From an uncultured Bradyrhizobium sp. (GTDB lineage Bacteria > Pseudomonadota > Alphaproteobacteria > Rhizobiales > Xanthobacteraceae), in assembly GCF_947648125.1 (NCBI RefSeq), contig NZ_CANSMR010000013.1:62001-126000 (forward strand): a stretch of DNA of 64,000 nucleotides, given 5' to 3'. Shown piece after piece: positions 1 to 64,000 of the stretch. The position numbers and the translations under genes are program-made. The notes under the pieces were generated by a model that worked only from the letters and a program-made list of their open reading frames with translations, searched no databases and was not told where the DNA came from. Position 1 is the stretch's first letter, and each line of letters begins with the position of its first letter.

Positions 1-1566
1 CAGCAGGAAATCCGGATCGAGCATCATGGCGCGTGCGATCTCGATGAAGCGCAGCTCGCTGTGCTGCAGGCGGTCGGCGCGCACATCGGCGAGCGCCTCC
101 AACCCGACCACGCCGAGCAGCGCCCGCGCCTTGGCGGCAAGCAGACGTTCGTCCGCAGCGTTGCGCGGCAGTGCGAGCATCGCCTCGACGAAGTTCGCCC
201 TGCCCTCGATCGAGCCGCCAATCATGACGTTCTCCAGCACCGAGGCTTCCCCGATCACGCGCGGCGTCTGGAAGGTGCGCGCGATGCCGCTGATCGCCCG
301 CAGCACGGGCTGGCCGGCCGGCAACGCCGCATCGCCCAGCGTCATGGTGCCGGCCTTCGCGGCGTAGTACCCGGAGATCACGTTCAGCGTGGTGGTCTTG
401 CCGCTGCCGTTCGGTCCGATCAGCCCATGGATCTGGCCAGGCGCAACATCGAGGTCGAGGCCGTCGATCGCCTTCACATTGCCGAAGCTCAGCGCGATGC
501 CGCGCAACTGCAGCGTCTTGCCACCGTCGCGCCGGCGCACGATGTCGGCGAGCGCCGCCGGGCGCGGAACGATGGCGCGGTTGCTGGCGAGCGGACGGCG
601 GTTGCGGAAATCGAGCAGCGCCGCGATGCCGCCGGGCATCACCAGCACGATCAGCAGCAGCAGCACCGCGTAGAGGAAGGTCGACCACGCCGCGAGCGGC
701 GCCGCGATCTCCGGCAGGATGGTCAGGATGATGGTACCGAGCATCGGCCCGAGGATCGAGCCGCGGCCGCCGATCAGGATCGCGATGAAGAACAGCACCG
801 AGAGATCGAAGGTGAAGGCGTCCGGCGTGATGTAGGTCTGTAGCGTCGCGAACAATCCGCCGGCGATCGCCGCCAGCGCCCCGGCGAACAGGAAGATCGC
901 GATCAGCATCTTCGGCTTGGAGATGCCGCTGGCTTCGGCCGCGACCTCGGCGTCGCGCACCGCGATCAGCGCACGGCCGAAGCGGCTGCGCGCGACGTTG
1001 GCGCTCATCCATGTGGTGAACGCGGCAAACGCGATGCAGAGGCCGTAGAAACCCCACGGCGTGTTGAATGGCGCCGGGAATTCCGGACCGGCAATGCCGA
1101 TGCCGCCGCCGGTTACGCTCTGCCAGGCCAGCGCGATCTGGGTCACGATGGTCGCAAAGCCCAAGGTCGACATCGCGAAATAGAAGGTGCGCAGGCGCAA
1201 GGCCGGCAGGCCGACGATCACGCCGAAGATCGCGCCGATGAGGCCCGCGACCGGCAAGGCGGCGAATACCGGAATAGCCGGCATCACGTTGCCGGCGACC
1301 AGCACGCTGGTCGTGTAGGCGCCGAGCGTCAGCAGCGCGACATAACCGATCGCGAGATGCCCCGCGAAGCCGACGACGAGATTGAGGCCGGACACCAGCA
1401 CCCAGTAGATCGCGGCGCGGGTGCCGATCAACACCCAATAGTCGTTGCTGACGAAGGGCAGCAGCACCGCCGCGACCAAGATACCGATGAACGGCAGGAT
1501 GTGCGGCAGCGCCGCGCGCCATGCGCCGCCGTCGGTTCGGGGCGAAGTGGCTGCGACCGAGGTCAT
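1..1566 (-). CDS. Fused branched-chain amino acid ABC transporter permease/ATP-binding protein (LivM-LivG), partial at the window edge
   Basis: The minus strand is open from an ATG at 1566 to the left edge, giving 522 residues without a stop. The first roughly 320 residues are a LivM-type permease with many membrane segments. The chain continues without interruption into a LivG-type ATPase, with Walker A GPNGSGKTT near residue 385 and the family-typical segment ISGIARTFQTPR after it. In most bacteria LivM and LivG are separate, so this is a fusion. The start overlaps the stop of livH by one base (TGATG), so the genes are translationally coupled. It would form the inner-membrane channel and energiser of a LivK-dependent importer for branched-chain amino acids or related carboxylates. 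The signature motif and C-terminus lie outside the window. A LivF partner is not visible here. Confidence 0.9.
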   Translation of the reverse strand, partial: MTSVAATSPRTDGGAWRAALPHILPFIGILVAAVLLPFVSNDYWVLIGTRAAIYWVLVSGLNLVVGFAGHLAIGYVALLTLGAYTTSVLVAGNVMPAIPVFAALPVAGLIGAIFGVIVGLPALRLRTFYFAMSTLGFATIVTQIALAWQSVTGGGIGIAGPEFPAPFNTPWGFYGLCIAFAAFTTWMSANVARSRFGRALIAVRDAEVAAEASGISKPKMLIAIFLFAGALAAIAGGLFATLQTYITPDAFTFDLSVLFFIAILIGGRGSILGPMLGTIILTILPEIAAPLAAWSTFLYAVLLLLIVLVMPGGIAALLDFRNRRPLASNRAIVPRPAALADIVRRRDGGKTLQLRGIALSFGNVKAIDGLDLDVAPGQIHGLIGPNGSGKTTTLNVISGYYAAKAGTMTLGDAALPAGQPVLRAISGIARTFQTPRVIGEASVLENVMIGGSIEGRANFVEAMLALPRNAADERLLAAKARALLGVVGLEALADVRADRLQHSELRFIEIARAMMLDPDFLL

Positions 1567-2423
1567 CACACCCTCCGCGCGGTCGAGGCGCCGAACAAGC
1601 CTTGCGGCGCCGCGAGCAGCACCACGATGAACAGCGTGAACACCGCGACCGAGGAGAAGATGCCGCCAACCAGGAAGTTCGCCGCCTGCTGGAACAGGCC
1701 GAGCGCCAGCCCGCCGATGATCGCGCCTCGGTTATTGCCGAGTCCGCCGAGCGCCACCGGCACGAAGCCGTAGAAGTTGAGCAGCGCGCCATTGGCGAAG
1801 AAGGCCAGCAGCAATTGCCCTCCGGAAAATCCGGCGATGCCGCCGACCACTCCGGCGAGCGCGTAGCTCGCGACGCGCAGATTGCGCTCGGGCAGGCCAA
1901 GCGCCCGCGCCGCGAAATTGTCCTCCGCGATGGCCAGGAACGCGCGGCCGACCAGCGTGCGGCGGTAGAGATACTCAAGGCCGACGATGGTGATCGCGCA
2001 GGCGGCGACCGGCAGCCAGAATTTCTCGTCCCAAACGCCCTCGCCGAATCCTGCGATGCGCGGGAACGGCTGTGGCTCGGTGCCCCATTTAATCGCGGTG
2101 ACCTGCTGGATCATCAGTGCGACCGCCAGGGTCGACAGCACGTACAGATGCTGGTCGAGGCTCTTGAGCACCGGCCGCACCGCGACGAATTCGGTGATGA
2201 TCCCGATCACCGCGCAGCAGAGCAGCGTCAGCACGAAACCGGCAGCGATCGGCAGGCCGAGCTTCAGCGTGAACATCGAGCCGAACACGCCGCCCAGCAT
2301 CGCGAGCTGGCCGGCGGTGAAGCTCATCACCCGCGAGGTCGAGAACATCGTGTTGTAGGTGACGCCGACCAGCGCGTAGATCGCGCCCGCCGCGAGACCG
2401 GATGCAAGGATCGAGGCCAGCAT
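1566..2423 (-). CDS. livH: Branched-chain amino acid ABC transporter permease LivH
   Basis: This 285-residue, strongly hydrophobic protein matches the LivH permease family. It begins MLASILASGLAAGAIYALVG and carries the GLGNNRGAIIGGL segment late in the chain that is characteristic of these permeases. It should sit in the inner membrane and pair with the LivM half of the downstream fusion. It lies between livK (19 bases away) and livMG (1-base overlap) in one minus-strand operon. The substrate cannot be read from the sequence. Its position beside a hydroxyacid dehydrogenase and a TRAP system suggests an organic acid as readily as an amino acid. Confidence 0.9.
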   Translation of the reverse strand: MLASILASGLAAGAIYALVGVTYNTMFSTSRVMSFTAGQLAMLGGVFGSMFTLKLGLPIAAGFVLTLLCCAVIGIITEFVAVRPVLKSLDQHLYVLSTLAVALMIQQVTAIKWGTEPQPFPRIAGFGEGVWDEKFWLPVAACAITIVGLEYLYRRTLVGRAFLAIAEDNFAARALGLPERNLRVASYALAGVVGGIAGFSGGQLLLAFFANGALLNFYGFVPVALGGLGNNRGAIIGGLALGLFQQAANFLVGGIFSSVAVFTLFIVVLLAAPQGLFGASTARRV

Positions 2424-2442
2424 CGGCCGCGCCCTCGCCCTT

Positions 2443-3639
2443 CTATGTGTATCCCGGCGCCAGCGCGAAGGTGCCGTCCTTGGCGGTCGAGGCTTCCGAC
2501 ATCACGATCTCTTCGGTCAAATAGCCGTTATGCTGGGTCGGCGAGAAGCGGTAATTGCCGAAATAGCCGGGATAGGTCGATAGCGAATTCCAGTAGTTGA
2601 CGATGCCGGCGCTGTCGGTCGAGCCGCTTTCCGCAACTGCTTTCGCGATCAGCTCGATGCAGTCGATGCCGCCCGCGATCCACCATAGCAGCGTGTCGTT
2701 CAGCGCGATGTTGGCCTTGGTCAGCCGTGCGACCAGGTCTGCGCTCTTTGGCGGCAGCTTGCCGGCGCTGTCATAGCTGCAGCTTTTGTAGCCGATCGCA
2801 TAGACCTTCTTCCAATTCTCGGGCTTGGCGACCAGGCTCGCGAGCTCGCCCGACGCCATCGAAGGGTGGCCGACGAACGGAACGTCCCAGTTCATCGCGG
2901 CGCGGGTGTTGAACATGCGCGCCTCCATGCCGGTCGAGACGCTCCACACCACGATCGCCTCGGCGCCGGCATTCTTGGCGCGCAGCATGTCGGGCGTCAT
3001 GTCGGGCTGCGTGGCGTCGATGTTGGCCTGATAGACCACTTCGGCACCGTCTTTCTTGAAGGCCGCGACGGACGCCCCGACCGCGGTGACGCCATAGCCG
3101 GTGGTGTCGCCGATCACGGCGACCTTCTTCACCTTGAGGATCTTGAGACAATAATTGCGCACGGCATCGTCCCATTGATTGTTCGACGGCGCGATGCGGA
3201 ATGCATTGGGGAACTTGACCGGATCGATCAGGGTCTCGACGACGCAAGGGTGCAAATCGGGCATCTTGGCCCGCGCCATGATCGGCGTCGTCGCCAGCGC
3301 CTCGCCCGAATTCAGCGGGCCCCAGATCGCATGAACCTTGGCCTGGCTGATCAGCTCCTGCGTGGCGTTCACCGCCTTGGTCGGGTCGCCCTGGGTGTCG
3401 CGCATCACAAGCTCGATCTTGCGGCCCTTCACCCCGCCCGCGCCGTTGATGGCGTCGACCGCGAAGTTGACGCCGCGGTTGAAGCCTACGGTCGGCGCCG
3501 AGCTCGGGCCGGTGATCGCCGCGAGACAGCCGATCTTGATCGGTTCCGATTGTGCGATGGCTGGAGCCGGGAAGGAGAATGAGGCGGCGCCCAATGCACC
3601 GGCGCTGCCCAATATGACGTCACGGCGTGAAATGGCCAT
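2443..3639 (-). CDS. Branched-chain amino acid-type ABC transporter substrate-binding protein (LivK family)
   Basis: This is a periplasmic binding protein of about 398 residues. The N-terminus MAISRRDVILGSAGALGAAS has a twin-arginine-like SRRDVIL motif followed by a hydrophobic stretch and a likely cleavage after APAIA. The mature chain begins with the family-typical IKIGCLAAITGPSS. I chose the ATG at 3639 because GGGAG sits 8 bases upstream of it. An in-frame GTG at 3648 would leave that site only one base from the start. It captures substrate and delivers it to LivH/LivMG. It is the first gene of the liv part of the locus, with 162 bases of non-coding DNA before the dehydrogenase gene. Confidence 0.9.
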   Translation of the reverse strand: MAISRRDVILGSAGALGAASFSFPAPAIAQSEPIKIGCLAAITGPSSAPTVGFNRGVNFAVDAINGAGGVKGRKIELVMRDTQGDPTKAVNATQELISQAKVHAIWGPLNSGEALATTPIMARAKMPDLHPCVVETLIDPVKFPNAFRIAPSNNQWDDAVRNYCLKILKVKKVAVIGDTTGYGVTAVGASVAAFKKDGAEVVYQANIDATQPDMTPDMLRAKNAGAEAIVVWSVSTGMEARMFNTRAAMNWDVPFVGHPSMASGELASLVAKPENWKKVYAIGYKSCSYDSAGKLPPKSADLVARLTKANIALNDTLLWWIAGGIDCIELIAKAVAESGSTDSAGIVNYWNSLSTYPGYFGNYRFSPTQHNGYLTEEIVMSEASTAKDGTFALAPGYT

Positions 3640-3801
3640 GTGATGCACTCCCTGTTTCCCTCTCGGCGCCCGTCGTTTGTTGCGGGACGTCCGTTGATTG
3701 ATTGTCCGCGCGCTCAGGGCCGCGGTTTGACAGGCTCAAGTTTGAGCTGGATGCGAAGGTCTTGTCCAGCCCCTCGGACCGCATTGGGATCGGCCGAAGG
3801 T

Positions 3802-4785
3802 TCATGGCTTCGCCCGCCGCGTCCAGTGCTCGGCATTGACGGCGCCGACAGGGATCTCGCCGGCGATGATCTTCGCGACCTGGCGCACGGTCTCCGACGA
3901 TTGATGCTCGATGGCTTGCGGCGTCAGGCCGCCGACATGCGGGGTTGCAATGACATTGCGCAGCTTCGCGAGCTCCGGCGTCGGCATCTGGTCGGGCGCG
4001 CGGCCGACATCCATCGCCGCACCCGCGATGCGGCCCTCGCGCAACGCGGCCGCCAGCGCCGCCTCGTCGACGAGATTGCCGCGCGACAGGTTGATGAAGA
4101 ACGCGTGCGTCTGCATCCGCGCCAATGCGGCCCGCCCGACCAGGTTCTCGGTCTCTGCATTGGCGATCGCGAGACAGACGACGTAGTCGGCGCGCGCCAG
4201 CAGATCGTCGAGCGGCGGATGCTCGATCGCCGCATCGTCCGGCGTCACGAAGGGATCGGCAACCAGCACCTTCATGCCGAGCACCTTCGCGATCCCGGCA
4301 AGATAGCGCCCGATGCTGCCATAGCCGATGATGCCGATCGTGCTGCCCGCGAGCTGGCGGCCCATCACGACCTCGGGCGCCCTGCCCGCATGATAGTCAG
4401 CGGTGGCGCGCGAGACGCCGCGCGACAGATCGACCATGAAGCCGAGCGCGAGCTCGGCGACCGATTGGATGAAGCCGGCGCTCGCCTGCGTCACCAGCAC
4501 GCCGGCGGCGGATGCTGCCGCGACGTCGATATTGCGGATATCGACCGCGCAGCGCACGAAGGCACTCAGTTTTGGTAGCCGCGGAAAGATATCACCGGGC
4601 CCCGGCGTCATGCGATCGGCGACGATGATGTCGACGTCGGCTGCGGCCGCGACCAGGGCAGCCGCGTCGAGCGCCTCGTCGCCCTCGTGCAGCCTGACGT
4701 CGGCGACCGCGCGCAGGCCGTTCAGGCTGCGCTCGCCGTAATAGTCGCGGCGCATCTGCGGCGTATGAGCGAGCAGGACCTTCAC
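3802..4785 (-). CDS. D-isomer-specific 2-hydroxyacid dehydrogenase family protein
   Basis: This is a 327-residue NAD(P)-dependent dehydrogenase of the PGDH/hydroxypyruvate reductase type. The Rossmann loop GIIGYGSIGR starts at residue 151. The catalytic Arg lies in INLSRG (about R235) and the catalytic His in TPHVGG (about H283). The Glu that normally follows the DV dipeptide (DVFExEP in the family) is not present. Here the stretch is DVGRAP (about residues 259-264), so activity could be altered. The gene lies 12 bases downstream of the TRAP permease gene, so it probably oxidises or reduces a 2-hydroxy/2-oxo acid brought in by these transporters. The exact substrate is unknown. Confidence 0.85.
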   Translation of the reverse strand: MKVLLAHTPQMRRDYYGERSLNGLRAVADVRLHEGDEALDAAALVAAAADVDIIVADRMTPGPGDIFPRLPKLSAFVRCAVDIRNIDVAAASAAGVLVTQASAGFIQSVAELALGFMVDLSRGVSRATADYHAGRAPEVVMGRQLAGSTIGIIGYGSIGRYLAGIAKVLGMKVLVADPFVTPDDAAIEHPPLDDLLARADYVVCLAIANAETENLVGRAALARMQTHAFFINLSRGNLVDEAALAAALREGRIAGAAMDVGRAPDQMPTPELAKLRNVIATPHVGGLTPQAIEHQSSETVRQVAKIIAGEIPVGAVNAEHWTRRAKP

Positions 4786-4797
4786 GCTTCTATTCCC

Positions 4798-6654
4798 CTA
4801 ATAGCCGAGCGCATGCGGCAAGGCCGTGCTGATGGCGGGCACGAACGCGATCACCAGCAGGCACAGCAACAGCAGGCCGAGATACCCTGCTATCGGCTTG
4901 ATGGTCTGCTCGATCGGCACATTGCCGATCAGGCAGGCGCCGTAGAGGCCAAGACCAAGTGGTGGCGCAAACAGCCCGAGCCCCATCGCGATCACAAGCA
5001 CGATGCCGAAATGCAGCGGATCGATGCCGAGCTTGACGGCAACCGGCAGCAGCAGCGGCCCGAAGATGATCAGCGCCGCGGCGCCTTCCAGCACCGAGCC
5101 CATCACCACCAGCACCAGGATCGACAGCAGCATGAACAGCCAGACGCCGTGGCTGCCCGAGATCGCCAGCATGAGCTCGCCGACCGCGTGCGGTACCTGT
5201 TGCAGCGTCAAAATGAAGGCGAGCGACTGCGCCGCCGCAACGATGAACAGTACCAGCCCCGAACGAATAGCCGATTGCACGAAGCAATGCGCGAGGCTCT
5301 TGGCGCCGAGATCGCGGAACAAGAGGCTGCCGACGGCGATGGCGTAGACCGCGGCAAACGCGGAGATTTCCGTTGCCGTGGCAAAGCCGCTCTTGAAGCC
5401 GAAGAAGATCATGAAGATCAGCCCGAACGAGGCGATCGCGCCGGTCCACAGGCCCGATACTGCGGCGCGCGGCTCGGGCTCCTCGTTCGCGGCGGGACGC
5501 TTGCCGAAGATGATCGACACTGCGATCAGCGCCAGCGCCATCAGCGCGGCCGGCAGCATGCCGGCGACGAACAGGCCGCCGATCGACAGATTGGCGACGA
5601 AGCCAAGAATGATCAGGTTGATGCAGGGCGGAATGGTCTCCGCCATCACCGCGGAAGCGGCGAGCAGCGCCACGGCGCCGCCCGGGTTCTGCTGCGAGCG
5701 GCGTGCCGCCGGGATCAGCACCGAGCCGACGGCCGCGACATCGGCCATCTTGGAGCCGGAGATGCCGGAGAACAGCACCATCGACATCACCATCACGACG
5801 TTGAGGCCGCCGCGCATCCGTCCGACCGCGCGCTGCAACAGCTCGATCAAACGGACCGACATGCCGTTGGCTTCCATCAAATAGCCGACCAGGATGAAGA
5901 ACGGGATCGCCAGCAGCACGAAATTGTCGATGCCGCGCGCCATCTGCTGCGCAAAGATCACGCCGGGCAGCGTGCCCTCCACCCAGATGAAGATCAGCGC
6001 CGCCAGCGCTAGCGCAAAGCCGATCGGCAATCCGCCGAACAGCGTGAGGAAGAAGCCGATCAGCATCAACGCCTGCGACGACGGCACGGACGATGGTGCA
6101 AACGCATCCCAGGCCAGATAAAGGCCGGCGATGATTGCGGTCGCGACGATGCCGGCCACCATGTCGCGCAGCGGCCGGCCGCAGAACGTCTCGAACGCGA
6201 AGATCGTCATGAACGCCGCGCCGACGCCCATCGGATAGAACGTCCATTCCAGCGGCAGGCCGGAACCGGAGGTCTGGCCGGTCGTCAACCAGCCCATCTT
6301 GACGGCGTTGAACGCGACATAGAAGGCAATGATGGTGACCAGCAGCGCACCGACCGCATCGACGACGCGCCGCACGGCCGGCGGCAGCATGTCGACGAAG
6401 AAGGCGACGCCGAGGTTCTCACTGCGCGCGAGCGCGCTCGCGGCACCGAAGAAACTCGACCCGACCATCAGGCCGCGGGCGACGTCGTCGGACCATTCGA
6501 CGGGTGCATTGAACAGGAAGCGGGCCAGCACCGAGACGCAAACCACCACGAGATCGGCGGCGAGCAGGATCGCCGCGATCGCGTCACTGATGGCGAGCAG
6601 CGGCGCCGTGATCCGATCTGCGCTGCTTCTCGTCGCAACTGCGGCGACTGACAT
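4798..6654 (-). CDS. Fused TRAP transporter permease (DctQ-DctM)
   Basis: The product has 618 residues. About residues 1-180 are a DctQ-type small subunit with four membrane segments. From about residue 190 onward it is a DctM-type large subunit, with IPFFILVGYLMEANGMS, LFSGISGSKMADVAAVGSVLIP and AETIPPC, which are hallmark segments of that subunit. The two subunits are separate genes in many TRAP systems and fused in others. It uses an ion gradient to import carboxylates presented by the DctP protein encoded 9 bases upstream. It belongs to the minus-strand operon that starts at dctP and is probably controlled by the divergent GntR regulator. Confidence 0.92.
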   Translation of the reverse strand: MSVAAVATRSSADRITAPLLAISDAIAAILLAADLVVVCVSVLARFLFNAPVEWSDDVARGLMVGSSFFGAASALARSENLGVAFFVDMLPPAVRRVVDAVGALLVTIIAFYVAFNAVKMGWLTTGQTSGSGLPLEWTFYPMGVGAAFMTIFAFETFCGRPLRDMVAGIVATAIIAGLYLAWDAFAPSSVPSSQALMLIGFFLTLFGGLPIGFALALAALIFIWVEGTLPGVIFAQQMARGIDNFVLLAIPFFILVGYLMEANGMSVRLIELLQRAVGRMRGGLNVVMVMSMVLFSGISGSKMADVAAVGSVLIPAARRSQQNPGGAVALLAASAVMAETIPPCINLIILGFVANLSIGGLFVAGMLPAALMALALIAVSIIFGKRPAANEEPEPRAAVSGLWTGAIASFGLIFMIFFGFKSGFATATEISAFAAVYAIAVGSLLFRDLGAKSLAHCFVQSAIRSGLVLFIVAAAQSLAFILTLQQVPHAVGELMLAISGSHGVWLFMLLSILVLVVMGSVLEGAAALIIFGPLLLPVAVKLGIDPLHFGIVLVIAMGLGLFAPPLGLGLYGACLIGNVPIEQTIKPIAGYLGLLLLCLLVIAFVPAISTALPHALGY

Positions 6655-6663
6655 GCGCCGACC

Positions 6664-7695
6664 TCAGGCCTGGGTGGCGCGGATCAGATCGACGACGGCC
6701 TTCGCCTCGGGCCGTGCCTTGATGAAATTGTCGGTCTGCGGCAGCACGCGCTTGCGGAACGCCTCCTTGTCGCATTCGACGACGGTGACGCCCTTCTCCA
6801 CCAGGGTCGCCAGCGCCTCCTTCTCCACCGCAAGGCCGTGTGCGCGGGTGTCGGTCGCGGCCTGCTTCGCCGCGTCGAGGAAGCCTTCGCGAAGCTTCGG
6901 GGCCATGCGGTTGAAGGTGGTATCGCTGAAATAGACCGCGAGCGGCGAGAAAATGTGCTGGGTCAGCGCGTAGTGCTTCGCCGTCTCGTAGAACTTGCTG
7001 GCCAGAATGGTCGGCGGATCGTGCTCAAGACCATCGAGCACGCCGGCTTGCAGCGCCGTATAGATTTCGCCGAACGCCAGCGGAGTCGCCGCGGCTCCCA
7101 TCAGGCGCAGGCATTCTGTGATGATCGGGTTGGGCAGCGTGCGGATCTTCAGGCCGGCGAGATCGTCCGGCGTCTTCACCGGCTTCTTCGCCAGCACGCT
7201 GCGGGCGCCGAAATTGTAGGCCCAGGCGATGATGTGGATGCTGCCACCCTTGAGCAGCGCATCCTCGATCGGCTTTGCGGCGCCGGCATCGAACGCCTTG
7301 GTCTGCTGTTGGTAGCTGGTGAAGAGGTAGCCGAGATCGAAAGTGCCGACCAACGGCACGAGGTTCGCCGAGATCGACGAGCCCGAGACCATCAGGTCGA
7401 TCACCCCGAGCTTCACCGAGTTGATGACGTCGATCTCCTGGCCGAGCTGGTTGTCGGGGAAGAAGGTGACCTCGATCTGCTCGCCGAGCCCGTTGGCTTT
7501 CAGGCTCTTGACGAGGTTGTCGTAGTAGACGCGGCCGTTGGCATATTTGGGGTCGTTCGGAAGCGACGACGAGCACCGCATCTTCATGGTCGCAGCCTCT
7601 GCGCGGCCGATGATGGCGGGCGCGGCGGCGAGCCACGCCGCAGCCGCGGCCGACGACCGCAGCACGATGCGGCGGTTCACATGCTTCGAGATCAT
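6664..7695 (-). CDS. TRAP transporter substrate-binding protein (DctP family)
   Basis: This is a 343-residue periplasmic solute receptor. The N-terminus has RR followed by a long Ala-rich hydrophobic run and a probable signal cleavage near GRAEA. The mature chain starts MKMRCSSSLPNDPKYANG. The conserved TRAP region GLKIRTLPNPIITECLRLMG carries the Arg that usually contacts the ligand carboxylate, and the segment around FGEIYTALQAGVLDGLEHDP is also typical. It is the first gene of the TRAP operon and is divergent from the GntR gene at 7877, with a palindromic operator-like site between them. The ligand is probably a sugar acid or other carboxylate. Confidence 0.92.
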   Translation of the reverse strand: MISKHVNRRIVLRSSAAAAAWLAAAPAIIGRAEAATMKMRCSSSLPNDPKYANGRVYYDNLVKSLKANGLGEQIEVTFFPDNQLGQEIDVINSVKLGVIDLMVSGSSISANLVPLVGTFDLGYLFTSYQQQTKAFDAGAAKPIEDALLKGGSIHIIAWAYNFGARSVLAKKPVKTPDDLAGLKIRTLPNPIITECLRLMGAAATPLAFGEIYTALQAGVLDGLEHDPPTILASKFYETAKHYALTQHIFSPLAVYFSDTTFNRMAPKLREGFLDAAKQAATDTRAHGLAVEKEALATLVEKGVTVVECDKEAFRKRVLPQTDNFIKARPEAKAVVDLIRATQA

Positions 7696-7789
7696 GATGA
7701 TGCTCCTCCCCAGGAACGGATCGTTTTTGTCGTCTCTTTGTCTTGGCGTTCTCTTGGCCGCCCGCCGCCTGGCGCGAGCTTGGCAGCGC

Positions 7790-7812
7790 TTTTGTCATAA
7801 TGTATGACAAAA
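7790..7812. promoter_or_regulatory. Perfect 23-bp palindrome, probable GntR/FadR-type operator
   Basis: The left arm TTTTGTCATA and right arm TATGACAAAA are exact reverse complements around the 3-base spacer ATG. The TGT...ACA core resembles sites bound by FadR-subfamily regulators. It lies 64 bases upstream of the GntR gene start and 94 bases upstream of dctP, so one bound dimer could control both directions. Binding is inferred. Confidence 0.75.
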
Positions 7813-7876
7813 CACATTCGGTTGTGCAAGAGCGCCGCGGCGGCGGTGCAGACAACCAACCGCAGCGAGGCTTCCG

Positions 7877-8623
7877 ATGTTCCAGACCTCCAACGCGTTG
7901 CGCCGGAGCGTGCACAGCCAGGTCGCCGACCGGGTCGGCAGCAGCATCGTGCGCGGCGAGATCGGCGTCGGCGAGACGCTGCCGCCGGAAATGCAGATCT
8001 GCGAGATGATGGACGTCAGCCGCACCGTGGTGCGCGAGGCAATGCGGACGCTGACCGGCAAAGGGTTGATCGAGTCGCGGCCGAAGAGCGGCACGCGGGT
8101 GCGGCCACCCGAGCAGTGGAATCAGCTCGACCCCGACGTGCTGCGCTGGCACCTCGAGACCACGGAGATCGATCGCTATCTGGCCAAGTTGTTTCAGCTG
8201 CGCTCCGCGGTCGAGCCCGCCGCCGCGGCGCTGGCAGCGACCCATGCCGCAGAAGACGACATCGCCCGCATCCGCGTCGGATGCGACGGCATGGACGCGG
8301 CAAGGACCAATGAGGAGTTCGTCGCCGCCGACATCATGTTCCATCAGGCAATCTATTTCGCGACCCGCAACGAGTTCTTCTGGCCGATCGCGCAGATGTT
8401 CGAGATCACCCTGCGCCAGAGCTTTACGATCGCAGCCCCCGGTTCGCACCGCCCGCGCGCGCTGATCGAGCACCGCGCGGTGCTGGACGCGATCGTCGCG
8501 GGAGATGCCGAGGCTGCACGCGAGGCCACAGTGGTGCTGCTGACGCATTCCGCCGACGATCTGGTGCGGATTCGGGGACGGGAGTTCGAGACGGCACCGG
8601 GCAAAGGCGCGCGCAAGCCGTGA
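7877..8623 (+). CDS. GntR-family transcriptional regulator, FadR/FCD type
   Basis: The 248-residue product has an N-terminal winged helix at about residues 10-72 (VGETLPPEMQICEMMDVSRTVVREAMRTLTGKGLIESRP matches the GntR pattern). From about residue 90 an FCD ligand-binding domain follows. Its metal/ligand residues are likely in D, FHQAIYFAT and H positions such as those near EHRAVLDAI. Regulators of this class bind carboxylates and usually repress catabolic operons. Divergence from the TRAP/dehydrogenase/Liv genes, with a palindrome between, suggests it is their local repressor, released by the imported acid or a catabolite. Confidence 0.9.
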   Translation: MFQTSNALRRSVHSQVADRVGSSIVRGEIGVGETLPPEMQICEMMDVSRTVVREAMRTLTGKGLIESRPKSGTRVRPPEQWNQLDPDVLRWHLETTEIDRYLAKLFQLRSAVEPAAAALAATHAAEDDIARIRVGCDGMDAARTNEEFVAADIMFHQAIYFATRNEFFWPIAQMFEITLRQSFTIAAPGSHRPRALIEHRAVLDAIVAGDAEAAREATVVLLTHSADDLVRIRGREFETAPGKGARKP

Positions 8624-8655
8624 TGGTAATAGCGATGAGTACACGGCTCTTTCCC

Positions 8656-8785
8656 CATCGTCGTCCCTGCGAAAGCAGGGACCCATAGCCACCGATGCAA
8701 ATTGGTTTGCAGCACTGGGGCCGCAGCTCGCTTCAACAACAAAACCCTGTGGTTATGGGTCCCTGCTTTCGCAGGGACGACGATG
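8656..8785. repeat. Long inverted-repeat intergenic element (GTCGTCCC...GGGACCCATA family)
   Basis: Perfect 32-bp inverted repeats occupy 8656-8687 and 8754-8785, separated by 66 bases. Each arm itself contains a small hairpin (CCCTGC GAAA GCAGGG). A closely related element lies at 62046-62167, and a more diverged one at 42302-42405. It is placed between convergent genes and could act as a transcription terminator or a mobile palindromic unit. Confidence 0.85.
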
Positions 8786-8822
8786 AGGATGGTTCTCGAT
8801 TCAAGTTGCCACACCACGCACT

Positions 8823-8852
8823 GTCATCGCCCGGCTCGAGCCGGGCGATGAC
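8823..8852. repeat. Perfect 30-bp palindrome
   Basis: The sequence is self-complementary over 30 bases and begins GTCATCGCCCGGCTC. It can form a strong hairpin between the ends of the GntR and cyclase genes. Its GTCAT...GCCCGGC layout resembles the arms of the repeats flanking the GIY-YIG gene near 57 kb. Confidence 0.8.
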
Positions 8853-8930
8853 GGGTGAGGATGAGGACGCAGCTTCGCATTGAGTTGCCCGTCGGGCTGT
8901 TTTGTCGCAGCCACAGCAAAAGCGAGGCCG

Positions 8931-10976
8931 CTATTTCGACCGAGCCACCGTGGTGCCGTCCCAATCCTCATCGGTGGGATTGGCGAGCTGATGCCTGCAT
9001 CGCGCGATCATCTGCGCCGAGGCCGCATCCGTGCCGCGAAGTTGCAAGGACCTCTCGAACGCCGCGATCGCCGCGGTGAAATCGCCGGCGCGCCAGGCCG
9101 CAAGCCCGGCCTCATAGGACGCGATCCAGTCGCGCGCGACGGCGCCCTCGTCGGCCATTGCGATCAATTCGTAGATTTCCAGCCCGCCGGCGCGGCCGTA
9201 GACGGCGAGCCGGTCGAGCTCGCGGACGACGATGCGGTCACCGGCCAGACGCCGCGTCTCCGGACCGATGATGATCGTCGATCCATAGACCTTGTTGGTG
9301 CCCTCAAGGCGGCTCGCGATGTTCACGGCGTCGCCGATCACGGTGTAGTTGAGCCGCACCTCCGAGCCGATATTGCCGACCAGCATGTCGCCGGAATTGA
9401 TGCCGATGCGGATCCTGACCGCCTCTCCCTTGTCGTCGGCGAGGCCGGCCTGCGCGACCGCGCGCTGGCAGGCGAGCGCCGCCCGGCAGCAATCCGCGGC
9501 ATGGTCCGGGTTGGCCGCAGGCGCGCCCCAGAACGCCATGACGGCGTCGCCAATGAACTTGTCGATCGTGCCACCCTCCTTCTGGATCGCCGCGGAGACG
9601 ATGTCGAAGTAGCGCGACAGCAAGGGGATGATGCGGTCGCCGAGCCGTTCCGACATGCCGGTGAACCCGGCAAGATCGATGAACATCACACTCATCGGCC
9701 GCACCGCGCCGCCGAGCCGCGCGCCGTTGCCGTCGCTGACCAGCCGCCGCACCAGATCGGCGGGAATGTATTTGCGGAACGCGGCGAGCCCCTGCGCCAT
9801 GTCGCCGATCGCGCCCGAGAGGTTCTCGAGCTCGGCAAGGCGCGACGGATGCCGCTCGACCTTGTCGAGGTCGAAGCGCTCGACATGCCTGATCTCGCCG
9901 ACCACCCTGATCAGGGGCGCCGCGATCAGGCGCTGCGCCAGCCAGGCCGACAACAGCCCGGCGCCCGCGATCAGCGCCGCGAGCCCGATCAGCAGGTTGC
10001 GGATCGTCATCCGCACCGGGCCGAGGAATTCGGCTTCCGGCACCACCGTCACTAGCGACCAGCCCGGGAACGAGATCGGCGTCAGCACCGCCTGATAGGC
10101 CTGCCCGTCCCGCGTCACCTGGGACCGGTACGCCTCGCCCTCGCCGGGATCGTAGGCCTTGCCGGCCTGCCTGATCGCGGCGACCGCAACCGGCAGCAGC
10201 GGGTGGTCGGTCTTCAGCGCATTCAACTCGTCGGCGTCAGCATCGGGAGACGCGATCACGCTGCCGTCGCGATCGAGCAGGAAGGCGCCCGCGGACTTGC
10301 CGACCGTGAGCTGCGAGAGGAAGTTCGACACCCGGGTCAATTCGATGATGATGGCGAGCACGCCGGTGCGCTCGCCGTCGACGTCGATCGGCACCGATAG
10401 CATCGCGGCCAGCCGCTCGCCGCGGGGCAGCGCCGTCAGCGTCGACCATTGCTGGTCGCGGGCTGCGATCGCATCGCGAAACCAGGGCTGCTCCGTGACC
10501 AGGTATTTGCTGTCCTCGACGGTGCTGCCCCTCGGCTTGATGTCGATGCCGGCATAGTCGTATTGATCGGCACGCAGCTTGCGGTCGGGCGAGATGGTCA
10601 GCATCTCGACGCCGGCATCGCCGAGCTTGTGGGCGCCAAAAAACGAGCCGTCCGGCCAGCCGAACGCGACCCACGAGATGGTCGGTTGCGACTGCAATTG
10701 CGACAGGAACACGAACTGCCGCTTGCGCGCGTCGCGGGCGTCCAGCACCTTCTCAATCAGCAGCGTCCGCACCGCCGTCATCGACGAGCGCGCTTCGGTC
10801 GTGATCGACTGCAGCTCGTCGCCGACCGCGGACACGATCTGGTCGTTGATGGTGTCGGCCAGCGTCTGGCTCACCCGTTGTGCGGTGCGCCACCACAACA
10901 GATGCACGCCGACGGCGCTGACCACGATCGAGGTCAGGACGAGGGCGGAGATGGCGCTGCGGATGCCGATACGCAT
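8931..10976 (-). CDS. Class III adenylate/guanylate cyclase with Cache and HAMP regions
   Basis: From the ATG at 10976 the product has about 681 residues. In order: an N-terminal membrane anchor (SAISALVLTSIVVSAVGVHL), a large extracytoplasmic Cache-like sensor ending near GWSLVTVVPEAEF, a second membrane segment, a HAMP-like linker (LAQRLIAAPLIRVVGEIRHVE), and a catalytic domain. That domain has the metal Asp in FIDLAGFTGMSERLG, then the KFIGDAVMAFWG segment and LNYTVIGDAVNIASRLEG. The Lys of the second and the Thr before VIGDAVN are the usual purine-selecting positions for ATP. It would make cAMP in response to an external small ligand. In-frame ATGs at 11021 and 11180 give longer forms. 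None has a strong ribosome-binding site, so the start is uncertain. Confidence 0.85.
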   Translation of the reverse strand: MRIGIRSAISALVLTSIVVSAVGVHLLWWRTAQRVSQTLADTINDQIVSAVGDELQSITTEARSSMTAVRTLLIEKVLDARDARKRQFVFLSQLQSQPTISWVAFGWPDGSFFGAHKLGDAGVEMLTISPDRKLRADQYDYAGIDIKPRGSTVEDSKYLVTEQPWFRDAIAARDQQWSTLTALPRGERLAAMLSVPIDVDGERTGVLAIIIELTRVSNFLSQLTVGKSAGAFLLDRDGSVIASPDADADELNALKTDHPLLPVAVAAIRQAGKAYDPGEGEAYRSQVTRDGQAYQAVLTPISFPGWSLVTVVPEAEFLGPVRMTIRNLLIGLAALIAGAGLLSAWLAQRLIAAPLIRVVGEIRHVERFDLDKVERHPSRLAELENLSGAIGDMAQGLAAFRKYIPADLVRRLVSDGNGARLGGAVRPMSVMFIDLAGFTGMSERLGDRIIPLLSRYFDIVSAAIQKEGGTIDKFIGDAVMAFWGAPAANPDHAADCCRAALACQRAVAQAGLADDKGEAVRIRIGINSGDMLVGNIGSEVRLNYTVIGDAVNIASRLEGTNKVYGSTIIIGPETRRLAGDRIVVRELDRLAVYGRAGGLEIYELIAMADEGAVARDWIASYEAGLAAWRAGDFTAAIAAFERSLQLRGTDAASAQMIARCRHQLANPTDEDWDGTTVARSK

Positions 10977-11166
10977 CGATGAGGTCCGGATCAGCGGTTG
11001 CTTTACCGCATTACGGAACATATCCGCGATTGTTTCGCCAGTTCGGGACGCAACGCAGCCCCCGGACACGGGCCTGTGACCATAGTTGAAGGCCTCAGTG
11101 ACGAAACTTCTGGATTGTTGGCAGCGTACACGCCAAGACAAGACAGCTATCTTCGAAGGTTCCTTG

Positions 11167-11898
11167 ATGCACGACGTCACGATCCCGGCCGCCTTGATCG
11201 CCGGTCTAGTCAGCTTCCTGTCGCCCTGCGTGCTGCCGCTGGTGCCGCCCTATCTGATCTACCTGACCGGTGCGACCATCGAGCAGGTCAACCAGGACGG
11301 CGCCACTGCGGCCTCCAAGCGCGCGGTGATGACGGCGGCGCTGATGTTCGTGCTCGGCTTCTCGACCGTGTTCGTGGCGCTCGGCGCCAGCGCCTCGATC
11401 GTCGGCGGGCTGGTGCGCGCCTGGTCGGCCGAGCTCTCGATCCTGGCCGGCATCGTCATCATCATCATGGGGCTGCACTTCCTCGGCATCACCCGGATCG
11501 GCCTGTTGATGCGCGAGGGGCGGCTGACCGCGCCCAAGCCGGTCGGGCTGTGGGGCGCCTATGTCATGGGGCTGGCGTTCGCCTTCGGCTGGACGCCCTG
11601 CATCGGACCGATCCTGGCCGCGATCCTCTCGATTGCGGCCGCGGAGGCCACGGTGACCAAGGGCGCCGGCCTGCTCGCGGTGTATTCGGCCGGGCTCGGC
11701 ATCCCCTTCCTGCTCGCCGCCTTCATGGTCAAGCAGTTCTCCTCGGTGTTCGCGCGGATGAAGCGCCATCTCGACACCGTCGAGCGCGTGATGGGCGTGC
11801 TGATGGTGGTCACCGGCATCGGCTTCCTGACTGGCGCGGTGTCCGGTGTCAGCGTCTGGCTGCTGGAAACCTTCCCGGCGCTGCAAAATATCGGCTAG
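11167..11898 (+). CDS. ccdA: Cytochrome c biogenesis/thiol-disulfide membrane protein, CcdA family
   Basis: This 243-residue protein has six predicted membrane segments and the two redox cysteines of the CcdA/DsbD-beta family, in VSFLSPCVLPLVPPYL (C21) and FGWTPCIGPIL (C135). It carries electrons from cytoplasmic thioredoxin across the inner membrane to periplasmic thiol proteins. The ATG at 11167 is preferred because GAAGG lies 8 bases upstream. A longer in-frame start at 11086 would add a non-conserved N-terminus. It is followed by DoxX and DUF255 genes on the same strand, so it may supply reductant to them and to the bufferin system beyond. Confidence 0.9.
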   Translation: MHDVTIPAALIAGLVSFLSPCVLPLVPPYLIYLTGATIEQVNQDGATAASKRAVMTAALMFVLGFSTVFVALGASASIVGGLVRAWSAELSILAGIVIIIMGLHFLGITRIGLLMREGRLTAPKPVGLWGAYVMGLAFAFGWTPCIGPILAAILSIAAAEATVTKGAGLLAVYSAGLGIPFLLAAFMVKQFSSVFARMKRHLDTVERVMGVLMVVTGIGFLTGAVSGVSVWLLETFPALQNIG

Positions 11899-12026
11899 CG
11901 CCCGTAACAAGCCCGCCTCCCCGGCGAAACTCCCACCATGACGCAGCCGTAGCTTCTGGCTCGTGCCTTTGCGTTCGCACCGGACACCGGCGCAGGCTGC
12001 GTGGCGGAATATTGGGAGGGTTTCGC

Positions 12027-12491
12027 ATGAATTTCATCGTCAACCTGCTGATTCTGCTGCCGGCGCGGATCGCCGCGCATTTTTCCTGGGCCGGGCCGCT
12101 GATCATGCGGATCATCGTTGGCTACACCTTCATGCTGGCCGGCTGGGGCAAGCTCACCAACCTCGCCCAGGTCACCGAGAACTTCGCCGGCTGGGGCATT
12201 CCGTTCCCGACCATCCTCACCCCCTTCGTGTCCGGCGTCGAATGCTTCGGCGGCGCGATGCTGATCCTCGGCCTGTTCACCCGCATCCCGGCTGCGATGC
12301 TCGCGGTGGTGATGATCGTCGCGATCAAGTCGGCCAAATGGGGCGACGTCGATTCGCTGGAGACGCTGCTCGGGTTCGAGGAAGCGACCTACTTCGCCGC
12401 CTTCATGTGGCTTGCGATCGCAGGTCCCGGCGCCGCCTCGCTGGACCGCCTGCTGGTCAACGCGACCGAGGGCCAGAAGGCGCCGACCTGA
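12027..12491 (+). CDS. DoxX family membrane protein
   Basis: The product has 154 residues and four membrane segments. It contains the DoxX-type stretches LIMRIIVGYTFMLAGWGKL and SGVECFGGAMLILGLFTRIPA. GGAGGG lies 6-11 bases upstream of the ATG. DoxX proteins often accompany DUF692/bufferin systems (BufD in published bufferin operons is a DoxX protein, from memory). This copy sits 2.7 kb upstream of the bufA genes, separated by the DUF255 gene, so a role in the same pathway is plausible but inferred. Confidence 0.85.
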   Translation: MNFIVNLLILLPARIAAHFSWAGPLIMRIIVGYTFMLAGWGKLTNLAQVTENFAGWGIPFPTILTPFVSGVECFGGAMLILGLFTRIPAAMLAVVMIVAIKSAKWGDVDSLETLLGFEEATYFAAFMWLAIAGPGAASLDRLLVNATEGQKAPT

Positions 12492-12588
12492 GATCAGCCC
12501 GGAAGGCCGGCTCACAATGCCGTGACATGGCGAGCCCCGATCCCGGCGGCCCCGTAGCTGAAACGACCCTCGCCTCCGGGAGCGCGCC

Positions 12589-14379
12589 ATGAGACTTGTC
12601 CGCAGCATCGCAATCCTCATGGCGTTGAGCGCACAGCCCTCACTTGCGGCGGACGCCCCGGCATGGAGCGACTGGAGCCACGATCTGTTCACGCGCGCCG
12701 CGACCGAGAAGCGGTTCGTCATCCTCGATCTCGAGGCGGCGTGGTGCCACTGGTGCCACGTGATGGAGAAGACGACCTACGCCGACCCCAAGGTACAGGA
12801 GCTGCTTGTGGCGAAGTATCTCCCGGTCCGCGTCGACCAGGACGCCAATCCGGATCTCTCGAGCCGCTACGGCGACTGGGGCTGGCCCGCGACCATCGTG
12901 TTCGCGCCCGACGGCAGCGAGATCGCCAAGATCAGGGGCTATATCGAGCCGGAGCGGATGCAGGCACTGCTCAAGGCCATCATCGACGATCCCTCGCCGG
13001 GCCCGTCGGTCGGCGAGGCGTTCGAGATCAAGCCCGCCACCTCGGCCTTTCTCGGCAAGGCGCAACGCACCGAGCTGACCAGGACGTTCGACGAATCCTA
13101 CGACGACAAGCTCGGCGGCTGGGGCGAGAACCAGAAATATATCGACGCCGACAGCCTCGACCTTGCGATCAGCCGAGCCGAAGCCGGCGACACCACGGCA
13201 ACGAGGCGCGCAAGGCAGACCCTCGATGCCGCGATCGCGCTGATCGATCCGGTGTGGGGCGGCGTGTTCCAGTATTCGGAAGGCGGCTCCTGGAGCCATC
13301 CGCATTTCGAGAAGATCATCTCGTTCCAGTCGCAATATCTGCGGCAGTACAGTCAGGCCTATGTGCAGTGGAAGGAGGCGAAATATCTCGCGGCCGCGCG
13401 CAACGTCGAACGTTACCTGACGGATTTCCTGCTGAGCCCCGACGGCGCCTTCTACGTCAGCCAAGACGCCGATCTCGATCACGAGGTCGACGGCCACGCT
13501 TATTATGGGCTTGATGATGCCGCGCGCCGCAAGCTCGGCCTGCCTCGCGTCGACAAGAACCTCTATGCGCGCGAGAACGGCTGGGCGATCTCCGGCCTCG
13601 TGGCCTATTACGACGCGAGCGCCGATCCGAAGGCGCTGGCGATCGCCGAGCGCGCCGCGAAATGGGTGCTCACCAATCGCGCGCTGCCGGACGGCGGCTT
13701 CCGCCATGGCGACAAGGATCGCGGCGGCCCCTTCCTCGGCGACACCGTCGCGATGGGACAGGCCCTGCTCGATCTCTACGCCGCGACCGGCAATCGCGAC
13801 TGGCTGATGTCGGCGGTGCGAGCCGGCGACTTCGCCGCGACGTTCCGCGACGAGGCCGGCGGCTTCTTCACCTCGAAGACGTCGGAAGGGCAGGCCGGCG
13901 TGTTCGCGAGGCCCGCCAAGCTGATCGACGACCAGATCCAGGTCGCGCGCTTCATGAACATGCTCAATCGCTATGTCGGCAGCGACGGCACCCGTGAACT
14001 GGCCGCGCATGCGATGCGCTATCTCGGTGCGGCTTCGAGCGAGATGCCGCGGCCGATGCCCGGCGTGCTGCTCGCCGACGAGGAACTGGCCACCGAGCCG
14101 ACGCATGTCACGATCGTCGGACACAAGGACGACGCTCGCGCGCAACGCCTGCATACGATCGCCCGCGCCCTGCCCGCCCGCTACAAGCGGCTCGAATGGC
14201 TCGACCTGCGCGAGGGCAAGCTGCCCAACCCGGACGTCGACTACCCCGACCTCGGCGAGCCCGCGGCCTTTGCCTGCAGCAACCGCATCTGCTCGTTCCC
14301 TGCGTTCAGCGCCGAGGAATTGCAGGCGAACGTGGCGCAGATGGCGAAGCTGAAGCCGGCGCGCGCGGCACAAAACTGA
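12589..14379 (+). CDS. Periplasmic thioredoxin-like DUF255 protein (YyaL/SPATA20-like)
   Basis: This is a 596-residue protein with a signal peptide (cleavage probably after PSLA, residue 20). The N-terminal thioredoxin-fold domain carries AAWCHWCHVME, with cysteines at 53 and 56, the hallmark CHWC of the DUF255 family. It is followed by a long alpha/alpha-barrel-like region containing GGFRHGDKDRGGPFLGD and a C-terminal domain. Most family members are cytoplasmic; the signal peptide here places this one in the periplasm. Together with CcdA and DoxX it forms a plus-strand thiol-redox group before the bufferin genes. The substrate is unknown. Confidence 0.85.
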   Translation: MRLVRSIAILMALSAQPSLAADAPAWSDWSHDLFTRAATEKRFVILDLEAAWCHWCHVMEKTTYADPKVQELLVAKYLPVRVDQDANPDLSSRYGDWGWPATIVFAPDGSEIAKIRGYIEPERMQALLKAIIDDPSPGPSVGEAFEIKPATSAFLGKAQRTELTRTFDESYDDKLGGWGENQKYIDADSLDLAISRAEAGDTTATRRARQTLDAAIALIDPVWGGVFQYSEGGSWSHPHFEKIISFQSQYLRQYSQAYVQWKEAKYLAAARNVERYLTDFLLSPDGAFYVSQDADLDHEVDGHAYYGLDDAARRKLGLPRVDKNLYARENGWAISGLVAYYDASADPKALAIAERAAKWVLTNRALPDGGFRHGDKDRGGPFLGDTVAMGQALLDLYAATGNRDWLMSAVRAGDFAATFRDEAGGFFTSKTSEGQAGVFARPAKLIDDQIQVARFMNMLNRYVGSDGTRELAAHAMRYLGAASSEMPRPMPGVLLADEELATEPTHVTIVGHKDDARAQRLHTIARALPARYKRLEWLDLREGKLPNPDVDYPDLGEPAAFACSNRICSFPAFSAEELQANVAQMAKLKPARAAQN

Positions 14380-14701
14380 TTAAAATGCAAACTGTGCAAC
14401 GCAGCAAACCGATCGGCTCGGCGCAATGAAATACTCTCCGGCCGACGGTGTTTGACATGGACCGGGCGTCAGACCCGGCCCAGACAAAATTTTCTTTTGA
14501 AGCGCTGTAACCAAATCGCCTGATACCCCGTAGCTGATCTTGGACGAGCACTCAAATCGCGGGAAGCACCGCGCCGCGGACGCCCCTGCGATCTGATTGT
14601 TCTCCGAATGTCCATCCGTTGTGCGGTCCGGGATCGAACGATCGAAGGATGCTCACGGCGCCATGTTTTTTTGCCTTCAAACAATCACCGAGGAGATCGT
14701 C
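14380..14701. other. Leader region upstream of the bufferin genes
   Basis: This 322-base stretch holds no gene that I can support. It contains a weak hairpin at about 14461-14483 (CCGGG...CCCGG) that may terminate the DUF255 transcript. It also holds an ECF-sigma-like promoter motif (listed) and a long leader of about 165 bases before bufA1. Confidence 0.7.
14507..14532 (+). promoter_or_regulatory. ECF-sigma-like promoter motif upstream of the first bufA
   Basis: GTAACC at 14507-14512 is followed after 16 bases by CGTAGC at 14529-14534. A near-identical arrangement occurs upstream of the second bufA. GTAACC is, from memory, the -35 element of Caulobacter SigF promoters, and SigF controls bufferin genes there. 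The -10-like part differs, so assignment to an ECF factor is inferred. Confidence 0.55.
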
Positions 14702-14965
14702 ATGAAGTTGAATTCGAAGTCCGGCGCAACGCTCGCCGTCGCTGCGGCCACCCTGTTCCTCGCCGGCTCGGTGGTTTCGACCACCTCGACGCCCGCGAAT
14801 GCCGCCATGGGCAAGTGCATGGCCGGCAACGCCTGCAAGGGCCAGAGCGCCTGCAAGGGCGGCGCCAATTCCTGCAAGGGCCTGAACGCCTGCAAGGGCA
14901 CCGGCTTCTCGCTGAGCTCGGAAAAGCAGTGCAACGCGATGGGCGGCAAGTTCGTCAAGGGCTGA
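14702..14965 (+). CDS. bufA: Bufferin-type RiPP precursor (BufA, DUF2282 family), first copy
   Basis: The 87-residue precursor has a Sec-type signal peptide (MKLNSKSGAT..., likely cleaved after ANA at residue 34) and a short Lys/Gly/Cys-rich core. The six core cysteines (C39, C45, C51, C58, C64, C77) are arranged as GKC, NACKGQSACKGG, SCKG, NACKG and QC. Bufferins are exported peptides whose cysteines are modified by a DUF692 enzyme so that they bind copper. GAGGAG lies upstream of the ATG. The second precursor gene (15151) has identical cysteine spacing. The gene is followed by a strong terminator hairpin, so it can be expressed well above the enzyme genes. Confidence 0.88.
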   Translation: MKLNSKSGATLAVAAATLFLAGSVVSTTSTPANAAMGKCMAGNACKGQSACKGGANSCKGLNACKGTGFSLSSEKQCNAMGGKFVKG

Positions 14966-14983
14966 TCGCATCGTCTCACGAGG

Positions 14984-15009
14984 GGCCCGGCGACGGCGCC
15001 GGGCCTTTT
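14984..15009 (+). terminator. Rho-independent terminator/attenuator after the first bufA
   Basis: A perfect 9-bp stem (GGCCCGGCG / CGCCGGGCC) with a 4-base loop is followed by TTTT. It lies 18 bases after the bufA stop and before the second promoter-like motif. Confidence 0.85.
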
Positions 15010-15043
15010 CACGCCAAGGCGTGGATAAATGATCCCGGCATGG

Positions 15044-15068
15044 GTAACCAAAGCCGACCAGATCCGTA
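15044..15068 (+). promoter_or_regulatory. ECF-sigma-like promoter motif upstream of the second bufA
   Basis: GTAACC at 15044-15049 is followed after 15 bases by CGTAGC at 15065-15070. The arrangement repeats the site before the first bufA, with a spacer one base shorter. Together with the terminator just before it, this suggests that the second precursor gene has its own start of transcription. Confidence 0.5.
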
Positions 15069-15150
15069 GCTATCTTTGGGTGCAGCCTTCGGCCAACTCA
15101 CACGGTTTGCAGGCGGCGCACCTTCAACCATCTTGCACAAGGAGACGCTC

Positions 15151-15408
15151 ATGAAGCTTACAACCAAGTCCGGTGCCACACTTGCCGCCGCCGCCGCCAC
15201 GCTTTTCCTGGCCGGAGCCGTGGTGTCGACGCAGTCCTACGCTGCGAGCGAAGGCAAATGCGTCGGCGCCAATGCCTGCAAGGGCCAGAGCGCCTGCAAG
15301 GGCGGCAATCACGCCTGCAAAGGTCAGAATGCCTGCAAGGGCCAGGGCTTTGCGCAGATGACGAAGGCCGACTGCACCGCGGCGAAGGGCAAGTTCAAGG
15401 CCGGGTGA
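15151..15408 (+). CDS. bufA: Bufferin-type RiPP precursor (BufA, DUF2282 family), second copy
   Basis: This 85-residue precursor has a signal peptide ending near SYAA (residue 32). Its core cysteines C37, C43, C49, C56, C62 and C75 are spaced 6-6-7-6-13, exactly as in the first copy. The block NACKGQSACKGG is shared. AAGGAG lies 8 bases upstream of the ATG. Other core positions vary (for example NHACKGQNACKGQG here), so the two copies look like diverged tandem duplicates that could differ in expression or metal preference. Confidence 0.88.
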   Translation: MKLTTKSGATLAAAAATLFLAGAVVSTQSYAASEGKCVGANACKGQSACKGGNHACKGQNACKGQGFAQMTKADCTAAKGKFKAG

Positions 15409-15426
15409 ACGGATCGGACCAAGCGG

Positions 15427-15452
15427 GGCCCGGTGTAGGCCGGGCCTCGTTT
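15427..15452 (+). terminator. Terminator/attenuator between the second bufA and bufB
   Basis: A 7-bp GC stem (GGCCCGG / CCGGGCC) with a 6-base loop is followed by TCGTTT. The T run is imperfect, so partial read-through into bufB is likely. This would give excess precursor over enzyme. Confidence 0.7.
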
Positions 15453-15511
15453 CCATGATAGTTTTTTGAAGTTGGGCGCCACGACCCTGGCGCCAGAAGC
15501 GCGGAGCCGCC

Positions 15512-16411
15512 ATGAACGTCGCGAGCCGATCACCGGACAAGTCGGTGCTCGCAGAGCGCCCGCTGCAATCAGCCAAGCCGCCGTTCCTCGGCTTCGGCCT
15601 CGGCCTGCGTGCCCAACACTACGACGAGATCCTGAACGGAAATCCGCCGATCGACTGGTTCGAGGTGATCAGCGAGAACTACATGCTGCCGGGCGGCCAG
15701 CCGCTGCGCATCCTCGACCGAATCTGCGCGCGCTATCCCGTGGTGATGCACGGCGTCTCGCTGTCGATCGCCTCCACCGCGCCGCCGAATTTCGACTATC
15801 TGCAAAGCCTGAAGGACCTCGCGGCGCGCGTGCAGCCTAAATGGGTGTCCGACCATCTGTGCTGGACCGGTGTGCACGGCAAGAACCTGCACGATCTGCT
15901 GCCGATCCCCTACACGCAGGAGGCGCTCGATCACGTCGTGAGCCGGGTGCAGCTGGTGCAGGATTTCCTCGGCCGCGCCATCGTGCTCGAGAATGTCTCG
16001 ACCTATGTGCAGTTCAACAATTCCGAGATGACGGAGTGGGAATTCCTCTCCGAACTGTCGCGCCGCTCCGGCTGTTGGCTGCTGTTCGACATCAACAATG
16101 TCTATGTCAGCGCTTTCAACCACGGCTACGATCCGATGGCCTTCCTCAACGGCATTCCAGCCGATCGCGTGGTGCAATTTCACATGGCAGGCCACAGCCA
16201 TATGGGCACCCACATCATCGACACGCACGACCATCCGGTGTGCGAGGATGTCTGGGACCTCTATGTCGCGGCGTTGAAACGGTTCGGACGCGTCTCGACC
16301 ATGATCGAGCGCGACGACAACATCCCGCCGCTCGACGAATTGCTGCGCGAGGTCGAGCGGACCCGCGAGATCGCCGGGCAGGTGCTACCCGCAGGCGCGC
16401 CGGCGGCATGA
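15512..16411 (+). CDS. bufB: MNIO-family (DUF692) RiPP-modifying enzyme BufB
   Basis: The 299-residue protein belongs to the multinuclear non-heme iron oxidative enzyme family (DUF692, also MbnB). Likely metal ligands are visible in order: H80 (VVMHGVSLS), D114/H115 (SDHLCW), E150 (LENVSTY), D183/N186 (FDINNVY), H214/H218 (FHMAGHSH), D227/H229 (DTHDH) and E256 (MIERDDN). Known members oxidise cysteines in precursor peptides to form heterocycles that bind copper. It directly follows two BufA genes and overlaps bufC by 4 bases (ATGA), which fixes its role with confidence. The enzyme should act in the cytoplasm before export of the peptide. Confidence 0.92.
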   Translation: MNVASRSPDKSVLAERPLQSAKPPFLGFGLGLRAQHYDEILNGNPPIDWFEVISENYMLPGGQPLRILDRICARYPVVMHGVSLSIASTAPPNFDYLQSLKDLAARVQPKWVSDHLCWTGVHGKNLHDLLPIPYTQEALDHVVSRVQLVQDFLGRAIVLENVSTYVQFNNSEMTEWEFLSELSRRSGCWLLFDINNVYVSAFNHGYDPMAFLNGIPADRVVQFHMAGHSHMGTHIIDTHDHPVCEDVWDLYVAALKRFGRVSTMIERDDNIPPLDELLREVERTREIAGQVLPAGAPAA

Positions 16412-17193
16412 GCGACTTCGCGCGCCAGCAGAGCGAGTTTCAGCACGCCATCCTCACCGGCGACGAGGGCATCTTGACCGAAATCCTCGACAGCCCCAAG
16501 GAGACGCGCGCGACGCTGTTCGGCGTCTATCGCCATGCCTACGGCTCGCGGCTGGTCGAGGCGATGCGCAACGACCACGAGCTGCTGCATCAATTTCTCG
16601 GCGACGAGATGTTCGACGAGATGGGCCATGCCTACGTCAAGGCACGGCCGTCCGAGCATCCGAACCTGCGCTGGTTCTCGCAGGGATTGCCGGATTTCCT
16701 GAAGGCCACCGCACCGTACAGCAACCATCCGGTGCTCGCCGACCTCGCCGCGCTGGAGAAGGCGCTCAACGACGCGTTCGACGCCGCCGAGGGCGCCGTG
16801 CTCGCGCTGGAGGCGATGGCCGGTTTCGCACCCGAGCAGTGGAACGATCTGGTGTTCCAGCCGCATCCGAGCGCTGCGAGGGTCGACCTGTCGACCAATG
16901 CGGCCGCAATCTGGATGGCATTGAAGAACGACGAGACGCCGCCCGAGGCGGAGGCGCTCGTCGAACCCGCCCGCCTCCTGATCTGGCGCCAGGACACCAC
17001 GCCGATGTTCCGCGAGCTGCCGACTGAGGAAGCGATGATGTGGGATGAAGCCTCTGATGGCGTTCCGTTCGGCGTGCTCTGCGAGATGCTCGCGACCTAT
17101 GATGATCCCGACAACGCCGCAGCGCGCGGCGCCGGCTATCTGCATGGCTGGATCACGGCGGGGCTTCTGACAGCGGCATCCATCCGCAAATAG
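16408..17193 (+). CDS. bufC: DUF2063 bufferin-associated protein BufC
   Basis: This 261-residue protein has the DUF2063 N-terminal domain (FARQQSEFQHAILTG, then VYRHAYGSRLVEAMRNDHELLHQFLGDEMF). DUF2063 proteins are the partner of DUF692 enzymes and are thought to bring the precursor to the enzyme. Its ATG overlaps the bufB stop (ATGA). It is followed 12 bases later by the creatininase-fold gene, so transcription and probably translation are linked. Confidence 0.9.
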   Translation: MSDFARQQSEFQHAILTGDEGILTEILDSPKETRATLFGVYRHAYGSRLVEAMRNDHELLHQFLGDEMFDEMGHAYVKARPSEHPNLRWFSQGLPDFLKATAPYSNHPVLADLAALEKALNDAFDAAEGAVLALEAMAGFAPEQWNDLVFQPHPSAARVDLSTNAAAIWMALKNDETPPEAEALVEPARLLIWRQDTTPMFRELPTEEAMMWDEASDGVPFGVLCEMLATYDDPDNAAARGAGYLHGWITAGLLTAASIRK

Positions 17194-17205
17194 AGGGCCC
17201 GCGGC

Positions 17206-17982
17206 ATGGGCGCCGACATCGTCAGCCATTTCATCGAACGCCTCACCTGGGACGAGGTCGCGCGGCGAATTGGGGCTGAGCGACCGGCGATCCTGCCGAT
17301 CGGCGCCGCCGCCAAGCAGCACGGTTTCCATTTGCCGCTCAACACCGACCGCCTGCAGGCCGAGTGGTTTGCGGCGCATCTCGCCGAACGCATCGACGCG
17401 CTGATCTGGCCAACCGTCACCTACGGTCACTACCCCGCTTTCGTCGAATATGCCGGTAGCGCCAGCCTGTCGGCAGCAACGTTCGAAGCCATGGTGCATG
17501 AGATCGCTGCCGGCATCCTCGGCGGCGGCGTCAACAGATTGTTCGTGCTCAACACGGGGATCAGCACGCTCGCTCCGGTCGAACGCGCGCTGGCGGGCTT
17601 CGAACCGGGCCGGGTGAGGCATCTGCGGCTCTACCAGGGCCCGCGCTTCCGCCGCACGGCCGAGCAGCTCTCCGAGCAACGCCATGGCAGCCATGCCGAC
17701 GAACTGGAGACGTCCCTGATGCTAGCGCTGGCTCCGGACGTAGTCGATCCGGCACGCGCCGAAGCCAGCCCCGCCCTGCGGCGCGAGGCGCCCGGCCGCC
17801 TGACGCCGTCGGACCGCACTTCGCCGAACTACAGCCGCTCCGGCAGTTACGGCGATCCGACGCTCGCGACATCAGCCAAGGGCGAGGCGCTGCTCGCGGC
17901 GATTCTCGACGATCTCTCCGATCAGGTGACCGCGGCCCTTGGCGAGAACGCCATGCCACGGCGGCGCGGCACACCGCGATGA
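17206..17982 (+). CDS. Creatininase-family protein with altered metal-binding motifs
   Basis: The 258-residue protein has the creatininase fold signatures LPIG...QHGFHLPLNTD (about residues 30-45) and HADELETSLMLALAP (about residues 162-176). In the family the first motif is EQHG; here it is KQHG, so the metal-ligand Glu is replaced by Lys. The usual NGHGGN/NGHxEN motif reads LNTGIST, so another His and acidic/Asn ligand are missing. The QHG histidine, the TD aspartate and the E of ETS remain. Active relatives hydrolyse amides, and MftE, a relative, trims the mycofactocin peptide. Placement in a bufferin operon makes peptide processing or binding worth considering, but catalysis is doubtful. 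The stop overlaps the next gene. Confidence 0.75.
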   Translation: MGADIVSHFIERLTWDEVARRIGAERPAILPIGAAAKQHGFHLPLNTDRLQAEWFAAHLAERIDALIWPTVTYGHYPAFVEYAGSASLSAATFEAMVHEIAAGILGGGVNRLFVLNTGISTLAPVERALAGFEPGRVRHLRLYQGPRFRRTAEQLSEQRHGSHADELETSLMLALAPDVVDPARAEASPALRREAPGRLTPSDRTSPNYSRSGSYGDPTLATSAKGEALLAAILDDLSDQVTAALGENAMPRRRGTPR

Positions 17983-18968
17983 GGAGCATCCCGACCTATC
18001 GCGTGATCGCCGCCGCGATGCTGGTCGCGGCGATCCTGATCGGCATCGCATCGTGCCACGTCGAGGCGCAGTCCGAGTTCATGCGCGGCGAAGGCATGCC
18101 TTACGACGCCTTCGACCGGTTGCCCAAGACCGATCTCGACGTCGCCGGCGCCACCATTCATGTCGGGTTCGCTCCCGGCGATATGGCGCTGCCGAAGGAA
18201 AAAATATTCGACTGGATCAAGGCGTGCGCCCGCGCGGTCTCGATCTATTACGGCCGGTTTCCCGTCAGCTCGTTGCGGCTGCTGATCGTGCCGGTCGACG
18301 GTTCGCGCGTTCGCGGCGGCACCACATGGGGCTATCGCGGCGCCGCGATCCGGCTGCCGATCGGCCGCGACGCGGGCGTCGACGATCTCAAGCGCGACTG
18401 GGTGATCGTGCACGAGATGGTGCACACCGCCCTGCCCGATCTCGACGACCGCTACGCCTGGCTGTCGGAAGGGCTCGCGGTCTATGTCGAGCCGGTCGCG
18501 CGGGTGCAGGCCGGCGATCTCACGGCGCGGGAGATCTGGCTGGCGATGCTGCGCGACATGCCCAAGGGCCTGCCGCAGGCCGGCGACGCGGGCCTCGACA
18601 ATACCGACACCTGGGGCCGGAAATACTGGGGCGGCGCGATGTTCTGCCTGTTCGCCGATGTCGAGATCCGCAAACGGACCGGCAACAAATTCGGCCTGCA
18701 GGACGCGATGCGCGGCGTGCTCGCCGCCGGTGGCAATCACGAGAAGGACTGGCCGATCGCGCGGGTGCTCTCGACCGCCGACAAGGCGGTCGGCGTCGAC
18801 GTGCTGACGCGGCTGCACGACGAGTGGGGATCGAAGCCCGTGACACCTGATCTCGCCGCGCTGTGGCGCGACCTCGGCGTTAGGCTTCAGGGCGAGAGCG
18901 TCGAATTCGACGATCGCGCGCCGCTGGCGGATATTCGCAAGGCGATCACCGAAGCGCGCGCGGGATAG
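17979..18968 (+). CDS. Putative HExxH metallopeptidase-like lipoprotein of the bufferin operon
   Basis: The 329-residue product begins with a hydrophobic leader ending in IASC (residues 23-26), which fits a lipobox with C26 as the lipidated residue. The middle has VIVHEMVHTAL (H145, E146, H149) and, 15 residues on, WLSEGLAVYVEP with E164. This is the gluzincin pattern HExxH...E found in M1-like peptidases. It is therefore probably a zinc metalloprotease or a catalytically reduced relative anchored in the envelope. It overlaps the creatininase-fold gene by 4 bases (ATGA), making it the last gene of the extended bufferin operon. Its substrate is unknown; the exported bufferin is one candidate. 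Confidence 0.7.
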   Translation: MRSIPTYRVIAAAMLVAAILIGIASCHVEAQSEFMRGEGMPYDAFDRLPKTDLDVAGATIHVGFAPGDMALPKEKIFDWIKACARAVSIYYGRFPVSSLRLLIVPVDGSRVRGGTTWGYRGAAIRLPIGRDAGVDDLKRDWVIVHEMVHTALPDLDDRYAWLSEGLAVYVEPVARVQAGDLTAREIWLAMLRDMPKGLPQAGDAGLDNTDTWGRKYWGGAMFCLFADVEIRKRTGNKFGLQDAMRGVLAAGGNHEKDWPIARVLSTADKAVGVDVLTRLHDEWGSKPVTPDLAALWRDLGVRLQGESVEFDDRAPLADIRKAITEARAG

Positions 18969-19064
18969 CGACCGCTTCGCGGCTGCACACGGCCCAACTC
19001 TGCTGGATTTTGCCGGCGCGATGTCGGACTATCGGGGAATCGCCGCAATCCTCACGGGAGACCG

Positions 19065-20753
19065 ATGGCCGACGTTCATCAGACACGCGCCAACTGGCCG
19101 ATCTTCCGCTCGCTGAGGGCGTTCCGGCCGGGCGACTTGCCCGGAGATCTGATCGCCGGGTTGACGCTCGCCGCAATCGCGATCCCCGAGCAGATGGCGA
19201 CCGCGCGGCTCGGCGGCTTCTCGCCGCAGATCGGCTTCTTCGCCTTCATGGCCGGCTCGCTCGGCTTTGCGATGTTCGGCGCCAACCGCTTCCTGTCCTG
19301 CGGCGCCGACTCCACCATCACGCCGATCTTCGCGGCCGGCCTGGCGCTGATGGCGACCGCTGGCTCGCCCGATTATCAGTCGCTGGCGATGGCGCTGGCG
19401 CTGATGGTCGGCGCGATCATGATCGCCGGCGGCCTGTTCAAGCTCGGCTGGATCGCCAATCTGCTGTCGACGCCGGTGACGGTCGGCTTCCTCGCCGGCA
19501 TCTCCGTCCACATCCTGGTCTCGCAATTGCCGGGTGTGCTCGGCCTGACCACGCCGGACGGGCCGACGCTCTACAAGCTCGGGGTCCTCACTGAGAAGAT
19601 CGGCCAGACCAATGCCTACACGCTGGCGATCGGCCTCGGCGTGCTGGCGCTGGTTGCCGGATCGGAGAAGATCAGCGCGCGGATTCCGGGCGCACTGATC
19701 GGCCTTGTGGTGGCCACTATCGCCGTGATCGCCGGCCAGCTCGAAAGCAAGGGCGTCAAGGTGGTCGGCACCGTGCCCGGGTCGCTGCCGACGCCATCGC
19801 TTCCGGTCATCGCTCCGGAGCGATGGATCAAACTGTTGTCGCTGGCGATCCTGATCTCGATCGTGGTCATGGTGCAGACCGCGGCGACGACGCGCTCGTT
19901 CCTGTCAGATCCGGACAAGCCGGCCGACGTCGATCGCGACTTCCTCGGCGCCGGTGCCGGCAGCCTGCTCGCCGGCCTTTTCGGCGCCTTTCCGGTCAAT
20001 GCCAGCCCGCCGCGCACCGGCATCGTCTCGGAGACCGGCGGCCGCACGCAGCTTGCCGGCCTGTTCGCCGCCGCCATCGTGCTCGCGCTGCTGGCGTTCG
20101 GTGCGACGCTGCTGCAGCACGTGCCCGATGCGGCGCTCGGCGGCGTCCTGCTGTTCGTGGCGCTCCGCATCATCCGCGTGAAGCAGATCGTCGCGATCTA
20201 CCGCCAGTCGTTCTACGAATTCCTGCTGGTGGTGGCGACGGCAGCCGCGATCATCGTGCTGCCGATCGAGCAAGGCGTCGCGGTCGGCATCGCGTTGTCG
20301 CTGCTGCACGGCATCTGGACCACGACACGCGGCCAGCTGGTGGAATTCGTCCATGTGCCCGGCACCACGATCTGGTGGCCGACCGGCCCGCACGTCGCCG
20401 GCGAGCGCAAGCCCGGCATTGCCGTGGTCGGCCTGCAGGCGCCGTTGTCGTTCCTCAACGCAGAAGGTTTTCACAGCGGCGTGCTCAAGACCATCGGCCG
20501 CGCGACACCCAAGCCGAAACTGCTGGTGATCGAGGCCAGCGGCATGGTCGAGATCGACTTCACGGCGGCGCAGGCGTTGCGCGACCTGTTTCGCGAATGC
20601 CGCGATGACGGCGTGACGGTGGCGGTGGCGCGGCTCGAATCCTCCCGCGCCCAGGAGGCGTTCGAGCGCTTCGATCTCTACGGCGTGCTGCAGAGAGACC
20701 ACGTCTTCCACAGCGTCGATGAGGCGGTCCGCACGCTCGGCGGGCAGAGCTAG
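19065..20753 (+). CDS. SulP-family anion transporter with STAS domain
   Basis: This is a 562-residue SLC26/SulP transporter. About residues 1-410 contain some 10-12 membrane segments, including DLIAGLTLAAIAIPEQMATARLGG and GLFGAFPVNASPPRTGI, which match the family. About residues 435-555 form a cytoplasmic STAS domain (GIAVVGLQAPLSFLNAEGF ... LVIEASGMVEIDFTAAQALRDL). It moves sulfate, bicarbonate or another anion; the substrate cannot be told. It lies 96 bases downstream of the bufferin operon, probably in its own unit. GGGAGACC precedes the ATG. Confidence 0.9.
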   Translation: MADVHQTRANWPIFRSLRAFRPGDLPGDLIAGLTLAAIAIPEQMATARLGGFSPQIGFFAFMAGSLGFAMFGANRFLSCGADSTITPIFAAGLALMATAGSPDYQSLAMALALMVGAIMIAGGLFKLGWIANLLSTPVTVGFLAGISVHILVSQLPGVLGLTTPDGPTLYKLGVLTEKIGQTNAYTLAIGLGVLALVAGSEKISARIPGALIGLVVATIAVIAGQLESKGVKVVGTVPGSLPTPSLPVIAPERWIKLLSLAILISIVVMVQTAATTRSFLSDPDKPADVDRDFLGAGAGSLLAGLFGAFPVNASPPRTGIVSETGGRTQLAGLFAAAIVLALLAFGATLLQHVPDAALGGVLLFVALRIIRVKQIVAIYRQSFYEFLLVVATAAAIIVLPIEQGVAVGIALSLLHGIWTTTRGQLVEFVHVPGTTIWWPTGPHVAGERKPGIAVVGLQAPLSFLNAEGFHSGVLKTIGRATPKPKLLVIEASGMVEIDFTAAQALRDLFRECRDDGVTVAVARLESSRAQEAFERFDLYGVLQRDHVFHSVDEAVRTLGGQS

Positions 20754-20776
20754 CGATTGGTGAGATCCGTCGCTGC

Positions 20777-20863
20777 GTAGCCCGGATGGAGCGAAGCACA
20801 ATCCGGGATTCTCGCGCACGTTGAAGAACCGTCCCGGATTTCGCTTCGCTCCATCCGGGCTAC
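20777..20863. repeat. Palindromic intergenic element (GTAGCCCGGATG family), copy 1
   Basis: The ends GTAGCCCGGATGGAGCGAAG and its reverse complement bracket an 87-bp unit between the convergent SulP and hypothetical genes. A second copy lies at 29909-29997. Confidence 0.85.
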
Positions 20864-20888
20864 TGGCTCTCCACTCGGCCAGACCAGC

Positions 20889-21281
20889 TCAAGCCTGCTC
20901 GCCCTCGAGCGTCGGATGCTCCTTCAGCACCTCCGCCTTGATCGAGGCCGCGTGGATGGCGCGGAACAGCGCCCGCCCGGCCTTGATGTTGTTGGCCTTC
21001 ATGCACAGACTGACGATCTCGCGCACCGCGGAATCCCGCACCAGCTCGTCGGAGATCTTCATCGCGGTCTCCATCGCGACCTTGGCGGCACGTTCGTAAC
21101 GTTCGCGCTCGATCTGCTGCTTCTCCTTCGCGCGCTTGTTGGGCGAGCCGACCGCCTCGGCGCAGCTGGCCGCATCGCGGCAGATCGCACGGATCCGCTG
21201 CGCAGCCTCGATGTCGCCGAGCGGCTGCGCGACGGGATCGTCCCAGATATCCTTTCGCCTGGCCTTGCTGAACCACGACAT
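20889..21281 (-). CDS. Conserved hypothetical protein of 130 residues
   Basis: The product starts MSWFSKARRKDIWDDPVAQP and is predicted to be cytoplasmic and largely helical, with a charged middle (KEKQQIERERYERAAKVAMETAMK) and a C-terminal SIKAEVLKEHP tail. No signal peptide or membrane segment is seen and I do not recognise a family. It lies 32 bases downstream of the FAD-linked oxidase gene on the same strand and so may be co-transcribed with it. Codon use resembles its neighbours. Confidence 0.7.
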   Translation of the reverse strand: MSWFSKARRKDIWDDPVAQPLGDIEAAQRIRAICRDAASCAEAVGSPNKRAKEKQQIERERYERAAKVAMETAMKISDELVRDSAVREIVSLCMKANNIKAGRALFRAIHAASIKAEVLKEHPTLEGEQA

Positions 21282-21313
21282 CGCAAAGTCCTGTGGCCGG
21301 AATATCCGATCGG

Positions 21314-22738
21314 TTAAGCCGCAGGAACGATCTTGCCGGGATTGAAAATATTCTGCGGATCGAGCGCCTGCTTCAGCGCCCGCATCGCGTCGAGCGCCTC
21401 CGGGCCGAGCTCGGCCTTCAGATATTTCTGCTTGCCCTGGCCGATGCCGTGCTCGCCGGTGCAGGTGCCGCCCATGGCCTGCGCCCGTTCGACGAGCCGG
21501 TGCATGAACTCCTCGCCGCGCGCCATCTCTTCCTTGTTGTTGACGTCGCAGACCAGCGAGCAGTGGAAATTGCCGTCGCCGACATGGCCGACGATCGGCG
21601 ACAGCAGGTTGAGCCGCTTCAGATCGTCCTCGGTCTCGGTGACGCAGTCGGCAAGCCGCGAGATCGGCACGCAGACGTCGGTTGCGACCACGCCGATGCT
21701 GTCGCCAGGACGAATCGCCTTCACCGACCAATAGGCATCGTGCCGGGCCTGCCACAGCTTCGTGCGGTCTTCCGGCTTGGTGGTCCAGCTGAAGTCGCCG
21801 CCGCCGCACTCGGCGGCGATGTCGCGGAAATTCTTCGACTGCTCGGCGACCTCGACCTCGCTGCCGTGGAATTCCAGCAAGAGCAGCGGCGTCTCCGGCA
21901 GCGACAGCTTTGAGTAATTGTTGCAGGCCTTCACCTGCGCGGCATTGAGCAGCTCGATCCGCGCGACCGGGATCCCGGTCTGAATCGCCAGGATCGTGGC
22001 CTGGCAGGCGCCGCGCACCGTCTCGAACGAACAGGCGGCGGCCGCGATCGTGTCGGGAATGCCGCGCAGGCGGATGGTCAGCTCGGAGATGATGCCGAGC
22101 GTGCCCTCGGCGCCGACGAACAGATGCGTCAGGTCGTAACCGGCCGACGACTTCTTGGCCCGCGTGCCGGTCGTGATGATCTCGCCGTCGCCGCGCACCA
22201 CCTTCAGCGCCAGCACGTTCTCGCGCATGGTGCCGTAGCGCACCGCATTGGTGCCGGAGGCGCGGGTCGAGGTCATGCCGCCGAGCGAGGCATCGGCGCC
22301 GGGATCGATCGGGAAGAACAGGCCCTGGTCGCGCAGATGCTCGTTCAGCGCCTTCCGCGTCACACCGGGCTGGATCACGCAGTCGAGGTCCTCAGCGTGC
22401 ACCTCGAGCACCTTGTTCATGTCGCGCAGGTCGATGCAGACGCCGCCCGCGGGCGCGTTGACCTGGCCCTCGAGCGAGGTTCCGGTGCCGAACGCGATGA
22501 CGGGCACGCGATTGGCGGCGCAGATCCGCACCACGTCCTGGATGTCGGCCGTTTCCTGCGCCATCACCACCGCATCGGGCGGCTGGGTCGGCAGCCAGGT
22601 GGTGGTATGGGCGTGCTGCTCGCGCACCGCCTGCGACGTCACGAGCCGGTTGCCGAACCGCGCCGCCAGCGCGTCGATCGCGCGCTTCAGGGCCTCCGGC
22701 TCAGGTCGCGTCACATTGCTCGAAATCGTTGTCGCCAC
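21314..22738 (-). CDS. FAD-linked oxidase (D-lactate/glycolate dehydrogenase type)
   Basis: This 474-residue flavoprotein has an N-terminal PCMH-type FAD-binding domain (VPVIAFGTGTSLEGQVNAPAGG, then VQPGVT-like IQPGVTRKALNE and DPGADASLGGMTSTRASGTNAVRYG) and a C-terminal FAD-oxidase domain ending in the family signature GEHGIGQGK. It should oxidise a 2-hydroxy acid such as D-lactate. I chose the GTG at 22738 because GGGAGG lies just upstream. An in-frame ATG at 22774 would add 12 residues and lacks a good site. The small hypothetical gene follows it. Confidence 0.88.
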   Translation of the reverse strand: MATTISSNVTRPEPEALKRAIDALAARFGNRLVTSQAVREQHAHTTTWLPTQPPDAVVMAQETADIQDVVRICAANRVPVIAFGTGTSLEGQVNAPAGGVCIDLRDMNKVLEVHAEDLDCVIQPGVTRKALNEHLRDQGLFFPIDPGADASLGGMTSTRASGTNAVRYGTMRENVLALKVVRGDGEIITTGTRAKKSSAGYDLTHLFVGAEGTLGIISELTIRLRGIPDTIAAAACSFETVRGACQATILAIQTGIPVARIELLNAAQVKACNNYSKLSLPETPLLLLEFHGSEVEVAEQSKNFRDIAAECGGGDFSWTTKPEDRTKLWQARHDAYWSVKAIRPGDSIGVVATDVCVPISRLADCVTETEDDLKRLNLLSPIVGHVGDGNFHCSLVCDVNNKEEMARGEEFMHRLVERAQAMGGTCTGEHGIGQGKQKYLKAELGPEALDAMRALKQALDPQNIFNPGKIVPAA

Positions 22739-22868
22739 GTCGAATTTCCTCCCGGATTTAGCCGACCGTGACAAAGCTTGTATAAGGGGTCAAGAGAGCC
22801 TGACTTGAAAAAGTGGACGCCGGTGTCACAGAAAAGTTCATGCTCGCACGCCAACGAACCGGGGATGG

Positions 22869-23384
22869 ATGATGACTTCAGTGACTGCCGCCAGCGAGAC
22901 GCCGCTCCCTTCAGCTCCGTTCAAATCCTCGGTGATGCAGATCGAGCCGCAATGGATCGATTATAACGGCCACCTCAACATGGCCTATTACAATGTGATG
23001 TTCGACCGCGCCATCGACGAGATGTGGCTGGAGCTCGGGATCGGGCCTGCCTATATGAAGGAACGGCACTGCTCGACCTTCACCGCCGAGTGCCACGTCC
23101 GGTACTTGCGAGAGATTCATCTCGGCGATCCCGTGCAGGTCTCGGTCTTCCTGCTCGGCGCCGACGAAAAGCGGCTGCACACGTTCGAGGAGTTGCGCCA
23201 CGCCACCGAGGGCTGGCTTTCCGCGACCTCGGAAAACCTGACGCTGCACATCGACATGGAGGCGCGCAAGGTGGCACCGTTTCCACCTGACATCCGTGCC
23301 CGCGCTCAAAGGATCGTGGATAGCTATGCGGGCGTGCCGCGGCCCGAGGGCATCGGCCGCAACGTGGCGATGCCCTCGAAGTAG
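22869..23384 (+). CDS. Thioesterase family protein (hotdog fold)
   Basis: The 171-residue product matches the 4-hydroxybenzoyl-CoA thioesterase-like hotdog family. It has WIDYNGHLNMAYYNVMFDRAIDEMW, where the Asp-Tyr-Asn-Gly-His-Leu stretch is the active-site region, and a later VRYLREIHLGDPVQV strand pair. It probably hydrolyses an acyl-CoA; carnitine-linked acyl-CoA thioesterases are similar. Two adjacent ATGs (22869 and 22872) are possible starts. It is divergent from the FAD oxidase gene, with about 130 bases between them. Confidence 0.85.
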   Translation: MMTSVTAASETPLPSAPFKSSVMQIEPQWIDYNGHLNMAYYNVMFDRAIDEMWLELGIGPAYMKERHCSTFTAECHVRYLREIHLGDPVQVSVFLLGADEKRLHTFEELRHATEGWLSATSENLTLHIDMEARKVAPFPPDIRARAQRIVDSYAGVPRPEGIGRNVAMPSK

Positions 23385-23452
23385 ATCAGCGCTGCGCCAA
23401 AGTGGGATGGCGTTAGAGATTCAGCAGTCGGTCCGGCCGCAGGCTCGCTGCA

Positions 23453-23574
23453 CCTCTCCCGCTTGCGGGGGAGGTCGGATCGCATCGTTAGATGCGATCC
23501 GGGTGGGGGCTCTCACCACCAAGCGACTCGTGGAGAGAGCCCCCACCCTAGCCCTCCCCCGCAAGCGGGAGAGG
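23453..23574. repeat. Palindromic intergenic element (CCTCTCCCGCTTGCGGG family)
   Basis: The outer arms around CCTCTCCCGCTTGCGGGGGA and its reverse complement enclose inner arms GGGTGGGGGCTCTC / GAGAGCCCCCACCC. The roughly 120-bp unit lies between the thioesterase gene and the convergent DUF1328 gene. Similar sequences are frequent between genes in Bradyrhizobium and Rhodopseudomonas, from memory. Confidence 0.8.
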
Positions 23575-23635
23575 GAACGCAGTTTCGATGCCGCTACGGC
23601 TCGACCTCATCTCATTGCTTCGCTTCATTGCCTCG

Positions 23636-23809
23636 CTAGACCCTTGTGCGGCCGCGCGCCAGTCCGACCACCGCCGACACCAGGAACAGGATGATGGCGA
23701 TGAAGAAGATCGCCTTGGCGATTTCGATCGAGGCGCCGGCGATGCCGCCGAAGCCCAGAATGCCCGCGATCAGGGCGATAACCAGGAATGTGACGACCCA
23801 GCTCAACAT
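23636..23809 (-). CDS. Small DUF1328 membrane protein (YtjA-like)
   Basis: This 57-residue protein has two membrane segments and reads [20 protein letters not shown], then [20 protein letters not shown], and ends GLARGRTRV. It matches the short DUF1328/YtjA family, often stress-induced in alphaproteobacteria. GAGAGG lies 8 bases upstream of the ATG. The function is unknown. Confidence 0.85.
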
Positions 23810-24102
23810 GATCAAACCTCTCGCTTCGTTTCCTCGTTCGATTCCCGGCGCGGGCGCTTAGCCGACGCCGCATTCGTTGAAACAATCCTGCGGGGAAACG
23901 CTGGTTCCTGAGCGCGAAACCGGGAAATTTTCGCCGATTTCAGGAACCAGGCCGGTTGTGCACTGCTGCCAAAACCGTTCCAAGCGGCCGCGATAAAACC
24001 TGTCAAAACGGCCGATCAGGCCCTATATGCCACTCAATCCCTGTTAAGAAGGCTCCCCTTCACCGTCCCACGGTGCCATCGTGGGGCCGAGACGATTCGC
24101 CA

Positions 24103-26685
24103 ATGACCGAGCCGAGCAAACTGCCCCATCACGGCGTTCCCGAGCACCAGCCGGTGGCTGGCGGCATCGCTGCGCGTGCGCGGGCTGCGGCGGGCGCTCC
24201 GCAATATCTCAACGGCCTCAATCCGGAGCAGCGCGAGGCGGTCGAGACGCTCGACGGCCCCGTGCTGGTGCTTGCCGGCGCCGGCACCGGCAAGACCCGG
24301 GTGCTCACCACGCGCATCGCGCATATCCTGAGCCAGGGCCGCGCGCGGCCGCAGGAAATCCTGTCGGTGACCTTCACCAACAAGGCGGCGCGCGAGATGA
24401 AGCTGCGGCTCGGCCAGATGCTGGGCCAGGCGGTCGAGGGCATGCCGTGGCTCGGCACTTTCCACTCGATCGGCGGCCGCATCCTGCGCATCCATGCCGA
24501 GTTGGTGCAGCTCAAATCCAACTTTACGGTGCTCGACGTCGACGACCAGGTGCGGCTGCTGAAGCAACTGCTGCAGGCCGAGAACATCGACGACAAGCGC
24601 TGGCCGGCACGGATGCTGGCCGGCCTGATCGACAGCTGGAAGAACCGCGGGCTGTCGCCGTCGCAGGTGCCTGCGGGCGAAGCCGCCTCGTTCGGCAACG
24701 GCAAGGGCGGCAAGATCTACGCGACCTATCAGGAGCGGCTGAAGATCCTCAACGCGGCCGATTTCGGCGACCTCCTGCTCGAGAACATCAGGCTGTTCCG
24801 CGAAAATCCTGACGTGCTGCGGCAGTACCAGAACCGCTTCAAGTTCATCCTGGTCGACGAATATCAGGACACCAACGTCGCGCAGTATCTGTGGCTGCGG
24901 CTGCTGTCGCAGGCGCCGTCGCGGCCGGGGCGATCGCTCGCGGATGTCATTCCGGGCGACATCACCTCTCCCGTCATTCCGGGACGCCTCGACGAGGCGA
25001 ACCCGGAATCTCGAGATAGTGAGGACTCATCTCGAGATTCCGGGTCTGCGCCTGCGGCGCATCCCGGAATGACGGAGAATGCGGCCCCACTGAAAAACAT
25101 CTGCTGCGTCGGCGACGACGACCAGTCGATCTATGGCTGGCGCGGCGCCGAGGTCGACAACATCCTGCGCTTCGACCACGATTTTCCCGGCGCCAAGGTC
25201 ATCCGTCTCGAGCGCAATTACCGCTCCACCGGCCACATCCTGGCCGCGGCCTCGCATCTGATCGCGCACAATGAGGGCCGGCTCGGCAAGACACTGCGCA
25301 CCGAGGATGTCGACGGCGAGAAGGTCACCGTCACTGGCTCCTGGGATTCGGAAGAGGAAGCGCGCGCGATCGGCGAAGAGCTCGAGGAGCTGCAGCGCTC
25401 AGGTGAAAACCTCAACAACGTCGCCATCCTGGTCCGTGCCTCGTTCCAGATGCGCGAGTTCGAAGACCGCTTCGTCACGCTCGGCCTGCCCTACCGCGTG
25501 ATCGGCGGTCCGCGATTCTATGAGCGCGCCGAGATCCGCGATGCGCTGGCATACTTGCGCACCATCAATTCGCCGGCCGACGATCTCGCTTTCGAGCGCA
25601 TCGTCAACGTGCCCAAGCGGGGGCTCGGCGATGCCACCGTGCAGCTGCTGCACGACCATGCCCGCAAGCGCCGCATTCCGCTGTTCGAGGCGGCGCGCGC
25701 CGTGGTCGAGACCGACGAGCTGAAGCCGAAGGCGCGCGGATCGTTGCGCGATCTGGTCATGCATTTCGACCGCTGGCGCACCCAGCGCGAGGTCACCTCG
25801 CATACCGAGCTCGCCGAGATCGTGCTTGACGAGAGCGGCTACACCGAGATGTGGCAGAAGGACCGCTCGGCGGACGCCGCGGGCCGGCTGGACAACCTCA
25901 AGGAACTGGTGCGTTCGATGGAGGAATTCGAGAACCTGCAAGGGTTTCTCGAACATATCTCGCTGGTGATGGACCGCGACGGCGAGGCCGGCGACGAAGC
26001 CGTGTCGCTGATGACGCTGCATTCGGCCAAGGGCCTCGAATTCGACAACGTGTTCCTGCCGGGCTGGGAGGAAGGCCTGTTTCCGAGCCAGCGCACGCTG
26101 GACGAACAGGGCCGCGCCGGGCTCGAGGAGGAGCGCCGCCTCGCCCATGTCGGGCTGACCCGCGCCCGCCGCCGCGCAAAAATCTATTTCGCCACCAACC
26201 GCCGCATCCATGGCACCTGGTCGACCACGATCCCGTCGCGCTTCCTCGACGAGCTGCCGGCGCACAATGTCGAGATCACCGAATCCAAGGGCGGATCGGG
26301 CTGGGGCGGCAGCGGCGGCTATGGCGCCTCACGCTTCGACAACCTCGAATCATTCGGCTCGAGCTATTCGACCCCGGGCTGGCAGCGCGCCCAGGCCAAC
26401 CGCAACCGCGGCGGCGGGGGGCGTAGCGGCGGCGGCTTCGAGGAGCGGCAGTCGTCGTTTTCCTCCGATAGCTTCAGCCGCAGCAAGCGCGGCCCCATGG
26501 TGATCGAGGGCGAGCTGGTGGCGAAGTCCACGGGCACGACGTCGGAATTTTCGCTTGATGACCGGGTGTTTCACCAGAAATTCGGCTACGGCCATGTGGT
26601 GAAGATCGACGGCAACAAGCTGACCATCGCCTTCGAAAAGGCCGGCGAGAAGAAGGTGGTCGACAGCTTTGTGGAACGGGCGTGA
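24103..26685 (+). CDS. UvrD/PcrA-family ATP-dependent DNA helicase with an in-frame repeat insertion
   Basis: The 860-residue product is a superfamily 1A helicase. Visible motifs: Walker A GAGTGKTR (about residue 59), TFTNKAAREMK, Walker B DEYQDTN (about residue 252), GDDDQSIYGWRGAE, RLERNYRS, VSLMTLHSAKGLEFDNVF and EEERRLAHVGLTRAR. The C-terminus has a Gly/Ser-rich linker and a KIDGNKLTIAFEKAGEKKV tail like PcrA. About residues 283-326, between Walker B and GDDDQS, form an extra segment encoded mainly by a palindromic repeat (24972-25074). The helicase unwinds DNA in repair and replication restart. An in-frame start at 23956 is less likely. No other UvrD paralogue is visible in the window. 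Confidence 0.92.
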   Translation: MTEPSKLPHHGVPEHQPVAGGIAARARAAAGAPQYLNGLNPEQREAVETLDGPVLVLAGAGTGKTRVLTTRIAHILSQGRARPQEILSVTFTNKAAREMKLRLGQMLGQAVEGMPWLGTFHSIGGRILRIHAELVQLKSNFTVLDVDDQVRLLKQLLQAENIDDKRWPARMLAGLIDSWKNRGLSPSQVPAGEAASFGNGKGGKIYATYQERLKILNAADFGDLLLENIRLFRENPDVLRQYQNRFKFILVDEYQDTNVAQYLWLRLLSQAPSRPGRSLADVIPGDITSPVIPGRLDEANPESRDSEDSSRDSGSAPAAHPGMTENAAPLKNICCVGDDDQSIYGWRGAEVDNILRFDHDFPGAKVIRLERNYRSTGHILAAASHLIAHNEGRLGKTLRTEDVDGEKVTVTGSWDSEEEARAIGEELEELQRSGENLNNVAILVRASFQMREFEDRFVTLGLPYRVIGGPRFYERAEIRDALAYLRTINSPADDLAFERIVNVPKRGLGDATVQLLHDHARKRRIPLFEAARAVVETDELKPKARGSLRDLVMHFDRWRTQREVTSHTELAEIVLDESGYTEMWQKDRSADAAGRLDNLKELVRSMEEFENLQGFLEHISLVMDRDGEAGDEAVSLMTLHSAKGLEFDNVFLPGWEEGLFPSQRTLDEQGRAGLEEERRLAHVGLTRARRRAKIYFATNRRIHGTWSTTIPSRFLDELPAHNVEITESKGGSGWGGSGGYGASRFDNLESFGSSYSTPGWQRAQANRNRGGGGRSGGGFEERQSSFSSDSFSRSKRGPMVIEGELVAKSTGTTSEFSLDDRVFHQKFGYGHVVKIDGNKLTIAFEKAGEKKVVDSFVERA
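24972..25074. repeat. 103-bp palindromic element inserted in frame within the helicase gene
   Basis: Outer arms of 13 bp (CGTCATTCCGGGA, 24972-24984; complement 25062-25074) and inner arms of 16 bp (CCCGGAATCTCGAGAT, 25002-25017; complement 25029-25044) share one centre of symmetry at 25023. The frame stays open and encodes a Pro/Ser/Arg-rich peptide. A partial copy of the outer arm (GTCATTCCGGG) also lies just before it, at about 24947-24957. Confidence 0.85.
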
Positions 26686-26774
26686 CATAGCGGCCTTGCT
26701 TGGCGGCTTTCCTTGGCGGCCTTCTCTGTTCGTAGCCCTTGACCATTGCTGATTTCACGGGTTGAGATGGCCCC

Positions 26775-27188
26775 ATGGTCCGGGGTGGGTTTTTTCTTTT
26801 TGTCATCGCGCTCACTGCGCCGTCGCTGGCGGTCGCAGAGACGATCAGCTTTGGCGATTCCGCAGCGCAGCTCGCCAAGGCCTGCGGCGCCGACATCACC
26901 GCCAACTGCCGCGGCGTCAATCTCGACTCCAACCGCCTCAAGGAATGCCTGTCGCGCAACCGCGACGTGATATCGCCGCAGTGCAAGGAGAGCTATTTCT
27001 CCACCCTCGATGCGATTCAGAAGCGGATCGCGGCGCGCGTGACCGTTGCCAACGTATGCACCCGCGAGATCGTCAAGGTCTGCGGCGGCTCGACCAAGGA
27101 GACCAGCAAATCGGTGCCCTGCCTCGTCGGCGCCAAGGGCCTCAGCCGCAATTGCGCCCAGGCGATCAATGACGCGGGGTATCAATGA
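26775..27188 (+). CDS. Secreted cysteine-rich repeat protein (GLG1-like)
   Basis: The 137-residue product has a signal peptide (cleavage near SLAVA) and a mature domain with six cysteines (KAC, NC, EC, QC, VC/VC and PC/NC patterns). It resembles the cysteine-rich repeat of GLG1-like proteins found in many bacterial secreted proteins (ACGADITANCRGV, LKECLSRNRDVISPQC). No enzymatic motif is visible. It overlaps the OmpA-like gene by 4 bases (ATGA), which implies a joint role in the cell envelope. Confidence 0.75.
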   Translation: MVRGGFFLFVIALTAPSLAVAETISFGDSAAQLAKACGADITANCRGVNLDSNRLKECLSRNRDVISPQCKESYFSTLDAIQKRIAARVTVANVCTREIVKVCGGSTKETSKSVPCLVGAKGLSRNCAQAINDAGYQ

Positions 27189-27877
27189 TGCGCCTGACGA
27201 CGCGAGGCTTGCGCGATCTTGGCCTTTTGGGCGTGCTTGGCACGCTGGTCTTGCTGGCGATGCCGCTTGCGCCAGCTCAGGCGCAAACCGCCATCACGCG
27301 CGACGACGTCATCGCCAAGCTGAATCACTACGAAACGGACGCAACGATCGACGTCCCCGCATTGCGCCAGCAAGTGCTCGAACGATCGCGGTCGCGATCG
27401 AAGAACGAGCCGCCGCCGCAAAAGCGCCCGCCGATCGCCCCCGACCTGACCAACCTGCCGACATTCAACGCCGACATCCAATTCGACGTCGACACGCCGA
27501 TCGTGCTGCCGGACTCCTACCAGTCCGTCGGGCGCATCGCCGATGCGCTGACGCACTCTTCGCTGCTGCCGTACACGTTCCTGATCGTCGGCCACATCGA
27601 ATCGACCGGACGGCGCGAGAACAACGTGCTGCTGAGCCAGCGCCGCGCCGACGCAATCCGCGACATCCTGGTCAACACCTTCAAGATCACGGCGAAGCGC
27701 CTGCAGTCGGTCGGGCTTGGCGAAGAGCAATTGCTCGACCCCGCCCGCCCCAACGCGCCGGTCAACAACCAGGTGCAGATCATGCTGGTCGGCAAGGTCG
27801 CCGATACCGCGCCGCCCGCGCACCCCGCCCCGGCGGCGGCCGCCAAGAAGCCGGCGAAACCGGCGAAGCGGCACTGA
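27185..27877 (+). CDS. OmpA-family protein
   Basis: The 230-residue product has a signal peptide (LLAMPLAPAQAQ) and a C-terminal OmpA-like domain (about residues 90-205), which binds peptidoglycan. Its core is LIVGHIESTGRRENNVLLSQRRADAIRDILV and RLQSVGLGEEQLLDP. The usual TD of the OmpA signature (GHTD) is replaced by HIES. The C-terminus is an Ala/Pro/Lys tail. Coupling with the Cys-rich protein suggests a small envelope unit. Function beyond cell-wall anchoring is unknown. Confidence 0.85.
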   Translation: MMRLTTRGLRDLGLLGVLGTLVLLAMPLAPAQAQTAITRDDVIAKLNHYETDATIDVPALRQQVLERSRSRSKNEPPPQKRPPIAPDLTNLPTFNADIQFDVDTPIVLPDSYQSVGRIADALTHSSLLPYTFLIVGHIESTGRRENNVLLSQRRADAIRDILVNTFKITAKRLQSVGLGEEQLLDPARPNAPVNNQVQIMLVGKVADTAPPAHPAPAAAAKKPAKPAKRH

Positions 27878-28216
27878 TTGGATTGAATAGCGGGGCGTCG
27901 GAACCGCGTCCCCTCCCGCCCGTATGCGATGGCCCCGGAGCGAAGGGCGCCTCCACGACTTCGGAATACTAGAAGTAGTACCGCTGATTTGCCCGACTGG
28001 TCAAATTGCAATGCCCGCCGCCAGCCGCCGGCTCCTTTGCATGGGGTTGTTTTTGATATTTAGGCAGTGCGCCCCTAAGGCGCGCCGCAGAATAAATTTC
28101 TCCCTCGCCGACCGATTGCAGAACGGACCGTGCGTTCATATCTGGGCTGAACCCGCATCACGCCCCCGCCCGGGCTCCAATCCGCGCGCGCCCTTCCCTC
28201 ACGCTGCCGATCCTCC
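27878..28216. other. Intergenic stretch, possible interspersed repeat, no gene seen
   Basis: This 339-base stretch holds no convincing gene. The part from about 27962 to 28061 (containing GAAGTAGTACCGCTGATTTG and CATGGGGTTGTTTTTGATAT) looks like an interspersed sequence that I have the impression of seeing in many Bradyrhizobium intergenic regions. The rest may contain the promoter of the ABC-2 exporter operon. Confidence 0.5.
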
Positions 28217-29136
<920 letters not shown>

Positions 29137-29140
<4 letters not shown>

Positions 29141-29898
29141 ACTACCGCGCAATCCGGGCGATTTACCTGTTCGAAATGGCGCGCACCTGGCGCACGCTGC
29201 TGCAGAGCATCGTCTCGCCCGTGGTCTCGACCTCGCTGTATTTCGTGGTGTTCGGCGCCGCGATCGGCTCGCGCATCACCGAGGTCGAGGGCGTCAGCTA
29301 CGGCACCTTCATCGTGCCGGGCCTCGTGATGCTGTCGGTGCTGACCCAGAGCATCTCGAACGCCTCGTTCGGCATCTACTTCCCGAAATTCGCCGGCACG
29401 ATCTACGAGATCCTGTCGGCGCCGATCTCCTATTTCGAGATCGTCATCGGCTATGTCGGCGCGGCCGCCACCAAGTCGATCATCCTCGGCCTGATCATCC
29501 TGGCAACCGCGGGACTTTTCGTACCTCTGCATATCCAGCATCCGGTGTGGATGCTGACCTTCCTGGTGCTGACGGCCGTCACCTTCAGCCTGTTCGGCTT
29601 CATCATCGGCATCTGGGCCGACGGCTTCGAGAAGCTGCAGATGATCCCGATGCTGGTGGTGACGCCGCTCACCTTCCTCGGCGGCAGCTTCTACTCAGTG
29701 AACATGCTGCCGTCGGGCTGGCGCACGCTCACGCTGTTCAATCCGGTGGTCTATCTGATCTCCGGCTTCCGCTGGAGCTTCTACGAGATCGCCGATGTTA
29801 GCGTCGGGCTCAGCCTCGGCATGACCGCGGGTTTCCTGATCGCGTGCATGGTGATCGTGGCCTGGATCTTCCGGACCGGCTACCGGCTGAAGAATTGA
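29137..29898 (+). CDS. ABC-2-type transporter permease
   Basis: This 253-residue membrane protein with six segments matches the YadH/ABC-2 family. It has [20 protein letters not shown] and the [31 protein letters not shown] stretch near the C-terminus that is diagnostic of the family. Its ATG overlaps the ATPase stop. It forms the channel of the exporter. Confidence 0.92.
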
Positions 29899-29908
29899 CG
29901 TCGGTCAC

Positions 29909-29997
29909 GTAGCCCGGATGAAGCGCAGCGCAATCCGGGACAGCCTCGCAATTTGGCAGGACCGGCCCCGGATTTCGCTTCGCTCCATCCGGGCTAC
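29909..29997. repeat. Palindromic intergenic element (GTAGCCCGGATG family), copy 2
   Basis: The unit begins GTAGCCCGGATGAAGCGCAG and ends CGCTCCATCCGGGCTAC. It is the same family as the unit at 20777-20863 and again sits between convergent genes. Confidence 0.85.
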
Positions 29998-30011
29998 AGG
30001 TTCTTCCCCAA

Positions 30012-30341
30012 TCAGTAGCAATGAAAATGCCCGTGGCGGTAATAGCCGCGGCAACGGTGGCCACGGCGGTAGCCGCGATCCGGGATACCGAACACGCCCT
30101 TGACCGCGCCCATGGCGCCGCCGACGCCAGCACCGACGGCTCCGCCAACCACACCGCCCACCGGACCGGCGACCCGGTTGCCCTCATGGGCGCCTTCATG
30201 CGCCCCGCGGACGATGCCCTGGGCACGGCCGGCATGGGGGACAGTCACCAGCGCCAAAGCGAGGGCTGCGGCCGCAAGCAGGAGCCGCGCCGAGAGGCCG
30301 GCTGGGACGACGGCCGCGGTCTTAACCTTGGTGTTGTTCAT
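30012..30341 (-). CDS. Glycine-zipper-type small secreted protein
   Basis: The 109-residue product has a hydrophobic leader (LLLAAAALALALVTVPHAGRAQG), then a Gly-rich stretch (GPVGGVVGGAVGAGVGGAMG) like a glycine zipper. The C-terminal tail RRGHRCRGYYRHGHFHCY is rich in His, Cys and Arg and could bind metal. The ATG at 30341 has AAGGAA upstream. A longer frame is possible but its extension is low-complexity. The function is unknown. Confidence 0.65.
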   Translation of the reverse strand: MNNTKVKTAAVVPAGLSARLLLAAAALALALVTVPHAGRAQGIVRGAHEGAHEGNRVAGPVGGVVGGAVGAGVGGAMGAVKGVFGIPDRGYRRGHRCRGYYRHGHFHCY

Positions 30342-30368
30342 CTTGGTTCCTTGGTGCGCGGCGCGAAT

Positions 30369-30406
30369 GCGCCGCCGGGGCGGGATTGCGCCGCCGGGGC
30401 GGGATT
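30369..30406. repeat. Tandem repeat, two copies of a 19-bp unit
   Basis: The unit GCGCCGCCGGGGCGGGATT occurs twice in direct order. It lies upstream of the glycine-zipper gene's start, in the region between it and the L,D-transpeptidase gene. Confidence 0.85.
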
Positions 30407-30637
30407 GTGAAACGCCCATGCGGCCAAATGGTTGCGTAGCGGGCCGTTGTCGCGGCCTGCTCGCGAAAATGTCAGTCCGCCGTGACAGGAGAGCCCGGCT
30501 TCGGCCTTGTTTGCGCCGCGTGCGGGATTAACGATGCACGAGATCCGCGACTGGAACCAAATTCGGATTCCGTGCATATTGGTTGCGGGGACGGAGAGCT
30601 GCTACTGCGATCGGGCCTGGAGGCCAAAGGTAAAAAA

Positions 30638-31435
30638 ATGCGTTCGTTCCTCATTGCATTCACTTCCGTGATGCTTTTCACGGCCGGCGCCGCGCAGGCC
30701 AAGGTCGATATCACCATCGACAAGGACAACCAGCAGATGACCGTCGCGGTCGACGGCGTCGCGCGCTATCACTGGCCGGTCTCGAGCGGCATCCCCTCGC
30801 GCGAAACCCCGAACGGCACCTTCCGCGCCTTCCGTATGGAAGAGGATCACTACTCCAAGGAATTCGACGACGCGCCGATGCCGCACTCGATCTTCTTCAC
30901 CAAGATCGGGCACGCGATCCACGGCACCGACTCGGTGAGCCGCCTCGGCACGCCAGCCTCGCATGGCTGCGTGCGGCTGTCGCGCGACAACGCATCGACG
31001 CTCTACGCCCTGGTCCAGAAGGAAGGCGTGCTCAACACCACGGTGACGCTGACCGGTTCGGCGCAGGTCGCGCTGGCACGCAATCCGCGTGGGCGCAACG
31101 GCACCGCCGTCGCCCGCCGCGTGCCGCAGCAGGACGAGCAGTATGGCACCGCCGCCGCCGGCGACCCGGTCGTCCTGACGCCGCAGCCGCGTGAATATCC
31201 GGCGGCGCAGGCCCGCGTCGACGATGGCTACATCTATCCGGCCGACGGCAGCTCGACCGCGCAACGCTACCCGGCGCCGCCGTCAAGCCGCCGCGTCTAC
31301 GACGCGCAGGCCTATGGCCAGCAACAATACTACGGCAACCAGGGCTACGCGGCGGCGCCGCAAGGCACCTATCAGCCGCGATCGTACTACCAGCAGCAGC
31401 AGCGCGGCTTCTACGGCAACAACTATCAGGACTGA
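30638..31435 (+). CDS. L,D-transpeptidase (YkuD family) with a Gln/Tyr-rich tail
   Basis: The 265-residue product has a signal peptide (cleavage near GAAQA, residue 21). A YkuD domain at about residues 22-145 contains the catalytic SHGCVRL (H109, C111) and the His-rich region GHAIHGT (about 91-97). It makes 3-3 peptidoglycan crosslinks or attaches proteins to the wall. About residues 160-265 are a low-complexity tail (Pro, Tyr, Gln and Ser), typical of some rhizobial members. The ATG at 30638 is preferred because AAAGG lies upstream. An in-frame start at 30482 would put the signal peptide in the middle. Confidence 0.9.
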   Translation: MRSFLIAFTSVMLFTAGAAQAKVDITIDKDNQQMTVAVDGVARYHWPVSSGIPSRETPNGTFRAFRMEEDHYSKEFDDAPMPHSIFFTKIGHAIHGTDSVSRLGTPASHGCVRLSRDNASTLYALVQKEGVLNTTVTLTGSAQVALARNPRGRNGTAVARRVPQQDEQYGTAAAGDPVVLTPQPREYPAAQARVDDGYIYPADGSSTAQRYPAPPSSRRVYDAQAYGQQQYYGNQGYAAAPQGTYQPRSYYQQQQRGFYGNNYQD

Positions 31436-31696
31436 GACGCGCAATCTCCTGATCCACTGACGGCGCCACAGCACTCGCGCCGTCAGCTCACAGCCCCCTC
31501 ACCCGCTTGTGACCGTCGCAAATGGCCCGCGACGTCGTGCGCCGTGGCCCGTCGTCGCGCTGTCATCTGATTGTAAAATTACCCCGATATTCGGCGGCAA
31601 GAGCGCCCGCCTGGCCCCTGGAGGCCGATTCACGCGGAATGCCCGATGAAACCAGGGCGAGAAGCGCGGGTCGCGTAGTCAATATCAGAGGTCGAC

Positions 31697-32545
31697 ATGA
31701 AACGGGGCATCATTGTCCTTTGCCTGTGCATCGTGGCGATGGCCGGCTATTTCACGACGGACAGGTGGGCCATCCGTCACACGACGCTGACGTTCCACGA
31801 CGTCCTGCGCGACGACCGCAACGTCACGGTCGAGGTCGCGGTCCGGCGCGACCGGCAAATGCAGGCGATGGCCGAGATGATCGAGCTGCCGGTCGCGATC
31901 CTGAGCCACGGCAACACCGTCAGGAACACCGAGTACTCGTTCCTCACCAATGTGTTCGCGTCACGCGGCTACCTCGTGGTCAGCATCCAGCATGATCTCG
32001 ACAGCGATGCACCGATGGTGACCAAGGTCGGCGAGGAATATGTCGGCCGCCGCATGCAATACAATCGCGGCGCCTTCAACATCATGTACGCGATCGACGA
32101 GCTGAAGAAACTCTATCCGAACGCAAACTTTCGCGCGCTGACCTTGATCGGCCACTCCAACGGAGGCGACATCTCGATGTTCTTCGCCAAGCAGCATCCT
32201 GACCTCGTCAAGAAGGTCGTGACGCTGGACAATCTGCGCGTCCCCTTCATCACCGACAGCAAAATCAAGATCCTGTCGTTCCGCTCCAGAGATCCGGTGT
32301 TCAAGGCCGATCCGGGCGTCGTGCCTGACGACGAGACCTGCGCGAGACTCGGCATCAAGGTGGTCAGAACCGAATTCCAGCACAACGACCTCAGCGACCG
32401 CGGCCCCGACAGCGCGAAATCGTCGATCCAGGCGGGCGTGGAGCAATTCCTCGACGAGGACGCCGGCGAGAGCGCGCGGACGATGCCCCTGCTCGCTGCT
32501 TCGGCGTCCACGTCTGCGAACGCAACGCCGGCAGAGAAGAAATAG
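31697..32545 (+). CDS. Alpha/beta-hydrolase-like protein with a membrane leader
   Basis: The 282-residue product has an N-terminal hydrophobic segment (IIVLCLCIVAMAGYFTT). It then has an alpha/beta hydrolase core with the oxyanion strand LPVAILSHGNT and the nucleophile elbow GHSNGG (S154). D in the VTLDNLRVPF or SRDPVF region and H near FQHNDLSDRG (the ...QHNDLSD motif) are likely acid and base. It is probably a periplasmic or membrane-bound esterase or lipase; the substrate is unknown. The C-terminus is Ser/Ala-rich. GAGGTCGAC precedes the ATG. Confidence 0.78.
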   Translation: MKRGIIVLCLCIVAMAGYFTTDRWAIRHTTLTFHDVLRDDRNVTVEVAVRRDRQMQAMAEMIELPVAILSHGNTVRNTEYSFLTNVFASRGYLVVSIQHDLDSDAPMVTKVGEEYVGRRMQYNRGAFNIMYAIDELKKLYPNANFRALTLIGHSNGGDISMFFAKQHPDLVKKVVTLDNLRVPFITDSKIKILSFRSRDPVFKADPGVVPDDETCARLGIKVVRTEFQHNDLSDRGPDSAKSSIQAGVEQFLDEDAGESARTMPLLAASASTSANATPAEKK

Positions 32546-32595
32546 CTTCTCAAAGTGACGTGGAGCTGGCGCGCTCCAGCGCGACCACACAGCAC

Positions 32596-33153
32596 CTATG
32601 CGTGCGCGCTACGCCAGGCCAGGGCGGCGAGCCAGATTGCGGACAGCATGAAGTAAAACGCACCGAACCCCGCATAGGGAGCGACGTCGAGGATAGTCGG
32701 CGCAACGGTGCCGATGGATCGGCTGATCATGTAACCGCCGGCGAGGGCCGACTGCGCGCCACTCAGGATCATTGCCCATTGCGCACCATACTGACGCCAG
32801 CGCCCCACGCCCGTGTACAGTTGCAGCAGACCCGAAAGGATCGCCCAAACCCCGAACACGGCAAGGACGGCATAGGTGCTGTGGCTGACCGCCGCAAACA
32901 CGGCGAGCGCAGTTACCGTGCTGACCACGACATTCAATGCCTGGGATGGGCTGGCCTTCAGGCCGCCGTTGACCCGGGCGTCAGCCAGATTGGCGAGGGC
33001 GTCCCATGCTGGATAGATCACGAGCAAAAACGCGGCGGCGCCGGGTTGCCCGCTGAACAGGACAGCGGCGGCAACCCAGGCGATCGAGAATATGCCGCGC
33101 CCGAGATAATAGGACCGCAGCCAGGCGGATTGGGTCGAAGGGTGGCTTTGCAT
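32596..33153 (-). CDS. Small integral membrane protein (HdeD/DUF308-like)
   Basis: The 185-residue product has about six membrane segments (for example FSIAWVAAAVLFSG, ALAVFAAVSHSTYAVLAVFGVWAILSGLLQL, ILSGAQSALAGGYMI). The layout of paired helices with conserved G and W resembles HdeD/DUF308 proteins, though the assignment is not certain. It is divergent from a TetR gene at 33291. Near-palindromic sites in the intergenic region suggest TetR control. GAGGAG lies upstream of the ATG. Confidence 0.7.
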   Translation of the reverse strand: MQSHPSTQSAWLRSYYLGRGIFSIAWVAAAVLFSGQPGAAAFLLVIYPAWDALANLADARVNGGLKASPSQALNVVVSTVTALAVFAAVSHSTYAVLAVFGVWAILSGLLQLYTGVGRWRQYGAQWAMILSGAQSALAGGYMISRSIGTVAPTILDVAPYAGFGAFYFMLSAIWLAALAWRSAHA

Positions 33154-33171
33154 TAACAGGCTCCTCGTTTA

Positions 33172-33191
33172 CCTTCCTACTAGTAGGGAGG
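33172..33191. promoter_or_regulatory. Near-perfect 20-bp palindrome, probable TetR operator 1
   Basis: CCTTCCTACTAGTAGGGAGG is symmetric apart from one base pair. It sits just upstream of the membrane-protein start and shares the TACCTTCC and AGTAGG halves with the site at 33264-33283. Confidence 0.65.
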
Positions 33192-33263
33192 CTGCTCTTT
33201 TAAGTCAATCCGATGCCCGGACACCTTCTTGTGTGGGACGGAAGAGCTGGACTAGGTTGACAA

Positions 33264-33283
33264 CTTACCTACTGGAAGGTAGG
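33264..33283. promoter_or_regulatory. Probable TetR operator 2
   Basis: CTTACCTACTGGAAGGTAGG is an imperfect inverted repeat 8 bases upstream of the TetR ATG and follows a TTGACA at 33257. Its reverse complement shares TACCTTCC and AGTAGG with site 1. Confidence 0.6.
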
Positions 33284-33290
33284 CGCCGGT

Positions 33291-33878
33291 ATGGGATCAA
33301 TGAGTTCGACATCGGAAAAAATCCTCGACGTCGCGCAGTCTCTCATCGTCGCAGGAGGCTACAACGCGTTCAGCTACGCCGACATCTCGGATGCGATCGG
33401 CATCAGGAAGGCGAGCATTCACCATCACTTCCCGACAAAGGCCGAACTGGTCTCGGTGCTGGTGGATCGCTACAGGCGACAGGCGGAACTGGGCCTGAGG
33501 TCTCTCCAGGAGCAATTCGCGAGCCCGGCCGAACAACTGCAGTCTTATCTGAACTTCTGGCAGACGTGCATTCGGGATGCCTCGCTGCCCTTCTGCGTCT
33601 GCGCGATGCTTGCCGGCGAGATGCCGATGTTGCCCGAAGAGGTCGCATCGCGCGTCCGGGCCCATTTCCATGGTCTCGCGACATGGCTTGCGTCGGTGCT
33701 GAAGGCCGGTGCAGAGCAGCACCTGTTCCGGTTGGACAATCGGCCGGAAGACGAGGCGCAAATGCTGATGGCGTCGGTTCACGGAGCTATGCTCTCTGCG
33801 CGGGCTTTCAACGACCCCGAACTGTTCACCGCGATCGTCAGCTCCCAGATCGCGAAGCTGCTGGTAGCCGACCGCTAG
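33291..33878 (+). CDS. TetR/AcrR-family transcriptional regulator
   Basis: This is a 195-residue regulator. The HTH is at about residues 8-58 (KILDVAQSLIVAGGYNAFSYADISDAIGIRKASIHHHFPTK) and is typical TetR. The ligand domain follows, with FCVCAMLAGEM. A second start at 33300 is possible. Divergence from the membrane protein and two matching operator-like sites suggest that it represses itself and its neighbour. Confidence 0.9.
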   Translation: MGSMSSTSEKILDVAQSLIVAGGYNAFSYADISDAIGIRKASIHHHFPTKAELVSVLVDRYRRQAELGLRSLQEQFASPAEQLQSYLNFWQTCIRDASLPFCVCAMLAGEMPMLPEEVASRVRAHFHGLATWLASVLKAGAEQHLFRLDNRPEDEAQMLMASVHGAMLSARAFNDPELFTAIVSSQIAKLLVADR

Positions 33879-33983
33879 AGCGTTTTCGAGCGAAGTGGCT
33901 ACCGGTTCGCGTGAAGAAAACGCGTCAAACAAGAATCTAGAGCTTCGGTTCAGATTCAATCAGAACCGAAATGCTCTAGAGCA
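33874..33983. repeat. Interspersed intergenic repeat flanked by CTAGAGC
   Basis: The unit starts CTAGAGCGTTTTCGAGCGAA and ends TGCTCTAGAGC, with GAAAACGCGT and AGAATCTAGAGC inside. I recognise close variants as frequent in Bradyrhizobium and relatives, from memory. It sits between convergent genes. Confidence 0.6.
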
Positions 33984-33996
33984 AGACCGCTCGACC

Positions 33997-36261
33997 CTAC
34001 TGCTCGCCATCGCGCAGGCGCCGGTAGACCGCCCCCAGCACGTTCGAATAGTCGTCGGTCCAGACCCGCTGCTTCTCGTTAGCATCGGTCTCGGTCCAGA
34101 CATCAGACGATGCGAGCTTGCCGACATCGGCGTCTTCGCGCGCGGAGACCACGACCGAGGTCGGGAAGATGTACTCGTTGTCGCGCCCGGAATCCTCGCT
34201 GTAGACCCAGCTCTTCATGTCGTTGGCATCGGCGATGCCGACCACGACGCTGGCAAGTTCGAGATGGCGGTTGGAGACGTGCATCACGACCGCGCCCTGC
34301 GGCGCCAGCTTCTCCTTGTAGATCGCCATCGCCTCCTCGGTCGCGAGATGGATCGGGATCGCGTCCGACGAATAGGCGTCGACGATGATGAGATCGTAGA
34401 CGCCATCCGGCTCCTTGGCGAAGGTCAGCCGCGCGTCGCCGATCACGGGCTTCAGATTCGGCTCGCAGCTCTGGATGTAGGTGAAGTATTTTGGATCGCG
34501 CGCGGTATCGACCATCGACTGGTCGATCTCGAAGAAACGCCAGTCCTCGCCGGGCGCCGAGGCGCAGGTCAACGTCCCTGAGCCGAGCCCGATGACAGCC
34601 ACTTTCAGCGGCGCGCCCTTGCGCGCGCGCATTGCGGTAATCGCCTGCCCGATGCCGCCGTCCTTGTGATAGTAGCTGATCGGCTCCGGCTTTCCGGTGA
34701 CCGGCGTGCCGTCGTCGTTCTTGAACTTCTCGGCGCCGTGGATCGTGGTGCCGTGCATCAGCACGTGATACTGCCCGTTCGGCGTCACCACGATCTTGTG
34801 CACGCCGAAGAAGCTGCGCACGGTTTCGACGCGGCCATCGTCGGATGGATAGGCGCGCAGCACCACCAGCGCGACGGCGACGGTGGCGAAGATCTTCCAG
34901 CGATTGGCGTTCAGTGCGAGTGCGAGCAGCGCCGAGAGCACGCCGACTGCGCCGATCATCCACACCCGGTGGTCGTCGAACCAGTTGAAAATGTCGCCGG
35001 CCGAGTAGCTCGGCGCGATCAGCGCCACCGCCAGCACCGCAAGGAACGGCCAGTACCAGGCGCTCCAGCGCGGCAGCCGCTCTGCGCCGCCGGGCGGACG
35101 GCACAACGCCGCGAGCGCCAGCAGGATCGGATATTCGGCGATCCATGAGAAGGTGAACGGCGCGATCAGCCCCGCGAACAGGCCGCCGACCATGCCGCCG
35201 AACGACAGCGCGACATAAAAGCCGGTGAGATATTTCGCGGCCGGGCGGGTGCGCGCGAGCTCGCCATGGCAGGCCATCGCGATGATGAAGAAGCAGAGCT
35301 GATGGCCGCCGAGCGTGAGCAGCAGGTTCTGCTCGCCGCCGACCGCGAGCAGGATCACGACGCCGGCAATCGCCAGCGGCTGCGCCAGCAGCATCCATTT
35401 GTGCGGCAGCAGCGGCCGCGACTGGAACACCAGCACCCAGGTCAGCAGATACAGCGACAGCGGCAGCACCCAAAGCAGGGGAGCGGCCGCGACGTCGGTC
35501 GAGATATGCGCCGTCACGGCGATCAGCAGGCCGGACGGCACGGCAGCCAGGAAGATCCAGCGCGCCCGCCGCGACCAGGACGGCGCCGGCGCATCGGCAT
35601 CATCGACTTGCGTGTCCAGCGCGGCGGCATAGGCCGGCGAACGCAACAGCAGCACGCCGCAGCCTGCAATCAGGATGATCAGCAGGCCATAGCCGCCGGT
35701 CCAGATCAGGTTCTGGGTGCGCAATGTGAACATCGGCTCGAGCAGCACGGGATAGGACAGCAGCGCCAGGAAGCTGCCGATGTTCGAGGATGCATAGAGA
35801 AAATACGGGTCGGGGCCGTTGGGGTGGCCGGTGCGCACGAACCAGGCCTGCAGCAGCGGATTGTTGGCGGCGAGCGCGAAGAACGGCAGGCCGATCGAGA
35901 CCGCGAACAGGCCGAGCAGCCAGACCGCATAGCCCGAAGTCGGCGGCTCGCCCCAGCCGCTTTTGATCGAGAGCGGCAATGTCAGCAGCGCGACGACGAG
36001 CAGCACCAGATGCACCACGATCGGCACAATGCGGCTGTTCAGCTTCATCAGGAGATGCGCATAGGCATAGCCGCCGAGCAGCAGCGACTGGAAAAACACC
36101 ATCGCCACCGACCACACCGCCGGCGAGCCGCCGAGCCGCGGCAACACCATCTTGGTGAACAGCGGCTGCACCGAGAACAGCAGCAGCGCACTGACGAAGA
36201 TCGCCGCGGTATAGACAACCAGCACCAGCCGGTTTCGCGAGGCGGACGGCTCAGATGTCAT
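33997..36261 (-). CDS. Fused MFS-like membrane protein/spermidine synthase-like protein
   Basis: From the ATG at 36261 the product has about 754 residues. The first roughly 430 residues hold some 12 membrane segments. The C-terminal half is a spermidine-synthase-like Rossmann domain with VAVIGLGSGTLTCASAPGEDWRFFEIDQSMVDTARDP and DARLTFAKEPDGVYDLIIVDAYSSDAIPIHLAT. Polyamine synthase activity has not been shown for this fused family to my knowledge; the substrate is unknown. GGAG lies 6-9 bases upstream of the ATG; an upstream in-frame ATG at 36339 lacks a site. The downstream neighbour is convergent. Confidence 0.85.
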   Translation of the reverse strand: MTSEPSASRNRLVLVVYTAAIFVSALLLFSVQPLFTKMVLPRLGGSPAVWSVAMVFFQSLLLGGYAYAHLLMKLNSRIVPIVVHLVLLVVALLTLPLSIKSGWGEPPTSGYAVWLLGLFAVSIGLPFFALAANNPLLQAWFVRTGHPNGPDPYFLYASSNIGSFLALLSYPVLLEPMFTLRTQNLIWTGGYGLLIILIAGCGVLLLRSPAYAAALDTQVDDADAPAPSWSRRARWIFLAAVPSGLLIAVTAHISTDVAAAPLLWVLPLSLYLLTWVLVFQSRPLLPHKWMLLAQPLAIAGVVILLAVGGEQNLLLTLGGHQLCFFIIAMACHGELARTRPAAKYLTGFYVALSFGGMVGGLFAGLIAPFTFSWIAEYPILLALAALCRPPGGAERLPRWSAWYWPFLAVLAVALIAPSYSAGDIFNWFDDHRVWMIGAVGVLSALLALALNANRWKIFATVAVALVVLRAYPSDDGRVETVRSFFGVHKIVVTPNGQYHVLMHGTTIHGAEKFKNDDGTPVTGKPEPISYYHKDGGIGQAITAMRARKGAPLKVAVIGLGSGTLTCASAPGEDWRFFEIDQSMVDTARDPKYFTYIQSCEPNLKPVIGDARLTFAKEPDGVYDLIIVDAYSSDAIPIHLATEEAMAIYKEKLAPQGAVVMHVSNRHLELASVVVGIADANDMKSWVYSEDSGRDNEYIFPTSVVVSAREDADVGKLASSDVWTETDANEKQRVWTDDYSNVLGAVYRRLRDGEQ

Positions 36262-36439
36262 GAAAGCTCCGGCATGGACCCGGCGGGCGCCGGAGGCGGA
36301 CGGTCCGGCGGCACCGACCGGAGGATTTGAATTGATCATACGGCAGTATCACGGACAAGAAACCGCGGTCACGCGGACTTGACGACGCGGCGCTGCGGCG
36401 CCACAGCACGTGCTCTAATCACTGCTTGTTGAAGCGGAC

Positions 36440-38041
36440 ATGAACGAAACAGACGTCGTCATCATCGGTGCGGGGCACAACGGCCTGACCTGCGCGGCCT
36501 ATCTCGCGATGGCCGGGCTCAAGGTCAGGGTCGTGGAACGCCGCAAGGTGGTCGGCGGCGCCGCCGTCACCGAAGAGTTCTGTCCGGGCTTCCGCAATTC
36601 GGTCGCCGCCTACACAGTCAGCCTGCTCAACCCGCAGATCATCTCCGACCTGAAACTTGCCGATCACGGCCTCAGGATCGTCGAACGCCGCGCGCAGAAC
36701 TTCCTGCCCGCACCCGACGGCAGTTATCTGCTGACCGGCGAAGGCCGCACCCAGCAGTCGGTGGCGAAACTCAGCCAGCGGGACGCGGCCACAATCGGCG
36801 TGTTCTCGGGGGAACTCGAAGCCATCGCCGACGTGCTGCGCCAATTGGTGCTGCGCGCGCCGCCGAACGTCGTCGAGGGCTTCGGCCTCGGCGCGATGAG
36901 TGAAGCCTTCAACGCGCTCGGCACCGCCAACATCCTGCGGCGGCTGTCGCTCGAGCAGCAGCGCAATTTGCTCGACCTGTTCACCCGCTCGGCCGGCGAG
37001 ATGCTCGACGAGCGTTTCGAGAACGACCTCGTCAAGGCGCTGTTCGGCTTCGACGCCATCGTCGGCAACTATGCCAGCCCCTACGCGGCCGGCTCGGCCT
37101 ATGTGATGCTGCACCATGCATTCGGCGAGGTGAACGGCAAGAAGGGTGTCTGGGGCCACGCGATCGGCGGCATGGGCGCGATCACCCAGGCGATGGCGCG
37201 CGCCGCGCGCAGCCATGGTGTCAAGATCGAGACCGATGCTGGTGTCCGCGAGGTGATCGTCGACAAGGATCGCGCCATTGGCGTCATCCTCGACAATGGC
37301 GAGACGGTGCGCGCCAAGTACGTGGTCTCGAACGTCAACCCGAAGCTGCTCTACACACGCCTGGTGCCGGAGGGTGCGCTGGCAAGCGAATTCCGCACGC
37401 GCATCTCGCGATGGCAGAACGGCTCCGGCACGTTCAGGATGAATGTGGCGCTCGATACCCTGCCCTCGTTCACCGCGCTGCCCGGCCCCGGCGATCACCT
37501 CACAGCCGGCATCATCATCGCGCCTGGTCTCGGCTACATGGATCGCGCCTGGCGCGATGCACGCGAATTCGGCTGGAGCCGCGCGCCCGTCGTCGAGGTG
37601 CTGATCCCCTCGACACTCGACGACAGTTTGAGCCCGCCGGGCCAGCATGTCGCGAGCCTGTTCTGCCAACACGTCGCGCCGCAATTGCCGGACGGCAAAT
37701 CATGGGACGACCATCGCGAGGAGGTCGCCGACCTCATGATCGCAACCGTCGATAACTACGCCCCCGGCTTCGCGGGCAGTGTGGTCGGCCGCCATATCCT
37801 GTCGCCGCTCGACCTCGAGCGGCAGTTCGGCCTGCTCGGTGGCGACATCTTTCACGGCGCGCTGACGCTGAACCAGCTGTTCTCGGCGCGTCCCATGCTC
37901 GGCCATGCCGATTACCGCGGACCGCTCCGGGGTCTCTACCATTGCGGTTCCGGCGCCCATCCCGGCGGTGGGGTCACCGGCGCCCCCGGCCACAACGCCG
38001 CGCGGGCCGTGCTCGCCGACCATCGCGCGCTGTTCGCATAG
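36440..38041 (+). CDS. FAD-dependent oxidoreductase (PYROXD2/phytoene desaturase-like)
   Basis: The 533-residue flavoprotein has the dinucleotide-binding motif DVVIIGAGHNGLTCAAYLA (about residues 5-23) and VVGGAAVTEEFCPGF. The C-terminal end has the FAD-binding GLYHCGSGAHPGGGVTGAPGHNAAR. The family includes carotenoid desaturases and the PYROXD2 group; this one is closest to the latter by motif. Its substrate is unknown. It is divergent from the fused MFS gene. Confidence 0.88.
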   Translation: MNETDVVIIGAGHNGLTCAAYLAMAGLKVRVVERRKVVGGAAVTEEFCPGFRNSVAAYTVSLLNPQIISDLKLADHGLRIVERRAQNFLPAPDGSYLLTGEGRTQQSVAKLSQRDAATIGVFSGELEAIADVLRQLVLRAPPNVVEGFGLGAMSEAFNALGTANILRRLSLEQQRNLLDLFTRSAGEMLDERFENDLVKALFGFDAIVGNYASPYAAGSAYVMLHHAFGEVNGKKGVWGHAIGGMGAITQAMARAARSHGVKIETDAGVREVIVDKDRAIGVILDNGETVRAKYVVSNVNPKLLYTRLVPEGALASEFRTRISRWQNGSGTFRMNVALDTLPSFTALPGPGDHLTAGIIIAPGLGYMDRAWRDAREFGWSRAPVVEVLIPSTLDDSLSPPGQHVASLFCQHVAPQLPDGKSWDDHREEVADLMIATVDNYAPGFAGSVVGRHILSPLDLERQFGLLGGDIFHGALTLNQLFSARPMLGHADYRGPLRGLYHCGSGAHPGGGVTGAPGHNAARAVLADHRALFA

Positions 38042-38253
38042 GGCGGACGGCGCATCGGGCGCGCCGATCGCGTGGCAAGCTGTGGACAGATCTGTTGAGA
38101 GGCTGTGGGTCGGCTGTAGTCAGACCTGGTGTCCCCTAGCGGGACAATCGGTGAGTATCCCGGTGGACTGCCTGTGGAACTGAGGCCGACAACCCCGGGA
38201 CGACGCGCTGGATGTCTTGTGGACAGGCTACGCGAGGCTCTGTGGACAACCTG

Positions 38254-38288
38254 TCAAAAAAGAAAACACCGGGCCTCATTGCCCGGTG
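38254..38288 (-). terminator. Rho-independent terminator of the Flp pilin gene
   Basis: On the minus strand CACCGGGC and GCCCGGTG form an 8-bp stem with a 6-base loop, followed by TTTTCTTTTTT. It lies 27 bases beyond the pilin stop. Confidence 0.9.
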
Positions 38289-38314
38289 CTTGCTCGAGAA
38301 CGCCGTCTGCGAAA

Positions 38315-38479
38315 TTACTTGAGCGAGCTGGCGACCGTGTTGAACGTCCCGCTCAAGTTCGTGCCGACGCCATTTACCGCAGCGATGATGGCGATGGCGA
38401 TACCGGTCGCAATCAGTCCATATTCGATGGCGGTCGCGCCGGATTCATTCTGCAAAAATCTAACGAAAAGAGTCTTCAT
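38315..38479 (-). CDS. Flp/Fap-type pilin
   Basis: This 54-residue prepilin has a short leader MKTLFVRFLQNESG, then the processing site G/ATAIEYGLIATGIAIAIIAA of type IVb Flp pilins and a short C-terminus. It would be cleaved by a prepilin peptidase and assembled into Tad pili. No cpa/tad assembly genes are in the window, so it is an isolated copy. AAGG lies just upstream of the ATG. Confidence 0.92.
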   Translation of the reverse strand: MKTLFVRFLQNESGATAIEYGLIATGIAIAIIAAVNGVGTNLSGTFNTVASSLK

Positions 38480-38649
38480 TGCAGCCTTGCCCTTAGTTGT
38501 GATGCCCTGGAACAGGGGAGTTCCCGGTTCCGGAACTGGTACTACTACGGTGAAATCTAAAGTTGCCTGAATCGGGAACCTATCAATTCTCGCGATATTC
38601 GATTGAATCCGGCTTGAAATTTTAACAAAAACCGCGCTACCGGCCTCCG

Positions 38650-39534
38650 ATGACCCCGTCCACACACCGCGCCAGCATCACCCTGCCAGACGAACCGACC
38701 GCAAAACGCGTGGTCGACACGCTTTCCGAGCTGTATTTCGAGGATCAGGCGGCCTTTGCCGCCTTCGAGCGGCCGGATGGCCGCTGGGACGTCACCGTCC
38801 ATTTTGCGGAGCCGCCGGACCAAACCTTGCTGCGCGAGATGGTCGGACAGGCTGTGCGGCCCGATGTCGCATCAACTTTGGTCTTTGACACCGTCGAGGC
38901 GAAGGACTGGGTCAAAGCCAGCCTGGAAGATTTGGTCCCGGTCGCAGCCGGCCGGTTTATCGTCCACGGCCAGCATGACCGGCACAAGATACCGCCGAAC
39001 AAGCTCGGGATCGAGATCGAGGCGGCGCTCGCCTTCGGCACCGGCCATCACGGCACCACGCGCGGCTGCCTGCTGCTGCTCGACCACGTGCTGAAGGCCT
39101 ATCAGCCTCGCCGGGTGCTCGATCTCGGCACTGGGACCGGCGTGCTGGGGATCGCCGCCGCCAAGGCTCAGCATCGCAAGGTGCTGGCGAGCGACATCGA
39201 CCCGCCGTCGGTGCGGGTCGCCGATGAGAACGCCCGGCTGAACGGGGCAGGACATCTGGTGGATGTGATCCGTGCCACCGGCTTTGCGTCGCCGCGGTTT
39301 GCCGAGGACGGGCCGTTCGATCTGGTGCTCGCCAACATCCTCGCCAATCCACTGCGCCAGCTGGCGGGACCGATGGCACGACACCTCGCTTCGTCGGCGC
39401 AGGTCATCCTCTCGGGCTTGCTGACGCATCAGGCGCCGGCGGTCATTGCCGCCTATCGCGCCCGCGGGCTGGTGCCGCTGCGGCATCTGAGGATCGAGGG
39501 CTGGAGCAGCCTGCTGCTGCGCTCGGTCAGGTGA
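38650..39534 (+). CDS. prmA: Ribosomal protein L11 methyltransferase
   Basis: The 294-residue methyltransferase has the PrmA marker FGTGHHGTTRGCLLLLD, SAM motif I DLGTGTGVLGIAAAK, and the NPPF-like region LANILANPLRQL. It methylates Lys/N-terminal positions of ribosomal protein L11. The N-terminal domain (about residues 1-95) binds L11. It is followed one base after the stop by the Cys-cluster gene. Confidence 0.92.
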   Translation: MTPSTHRASITLPDEPTAKRVVDTLSELYFEDQAAFAAFERPDGRWDVTVHFAEPPDQTLLREMVGQAVRPDVASTLVFDTVEAKDWVKASLEDLVPVAAGRFIVHGQHDRHKIPPNKLGIEIEAALAFGTGHHGTTRGCLLLLDHVLKAYQPRRVLDLGTGTGVLGIAAAKAQHRKVLASDIDPPSVRVADENARLNGAGHLVDVIRATGFASPRFAEDGPFDLVLANILANPLRQLAGPMARHLASSAQVILSGLLTHQAPAVIAAYRARGLVPLRHLRIEGWSSLLLRSVR

Positions 39535-39535
39535 A

Positions 39536-40042
39536 ATGACCGCGACCGGCAGACAGTGCGGCGACTGCACGCTCTGCTGCAAGGTGATGGCGATCGAGCA
39601 GCTGGCGAAGCCGGCCAACGCGTGGTGTGCGCATTGCAGGCCGGGGCGCGGCTGCCGGATCTATCCGAGCCGGCCGGCAGAGTGCCGCGCGTTCAGCTGC
39701 GTCTGGCTGGTCAACGAATTGCTGGAGGAGCACTGGAAGCCCTCTCGATCGAAGCTCGTCCTGACCACGTCGGACGACGGCCTCGAGGTCAGATGCGATC
39801 CGGGCTTCCCCGACGCCTGGCGCAGGGAGCCGTTTCGCAACGAGCTCAGGGAGTGGGCGATATCCGGCGAGACGCTCGACATGACCGTCGTCGTCATCGT
39901 TGGCCAACGCATGACGCTGCTGACGCCCGAGCGCGAATTCGATCTGGGTATCGTCGGCCCTGATGAGCGGATCGTGCGCGAGCTCGAAGGCACCAAAGTC
40001 GTCAATGTGACCGTGGCGAAGGCATCCGACCTTGCGCAGTAA
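39536..40042 (+). CDS. Cys-cluster (YkgJ-like) protein
   Basis: The 168-residue product starts MTATGRQCGDCTLCCKVMAI, with C8, C11, C14 and C15, and continues with CAHCRPGRGCRIYPSRPAECRAFSC. This CxxCxxCC...C pattern marks the YkgJ/UPF0153-like family that probably binds zinc or iron. Function is unknown. It starts one base after the prmA stop, so the two genes are co-transcribed. Confidence 0.82.
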   Translation: MTATGRQCGDCTLCCKVMAIEQLAKPANAWCAHCRPGRGCRIYPSRPAECRAFSCVWLVNELLEEHWKPSRSKLVLTTSDDGLEVRCDPGFPDAWRREPFRNELREWAISGETLDMTVVVIVGQRMTLLTPEREFDLGIVGPDERIVRELEGTKVVNVTVAKASDLAQ

Positions 40043-40060
40043 GCGGAATCTGCGGGTTGG

Positions 40061-40246
40061 TTATTTCGGCGCTAGGGAATCGCGGGCAGGCGTCTCGACC
40101 TTGTCCTGACCGGCTGCGCGCCTGGCCCGCGCCTCGACCAAACGGTCGAGCATCTGCACGATGACGCCACGTTGCTTCTGTTCGATCGGAGGGATCGGGC
40201 CGCGGGGGACCGGCGGCGAGATCTTCTCAAACGTGAATGCAGGCAT
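40061..40246 (-). CDS. Small conserved hypothetical protein of 61 residues
   Basis: The product MPAFTFEKISPPVPRGPIPP... is Pro- and Lys-rich, with a helical MLDRLVEARARRAAGQ middle, and has no membrane segment. GAGGAG lies 8 bases upstream of the ATG, and codon use fits. I do not recognise a family. Confidence 0.6.
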   Translation of the reverse strand: MPAFTFEKISPPVPRGPIPPIEQKQRGVIVQMLDRLVEARARRAAGQDKVETPARDSLAPK

Positions 40247-40433
40247 CGTGCTTCTCCTCACCGTTGAGTTGAGACACTCCTGGACACTCCCCGTACGCTT
40301 GACCGGCGATGGTGGACATCGTCCGGTCACTTCCACTATGCCATGATTCAAGCATAAGTTATGCCAAAAATGTGGTCATGCCTCAGCGCGTTGGCGCGAA
40401 GATCATGCTGCATCGGAAGAGAGTGCAAAGGCG

Positions 40434-42263
40434 ATGTTCGAAGCCCATTTCCAGACGTTCGAAGAGCCCGAAGGCGGCGTGGCGCTGACTGCCCGCTTAA
40501 GCGCACTGCGTGAGGAACTGGCGCGGCGCAAGCTGACCGGCTTTGTGGTTCCGCGCGCCGATCAGCAGCAGAATGAGTATGTTGCGGCGTCCGAGGAGCG
40601 GCTTGCCTGGCTGACCGGCTTCACCGGATCGGCTGGACTTGCGATCGTGCTGAGCAAGGAAGCCGCCCTGTTCGTCGACGGGCGCTATACGTTGCAGGCC
40701 GGCAAGCAGGTCGACGCTAAGGCCTGGCAGGTCGAGCCGCTGGTCGAGCCGCCGCCGGAGCACTGGCTGACCCGGCATCTGGCAGCAGGCGACCGCCTAG
40801 GATTTGACCCGTGGCTGCACACTTCCGCGGCAGCCGAACGGCTGGCGGCGGCCTGCGCCAAGGCCGGCGCCGAGCTGGTCGCCGTCGACGGCAACCCGGT
40901 CGATACGGTCTGGCACGAACGGCCGGCTCCGCCGCTCGGCCCGGTCGCGATCCACGGCATGCAGTTTTCCGGCGAGATCGAGGCCGAGAAGCTGAAGCGC
41001 ATCCGGCTCGAGATCAACAAGCTCGGCGTCGATGCGCTGGTGCTCTCGGACAGCCACGCGGTGGCCTGGACCTTCAACATCCGTGGCGCCGATGTCTCGC
41101 ACACGCCGCTGCCGCTGTCCTACGCGCTGGTGCCGAAGGAAGGCCGGCCGCTGGTATTCATCGATCACCGCAAGCTGTCCAACGCGACGCGCGACCATCT
41201 CGAGCAGTCCGCCGATGTCGAGGAGCCGGCGGCGCTGACGCCAAAACTGACCGAGCTCGCCAAACGCGGCGCCTCGATCGCACTCGACAGCGCGACCGCG
41301 GCCGACGCGCTGAGCCGCCTGATCACCGGCGCCGGCGGCAAGCCGGTGCGCGGCAGCGATCCGGTCAGCCTGCTGAAGGCGGTCAAGAACCTCACCGAGA
41401 TCGACGGCACGCGGACGGCGCATCAGCGCGACGCGGTGGCGCTGACGCGCTTCCTCGCCTGGATCGACCGCGAGGCACCCTCGGGCCACCTCACCGAGAT
41501 CGACACCGTCGAGGCTTTGGAAACCTTCCGCCGCCAGACCGGCGCGCTAAAGGACGTCTCGTTCCCGACCATCGCCGGCACCGGGCCGAACGGCGCCATC
41601 GTGCATTATCGCGTGACGCGCAAGAGCAACCGCCGCATCGCGCCCGGCGATCTCCTGCTGATCGATTCCGGCGCCCAGTATGAGGACGGCACCACCGACG
41701 TCACCCGCACCATCGCGATCGGCAAGCCGACCGACGAGATGCGCGACCGCTTCACCCGCGTGCTGCGCGGCCATATCGCGATCGCCCGCGCGATCTTCCC
41801 CGACGGTACCACCGGCGCGCAGCTCGACAGCTTCGCGCGGCAACATCTCTGGCAGGCCGGGATCGACTTCGAGCATGGCACCGGCCACGGCGTCGGTAGC
41901 TATCTCAGCGTCCACGAAGGGCCGGCGCGGATCTCGAAGCTCGGCACCACGCCGCTGAAGCGCGGCATGATCCTGTCCAACGAGCCCGGCTACTACAAGA
42001 CCGACGCCTACGGCATAAGGATCGAGAACCTCGAGCTAGTGATCGGCACCGACATTGCCGGCGCCGAGAAGCCGGTCAACGCATTCGAGACCCTGACCCT
42101 GGCGCCGATCGATCGCCGCCTGATCGAGGTCAGCATGCTGAGCGAAGGCGAATTGAGCTGGCTCAACGACTACCACGCCCGCGTCGCCCGCGTGGTGCGT
42201 CCGCACCTCGACGACAACGCGACGAAGCTGTGGCTCGACGAGGCGACGGCGGCGCTGAAGTAG
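40434..42263 (+). CDS. Xaa-Pro aminopeptidase (M24B)
   Basis: The 609-residue protein fits the long M24B form (two creatinase-like N-terminal domains and a C-terminal pita-bread domain). Metal ligands are visible: D and D in LIDSGAQYEDGTTDVTRT, H in GTGHGVGSYLSVHEGP, E in LSNEPGYY and E in IRIENLELV. It removes N-terminal residues before proline. Cytoplasmic; no signal peptide. Confidence 0.92.
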   Translation: MFEAHFQTFEEPEGGVALTARLSALREELARRKLTGFVVPRADQQQNEYVAASEERLAWLTGFTGSAGLAIVLSKEAALFVDGRYTLQAGKQVDAKAWQVEPLVEPPPEHWLTRHLAAGDRLGFDPWLHTSAAAERLAAACAKAGAELVAVDGNPVDTVWHERPAPPLGPVAIHGMQFSGEIEAEKLKRIRLEINKLGVDALVLSDSHAVAWTFNIRGADVSHTPLPLSYALVPKEGRPLVFIDHRKLSNATRDHLEQSADVEEPAALTPKLTELAKRGASIALDSATAADALSRLITGAGGKPVRGSDPVSLLKAVKNLTEIDGTRTAHQRDAVALTRFLAWIDREAPSGHLTEIDTVEALETFRRQTGALKDVSFPTIAGTGPNGAIVHYRVTRKSNRRIAPGDLLLIDSGAQYEDGTTDVTRTIAIGKPTDEMRDRFTRVLRGHIAIARAIFPDGTTGAQLDSFARQHLWQAGIDFEHGTGHGVGSYLSVHEGPARISKLGTTPLKRGMILSNEPGYYKTDAYGIRIENLELVIGTDIAGAEKPVNAFETLTLAPIDRRLIEVSMLSEGELSWLNDYHARVARVVRPHLDDNATKLWLDEATAALK

Positions 42264-42301
42264 CAGCGTCGAGTTTAGCGCTCCCCGCTCCTCACACTCG
42301 G

Positions 42302-42405
42302 TGTCATCCCCCGCGAAAGCGGGGGATCCAGTACGCCGCGGCCTATCCGTTAAGCAATGACCGCCTCTGGAATACTGGGTCCCCCGCTTTCGCGGAGGAC
42401 GACAG
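42302..42405. repeat. Inverted-repeat intergenic element (related to the GTCGTCCC family)
   Basis: The arms TGTCATCCCCCGCGAAAGCG and CGCTTTCGCGGAGGACGACA are imperfect complements and bracket about 40 bases. It lies between the aminopeptidase and the Bcr/CflA genes. Confidence 0.75.
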
Positions 42406-42556
42406 CGGAATTTGTGGCTGACGGCACCTGTGCTTGTTGCGCGAGACGAAACATCACCGCTGCGTCTCCTGAAATCGCATGGGCGTATGCCGAAACACCC
42501 GTATTCCGCGCGAACGGGCACGCTACAGTCGTTCGACAATGCTGGATCGGACCTGA

Positions 42557-43849
42557 ATGCACGGCGTGATGGGCAAGCCGCCCGGCGCGGCCCAAGGCAA
42601 CACTGAAGACAACAACATCGCGACATCGAAGGTCATGCTGCTGATGCTCGTCGTGATGACGGGCGTCGCGCCGATCTCGCTCTACATGCTGGTTCCGGCG
42701 CTGCCCGTACTGGCGACCACGTTCGGCCGCGACATCGGAATCGCGCAGATGACCGTGTCGCTCTACATGGTCGGCATCGCGCTCTCGCAGCTGATCATGG
42801 GGCCGCTGTCCGACAAGTTCGGCCGCCGGCCGGTGCTGCTCGCGGGTCTCGGCCTGATGGTGGTGGCCGGCATCGGCTCTGACTTCGCCGAGACCCTGCC
42901 GCAGCTGATCGCGGCGCGCTTCTTCCAGGCGCTTGGCGGCGCCAGCGGCATGGTGATCAGCCGCGCCATCATCCGCGATCTCTATCCGCGCGAGCGGGTC
43001 GGCGCCATGATCAGCCTCGTCGTTGCCGCGCTAATGATCGCACAGATGGTGAGCCCGCTCACCGGCGGTCTTTTGGAGACCACATTCGGCTGGCGCGCGA
43101 TCCTCTATCTCATCACCGCGGCGTCGCTGGTCACCACGATCTTCATCACGCTGGCGCTGCCCGAAACCCGCCGCGACCGCGCCGACAGCTCCAGCTTTCG
43201 CGGCGACCTGGGCAAGTTGATGCGAAGCCGCGCCTTCGTCGGCTATCTGCTGTGCCAGGTGCTGGCCTCACAGATCATCTTCGCCTTCGCCGGCGGCGGT
43301 CCCTATATCGTGGTGACCCAGATGGGCCGCAGCAGCGCCGAGTACGGCGCGTGGTTCGCGATGACGGGGTTCGGCTACTTCATCGGCAATCTGCTCTGCG
43401 TCCGCTTCGCACCGCGGCACTCGCTGGAGAAGCTGATCTGGTTCGGCCTCGCGCTGCAGGTCGGCGGCAGTCTCTTGAACCTGATCTGGAGTTTCGCCGG
43501 GCTGAACCAGGCGCCGCTCTGGCTGTTCGGCACCCAGATGATCGTGATGGTCGCCAATGCCTTCGTGATGGCGAATTCCGCCGCCGGCGCCATCAGCATC
43601 CGCCCCGAGGCCGCCGGCACCGCCTCGGGCGCCATGGGCTTCCTGCAGCAGGGCATCGGTTCGCTGGTCTCGCAGTTCGGCGCCTATCTCGGCGGCCACT
43701 CCACCACCACGCTGCCGCTGACATCGGCCCTCTTCGCGATCTCGCTCGCCTGCGCCTGCACCATGATCTTCGTGGTGCCGCGGCGGAACGTGGTGGTGAG
43801 CGAAGAGCTGATCGCGCAGGCCGAGGAGGATGAGCAGGGGATGATGTGA
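42557..43849 (+). CDS. Bcr/CflA-family multidrug efflux MFS transporter
   Basis: The 430-residue transporter has 12 membrane segments. It contains the MFS loop GPLSDKFGRRPVLLAGL (motif A) and ALGGASGMVISRAIIRDLYPRERVGAM, which is typical of Bcr/CflA. It should export drugs using the proton gradient. Start choice is uncertain; the first membrane helix begins near residue 25. Confidence 0.9.
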   Translation: MHGVMGKPPGAAQGNTEDNNIATSKVMLLMLVVMTGVAPISLYMLVPALPVLATTFGRDIGIAQMTVSLYMVGIALSQLIMGPLSDKFGRRPVLLAGLGLMVVAGIGSDFAETLPQLIAARFFQALGGASGMVISRAIIRDLYPRERVGAMISLVVAALMIAQMVSPLTGGLLETTFGWRAILYLITAASLVTTIFITLALPETRRDRADSSSFRGDLGKLMRSRAFVGYLLCQVLASQIIFAFAGGGPYIVVTQMGRSSAEYGAWFAMTGFGYFIGNLLCVRFAPRHSLEKLIWFGLALQVGGSLLNLIWSFAGLNQAPLWLFGTQMIVMVANAFVMANSAAGAISIRPEAAGTASGAMGFLQQGIGSLVSQFGAYLGGHSTTTLPLTSALFAISLACACTMIFVVPRRNVVVSEELIAQAEEDEQGMM

Positions 43850-43890
43850 GGCGTGCGCCTCACCCGCAACTCGTCATCCTCCGCACCTTG

Positions 43891-43979
43891 CCGTCATTGC
43901 GAGCGAAGCGAAGCAATCCATGCTTCGGCGTATGCGGAGCGATGGATTGCTTCGTCGCTATCGCTCCTCGCAATGACGG
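43891..43979. repeat. Palindromic intergenic element (CGTCATTGCGAG family)
   Basis: The outer end CGTCATTGCGAGCGAAGCGA and the right end TCGCAATGACG are complementary over their outermost bases, and inner arms AGCAATCCAT / ATGGATTGCT also pair. It fills the gap between the convergent Bcr/CflA and ligA genes. Confidence 0.8.
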
Positions 43980-43989
43980 AGGAAGCGTC

Positions 43990-47822
<3,833 letters not shown>

Positions 47823-47835
47823 GCGAGGACAATTC

Positions 47836-48744
47836 CTAGCCGAGACCTATCTTCTTGAAGGTCCTGCTGATCCAGGATCCCTGATTCTCGCTCGGCTCGA
47901 GACCGCCGGACTTTACTAGATTATATGCGTCCTTGTACCAGCGGCTGTCCGGAAAATTGTGGCCGAGCACTGCCGCCGCGGTCTGCGCCTCGCCGGCGAT
48001 GCCGATCGCCATATAGGCCTCGGTGAGCCGGTAGAGCGCCTCTTCGACGTGGCGGGTGGTCTGGTACTGGGTGACCACGGTCTTGAAGCGGTTGATCGCG
48101 GCGGTGAAGTCGCGCTTCTCGATGTAATAGCGCCCGACTGCCATCTCCTTGCCGGCGAGCTGGTCGCGCGCGGCCTGGATCTTGTTCTTGGCCTGGGTGG
48201 CGTATTCCGAGGTCGGATATTTGCGCACCACCTCTTCGAGCGCCGCGATCGCCTTCTCGGTGCGGCCCTGGTCGCGCGAGATGTCCGGGATCTGGTCGAA
48301 ATGCGATGCCGCGATCAGGTACTGCGCATAGGACGCGTCCGGGCTGCCGGGATGCAGCGTCACGTAGCGGGTGGCGGAGCCGATGCAGCTGTCGTAGTCG
48401 CCCGCCTGATAGTACGAATAGGCCGACATCAGGAGCGACTTGCGCGCCCAGTCCGAATAAGGATGCTGACGGTCGACTTCTTCGAACTTCTTCGAAGCGG
48501 CCTTCAGGTCCTTCTTCTCGTTCATCATGTACAAGCCCTCATTGTAGAGCTTGTCCGCGGGCTCATCGACGAAGGTATCGTCCTTGGCCATGAACTTGTC
48601 CCACAGCGCGCCGGTGCCGCAGCCTGAGAGCGGCAACGCCAGCACGATCAGGCCCGCCGCGAAACGCAGCGTGCGCACAGCCTTGGTCAGGCCGGAGACG
48701 TCAGAAGAAGAGCGTGGTTCGAGCGCCATACGCATTGCCGACAT
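47836..48744 (-). CDS. bamD: Outer membrane assembly lipoprotein BamD (ComL)
   Basis: The product has about 302 residues. The signal ends in the lipobox ALPLSGC (C42 from this start). It is followed by TPR repeats, with DKLYNEGLYMMNEKKDLKAA and EVVRKYPTSEYATQAKNKIQ. BamD is a core part of the beta-barrel assembly machine. In-frame ATGs at 48735 and 48729 are alternatives. It is the first gene of a bamD-recN-ligA operon on the minus strand. Confidence 0.93.
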   Translation of the reverse strand: MSAMRMALEPRSSSDVSGLTKAVRTLRFAAGLIVLALPLSGCGTGALWDKFMAKDDTFVDEPADKLYNEGLYMMNEKKDLKAASKKFEEVDRQHPYSDWARKSLLMSAYSYYQAGDYDSCIGSATRYVTLHPGSPDASYAQYLIAASHFDQIPDISRDQGRTEKAIAALEEVVRKYPTSEYATQAKNKIQAARDQLAGKEMAVGRYYIEKRDFTAAINRFKTVVTQYQTTRHVEEALYRLTEAYMAIGIAGEAQTAAAVLGHNFPDSRWYKDAYNLVKSGGLEPSENQGSWISRTFKKIGLG

Positions 48745-49002
48745 GGATTGTAAAACCTGACGCCTTTGATGCGGTTAACGGCGACCCCACTCCACCCATG
48801 AACCGCGATCATGGATGCAATATCTCTCGCGCCGTTGGCGCCGTATCAAGGCAACCGCGGGCCTGTTTAACCGAAAAATGACCGTCGACCAACCGAATAG
48901 GGAGCCAATCCGCCGGGAATAAGGCGACCCGGCGAAGCTCACAGCCTGCTGTGGTTATTACGGAAATCGGGCTGACCGGCCAAGCGATCAGGACTTGGGC
49001 GA

Positions 49003-49965
49003 TCAGGACACGTCCGGACCGTAGGCCGGGGCGACGAGGCCGCCCACCGCGCTTGCACCGGCTTCGACATGGCCGCGGACCGGCCGCCGGGCGGTTTCCG
49101 ATTCGACCACGCGCCAGGCGCTGCGGTCGGAGAGCAGCGCCTTCAGCACCGCGTTGTTGAGCTTGTGACCGCCGCGAACCGAACGGTAGCTGCCGAGCAG
49201 CGGCAGGCCGGCCAGCGCGAGATCGCCGATCACGTCAAGCACCTTGTGGCGGGCGCACTCGTCGGCGTACCGCAGGCCCTCGGCGTTGAGCAGGCGGGCC
49301 TCGTCGAACACCACCGTGTTGTCGAAGGAGGCGCCGAGCGCGAAGCCAGCGCCCCACAGCCGCGCCACGTCATTCATGCAGCCGAACGTACGGGCCCGCG
49401 CGACTTCGCGGCGGAAGCCTTCCGGCGACAGATCGAAGGAGTAGGTCTGGTGACCGATCACCTTGTTGGCGAAATTGATTTCGACCTCGGCGCGGAACCC
49501 GCCGGCGAACGGACGCAGCTCACCCATCGCGTCACCGATCTTGACCTGCACCGGCTTCAGCACCTGGATGAAGCGGCGGACGGCGGGCTGGGTCACAATG
49601 CCGGCCTGATCGATGGCTGCAACGAACGCCGCAGCGCTGCCGTCCATGATCGGAACTTCTGCCCCATCGACTTCGATCGTGGCGTTGTCGACGCCCATGC
49701 CGCGCAGCGCGGCGAGAACATGCTCCGCGGTCGAGACGAGCGGGCCTTCGCGGTCACCCAGCACCGTCGCGAATTCGGTCGCGATCACAGCGTCGGCGGT
49801 GGCGGTAACTTCGCGGTCGGCACCATCGAGACCGGTGCGGACAAAAATATAACCCGCGTCGACAGGCGCAGGTCCCAGCGTGAGACTGACAGGAAGACCG
49901 GAATGAACGCCTACGCCAGTCACGGTGGCTTGCGACCGAAGCGTTGTCTGACGGCTAAACTTCAT
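49003..49965 (-). CDS. lpxC: UDP-3-O-acyl-N-acetylglucosamine deacetylase
   Basis: The 320-residue zinc deacetylase of lipid A synthesis carries the metal ligands H82 (AEHVLAAL), H240 and D244 (DECARHKVLDVIGD). The second domain contains FRAEVEINFANKVIGHQT. It follows ftsZ on the same strand after a terminator. Confidence 0.96.
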   Translation of the reverse strand: MKFSRQTTLRSQATVTGVGVHSGLPVSLTLGPAPVDAGYIFVRTGLDGADREVTATADAVIATEFATVLGDREGPLVSTAEHVLAALRGMGVDNATIEVDGAEVPIMDGSAAAFVAAIDQAGIVTQPAVRRFIQVLKPVQVKIGDAMGELRPFAGGFRAEVEINFANKVIGHQTYSFDLSPEGFRREVARARTFGCMNDVARLWGAGFALGASFDNTVVFDEARLLNAEGLRYADECARHKVLDVIGDLALAGLPLLGSYRSVRGGHKLNNAVLKALLSDRSAWRVVESETARRPVRGHVEAGASAVGGLVAPAYGPDVS

Positions 49966-50315
49966 TCGATAATGCCCACTACCCGACTTCGCTCAATTCA
50001 AGTGGCCAAACTTCCCCAAGGCCGACTCGCATGAGCTCCCCAAGTCCCGGCAGACCATAGTCACAGCCCTAAACCGCGCCAACTCACGCTTCTTTACCGA
50101 TTGTTACCCCATCTCCGCCGCATTCGCGCCCAAGGTTAACCAAATTGCGGCAGCGAAAACGGCCCTCGGCGAGTGGCCATCTGACCACCGAAAGAATAAT
50201 TAATGATTTAAAATCAGTCGCTTGATTACCAAGCGCAACCGCCTGCCCGCCAAAAGGAGAAGGCCCCGGCGGTTCCCCGCCGAGGCCTTCTTCGTCGTCA
50301 AGGTTGTAACAAACT
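49966..50315. other. lpxC-ftsZ intergenic region
   Basis: This 350-base gap holds the ftsZ terminator (listed) and an AT-rich stretch near 50190-50215. The latter, and a GGTTAACC at about 50132, could belong to the lpxC promoter. No gene is seen. Confidence 0.7.
50251..50289 (-). terminator. Rho-independent terminator after ftsZ
   Basis: Arms at 50260-50272 and 50277-50289 pair with one mismatch around a 4-base loop. On the minus strand they are followed by CTCCTTTTG. It lies 27 bases beyond the ftsZ stop. Confidence 0.85.
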
Positions 50316-52100
50316 TCAGTTTGCCTGCCGGCGCAGGAAGGCCGGGATATCAAGATGGTCGTCACCCTGTGGCGCCGGGGCAACAGGCGCCTGGCGGCCA
50401 TGGGCGTCCAATCCCTGCGGTGCCGGACGCTTCGCATATTCCGATACCGGCGATTCGTTCGCCGAAATCTGTTGAGCGACGTTGCGGGCCGGCTTGCGCT
50501 CGGGCAGCGGCGGCATCGTCGGCATCGCCGGACCGGAGGCACGGGCCGCGATCGGCGGCTCGGTCTCTTCGTCGCGGCGGCCGAGGCCGACATTGGCCAG
50601 CCGCTGCAGCAGCGACAGCCGGGTCTTCTGCGGGTGCTCTGCCTCGCCGTCACCGCTGGCCTGGCGGATCTCCGCCTGAGCCGGCATCGGCAGATCCTCG
50701 AACTTCGGCATTCGCGGGGCACGGACCGGCGACCGCTCCGCCGCCTGCGGGATGAAGGTCTCGGGCGGCATCGGCTCATGCTGCTCGGCGCGAGCCGCCT
50801 CATGGTCCGGGAACAGCGTGGGCTTCTGGGCGATCGGCCGCACGGTGACGTCACCGTAAGACCCGGGCTGCATCGGCGCCTGAGCCGACGCGCTGTCCGG
50901 GGCAACCGCGGCAGCGATCGCCGCGAGCGCGGCGCGCTCGACGGCCGGACGCTGCTGCGGCGCGGCGGAAGCAGCAATCGGAGCAACCGTCACGCCCGTC
51001 GGCGGTTCCAGCTTCTGGGCGCGCTCGGCCATCCGCTGATTGTCAGCACGCAGGCGAGCGGTCAGATCGGCCAGCCGGCTCTCGGGCGAGCCGCCCGACT
51101 GCTGCGCGGGAGCCTGGGCGCGGGAAGCAATCGCGGCCTGCTCGATACCGGTTGCGACCACCGAGACGCGAATGACGCCGTCGAGCGATTCGTCGAAGGT
51201 GGCGCCGACGATGATGTTGGCGTCGGCATCGACCTCTTCGCGGATGCGGGTTGCGGCTTCGTCGACCTCGAACAAAGTGAGGTCCTTGCCGCCCGTGATC
51301 GAGATCAACAGGCCGCGGGCGCCCTTCATCGAGCTATCGTCGATCAGTGGGTTGGCGATCGCGGCTTCGGCGGCGGTCAGCGCACGCTTCTCGCCGGTGG
51401 CCTCGCCGGTGCCCATCATCGCCTTGCCCATTTCCCGCATCACGGCGCGGACGTCGGCGAAGTCGAGGTTGATCAGGCCTTCCTTGACCATCAGGTCGGT
51501 GATGCAGGCGACGCCCGAGTACAGCACCTGGTCGGCCATCGCGAAGGCGTCGGCGAAGGTGGTCTTCTCGTTGGCGACCCGGAACAAGTTCTGGTTCGGG
51601 ATGATCAGCAGCGTGTCGACCACCTTGTGGAGCTCGGAGATACCGTGCTCGGCGGTGCGCATCCGGCGCTGACCCTCGAAGTGGAACGGCTTCGTCACCA
51701 CGCCGACGGTGAGGATTCCCATCTCGCGGGCAGCCTTGGCAATCACCGGCGCAGCCCCGGTGCCGGTCCCGCCGCCCATGCCGGCGGTGACGAACACCAT
51801 GTTGGCGCCGGTCAGGTGATCGCGCAGCTCGTCCATGACCTCCTGCGCGGCCGCAGCGCCGACATCGGGCTGCGAACCGGCGCCGAGCCCCTGGGTGACC
51901 TGGGTGCCCATCTGAATGATGCGCTGCGCCTTCGACATGGTCAGTGCCTGCGCGTCGGTGTTGGCGACGACGAAGTCGACGCCCTGCAACCCGGCGGTGA
52001 TCATGTTGTTGACGGCATTACCACCCGCGCCGCCGACGCCGAAGACGGTGATCCGCGGTTTCAGCTCGCTGATGTCAGGGGGTGTCAGATTGAGTGCCAT
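50316..52100 (-). CDS. ftsZ: Cell division protein FtsZ
   Basis: This 594-residue tubulin homologue has [13 protein letters not shown], the GTP loop [13 protein letters not shown] and the GALLIS-type synergy loop. Residues beyond about 320 are a long Ala/Pro-rich linker (about 250 residues). The chain ends in the conserved peptide [11 protein letters not shown], which binds FtsA and other partners. The length fits the long alphaproteobacterial FtsZ. It lies 89 bases downstream of ftsA. Confidence 0.97.
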
Positions 52101-52189
52101 GGTTGCCTCTCTCGATTATGCGCGCGTTGGTTCGTCCCGGCCGCTGGCCGCAGGAGCTGGTGAAAATGCAATGAGCCGGGGTGCGGTCA

Positions 52190-53506
52190 TCAGAAGCCCT
52201 CGCGAAGCCATCGTCCGACCTTTCCGAAGTAACCGTCTGTCCCTGTCCTGAGCTGCCGCGTGCGCCGCGGTTCGACATGTTCAAGATGTGCGTATTGCGG
52301 ATAGACCAAGAGGCCCGTCGGCACCGAGAACGAGGCGCCCTTCGCCTCGTTCGGCAGCCGGCCGAAGCCGAGCGGACGGCCGATGCGGACCTGACGGTTC
52401 AGGATACGGGTGGCAAGCTCGACGGTGCCGGTGAGCTGCGACGCCCCGCCGCTCAGCACGACGCGCGCTCTCGGCTCTGCCGCAAAGGGGGAATCCGCGA
52501 GCCGGTCACGGACCATTTCGAAAATCTCCTCGGCGCGATGCCGGACGATGTTCGCGATCGTGGCGCGGGACACGATTTGCGGAGTCTCCCGATCGTCGCC
52601 TGCAGTGGGAACGGACATCAGCTCGCGCGAGTCCGAACCGCCGGTCAGCACCGTGCCGTATAAAGTCTTGATTCGCTCGGCATCCGCAATGCACGCGCCG
52701 ATGCCGCGCGCAAGATCCATCGTGATGTGTTGCCCGCCGAGCGCAAATCCGGATGCGTGCACGAGGCGGCCGCCGGAGTAAGTCGCGATCGTCGTCGAGC
52801 CGGCGCCCATCTCGACGACGGCGGCGCCGAGATCGGCCTCGTCATCGGTCAGCACCGACAGGCCGGCGACATAGGGGCTCGACGCCATGGCCTCGACGTT
52901 GAGATGGCAGCGCTCGACCACCAGCATCAGGTTCTTGGCGACCGTCGCGTCCGACGTCACCACGTTCATGTCGACGCCGAACTGGCGCGCCACCATGCCT
53001 TTGGGATCGCGGATACCCTTGACGCCATCGAGCGCGTAGCCGACCGGCAGCGCGTGCAGCACGGTGCGGCCGGCGCCGGCGGCGTGGCGCATGCCGGCCG
53101 AGGTGACGCGGCTGATATCGTCCGCGGTCACCGAGCCGCCGTGGATATCGGCCGCGGCTTCAACCAGCTGGCCATGCAGCCTGCCGCCGGAGACCGACAG
53201 CAGGACGGACTCGACACGGACCTTGGCCATGCGCTCGGCCAGCGCCACGGCATGGCGCACCGCCTTCTCGCATTCGGCGAGATCGACGACGGAGCCGGCC
53301 TTGACGCCGCGCGACTGGATCTGGCTGTAGCCGATCAGTTCGACCGCGTGGGTGCGGCCGCGCAACGCCTCGTTCGGCGGCGACGGCTTGAGCCGCGCGA
53401 TCATGCAGGCGATCTTGCTGGAGCCGACGTCGAGCGAAGCCACCATCGCGGTGCGCTTCTGCATCGGGCGGGTCTTCGGGGTCAAATTGCGATCAAGGCC
53501 GGTCAT
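52190..53506 (-). CDS. ftsA: Cell division protein FtsA
   Basis: The 438-residue actin-like protein has VASLDVGSSKIACMIARL (phosphate loop) and VVEMGAGSTTIA, and ends with an amphipathic helix (GYFGKVGRWLREGF) that tethers FtsZ to the membrane. Its start overlaps the ftsQ stop by 4 bases. Confidence 0.96.
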   Translation of the reverse strand: MTGLDRNLTPKTRPMQKRTAMVASLDVGSSKIACMIARLKPSPPNEALRGRTHAVELIGYSQIQSRGVKAGSVVDLAECEKAVRHAVALAERMAKVRVESVLLSVSGGRLHGQLVEAAADIHGGSVTADDISRVTSAGMRHAAGAGRTVLHALPVGYALDGVKGIRDPKGMVARQFGVDMNVVTSDATVAKNLMLVVERCHLNVEAMASSPYVAGLSVLTDDEADLGAAVVEMGAGSTTIATYSGGRLVHASGFALGGQHITMDLARGIGACIADAERIKTLYGTVLTGGSDSRELMSVPTAGDDRETPQIVSRATIANIVRHRAEEIFEMVRDRLADSPFAAEPRARVVLSGGASQLTGTVELATRILNRQVRIGRPLGFGRLPNEAKGASFSVPTGLLVYPQYAHLEHVEPRRTRQLRTGTDGYFGKVGRWLREGF

Positions 53507-54510
53507 GCAGCGTCCCCGGCCTTCTTCTTGGACTTCTTGTCCTTGAACAGTTCGTCGCGCGCCTTGCCGGCTTCCTCGGACAATTGCACGATCAGCCGAT
53601 CAGGCAGGCGCATGTCGACGGCGACAATGTCGCGCGAGAACAGCTTCTCATCCTTGTCGAGCCTGGAGAGCGCGGCCAAAGCGTTGCCGACGTCGTTCTC
53701 GGGCAAGCGGACGTCGAGGCCGTCCTTGAGGCGCAGGTTCCAGCGCCGCTCGCCGACGAAGATCGCGGCCCTGGTCACCGAACGCACTTGCGGATAACGG
53801 TCGAGCAGCGCCAGGAAGTCCTGGGCGCGAGTGTCCGCGCCCTTGCCCACCACCAGCGGCAGATTGAGGAAGCGGCGCGAGACGTACGGCTCGAGCACCG
53901 CGCCGTCGGAGGCAATCACCGACAGGCGGCCGTTCTGCTGCCACAGCGCGAAGGCGGTGCGCTCGACGATGTCGATCTGCAGCCGGCCCGGATAGAGCTT
54001 GAGGATCGTGGCGTCGGCGATCCAGGGATTGGCCTTCAGCTTGGCGCGCACGGTATCGGCGTCGAGGAACAGCAGCGAGGAGCGGCCATTGACGCCGCCG
54101 ATCGCAAGCACCTCGTCCTGGCTCAGCTGCCTGCGGCCGTTGATGCCGACGGTGGTGATGCGGAAGCCCGCGGAATTGGCCAGCGCGTTGCGGGTGTCGC
54201 TGAGCGCGGTGGTGAACTCCTCGAGATGGCCGCCCCTGACGATACCGAAGCCCAGGCTGCCGAACAGGATCGCGAGCGTCGCGACCAGGCCGATGCGGCG
54301 CGGCAGATAACGTTCGACCAGCAGGATGTAGCGGTTCGGCGGCTCGCGATCGATCACCTGCGGCTGCCTGGCCGGGCGCTGGCGGCGGCGGGCGAGATGG
54401 GCGCCGACATACTCGCGCAGCAGCACCGCCGCTCCAATAGCGGCTGCTCTCAGGTCAGCTTGAGGCCCCAGCGATCGCAGCGATCGGGTGAGGCGTCCTG
54501 CACCATCCAT
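53503..54510 (-). CDS. ftsQ: Cell division protein FtsQ
   Basis: The 335-residue product has a cytoplasmic N-terminus of about 70 residues, one membrane helix (IGLVATLAILFGSLGFGIV), a POTRA domain (FRITTVGINGRRQLSQDEVLAI...NPWIADATILKLYPGRLQIDI) and a beta domain. The C-terminus is Lys-rich. It links FtsB/FtsL to the divisome. Confidence 0.94.
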   Translation of the reverse strand: MDGAGRLTRSLRSLGPQADLRAAAIGAAVLLREYVGAHLARRRQRPARQPQVIDREPPNRYILLVERYLPRRIGLVATLAILFGSLGFGIVRGGHLEEFTTALSDTRNALANSAGFRITTVGINGRRQLSQDEVLAIGGVNGRSSLLFLDADTVRAKLKANPWIADATILKLYPGRLQIDIVERTAFALWQQNGRLSVIASDGAVLEPYVSRRFLNLPLVVGKGADTRAQDFLALLDRYPQVRSVTRAAIFVGERRWNLRLKDGLDVRLPENDVGNALAALSRLDKDEKLFSRDIVAVDMRLPDRLIVQLSEEAGKARDELFKDKKSKKKAGDAA

Positions 54511-54844
54511 TGCACGAGCTCGTCACATGTTGCGCCCGCAAACCCTGCGGGGTCCCGGCACAAATCACGTCTCGGCTAGACCGGTGGGATTAGAGAGGCC
54601 CCCTGTTCCCTGGTTGCGATCCTCGAAGCGGTAATCCGCGACAGCTCACGCCCCGGCAGCCAAGCGCTACATGCGCCGCCAGCGTTAACCTTCGGGCTTC
54701 CTGGTAAACAAATGGTAAAGGAGTTCAGCCTGAGGTGTATTTTGATCAACGCTCTGAATACTTTGCCGCGAACCCGTTAGCATTTTAGCAACAGCGCCCG
54801 GGTTCCATCCGGCCGAGTCGGGCGGGTTCCCCACCCGATCGGCC
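54511..54844. other. ddl-ftsQ intergenic region
   Basis: This 334-base gap splits the dcw operon. It contains a GC-rich hairpin at about 54820-54840 and a GTTAACC near 54684, which may be part of a cell-cycle-regulated promoter for ftsQAZ. No gene is supported. Confidence 0.6.
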
Positions 54845-55831
54845 TTAACTCCTGGCGCGGAGGCGGCCGAGCTCGATCTGGTCGGCCAGGAAGTCGGCAA
54901 AGGCGATGCCCTGTGCTTTCAAGGCCTTAGGGTACAGCGATGCCGCCGTGAGGCCGGGCAGCGTGTTGGTCTCGAGGTAGACCGGGCCATTGGCCGACAC
55001 GATGAAATCGCTGCGCGAATAGCCGGTGCAGGACAATGCCCGGTGCGCCCGCAACGCATGGTCCATGATCGCGGCGCTGACCTCGGGCGCGAAGCGGCCG
55101 GGGCAGATCTCCTGGGTCGACTTCAAAAGGTATTTGGCTGTGTAGTCGAAGCCCCCCTCCGCCGGCACGATCTCGATCGGCGGCAGCGCGAACACCGTAC
55201 CGTCGGATTGCTCGAGCACGCCGCAGGTCGCCTCCACGCCCGATACGAACGGCTCGATCAGATAGTCTTCATGCTTGGCGGCATTGCGGACCGCGACGAG
55301 GTCCTGCTTGGCGTTGACGAAGATCAGCCCGTAGCTCGATCCGTCCCTGGCGGGTTTTGCGATCAGCCTGCCGTGCTTCGCGAAGGCATCGTCGATCTGC
55401 TCGACGGTGATGCCCAGCGGCGCGTTGAGGCCCGCGATCGCGGCGAAGCGCTTCGCCGATGGCTTGTCGAACGCCAAATGCGACGACGCCGAGCCGGAGC
55501 CGGTGAACGCGACGCCGCGCATCTCGCACATCGCCTGCAATTCGCCGTTCTCGGCGCGGCCACCGTGCAAGCCGAGCACCAGCACACGCTGCTCGGCACT
55601 GGCTTTGTCGAGTGCCTGGTCGAGTACGATGCCGCGACCATCGGGCTTGAAGTCGATCTCGAAGGGCCGCGTGTGGCCGAGCAGCTGTTCGGACGTCACC
55701 GCATGCACGGTGTCGTCGACGTCCCAGAACCAGAGATCAGCGTCGGGCAGCGCCCGGTGCAGCGCCTGCGCGCTCGCCACCGAGACCAGCCGCTCCTTGT
55801 TGGTACCGCCGAACAGAATGGTCACCTGCAT
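54845..55831 (-). CDS. D-alanine--D-alanine ligase family protein (divergent)
   Basis: The 328-residue ATP-grasp ligase sits at the ddlB place between murB and ftsQ. It has VLGLHGGRAENGELQAMCEM and GSGSASSHLAFDKPSAK, and YSRSDFIVSANGPVYLETNTLPG. In the family the second motif is usually LHGxxGEDGxxQ; here it is LHGGRAENGELQ, so an E/D pair differs. The catalytic Arg of the YxRxDF-type strand (SRSDF) remains. It probably makes D-Ala-D-Ala; a different dipeptide is possible. Its start overlaps the murB stop (TGATG). Confidence 0.85.
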   Translation of the reverse strand: MQVTILFGGTNKERLVSVASAQALHRALPDADLWFWDVDDTVHAVTSEQLLGHTRPFEIDFKPDGRGIVLDQALDKASAEQRVLVLGLHGGRAENGELQAMCEMRGVAFTGSGSASSHLAFDKPSAKRFAAIAGLNAPLGITVEQIDDAFAKHGRLIAKPARDGSSYGLIFVNAKQDLVAVRNAAKHEDYLIEPFVSGVEATCGVLEQSDGTVFALPPIEIVPAEGGFDYTAKYLLKSTQEICPGRFAPEVSAAIMDHALRAHRALSCTGYSRSDFIVSANGPVYLETNTLPGLTAASLYPKALKAQGIAFADFLADQIELGRLRARS

Positions 55832-56748
55832 CAGCTTTTCCCGATCCGCTTGATTTCCCAGTGCAGCTCAATTCCGCTGGTCTGCTTGACCCGCTCGCGC
55901 ACCGTCTCGCCGAGCGTCTCGATGTCATGCCCGGTGGCGTTGCCGGTGTTGATCAGGAAATTGCAGTGCATCTCCGACACCTGCGCGCCGCCGACCTTGA
56001 GGCCGCGGCAGCCGGCAGCGTCGATCAGTTTCCAGGCGCTGTTGCCCGGCGGATTCTTGAAGGTCGAGCCGCCGGTCTTCTCGCGGATCGGCTGCGCGGT
56101 CTCGCGATGGGTCTGCACCTCATTCATGCGGGTACGGATCGCGTCCGCATCGGTGATCCTGCCGCGGAAGCGCGCCGAGGTGAACACGATCGACGGATCG
56201 ACGCCAGAGTTGCGATAGACGAACTTCATGCCGGCATTGTCGAACGTGTGCTTCACACCGTCCCGGCCGATGCCAGTGGCCTCGATCAGCACATCCTTGG
56301 TCTCGCCGCCATTGGCGCCGGCGTTCATGCGCAGCGCGCCGCCGATCGTGCCGGGAATGCCGAAGAAGAATTCCATGCCGCCGATATTTGCAGCAGCCGC
56401 CGTCTCGGCCACGCGCTTGTCGAGCGCCGCGGCGCCGGCGGTGACGACATCGCCAGCCGCACCGGTCTCGCCAAAGGCACGCGGCGCCAGCCGGATCACG
56501 ACGCCCGGCACACCGCCGTCGCGCACGATCAAATTGGAGCCGACGCCGACGACATAGACCGGCAGCTCCTGCGGCAGGCGCTTCAGGAAATAGGCGAGAT
56601 CATCCTCATCGGCCGGCGTGAACAGCACCTGCGCCGGCCCTCCGACGCGAAACCAGGTCAACTCCGAAAGCCGCTGGTTCGCCAGCAGCCGCCCGCGCAG
56701 CTCCGGCATCGCGGCTTTCAGGTCGGGCGTGATGTCCGGGAAGGTCAT
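55831..56748 (-). CDS. murB: UDP-N-acetylenolpyruvoylglucosamine reductase
   Basis: The product has 305 residues from the ATG at 56748. The FAD-binding domain holds [20 protein letters not shown] and [18 protein letters not shown]. The C-terminal domain has the catalytic Ser in [24 protein letters not shown] lies 7 bases upstream of this ATG; an upstream ATG at 56763 would place that site inside the coding region. It acts in the murein precursor pathway. Confidence 0.95.
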
Positions 56749-56765
56749 ACGTGACCTCTCCATCC

Positions 56766-57139
56766 GTCATGGCCGGGCTTGTCCCGGCCATCCACGTCTT
56801 GCAGTATCTCCACATGGCAGGTGGATACGTCTACTTTCTGACCAACCGTCCGAACGGTGTGCTCTACGTCGGGGTAACGAGCGATCTCGTCCGCCGGATA
56901 TTCGAGCATCGTTCCGGCTTCGTCGACGGCTTCACCAAGCGATACGGACTGAAGCGGCTGGTCTATTTTGAGCAATTTGACGACATCCGTACCGCCATCC
57001 AGCGCGAACACACCATCAAGCATTGGCCGCGCGCTTGGAAGATCCGCAAGATCATCGCAGCGAATCCGGACTGGGAAGACCTGTACGACACGATAGTGCA
57101 GTGAAGACGTGGATGGCCGGGACAAGCCCGGCCATGACG
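56766..57139. mobile_element. GIY-YIG gene bracketed by perfect 35-bp inverted repeats (putative mobile unit)
   Basis: The repeats at 56766-56800 and 57105-57139 are exact reverse complements, beginning CGTCATGGCCGGGCTTGTCC. Each arm contains a hairpin (GGCCGGG/CCCGGCC). The GIY-YIG gene fills the space between, and its stop abuts the right repeat. The unit lies between murB and murC in the opposite orientation, with a few bases to the murB start. Mobility is inferred. Confidence 0.65.
56814..57104 (+). CDS. GIY-YIG nuclease superfamily protein
   Basis: The 96-residue product begins MAGGYVYFLTNRPNGVLYVG, with the GIY-YIG pair represented by YVYF and LYVGVT (Y7 and Y18 positions). The catalytic Arg is in RRIFEHRSGF and the metal Glu in IQREHTIKHWPR. 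This is the UPF0213/YhbQ type, which may cut DNA. An in-frame start at 56751 would read through the left repeat and add a peptide ([10 protein letters not shown]) that is the translation of the repeat, so I prefer 56814. The stop TGA (57102-57104) is immediately before the right repeat. Confidence 0.88.
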   Translation: MAGGYVYFLTNRPNGVLYVGVTSDLVRRIFEHRSGFVDGFTKRYGLKRLVYFEQFDDIRTAIQREHTIKHWPRAWKIRKIIAANPDWEDLYDTIVQ

Positions 57140-57160
57140 TGGTGAGATACGAGGCCTCCA

Positions 57161-58564
57161 TCACCCCAGCGCCTTCAATTCGCCGGGCAATGCGTAGGCC
57201 CACTGCGTGATGTTGCCGGCGCCGAGGCAGACGACGAGGTCGCCGGACTTGGCGAGGCCGTGAATGATCTTCGCAAGCTCGCCGGCATTCGGCAGCGGGA
57301 CAACGTTGCGATGGCCGTGGGCGCGCAGGCCGGCGGCGAAGTGATCGCGGTCGATGCCTGCGATCGGCGCCTCGCCGGCCGGATAGACCTCGGCAACCAC
57401 GACCGCATCGGCATCGTTGAAGCAGGTGCAGAATTCCTCAAACAGCGACTGCAGGCGGGTATAGCGATGCGGCTGCACCACGGCGACGATCTTGCCGTTG
57501 GTGGATTCCCGCGCCGCCTTCAGCACGGCCGCGATCTCGACCGGATGATGGCCGTAATCGTCGATCACGGTGATGCCGTTCGTCTCGCCGGTCTTGGTGA
57601 AGCGTCGCTTGACGCCGCCGAAGCCGGCCATGGCCTGGCGGATCACGTCGTCGGACACGCCGAGCTGATGCGCGACCGCGATCGCTGCTGTCGCGTTCGA
57701 CGCGTTGTGCCGCCCCGGCATCGGCAGCATGATATCAGCGATCTCGTGCGTCGCGCCCGACTTGCGATCGCGGATCGCGACCTTGAATTTCGAGCCACCG
57801 CCCATCGGCGTCAGATCCAGCAGCTGCGCATCGGCCTGCGGATTCTGCCCGTAGGTGATGATACGGCGGTCCTCGATCTTGCCGACCAGCGTTTGCACCA
57901 CGGGGTGATCGGTGCACATCACGGCAAAGCCGTAGAACGGAACGTTCTCGACGAAATTGCGGAATGCGTCTTGGATCGCCTCGAAGGTCTTGAAGTGATC
58001 GAGATGCTCGGGATCGATATTGGTGACGATGACGACATCGGACGGCAGTTTCAGGAAGGTGCCGTCGCTCTCGTCGGCCTCGACTACCATCCAGTCGCCG
58101 GCCCCGAGCCGCGCGTTGGAGCCATAGGCATTGATGATGCCGCCGTTGATCACGGTCGGATCGAGCCCGCCGGCATCGAGCAACGTCGCCACCATCGTGG
58201 TCGTGGTGGTCTTGCCATGGGTGCCGGCGATCGCGACGCAGCTCTTCAGCCGCATCAGCTCCGCCAGCATCTCGGCACGGCGCACCACGGGAATGCGCCG
58301 CGCGCGCGCCGCCATCAGCTCCGGATTGTCGCGCTTGATCGCGGTCGAGACCACCACGACATCGGCGCCATCGACGTTCTCGGCGGCGTGGCCGACCGAG
58401 ACCTTGGCGCCCTTCTTGCGCAGCCGGTCGAGGTTGTAATTGTCAGACGCGTCGGAGCCCTGCACGGTGTAGCCGAGATTGATCAGCACCTCGGCAATGC
58501 CGCTCATGCCAATGCCGCCGATCCCGACGAAGTGAATGGGTCCGATCTCGCGCGGCAGTCTCAT
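57161..58564 (-). CDS. murC: UDP-N-acetylmuramate--L-alanine ligase
   Basis: The 467-residue Mur ligase has [17 protein letters not shown], the ATP loop [11 protein letters not shown], and [12 protein letters not shown] late in the chain. It adds L-alanine to UDP-MurNAc. I take the ATG at 58564, with AGGAACC upstream; a longer frame starts at 58663. Confidence 0.96.
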
Positions 58565-58750
58565 GTTCCGGTTCCTGATATCATCGTCTTTGTGCGCCTC
58601 ACATTGGTCGCGCTGTGTACTGGATGCCCCGCTTTTCCCATGCGTGACAAGGGCTTTTTCCACCCCGCAGCCGCGGAAATGTCGCTGTCGTCAGCTAGCG
58701 GCCAGTGGTTGCGACCTGACGTCACGGACATCTCCATCTCGGCCCAGCGG

Positions 58751-59590
58751 CTACGCCGCTCCCGGCCGCACAACGCGCGCCGCGAGCTCATCCTGCATCT
58801 CGATGACGCGAAGATAATTGCGCAGCCGGTTGGTCTCGAGCGCACGCAGCAGCTTGTTCTGGTGATAGGGCAGCACGAGCTCGGCAAGCTGTGCGCTCCA
58901 GGCGGCGTTCATGTCGAACAGCACCCCTAGGCCGAACACGGCGGGGATCTCGGCGAAGCCGAACTCCCTGCCCTGCGCAAGCTCTTCGGCGAGGAAGTCA
59001 TCGATCGCAGTCATCACGCCATTGCGCGCGCCGCCGGCGACGTTTGCGAATGCGGCGAAGCCCGCCCCGCGAAATCCACGGCCTTCGACCAACACCGGGC
59101 GATCCAGCGTGGCGCCGGCGTTGAAACTGTGCGGGTGACGAAACTCAGCGGGAATCTGGCCGGGCGCGTAATACATGTCGCGGCGCCCGCAGGGCCAGCC
59201 GACATCGTGAAGGAAGGCCAGAACGGGCTTGCCGTTACGGCGGCTGATCGCCTCGATCTGCCTGAGCTCGTGATACACCGTGTACCAATTGTGGTCCCCG
59301 TCGACGATCCAGGCGTCGGGTGCATCCAGTTCGCCGAACGCATCGAGGCTGGGCTTCGCCACGTGACGCACATCCGGATTGGCGCTCACCCAATCGAGGA
59401 ATTCGCGCTTCGGCGCCGGATCGACACTGGTGAACTGGCCGCCGCGGGCCCGGCAGTGATCGGCGAGCAGCGCGGACATGCCGCCATACTCGGCACCGAT
59501 CTCGACGATATCTCGCGCATCCGCCAGACTCAGCGCTTCGAGGATCAGGTCCGAGAATTCCGAGACGGAGTGAATCAAAAGACCCGTCAT
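58751..59590 (-). CDS. Class I SAM-dependent methyltransferase-like protein inserted in the dcw cluster
   Basis: The 279-residue product has the SAM motif IVEIGAEYGGMSALLADHC and a following acidic VDPAPK. It continues with AWIVDGDHNWYTVYHEL (a motif II-like segment) and FLHDVGWPCGRRDMYY. It matches a class I methyltransferase of the type often linked to cell-surface sugar or methyl transfer. GGGGGAGA lies upstream of the ATG. It is 37 bases downstream of murG. Its presence between murG and murC is unusual; the substrate is unknown. Confidence 0.78.
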   Translation of the reverse strand: MTGLLIHSVSEFSDLILEALSLADARDIVEIGAEYGGMSALLADHCRARGGQFTSVDPAPKREFLDWVSANPDVRHVAKPSLDAFGELDAPDAWIVDGDHNWYTVYHELRQIEAISRRNGKPVLAFLHDVGWPCGRRDMYYAPGQIPAEFRHPHSFNAGATLDRPVLVEGRGFRGAGFAAFANVAGGARNGVMTAIDDFLAEELAQGREFGFAEIPAVFGLGVLFDMNAAWSAQLAELVLPYHQNKLLRALETNRLRNYLRVIEMQDELAARVVRPGAA

Positions 59591-59627
59591 GATCAAGTCT
59601 CCCCCGGCGTCCTGCCGGATTGGCGCA

Positions 59628-60728
59628 TCAAATTCCGGCCACCTTGGCAACCAGATCGGCCAGCCGCTCGGCGGCATCGAGCCGGCCGACACTGCGCGCG
59701 GCTCCCGCCATCGCGGTCAGCCTCTCGGGCTCCGCAGCGAAGGCCGTTATCTCGGCTGCGAGCCGTTCCGGCGTGAAGTCGCTCTGCGTGATGCGCAGCG
59801 CGCCGTTCGCCTGCGACAGCACGCCGGCATTGGCGAACTGGTCCTGATCGATTGCGCCCGGCAGCGGCACCAGGATCGAGGGCCGGCCGATCGCGGCGAG
59901 CTCGGCGACGGTGCCGGCGCCGGAACGCGAGATCACGAGCTGGCTCGAGGCCAGCCGCGCCGGCAGATCAGGAAAGAACGGCGCGAGCTCGGCATCGATC
60001 TTGAGCCGGTCGTAGACCGCGCGCACCCGATTCATGTCCTCGTCGCGCACCTGCTGGGTGATGATCAGCCGGCTCCATAGCGCGGGATCGAGCTGCTCGA
60101 TCGCCGGCGGCACGATGTCGCTCATCACCCGCGCGCCCTGGCTGCCGCCGACAACGAGCAGGCGCAGCGGCCCGTTCACTTCGGGCGGGGTGTATTTCAC
60201 CGCGGCGGCGGCGAGGATCGCGGGGCGCATCGGCGTGCCGACGGTGGTCGCCTTGCCGGCGAGCGCGGGATCGCGATCGAGCACGCCGGGCAGCGAGGTC
60301 GCGATCGCGTTGACGCGGCCGGAGAGGAAGCGGTTGGCGCGGCCGAGCACCGCATTGGCGTCGTGAATGATGCCGGGGACGCCAAGCATCCGCGCCGCCA
60401 TCAGCGGCGGCAAGGTCGGGTAACCGCCGAAGCCGACGACGACCGACGGCTTCAGGCGGCGCACCACATTGGCGGCCACCAGCGTGCCGTAGCCGAGCAT
60501 CAGCACGGTCCGCGCCAGCGAGATCGGGTTGCCGCTGCGCACGGTCGCGCTCGGCACGAGCTCGATGCTCTCCCTGCCGAACAGGCCGGAGTAGCGCAGC
60601 GCGCGGCCGTCGGTCGCAAGCCGCACCCGCAGGCCGCGTCTGATCAGTTCCACGGCGAGCGCTTCGGCCGGGAACAAATGGCCGCCGGTGCCACCGGCCG
60701 CCAGCAGAATCAGGGGCGCGTTGTCCAT
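59628..60728 (-). CDS. murG: UDP-GlcNAc-undecaprenylpyrophosphoryl-MurNAc-pentapeptide transferase MurG
   Basis: This 366-residue GT28 glycosyltransferase begins MDNAPLILLAAGGTGGHLFPA and has VVGGSQGARVMSDIVP and RSGAGTVAELAAIGRPSILVPLP. It makes lipid II at the inner face of the membrane. I chose the ATG at 60728; the frame stays open farther upstream but that part is antisense to ftsW. Confidence 0.96.
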   Translation of the reverse strand: MDNAPLILLAAGGTGGHLFPAEALAVELIRRGLRVRLATDGRALRYSGLFGRESIELVPSATVRSGNPISLARTVLMLGYGTLVAANVVRRLKPSVVVGFGGYPTLPPLMAARMLGVPGIIHDANAVLGRANRFLSGRVNAIATSLPGVLDRDPALAGKATTVGTPMRPAILAAAAVKYTPPEVNGPLRLLVVGGSQGARVMSDIVPPAIEQLDPALWSRLIITQQVRDEDMNRVRAVYDRLKIDAELAPFFPDLPARLASSQLVISRSGAGTVAELAAIGRPSILVPLPGAIDQDQFANAGVLSQANGALRITQSDFTPERLAAEITAFAAEPERLTAMAGAARSVGRLDAAERLADLVAKVAGI

Positions 60729-60763
60729 GGTTTCCAGATAACCGACGCCGCAGTCACAGTCAC

Positions 60764-61915
60764 CTACGCATAGGCGCGCCGAGCGCTGGCGCCTTCCATC
60801 GATTCGACCTCGGTGCGCGGCCGCTGCCGCGTCAACGCCAGCATCATGCCGACGCCATAGGCGAGCGAGACGAACGAGGAGCCGCCATAGGAGATGAACG
60901 GCAGCGTCATGCCCTTGGCCGGGATCAGTTGCAGATTGACCGCCATGTTGATCGTCGCCTGCACGCCGAACAGGATCGCAAGCCCCGATGCCGCGAAGCG
61001 CGAGAACATGTCCTCGGTGGCGTACGCTCGCGTCAGCGTGCGGATCACGATGAAGCCGAACAGCGCGACCAGCATCAGGCAGAGGATGATGCCGAATTCT
61101 TCCGCCGCGACCGCGAACACAAAGTCCGTGTGGCTGTCCGGCAGGCTGCGTTTGGCGATGCCCTCGCCCGGCCCGAGCCCGAACCAGCCGCCGTTCCAGA
61201 ACGCTTCCATCGCGGTGTCGACCTGGAAGGTGTCGCCAGAGGCAGGATTCATGAAGCGCTTGATGCGGCCGGCGACGTGCGGCACCAAAAGATAGGCGCC
61301 GAACAGGCCGGCGCCCGCGGCGCCGGCGAGCCCGAACACCCAGATCATCCGCATGCCCGCGATGAAGAACAGCGCGCCCCAGACGGTGAGGATCAGCATG
61401 GTCTGACCGAAGTCGGGCTCCATCACCAAGAGCGTGACCAGCATCATCAAGAGCACCAGCGCCATCGAGGTTGCCGGCATCTCCGGCCGCTTGGTCGATT
61501 CCGCGAACAGCCAGGCCGCGACGATCACGAAGGCGGGCTTGGCGGCTTCGGAGGCCTGGATGTTGACGCCGAGCAGCGTGATCCAGCGCCGCGAGCCCTT
61601 GACCTCGGGCCCGATCAGCAGCGTCAGCACGATCAGCACGATCGAGACCGCGAACACGATCAGCGCGGTGCGCCGGATCTGCCGCGGCGTCATGAACGAC
61701 ACCCCGATCAGCACGATCAGTGACGGCACCAGGAACATGACGTGGCGGTTGAAGAAGTGGAACGGATCGAGCCCGATCCGGGTCGCGACCGGCGGGCTCG
61801 CCGCCAGCGACAGGATGACTCCGGCCAGCATCAACGCGGCGATCGCCACAAGCAGCAGCTTGTCGACGGTCCACCACCAGTCCGAGAACGGGGTGCGTTG
61901 GTCACGGGCGAGCAT
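60764..61915 (-). CDS. ftsW: Lipid II polymerase/flippase-type division protein FtsW
   Basis: The 383-residue SEDS protein has about ten membrane segments, the signature FMNPASGDTFQVDTAMEAFWNGGWFGLGPGEG and a C-terminal GGSSFVSLAYGVGMMLALTRQ. GGGGA lies upstream of the ATG at 61915. It polymerises septal glycan with its cognate PBP. Confidence 0.95.
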   Translation of the reverse strand: MLARDQRTPFSDWWWTVDKLLLVAIAALMLAGVILSLAASPPVATRIGLDPFHFFNRHVMFLVPSLIVLIGVSFMTPRQIRRTALIVFAVSIVLIVLTLLIGPEVKGSRRWITLLGVNIQASEAAKPAFVIVAAWLFAESTKRPEMPATSMALVLLMMLVTLLVMEPDFGQTMLILTVWGALFFIAGMRMIWVFGLAGAAGAGLFGAYLLVPHVAGRIKRFMNPASGDTFQVDTAMEAFWNGGWFGLGPGEGIAKRSLPDSHTDFVFAVAAEEFGIILCLMLVALFGFIVIRTLTRAYATEDMFSRFAASGLAILFGVQATINMAVNLQLIPAKGMTLPFISYGGSSFVSLAYGVGMMLALTRQRPRTEVESMEGASARRAYA

Positions 61916-62236
61916 GGGCGTCCCCAGATGGCAGAGATAACGTCCATTCGTGGCGCAGGATGGTTTCCAAGGGGTTAACGGGTTGGGTAACTTTTGAGGG
62001 AGGGATTTGGGAGGCTCGTTCACTACTGCGAGCCCACGCACAGCTGTCGTCCCGGCGAAGGCCGGGACCCATACGCCGCAGCAAGTGTAGTGAATGGGAC
62101 TCGTCGTTCCAGCGACGCCCAACAGTATCATTTTGTGGTTATGGGTCCCGGCCTTCGCCGGGACGACGGCGAATGCGTGGCGCGGTCTGATGGGTTTCGC
62201 TGCGCTCTACCCATCCTACGATTCTACAATCAGCCG
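61916..62236. other. ftsW-murD intergenic region with a repeat element
   Basis: This 321-base gap is mostly filled by the inverted-repeat element at 62046-62167. The remainder is not a gene as far as I can see. Confidence 0.75.
62046..62167. repeat. Long inverted-repeat intergenic element (GTCGTCCC...GGGACCCATA family), copy 2
   Basis: The 28-bp arms at 62046-62073 and 62140-62167 are exact complements, with an internal hairpin CCCGGC GAA GCCGGG. It is the same family as 8656-8785 (GTCGTCCC and GGGACCCATA ends shared). It separates ftsW from murD in an otherwise tight operon. Confidence 0.85.
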
Positions 62237-63637
62237 TCACACCACCGGCTTCACACCCGGCAGCGCCTGGACGATGTCGCGGAAGGCTGTGCCGCGGATT
62301 TCGAAATTGCGGTACTGGTCGAACGAGGCGCAGGCCGGCGACAGCAGCACGACGGCCTCTGCGAGCCCCGACGCTTCCGCATCGCGCGCGGCGCTGGCGA
62401 TCGCGACGTCGAGCGTGCCGGACATCTCATGCGCGACGCGGTCGCCGAGCGTGCCGGAGAATTCGGCCGCCGCCTCGCCGATCAGATAGGCCTTGCGGAT
62501 GCGCGGGAAATAGCCGGTGAGGCCCGTGATGCCGCCCGCCTTCGGCTTGCCGCCGGCGATCCAGTAGATGTCGGCGAACGACGACAGCGCGTGCGCGGCG
62601 GCATCCGCGTTGGTGCCCTTGGAATCATTGACGAACAGCACATTGCCGCGGCGGCCGACCTGCTCCATGCGGTGCGCCAGCCCCGGGAAGCTGCGCAGGC
62701 CGTTCTGCAAGACGTCGGTCGCGATGCCCATCGCCAGCGTACAGGCGGAGGCGCAGGCGGCGTTCTGCGCATTGTGCAGACCGCGCAGCGAACCGATACC
62801 GCCGAGCCGCGCCACCTCGCTGCGCGCCGCGCCGGATGCGCGCACGATGGTCTCGTGCTCGACATAGAGGCCATCGGGCAGCGGGTTCTTCACCGAGATG
62901 CGCACCACGCGCTTGCCGGCGCGATCGAGCCGGTCGGCGATGTCGCGGCACCAGCCGTCGTCGACGCCGACGATCGCGGTGCCGCCCTGCTGCACGCCTG
63001 CGACCAGCCGCTCCTTGACCGCGGCGTAATGCTGCAGCGTGCCGTGGCGATCGATGTGGTCCTCGCTGATATTGATCAGGATACCGACGGAGGGGTCTAG
63101 CGACGGCGCGAGGTCGATCTGGTAGGACGACATCTCGATGACATGGACGCGGCCCATCCGCGGCGGCTCCAGCGACAGGATCGCGGTGCCGATATTGCCG
63201 CCCATCTGGGTATCGTAGCCGGCGACCTTCATCAGGTGCGCGATCAGCGCAGTGGTGGTCGACTTGCCGTTGGTGCCGGTGATGGCGACGAATGGCGCGT
63301 TCGGTGCGTGACGGCGCCGCTCGCGGCAAAACAGTTCGACGTCACCGATCACCTCGACACCGGCCTCGCGCGCCTTCGACACGCTCCAGTGCGGAGCCGG
63401 ATGGGTCAGCGGCGCGCCAGGGGTCAGGATCAGCGCGGCGAAATTCGCCCACGACACGGTGCGCAGATCGGCGGTGGTGAAGCCGGCCTGCGCCGCCTTG
63501 GCGACATTGTCGGCACTGTCGTCGGCCGCGATCACTTCCGCGCCACCGGCCTTCAGCGCGTGGCAGCTCGCAAGCCCGGAGCCGCCGAGCCCGAAGACTG
63601 CGACCGTCTTGCCCGAGAAGGAGGTGACCGGGATCAT
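62237..63637 (-). CDS. murD: UDP-N-acetylmuramoylalanine--D-glutamate ligase
   Basis: This 466-residue Mur ligase begins [21 protein letters not shown]. It has the ATP loop [12 protein letters not shown] and the conserved [16 protein letters not shown] and [18 protein letters not shown]. It adds D-glutamate to UDP-MurNAc-L-Ala. It starts 8 bases after mraY ends. Confidence 0.96.
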
Positions 63638-63645
63638 GGCGACGC

Positions 63646-64000
63646 TCAGCGCAGCTTGAGGGTGGAGAGGCCGGCGAGCGCCAGCATCACCGAGATGATC
63701 CAGAACCGGATCACGATCTGCGGCTCGGTCCAGCCCTTCTGCTCGAAATGATGATGCAGCGGCGCCATCCGGAATACGCGCTTGCCGGTCAGCTTGAACG
63801 AGGTGACCTGGACGATGACCGAGACCGCCTCCAGCACGAACAGGCCGCCGATCACCGCAAGCACGATCTCGTGCTTCACCGCGACCGCGGTGGCCCCGAG
63901 CATGCCGCCGAGCGCGAGCGAGCCGGTGTCGCCCATGAAGATCGAGGCCGGCGGCGCGTTGAACCAGAGGAAGCCGAGACCAGCGCCAAGTACCGCGCCA
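63646..64000 (-). CDS. mraY: Phospho-N-acetylmuramoyl-pentapeptide transferase MraY, C-terminal part
   Basis: The minus strand is open from the right window edge to a stop at 63646, giving about 117 residues of the C-terminus. It has [18 protein letters not shown], the conserved Asp motif, and [22 protein letters not shown], the MraY signature HHHFE near the end. It makes lipid I. The N-terminal part is outside the window. Confidence 0.95.

Follow-up and report, generated by a model that had tools for sequence, protein, structure and literature searches.

A Buf2-type bufferin locus of an uncultured Bradyrhizobium sp. adjoined by genes for a creatininase-fold protein and a predicted M61-like peptidase

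Bufferins, which are RiPPs that protect against copper, form a very large family, and few genes make up the clusters described so far. We may therefore ask what further genes are doing when they continue such a cluster beyond bufC, as they do in the 64,000-nucleotide stretch of DNA analysed here (the window). ORF calls place six co-directional genes at positions 14702–18968, namely those for two BufA2 precursors, BufB, BufC, a creatininase-fold protein and a protein with an HExxH motif (the HExxH protein):

14702..14965, + strand: BufA2 precursor a (87 aa, six Cys, CKG repeats, signal-like N-terminus by eye)
15151..15408, + strand: BufA2 precursor b (85 aa, six Cys, CKG repeats)
15512..16411, + strand: BufB, MNIO maturase (NF050167 and PF05114)
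16408..17193, + strand: BufC, DUF2063 partner (PF09836 at 1.8e-19, over cut-off)
17206..17982, + strand: creatininase-fold protein, ‘K’ subfamily (PF02633 over cut-off; no signal peptide visible by eye)
17979..18968, + strand: HExxH protein, predicted M61/M1-like zinc peptidase domain (signal-like N-terminus)

Both precursors exceed the 60-bit cut-off of the NCBIfam BufA2 model NF050166 (74.7 bits for a and 83.9 bits for b), and BufB exceeds the cut-offs of both NF050167 (387.6 bits, cut-off 310) and Pfam PF05114 (7.8e-113). These family assignments make the cluster a bufferin locus of the Buf2 type (BufA2, ‘Cys-Lys’), in agreement with the sequence-only reading of this DNA, which had recognized two six-Cys precursors, a DUF692 enzyme and a DUF2063 partner. 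That reading had also placed a creatininase-fold gene downstream of bufC, which the Pfam score and a fold match both support, and had described tight coupling there; the ORF coordinates do give a gap of 12 bases between bufC and the creatininase gene and an overlap of 4 bases between the latter and the HExxH gene. The bufB and bufC genes overlap by four bases (ATGA), as they do in 48 of 51 loci.

Two upstream genes, absent from the six-gene unit of the earlier reading, also seem to belong to the bufferin unit:

12027..12491, + strand: DoxX family membrane protein (PF07681 at 1e-20, over cut-off)
12589..14379, + strand: thioredoxin-domain protein (Thioredox_DsbH/DUF255; PF03190 at 3e-22; CHWC motif; signal-like N-terminus)

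With 67 bits, the DoxX protein falls short of the 80 required by the NCBIfam HvfX model, and doxX lies 5′ of bufA in many of the relatives' loci. Among the best 80 of 126 relatives of the HExxH protein, the thioredoxin-domain gene is found in 41 of the 53 loci in which the HExxH protein is at least 57% identical and in none of the 27 more distant loci. A SulP gene (19065–20753) was considered as a seventh gene and set aside, since it lies downstream of the HExxH gene in only some of the 80 loci. The locus resembles the Buf2 (BufA2B2C2) clusters, or ‘Cys-Lys’ captophorins, in its BufA2 and BufB families, its DUF2063 partner and the nearby DoxX, and differs from them by the addition of M61-like peptidase, K-type creatininase-fold and thioredoxin-domain genes. 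Its CKG repeats resemble the NACKG 5-mer tested in PMC13097082.

The added genes are more than chance neighbours of bufABC. Among 198 genomes of the same family, BufB orthologues (at least 79% identity) occur in 11, all of which have a full-length HExxH orthologue adjoining; a creatininase orthologue (at least 449 bits, the next best match being 98) occurs in nine of these 11 and nowhere else, in line with the joint system proposed from the sequence alone. In the named genomes (again the best 80 of 126 HExxH relatives), buf genes lie just upstream in 52 of the 53 loci with an HExxH protein at least 57% identical (in L056 via a partial bufC), and the creatininase gene is present in 42, including L031, L034 and L072, which gene overlap had removed from the ‘directly upstream’ tally of 39. 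The gap between bufC and the creatininase gene is at most 27 bases in 40 of 43 loci and at most 10 in only one, while the spacing between the creatininase and HExxH genes in the 42 loci is −4 in 35, −1 in three and +10 in one, the other three having broken or miscalled frames. Seven pairs gave dN/dS values of 0.12–0.36 for the creatininase and HExxH genes. Plasmid records gave no HExxH match and one creatininase-family match, at 35%.

The survey literature says little about such genes. PMC12452194 describes further conserved genes in bufferin clusters at extremely low proportions only; ‘creatinin’, ‘peptidase’ and ‘M61’ each occur zero times in the main text of that MNIO survey, as do ‘creatinin’, ‘peptidase’ and ‘protease’ in that of PMC13097082. 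In open-licence PMC literature, supplements aside, bufferin and creatininase were not found together, and none of the matches listed connects a creatininase or an M61 peptidase with MNIO or bufferin. The earlier view that a version ending in creatininase-like and gluzincin-like genes is undescribed therefore holds for these two main texts. For the related mmr clusters, PMC12538549 reports the absence of any protease gene nearby. PMC12452194 set 10 bp as the intergenic limit for unrelated genes; with only one of 43 gaps within 10 bases, this suggests that such a limit could miss genes of this kind.

What, then, is the HExxH protein? It matches no Pfam family at E 0.1 or E 5, including M61 (PF05299), to which two longer relatives (L131 and L132) come close with 19.0 and 18.5 of 22 bits. 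A search for sequence homologues in the PDB returned a single match, the molecule SAKe6BE-3HH, with six weak stretches, which was deemed spurious. The predicted fold, in a Foldseek comparison, matches the M61 catalytic domain, the best match by E-value being 7xyo, whose title gives it as a Myxococcus fulvus member of the M61 family, and the zinc site (H145, E146, H149, E164) is intact in all 56 aligned sequences. Judged from this model, the protein is a stand-alone M61/M1-type zinc peptidase domain, of 329 residues compared with 524–605 for the matched M61-like chains. It is probably periplasmic and has a signal-like N-terminus. It had been described as an HExxH putative lipoprotein: the HExxH part stands, with the zinc site kept throughout, and the lipoprotein part does not, a cysteine at position 26 being found in four of the 56 sequences, the window's own counted. 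Most Bradyrhizobium relatives instead show an AxA-Q site resembling that of signal peptidase I (read by eye). An M61 enzyme, MfuP, acts on a lanthipeptide in a Myxococcus fulvus cluster (review PMC10885120); the HExxH protein differs from MfuP in having no Pfam match and in being part of an MNIO system rather than of a lanthipeptide cluster.

The creatininase-fold protein scores below both NCBIfam cut-offs concerned, with 93.4 of 235 bits for creatininase and 72.7 of 172 for MftE. Of the canonical creatininase/MftE metal ligands, which we take to be Glu34, His36, Asp45, His120 and Glu122, the equivalents of His36 and Asp45 are kept, that of Glu34 is a lysine, and opposite the GHYEN stretch, which carries His120 and Glu122, the alignment shows TG-ST or a gap. 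Among 30 K-type rows the position of the ligand Glu holds Lys in 29 and Arg in one, a circular count, since Lys, Arg or Gln at this position was the criterion by which the rows had been chosen; the clade and the replacement of the ligand loop in the same rows are free of this circularity. As judged from the alignment, the protein belongs to a ‘K’ subfamily with a rebuilt active site. It resembles MftE of mycofactocin clusters as a creatininase family member inside a RiPP cluster, and differs from it by this K-type site and the score below the MftE cut-off. The subfamily also occurs without the HExxH protein and without the BufB clade of this locus in eight of the 18 genomes of the class that have it; in the four of these eight that were checked, the creatininase gene adjoins FAD-dependent oxidoreductases.

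Candidate regulatory elements accompany doxX and both precursor genes:

11904..11927, + strand: variant sigma-F-like box GTAACA-N15-CGA, upstream of doxX (relaxed pattern)
14507..14533, + strand: sigma-F-like box GTAACC-N16-CGTAG, 195 bp upstream of precursor a
15044..15069, + strand: sigma-F-like box GTAACC-N15-CGTAG, 107 bp upstream of precursor b
14980..15009, no strand assigned: strong predicted hairpin after precursor a (13 pairs; TTTT inside the 3′ arm)
15421..15452, no strand assigned: strong predicted hairpin after precursor b (folding of the 60 nt after the stop)

The three boxes had been missed by the sequence-only reading. The pattern has two matches in the 64 kb window against 0.01 expected, and three genome-wide. 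It precedes bufAa in 36 of 38 loci and bufAb in 43 of 49; before doxX, the relaxed pattern is found in all 39 loci tested (a raw count) and the strict one in none of them. The 60 nt 3′ of the stop fold with a mean of −30.1 kcal/mol for bufAa (37 loci) and −29.4 kcal/mol for bufAb (49 loci), compared with −17.4 kcal/mol after bufC (53 loci). In these box and hairpin counts, bufAa rows were dropped where one bufA match covered both genes. A promoter and terminator scan returned no sigma-70 promoter and no T-rich terminator, and the hairpins after the bufA genes fail the same scan. The boxes resemble the promoter box GTAACC-N16-CGAA of the C. crescentus sigma-F regulon, which responds to chromium and cadmium (PMC3511200); that regulon comprises two MNIO operons with DUF2282 precursors, whereas the precursors of the window are BufA2.

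Taking together what can be read from sequences (gene identity, linkage, co-occurrence, conserved boxes and hairpins, an intact zinc site), we lean slightly towards a Buf2 bufferin locus with a dedicated accessory module, in which the HExxH peptidase acts on the exported bufferin. Regulation, export, substrate and every catalytic role are what we infer for this module. Sigma-F-like ECF promoters would switch on doxX–dsbH, precursor a, and precursor b together with bufB–bufC–creatininase–HExxH. The precursor cysteines would be oxidized in the cytoplasm by BufB–BufC before Sec export, by analogy with what is known for the family. The exported HExxH protein would most likely act on the exported bufferin in the periplasm, where it would either process the peptide after modification, in the way MfuP acts on a lanthipeptide, or turn over bufferin that has failed or is loaded with metal. 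The creatininase-fold protein may be a cytoplasmic accessory; since some of these loci lack its gene, though most have it, the peptidase step can probably do without it.

The HExxH protein could instead serve general envelope quality control, degrading periplasmic proteins that copper or oxidants have damaged, and being merely co-regulated with the bufferin, with DoxX and the thioredoxin-domain protein in the same stress response. The presence of these two genes at the locus is consistent with this, as are boxes like those of the chromium- and cadmium-responsive regulon (PMC3511200) and the distance of the HExxH gene from buf genes in many genomes. In the class (387 genomes), however, the HExxH protein follows one BufB clade, being present in 15 of the 30 genomes with this clade and in two of the 119 with other MNIOs only, which would be unexpected of a general protease, and we consider this explanation possible but unlikely. 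The 15 joint occurrences compare with 1.3 expected (30 genomes with the clade, 17 with HExxH, two of the 17 lacking the clade); by genus, the clade is found in 21 and HExxH in 12 of 263, with 10 shared. The genome lists behind the class co-occurrence counts and the tree were compiled by hand, and the score limits (280 bits for the BufB clade, 142 bits for the K subfamily) were chosen after gaps were visible. The clade also occurs in 24 of 28 genomes with an unlinked HExxH gene (27 with HExxH below 57% identity, and L068), compared with a base rate of 6/106 in a phylum sample whose taxa are unmatched to the 28. These counts suggest that the HExxH protein is a true partner of this bufferin system. 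It is missing from 15 of the 30 class genomes and from four of the six phylum-sample genomes with the clade, and is thus not essential. Independent occurrence of the two added genes, which the sequence-only reading took as evidence against a joint system, is not seen at close range and is found in part far away (8/18 for the K subfamily, 2/17 for HExxH).

The added genes might also form an editing or recycling pathway for a heterocycle-bearing metallophore. The periplasmic peptidase would cut modified bufferin to small thiooxazole-bearing copper chelators or free their copper, and the K-type creatininase-fold protein would hydrolyse misformed or spent heterocycles in the cytoplasm. Creatininase, the namesake enzyme, opens a cyclic amide; we know of no earlier proofreading or recycling system for the heterocycles of an MNIO product, and regard this proposal as improbable.

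Could the genes simply be co-inherited in Bradyrhizobium and its kin, as a conserved neighbourhood without common function? One genus supplies most of the close loci, and in the BufB tree the HExxH genomes sit in a single well-supported subclade (15 of 20 rows inside, 0 of 10 outside), and part of the co-occurrence is therefore due to common descent. Against it, the buf, HExxH and creatininase genes take other orders or strands in other families (L130, L132, L141), some of the loci are from Methylobacterium and Rudaea, and the BufB clade is still present in 21 of the 25 unlinked genomes left after removal of three with buf genes within 9 kb. Mere co-inheritance is in our view highly improbable. 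We give least credence to MftE-like trimming of the bufferin precursor by a cytoplasmic creatininase-fold protein, an idea that goes back to the earlier reading: the fold, the N-terminus without a visible signal peptide and the tight coupling to bufC fit it, but the sub-threshold family scores stand against it, the replaced ligand Glu and ligand loop make it doubtful, 10 of the 52 close loci with bufBC and HExxH retained lack the gene, and a precursor with a Sec signal would need no cytoplasmic leader removal.

The preferred reading, that of a dedicated accessory module, bears on what becomes of a bufferin once exported. If a peptidase relative truly follows one BufB clade, even where unlinked, the fate of the exported bufferin (trimming, turnover or copper release) becomes testable. 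The finding also draws attention to a creatininase subfamily whose active site has been rebuilt.

The locus and its neighbours in the window are as follows.

12027–12491: doxX gene
12589–14379: thioredoxin-domain gene
14702–18968 (+): six same-strand genes, encoding two precursors (87 and 85 residues), BufB, BufC, a creatininase-fold protein and an HExxH protein
19065–20753: SulP-family sulfate permease gene, 96 bp 3′ of the HExxH gene

The six-gene locus extends the Buf2 bufferin cluster in a way that is real and conserved. Both precursors score above the threshold of the BufA2 model, as does BufB against the model for bufferin maturases. Each precursor carries four (A/S)CKG motifs, a pattern that fits the ‘Cys-Lys’ group described in PMC13097082. 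The SulP-family gene keeps its position in only some close Bradyrhizobium relatives.

In an even sample of 198 same-family genomes, 12 have an HExxH match, one of them weak (G128, E = 3e-4); the 11 with a full-length protein are exactly the 11 whose BufB is at least 79% identical. In all 11 the HExxH gene adjoins bufBC, and in nine the creatininase gene lies between bufC and the HExxH gene. One same-family genome, G015, encodes a second HExxH relative joined to an S9-type peptidase domain, and the stretch fetched there contains no buf genes. Among named genomes, 126 HExxH relatives were found, the best 80 of which were taken for locus comparison; the proteins of Bradyrhizobium altum Pear77 and Bradyrhizobium sp. 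RD5-C2 and C9 are 93–96% identical to the window protein. Buf genes lie just upstream in 52 of the 53 loci with HExxH identity of at least 57%, counting L056, which has a bufC fragment only; the exception, L068, shows none in its 1.4 kb of upstream sequence. The creatininase gene is present in 42 of these 53 loci and the thioredoxin-domain gene in 41. Because ten close loci have bufBC and HExxH genes without it (including Bradyrhizobium BTAi1, two Methylobacterium and a Rudaea MAG), the HExxH gene is a steadier partner of bufBC than the creatininase gene. Below 57% identity, buf genes occur within the fetched stretch in three of 27 loci (L090, L100 and L108). In L027:3921–5882 an HExxH relative carries an S9/prolyl-oligopeptidase-like domain fused at its C-terminal end, and the 13-kb stretch contains no buf gene. 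L026 and L028 have three tandem bufA matches (one partial in L028) followed by a single bufB–bufC pair.

The spacing is tight: bufB and bufC overlap by four bases in 48/51 loci, bufC and the creatininase gene are 10–27 bases apart in 40/43, and the creatininase and HExxH genes overlap by four bases in 35/42. Predicted folding of the 60 bases past the stop codon averages −30.1 kcal/mol for the first precursor gene, bufAa (37 loci), and −29.4 for the second, bufAb (49 loci), and is weaker for bufC (−17.4; 53 loci) and HExxH (−19.1; 59 loci); the strong folds would fit an excess of precursor message over enzyme message.

A GTAACC-N15/16-CGTAG box lies 195 bp upstream of bufAa and 107 bp upstream of bufAb (two matches in the 64-kb window versus 0.01 expected). 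It resembles the C. crescentus sigma-F promoter box, GTAACC-N16-CGAA, which precedes the two MNIO operons of that organism (PMC3511200). With three matches in the whole 8.57-Mb genome versus 19 for the reversed pattern, the box is not enriched genome-wide, yet two of the three sites fall in this locus. The third (L207, G000:C19:27313) precedes, by eye, an α/β-hydrolase-like ORF and may be due to chance. A looser box, GTAAC[CT]-N14–17-CGT within 250 bp upstream, precedes bufAa in 36/38 loci and bufAb in 43/49 (0 and 1 in shuffled sequence). It is rare upstream of the thioredoxin-domain gene (1/39) and bufB (2/49), and was not found within that distance of bufC (0/51), the creatininase gene (0/42), HExxH (0/60) or doxX (0/39). 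A variant, mostly GTAACA-N-CGA, precedes doxX in 39/39 loci by a relaxed pattern; the shuffled baseline given above applies to the looser box only. From these upstream boxes, the unit probably includes doxX and the thioredoxin-domain gene.

Among 387 genomes of the class, BufB best scores separate into at least 285 bits (30 genomes, the BufB clade) and at most 257, and creatininase scores into at least 142 bits (18 genomes) and at most 109, both limits being chosen once the gap was visible. HExxH occurs in 17 genomes. The BufB clade coincides with HExxH in 15 genomes (1.3 expected) and with the creatininase in ten (1.4 expected); HExxH and the creatininase coincide in ten (0.8 expected), all with the BufB clade, while the eight genomes with the creatininase without HExxH all lack it. 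Collapsed to 263 genera, the clade (21) and HExxH (12) share ten. Part of this signal is explained by inheritance along one BufB subclade: in a tree of the 30 class proteins, HExxH genomes make up 15/20 of one well-supported subclade and 0/10 of the other.

A functional tie beyond this inheritance is argued for by the unlinked and rearranged cases. Whole-genome searches of 28 genomes (the 27 distant loci and L068) found the BufB clade, at 294 bits or more, in 24, with four lacking it, and in 21 of 25 once three with nearby buf genes are left out; an even phylum sample, not taxon-matched to the 28, has the clade in 6/106 genomes. HExxH occurs in two of these 106, both with the clade, and is missing from four of the six clade genomes. 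HExxH and creatininase genes are at most 3 kb apart in seven of the nine other class genomes carrying both. In L130, L132 and L141 the buf, HExxH and creatininase genes stand together in altered order or strand, L132 also having the thioredoxin-domain gene; L139 keeps the order bufA-B-C-HExxH without the creatininase gene; L131, L137, L138 and L140 have the creatininase–HExxH pair, with no bufB within the fetched stretch. The thioredoxin-domain gene adjoins buf genes in L184, L186 and L187.

Other features of distant loci may be recorded. L141 and L090 each hold two MNIO genes with DUF2063-type partners (58 and 44%, and 56 and 45%, similarity to the window BufB, respectively). K-type creatininase genes (canonical ligand Glu replaced by Lys) have a second context beside FAD_binding_2 oxidoreductase genes (L146, L147, L154 and L156; an α/β-hydrolase-type gene is also adjacent in L154), in stretches with no buf or HExxH genes. 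HExxH relatives of 444–486 residues (L131:8213–9547, L132:7578–9038 and L140:1028–2395) have an extra N-terminal stretch missing from the window protein. Distant HExxH proteins in L090, L095, L096, L103, L105 and L107 have, by eye, a twin-arginine-like start (RR motif) that differs from the Bradyrhizobium one; one may speculate that zinc-loaded folding before export could prevent their copper mis-metallation.

As far as the literature searched reaches, this Buf2 extension has not been described previously. The case for linkage and co-occurrence of HExxH with the cluster is strong, and that for the creatininase gene belonging to the unit is moderate. The functions of both proteins we infer: the HExxH protein would carry out proteolysis of the exported bufferin in the periplasm, a proposed mechanism for which MfuP offers a precedent (PMC10885120).
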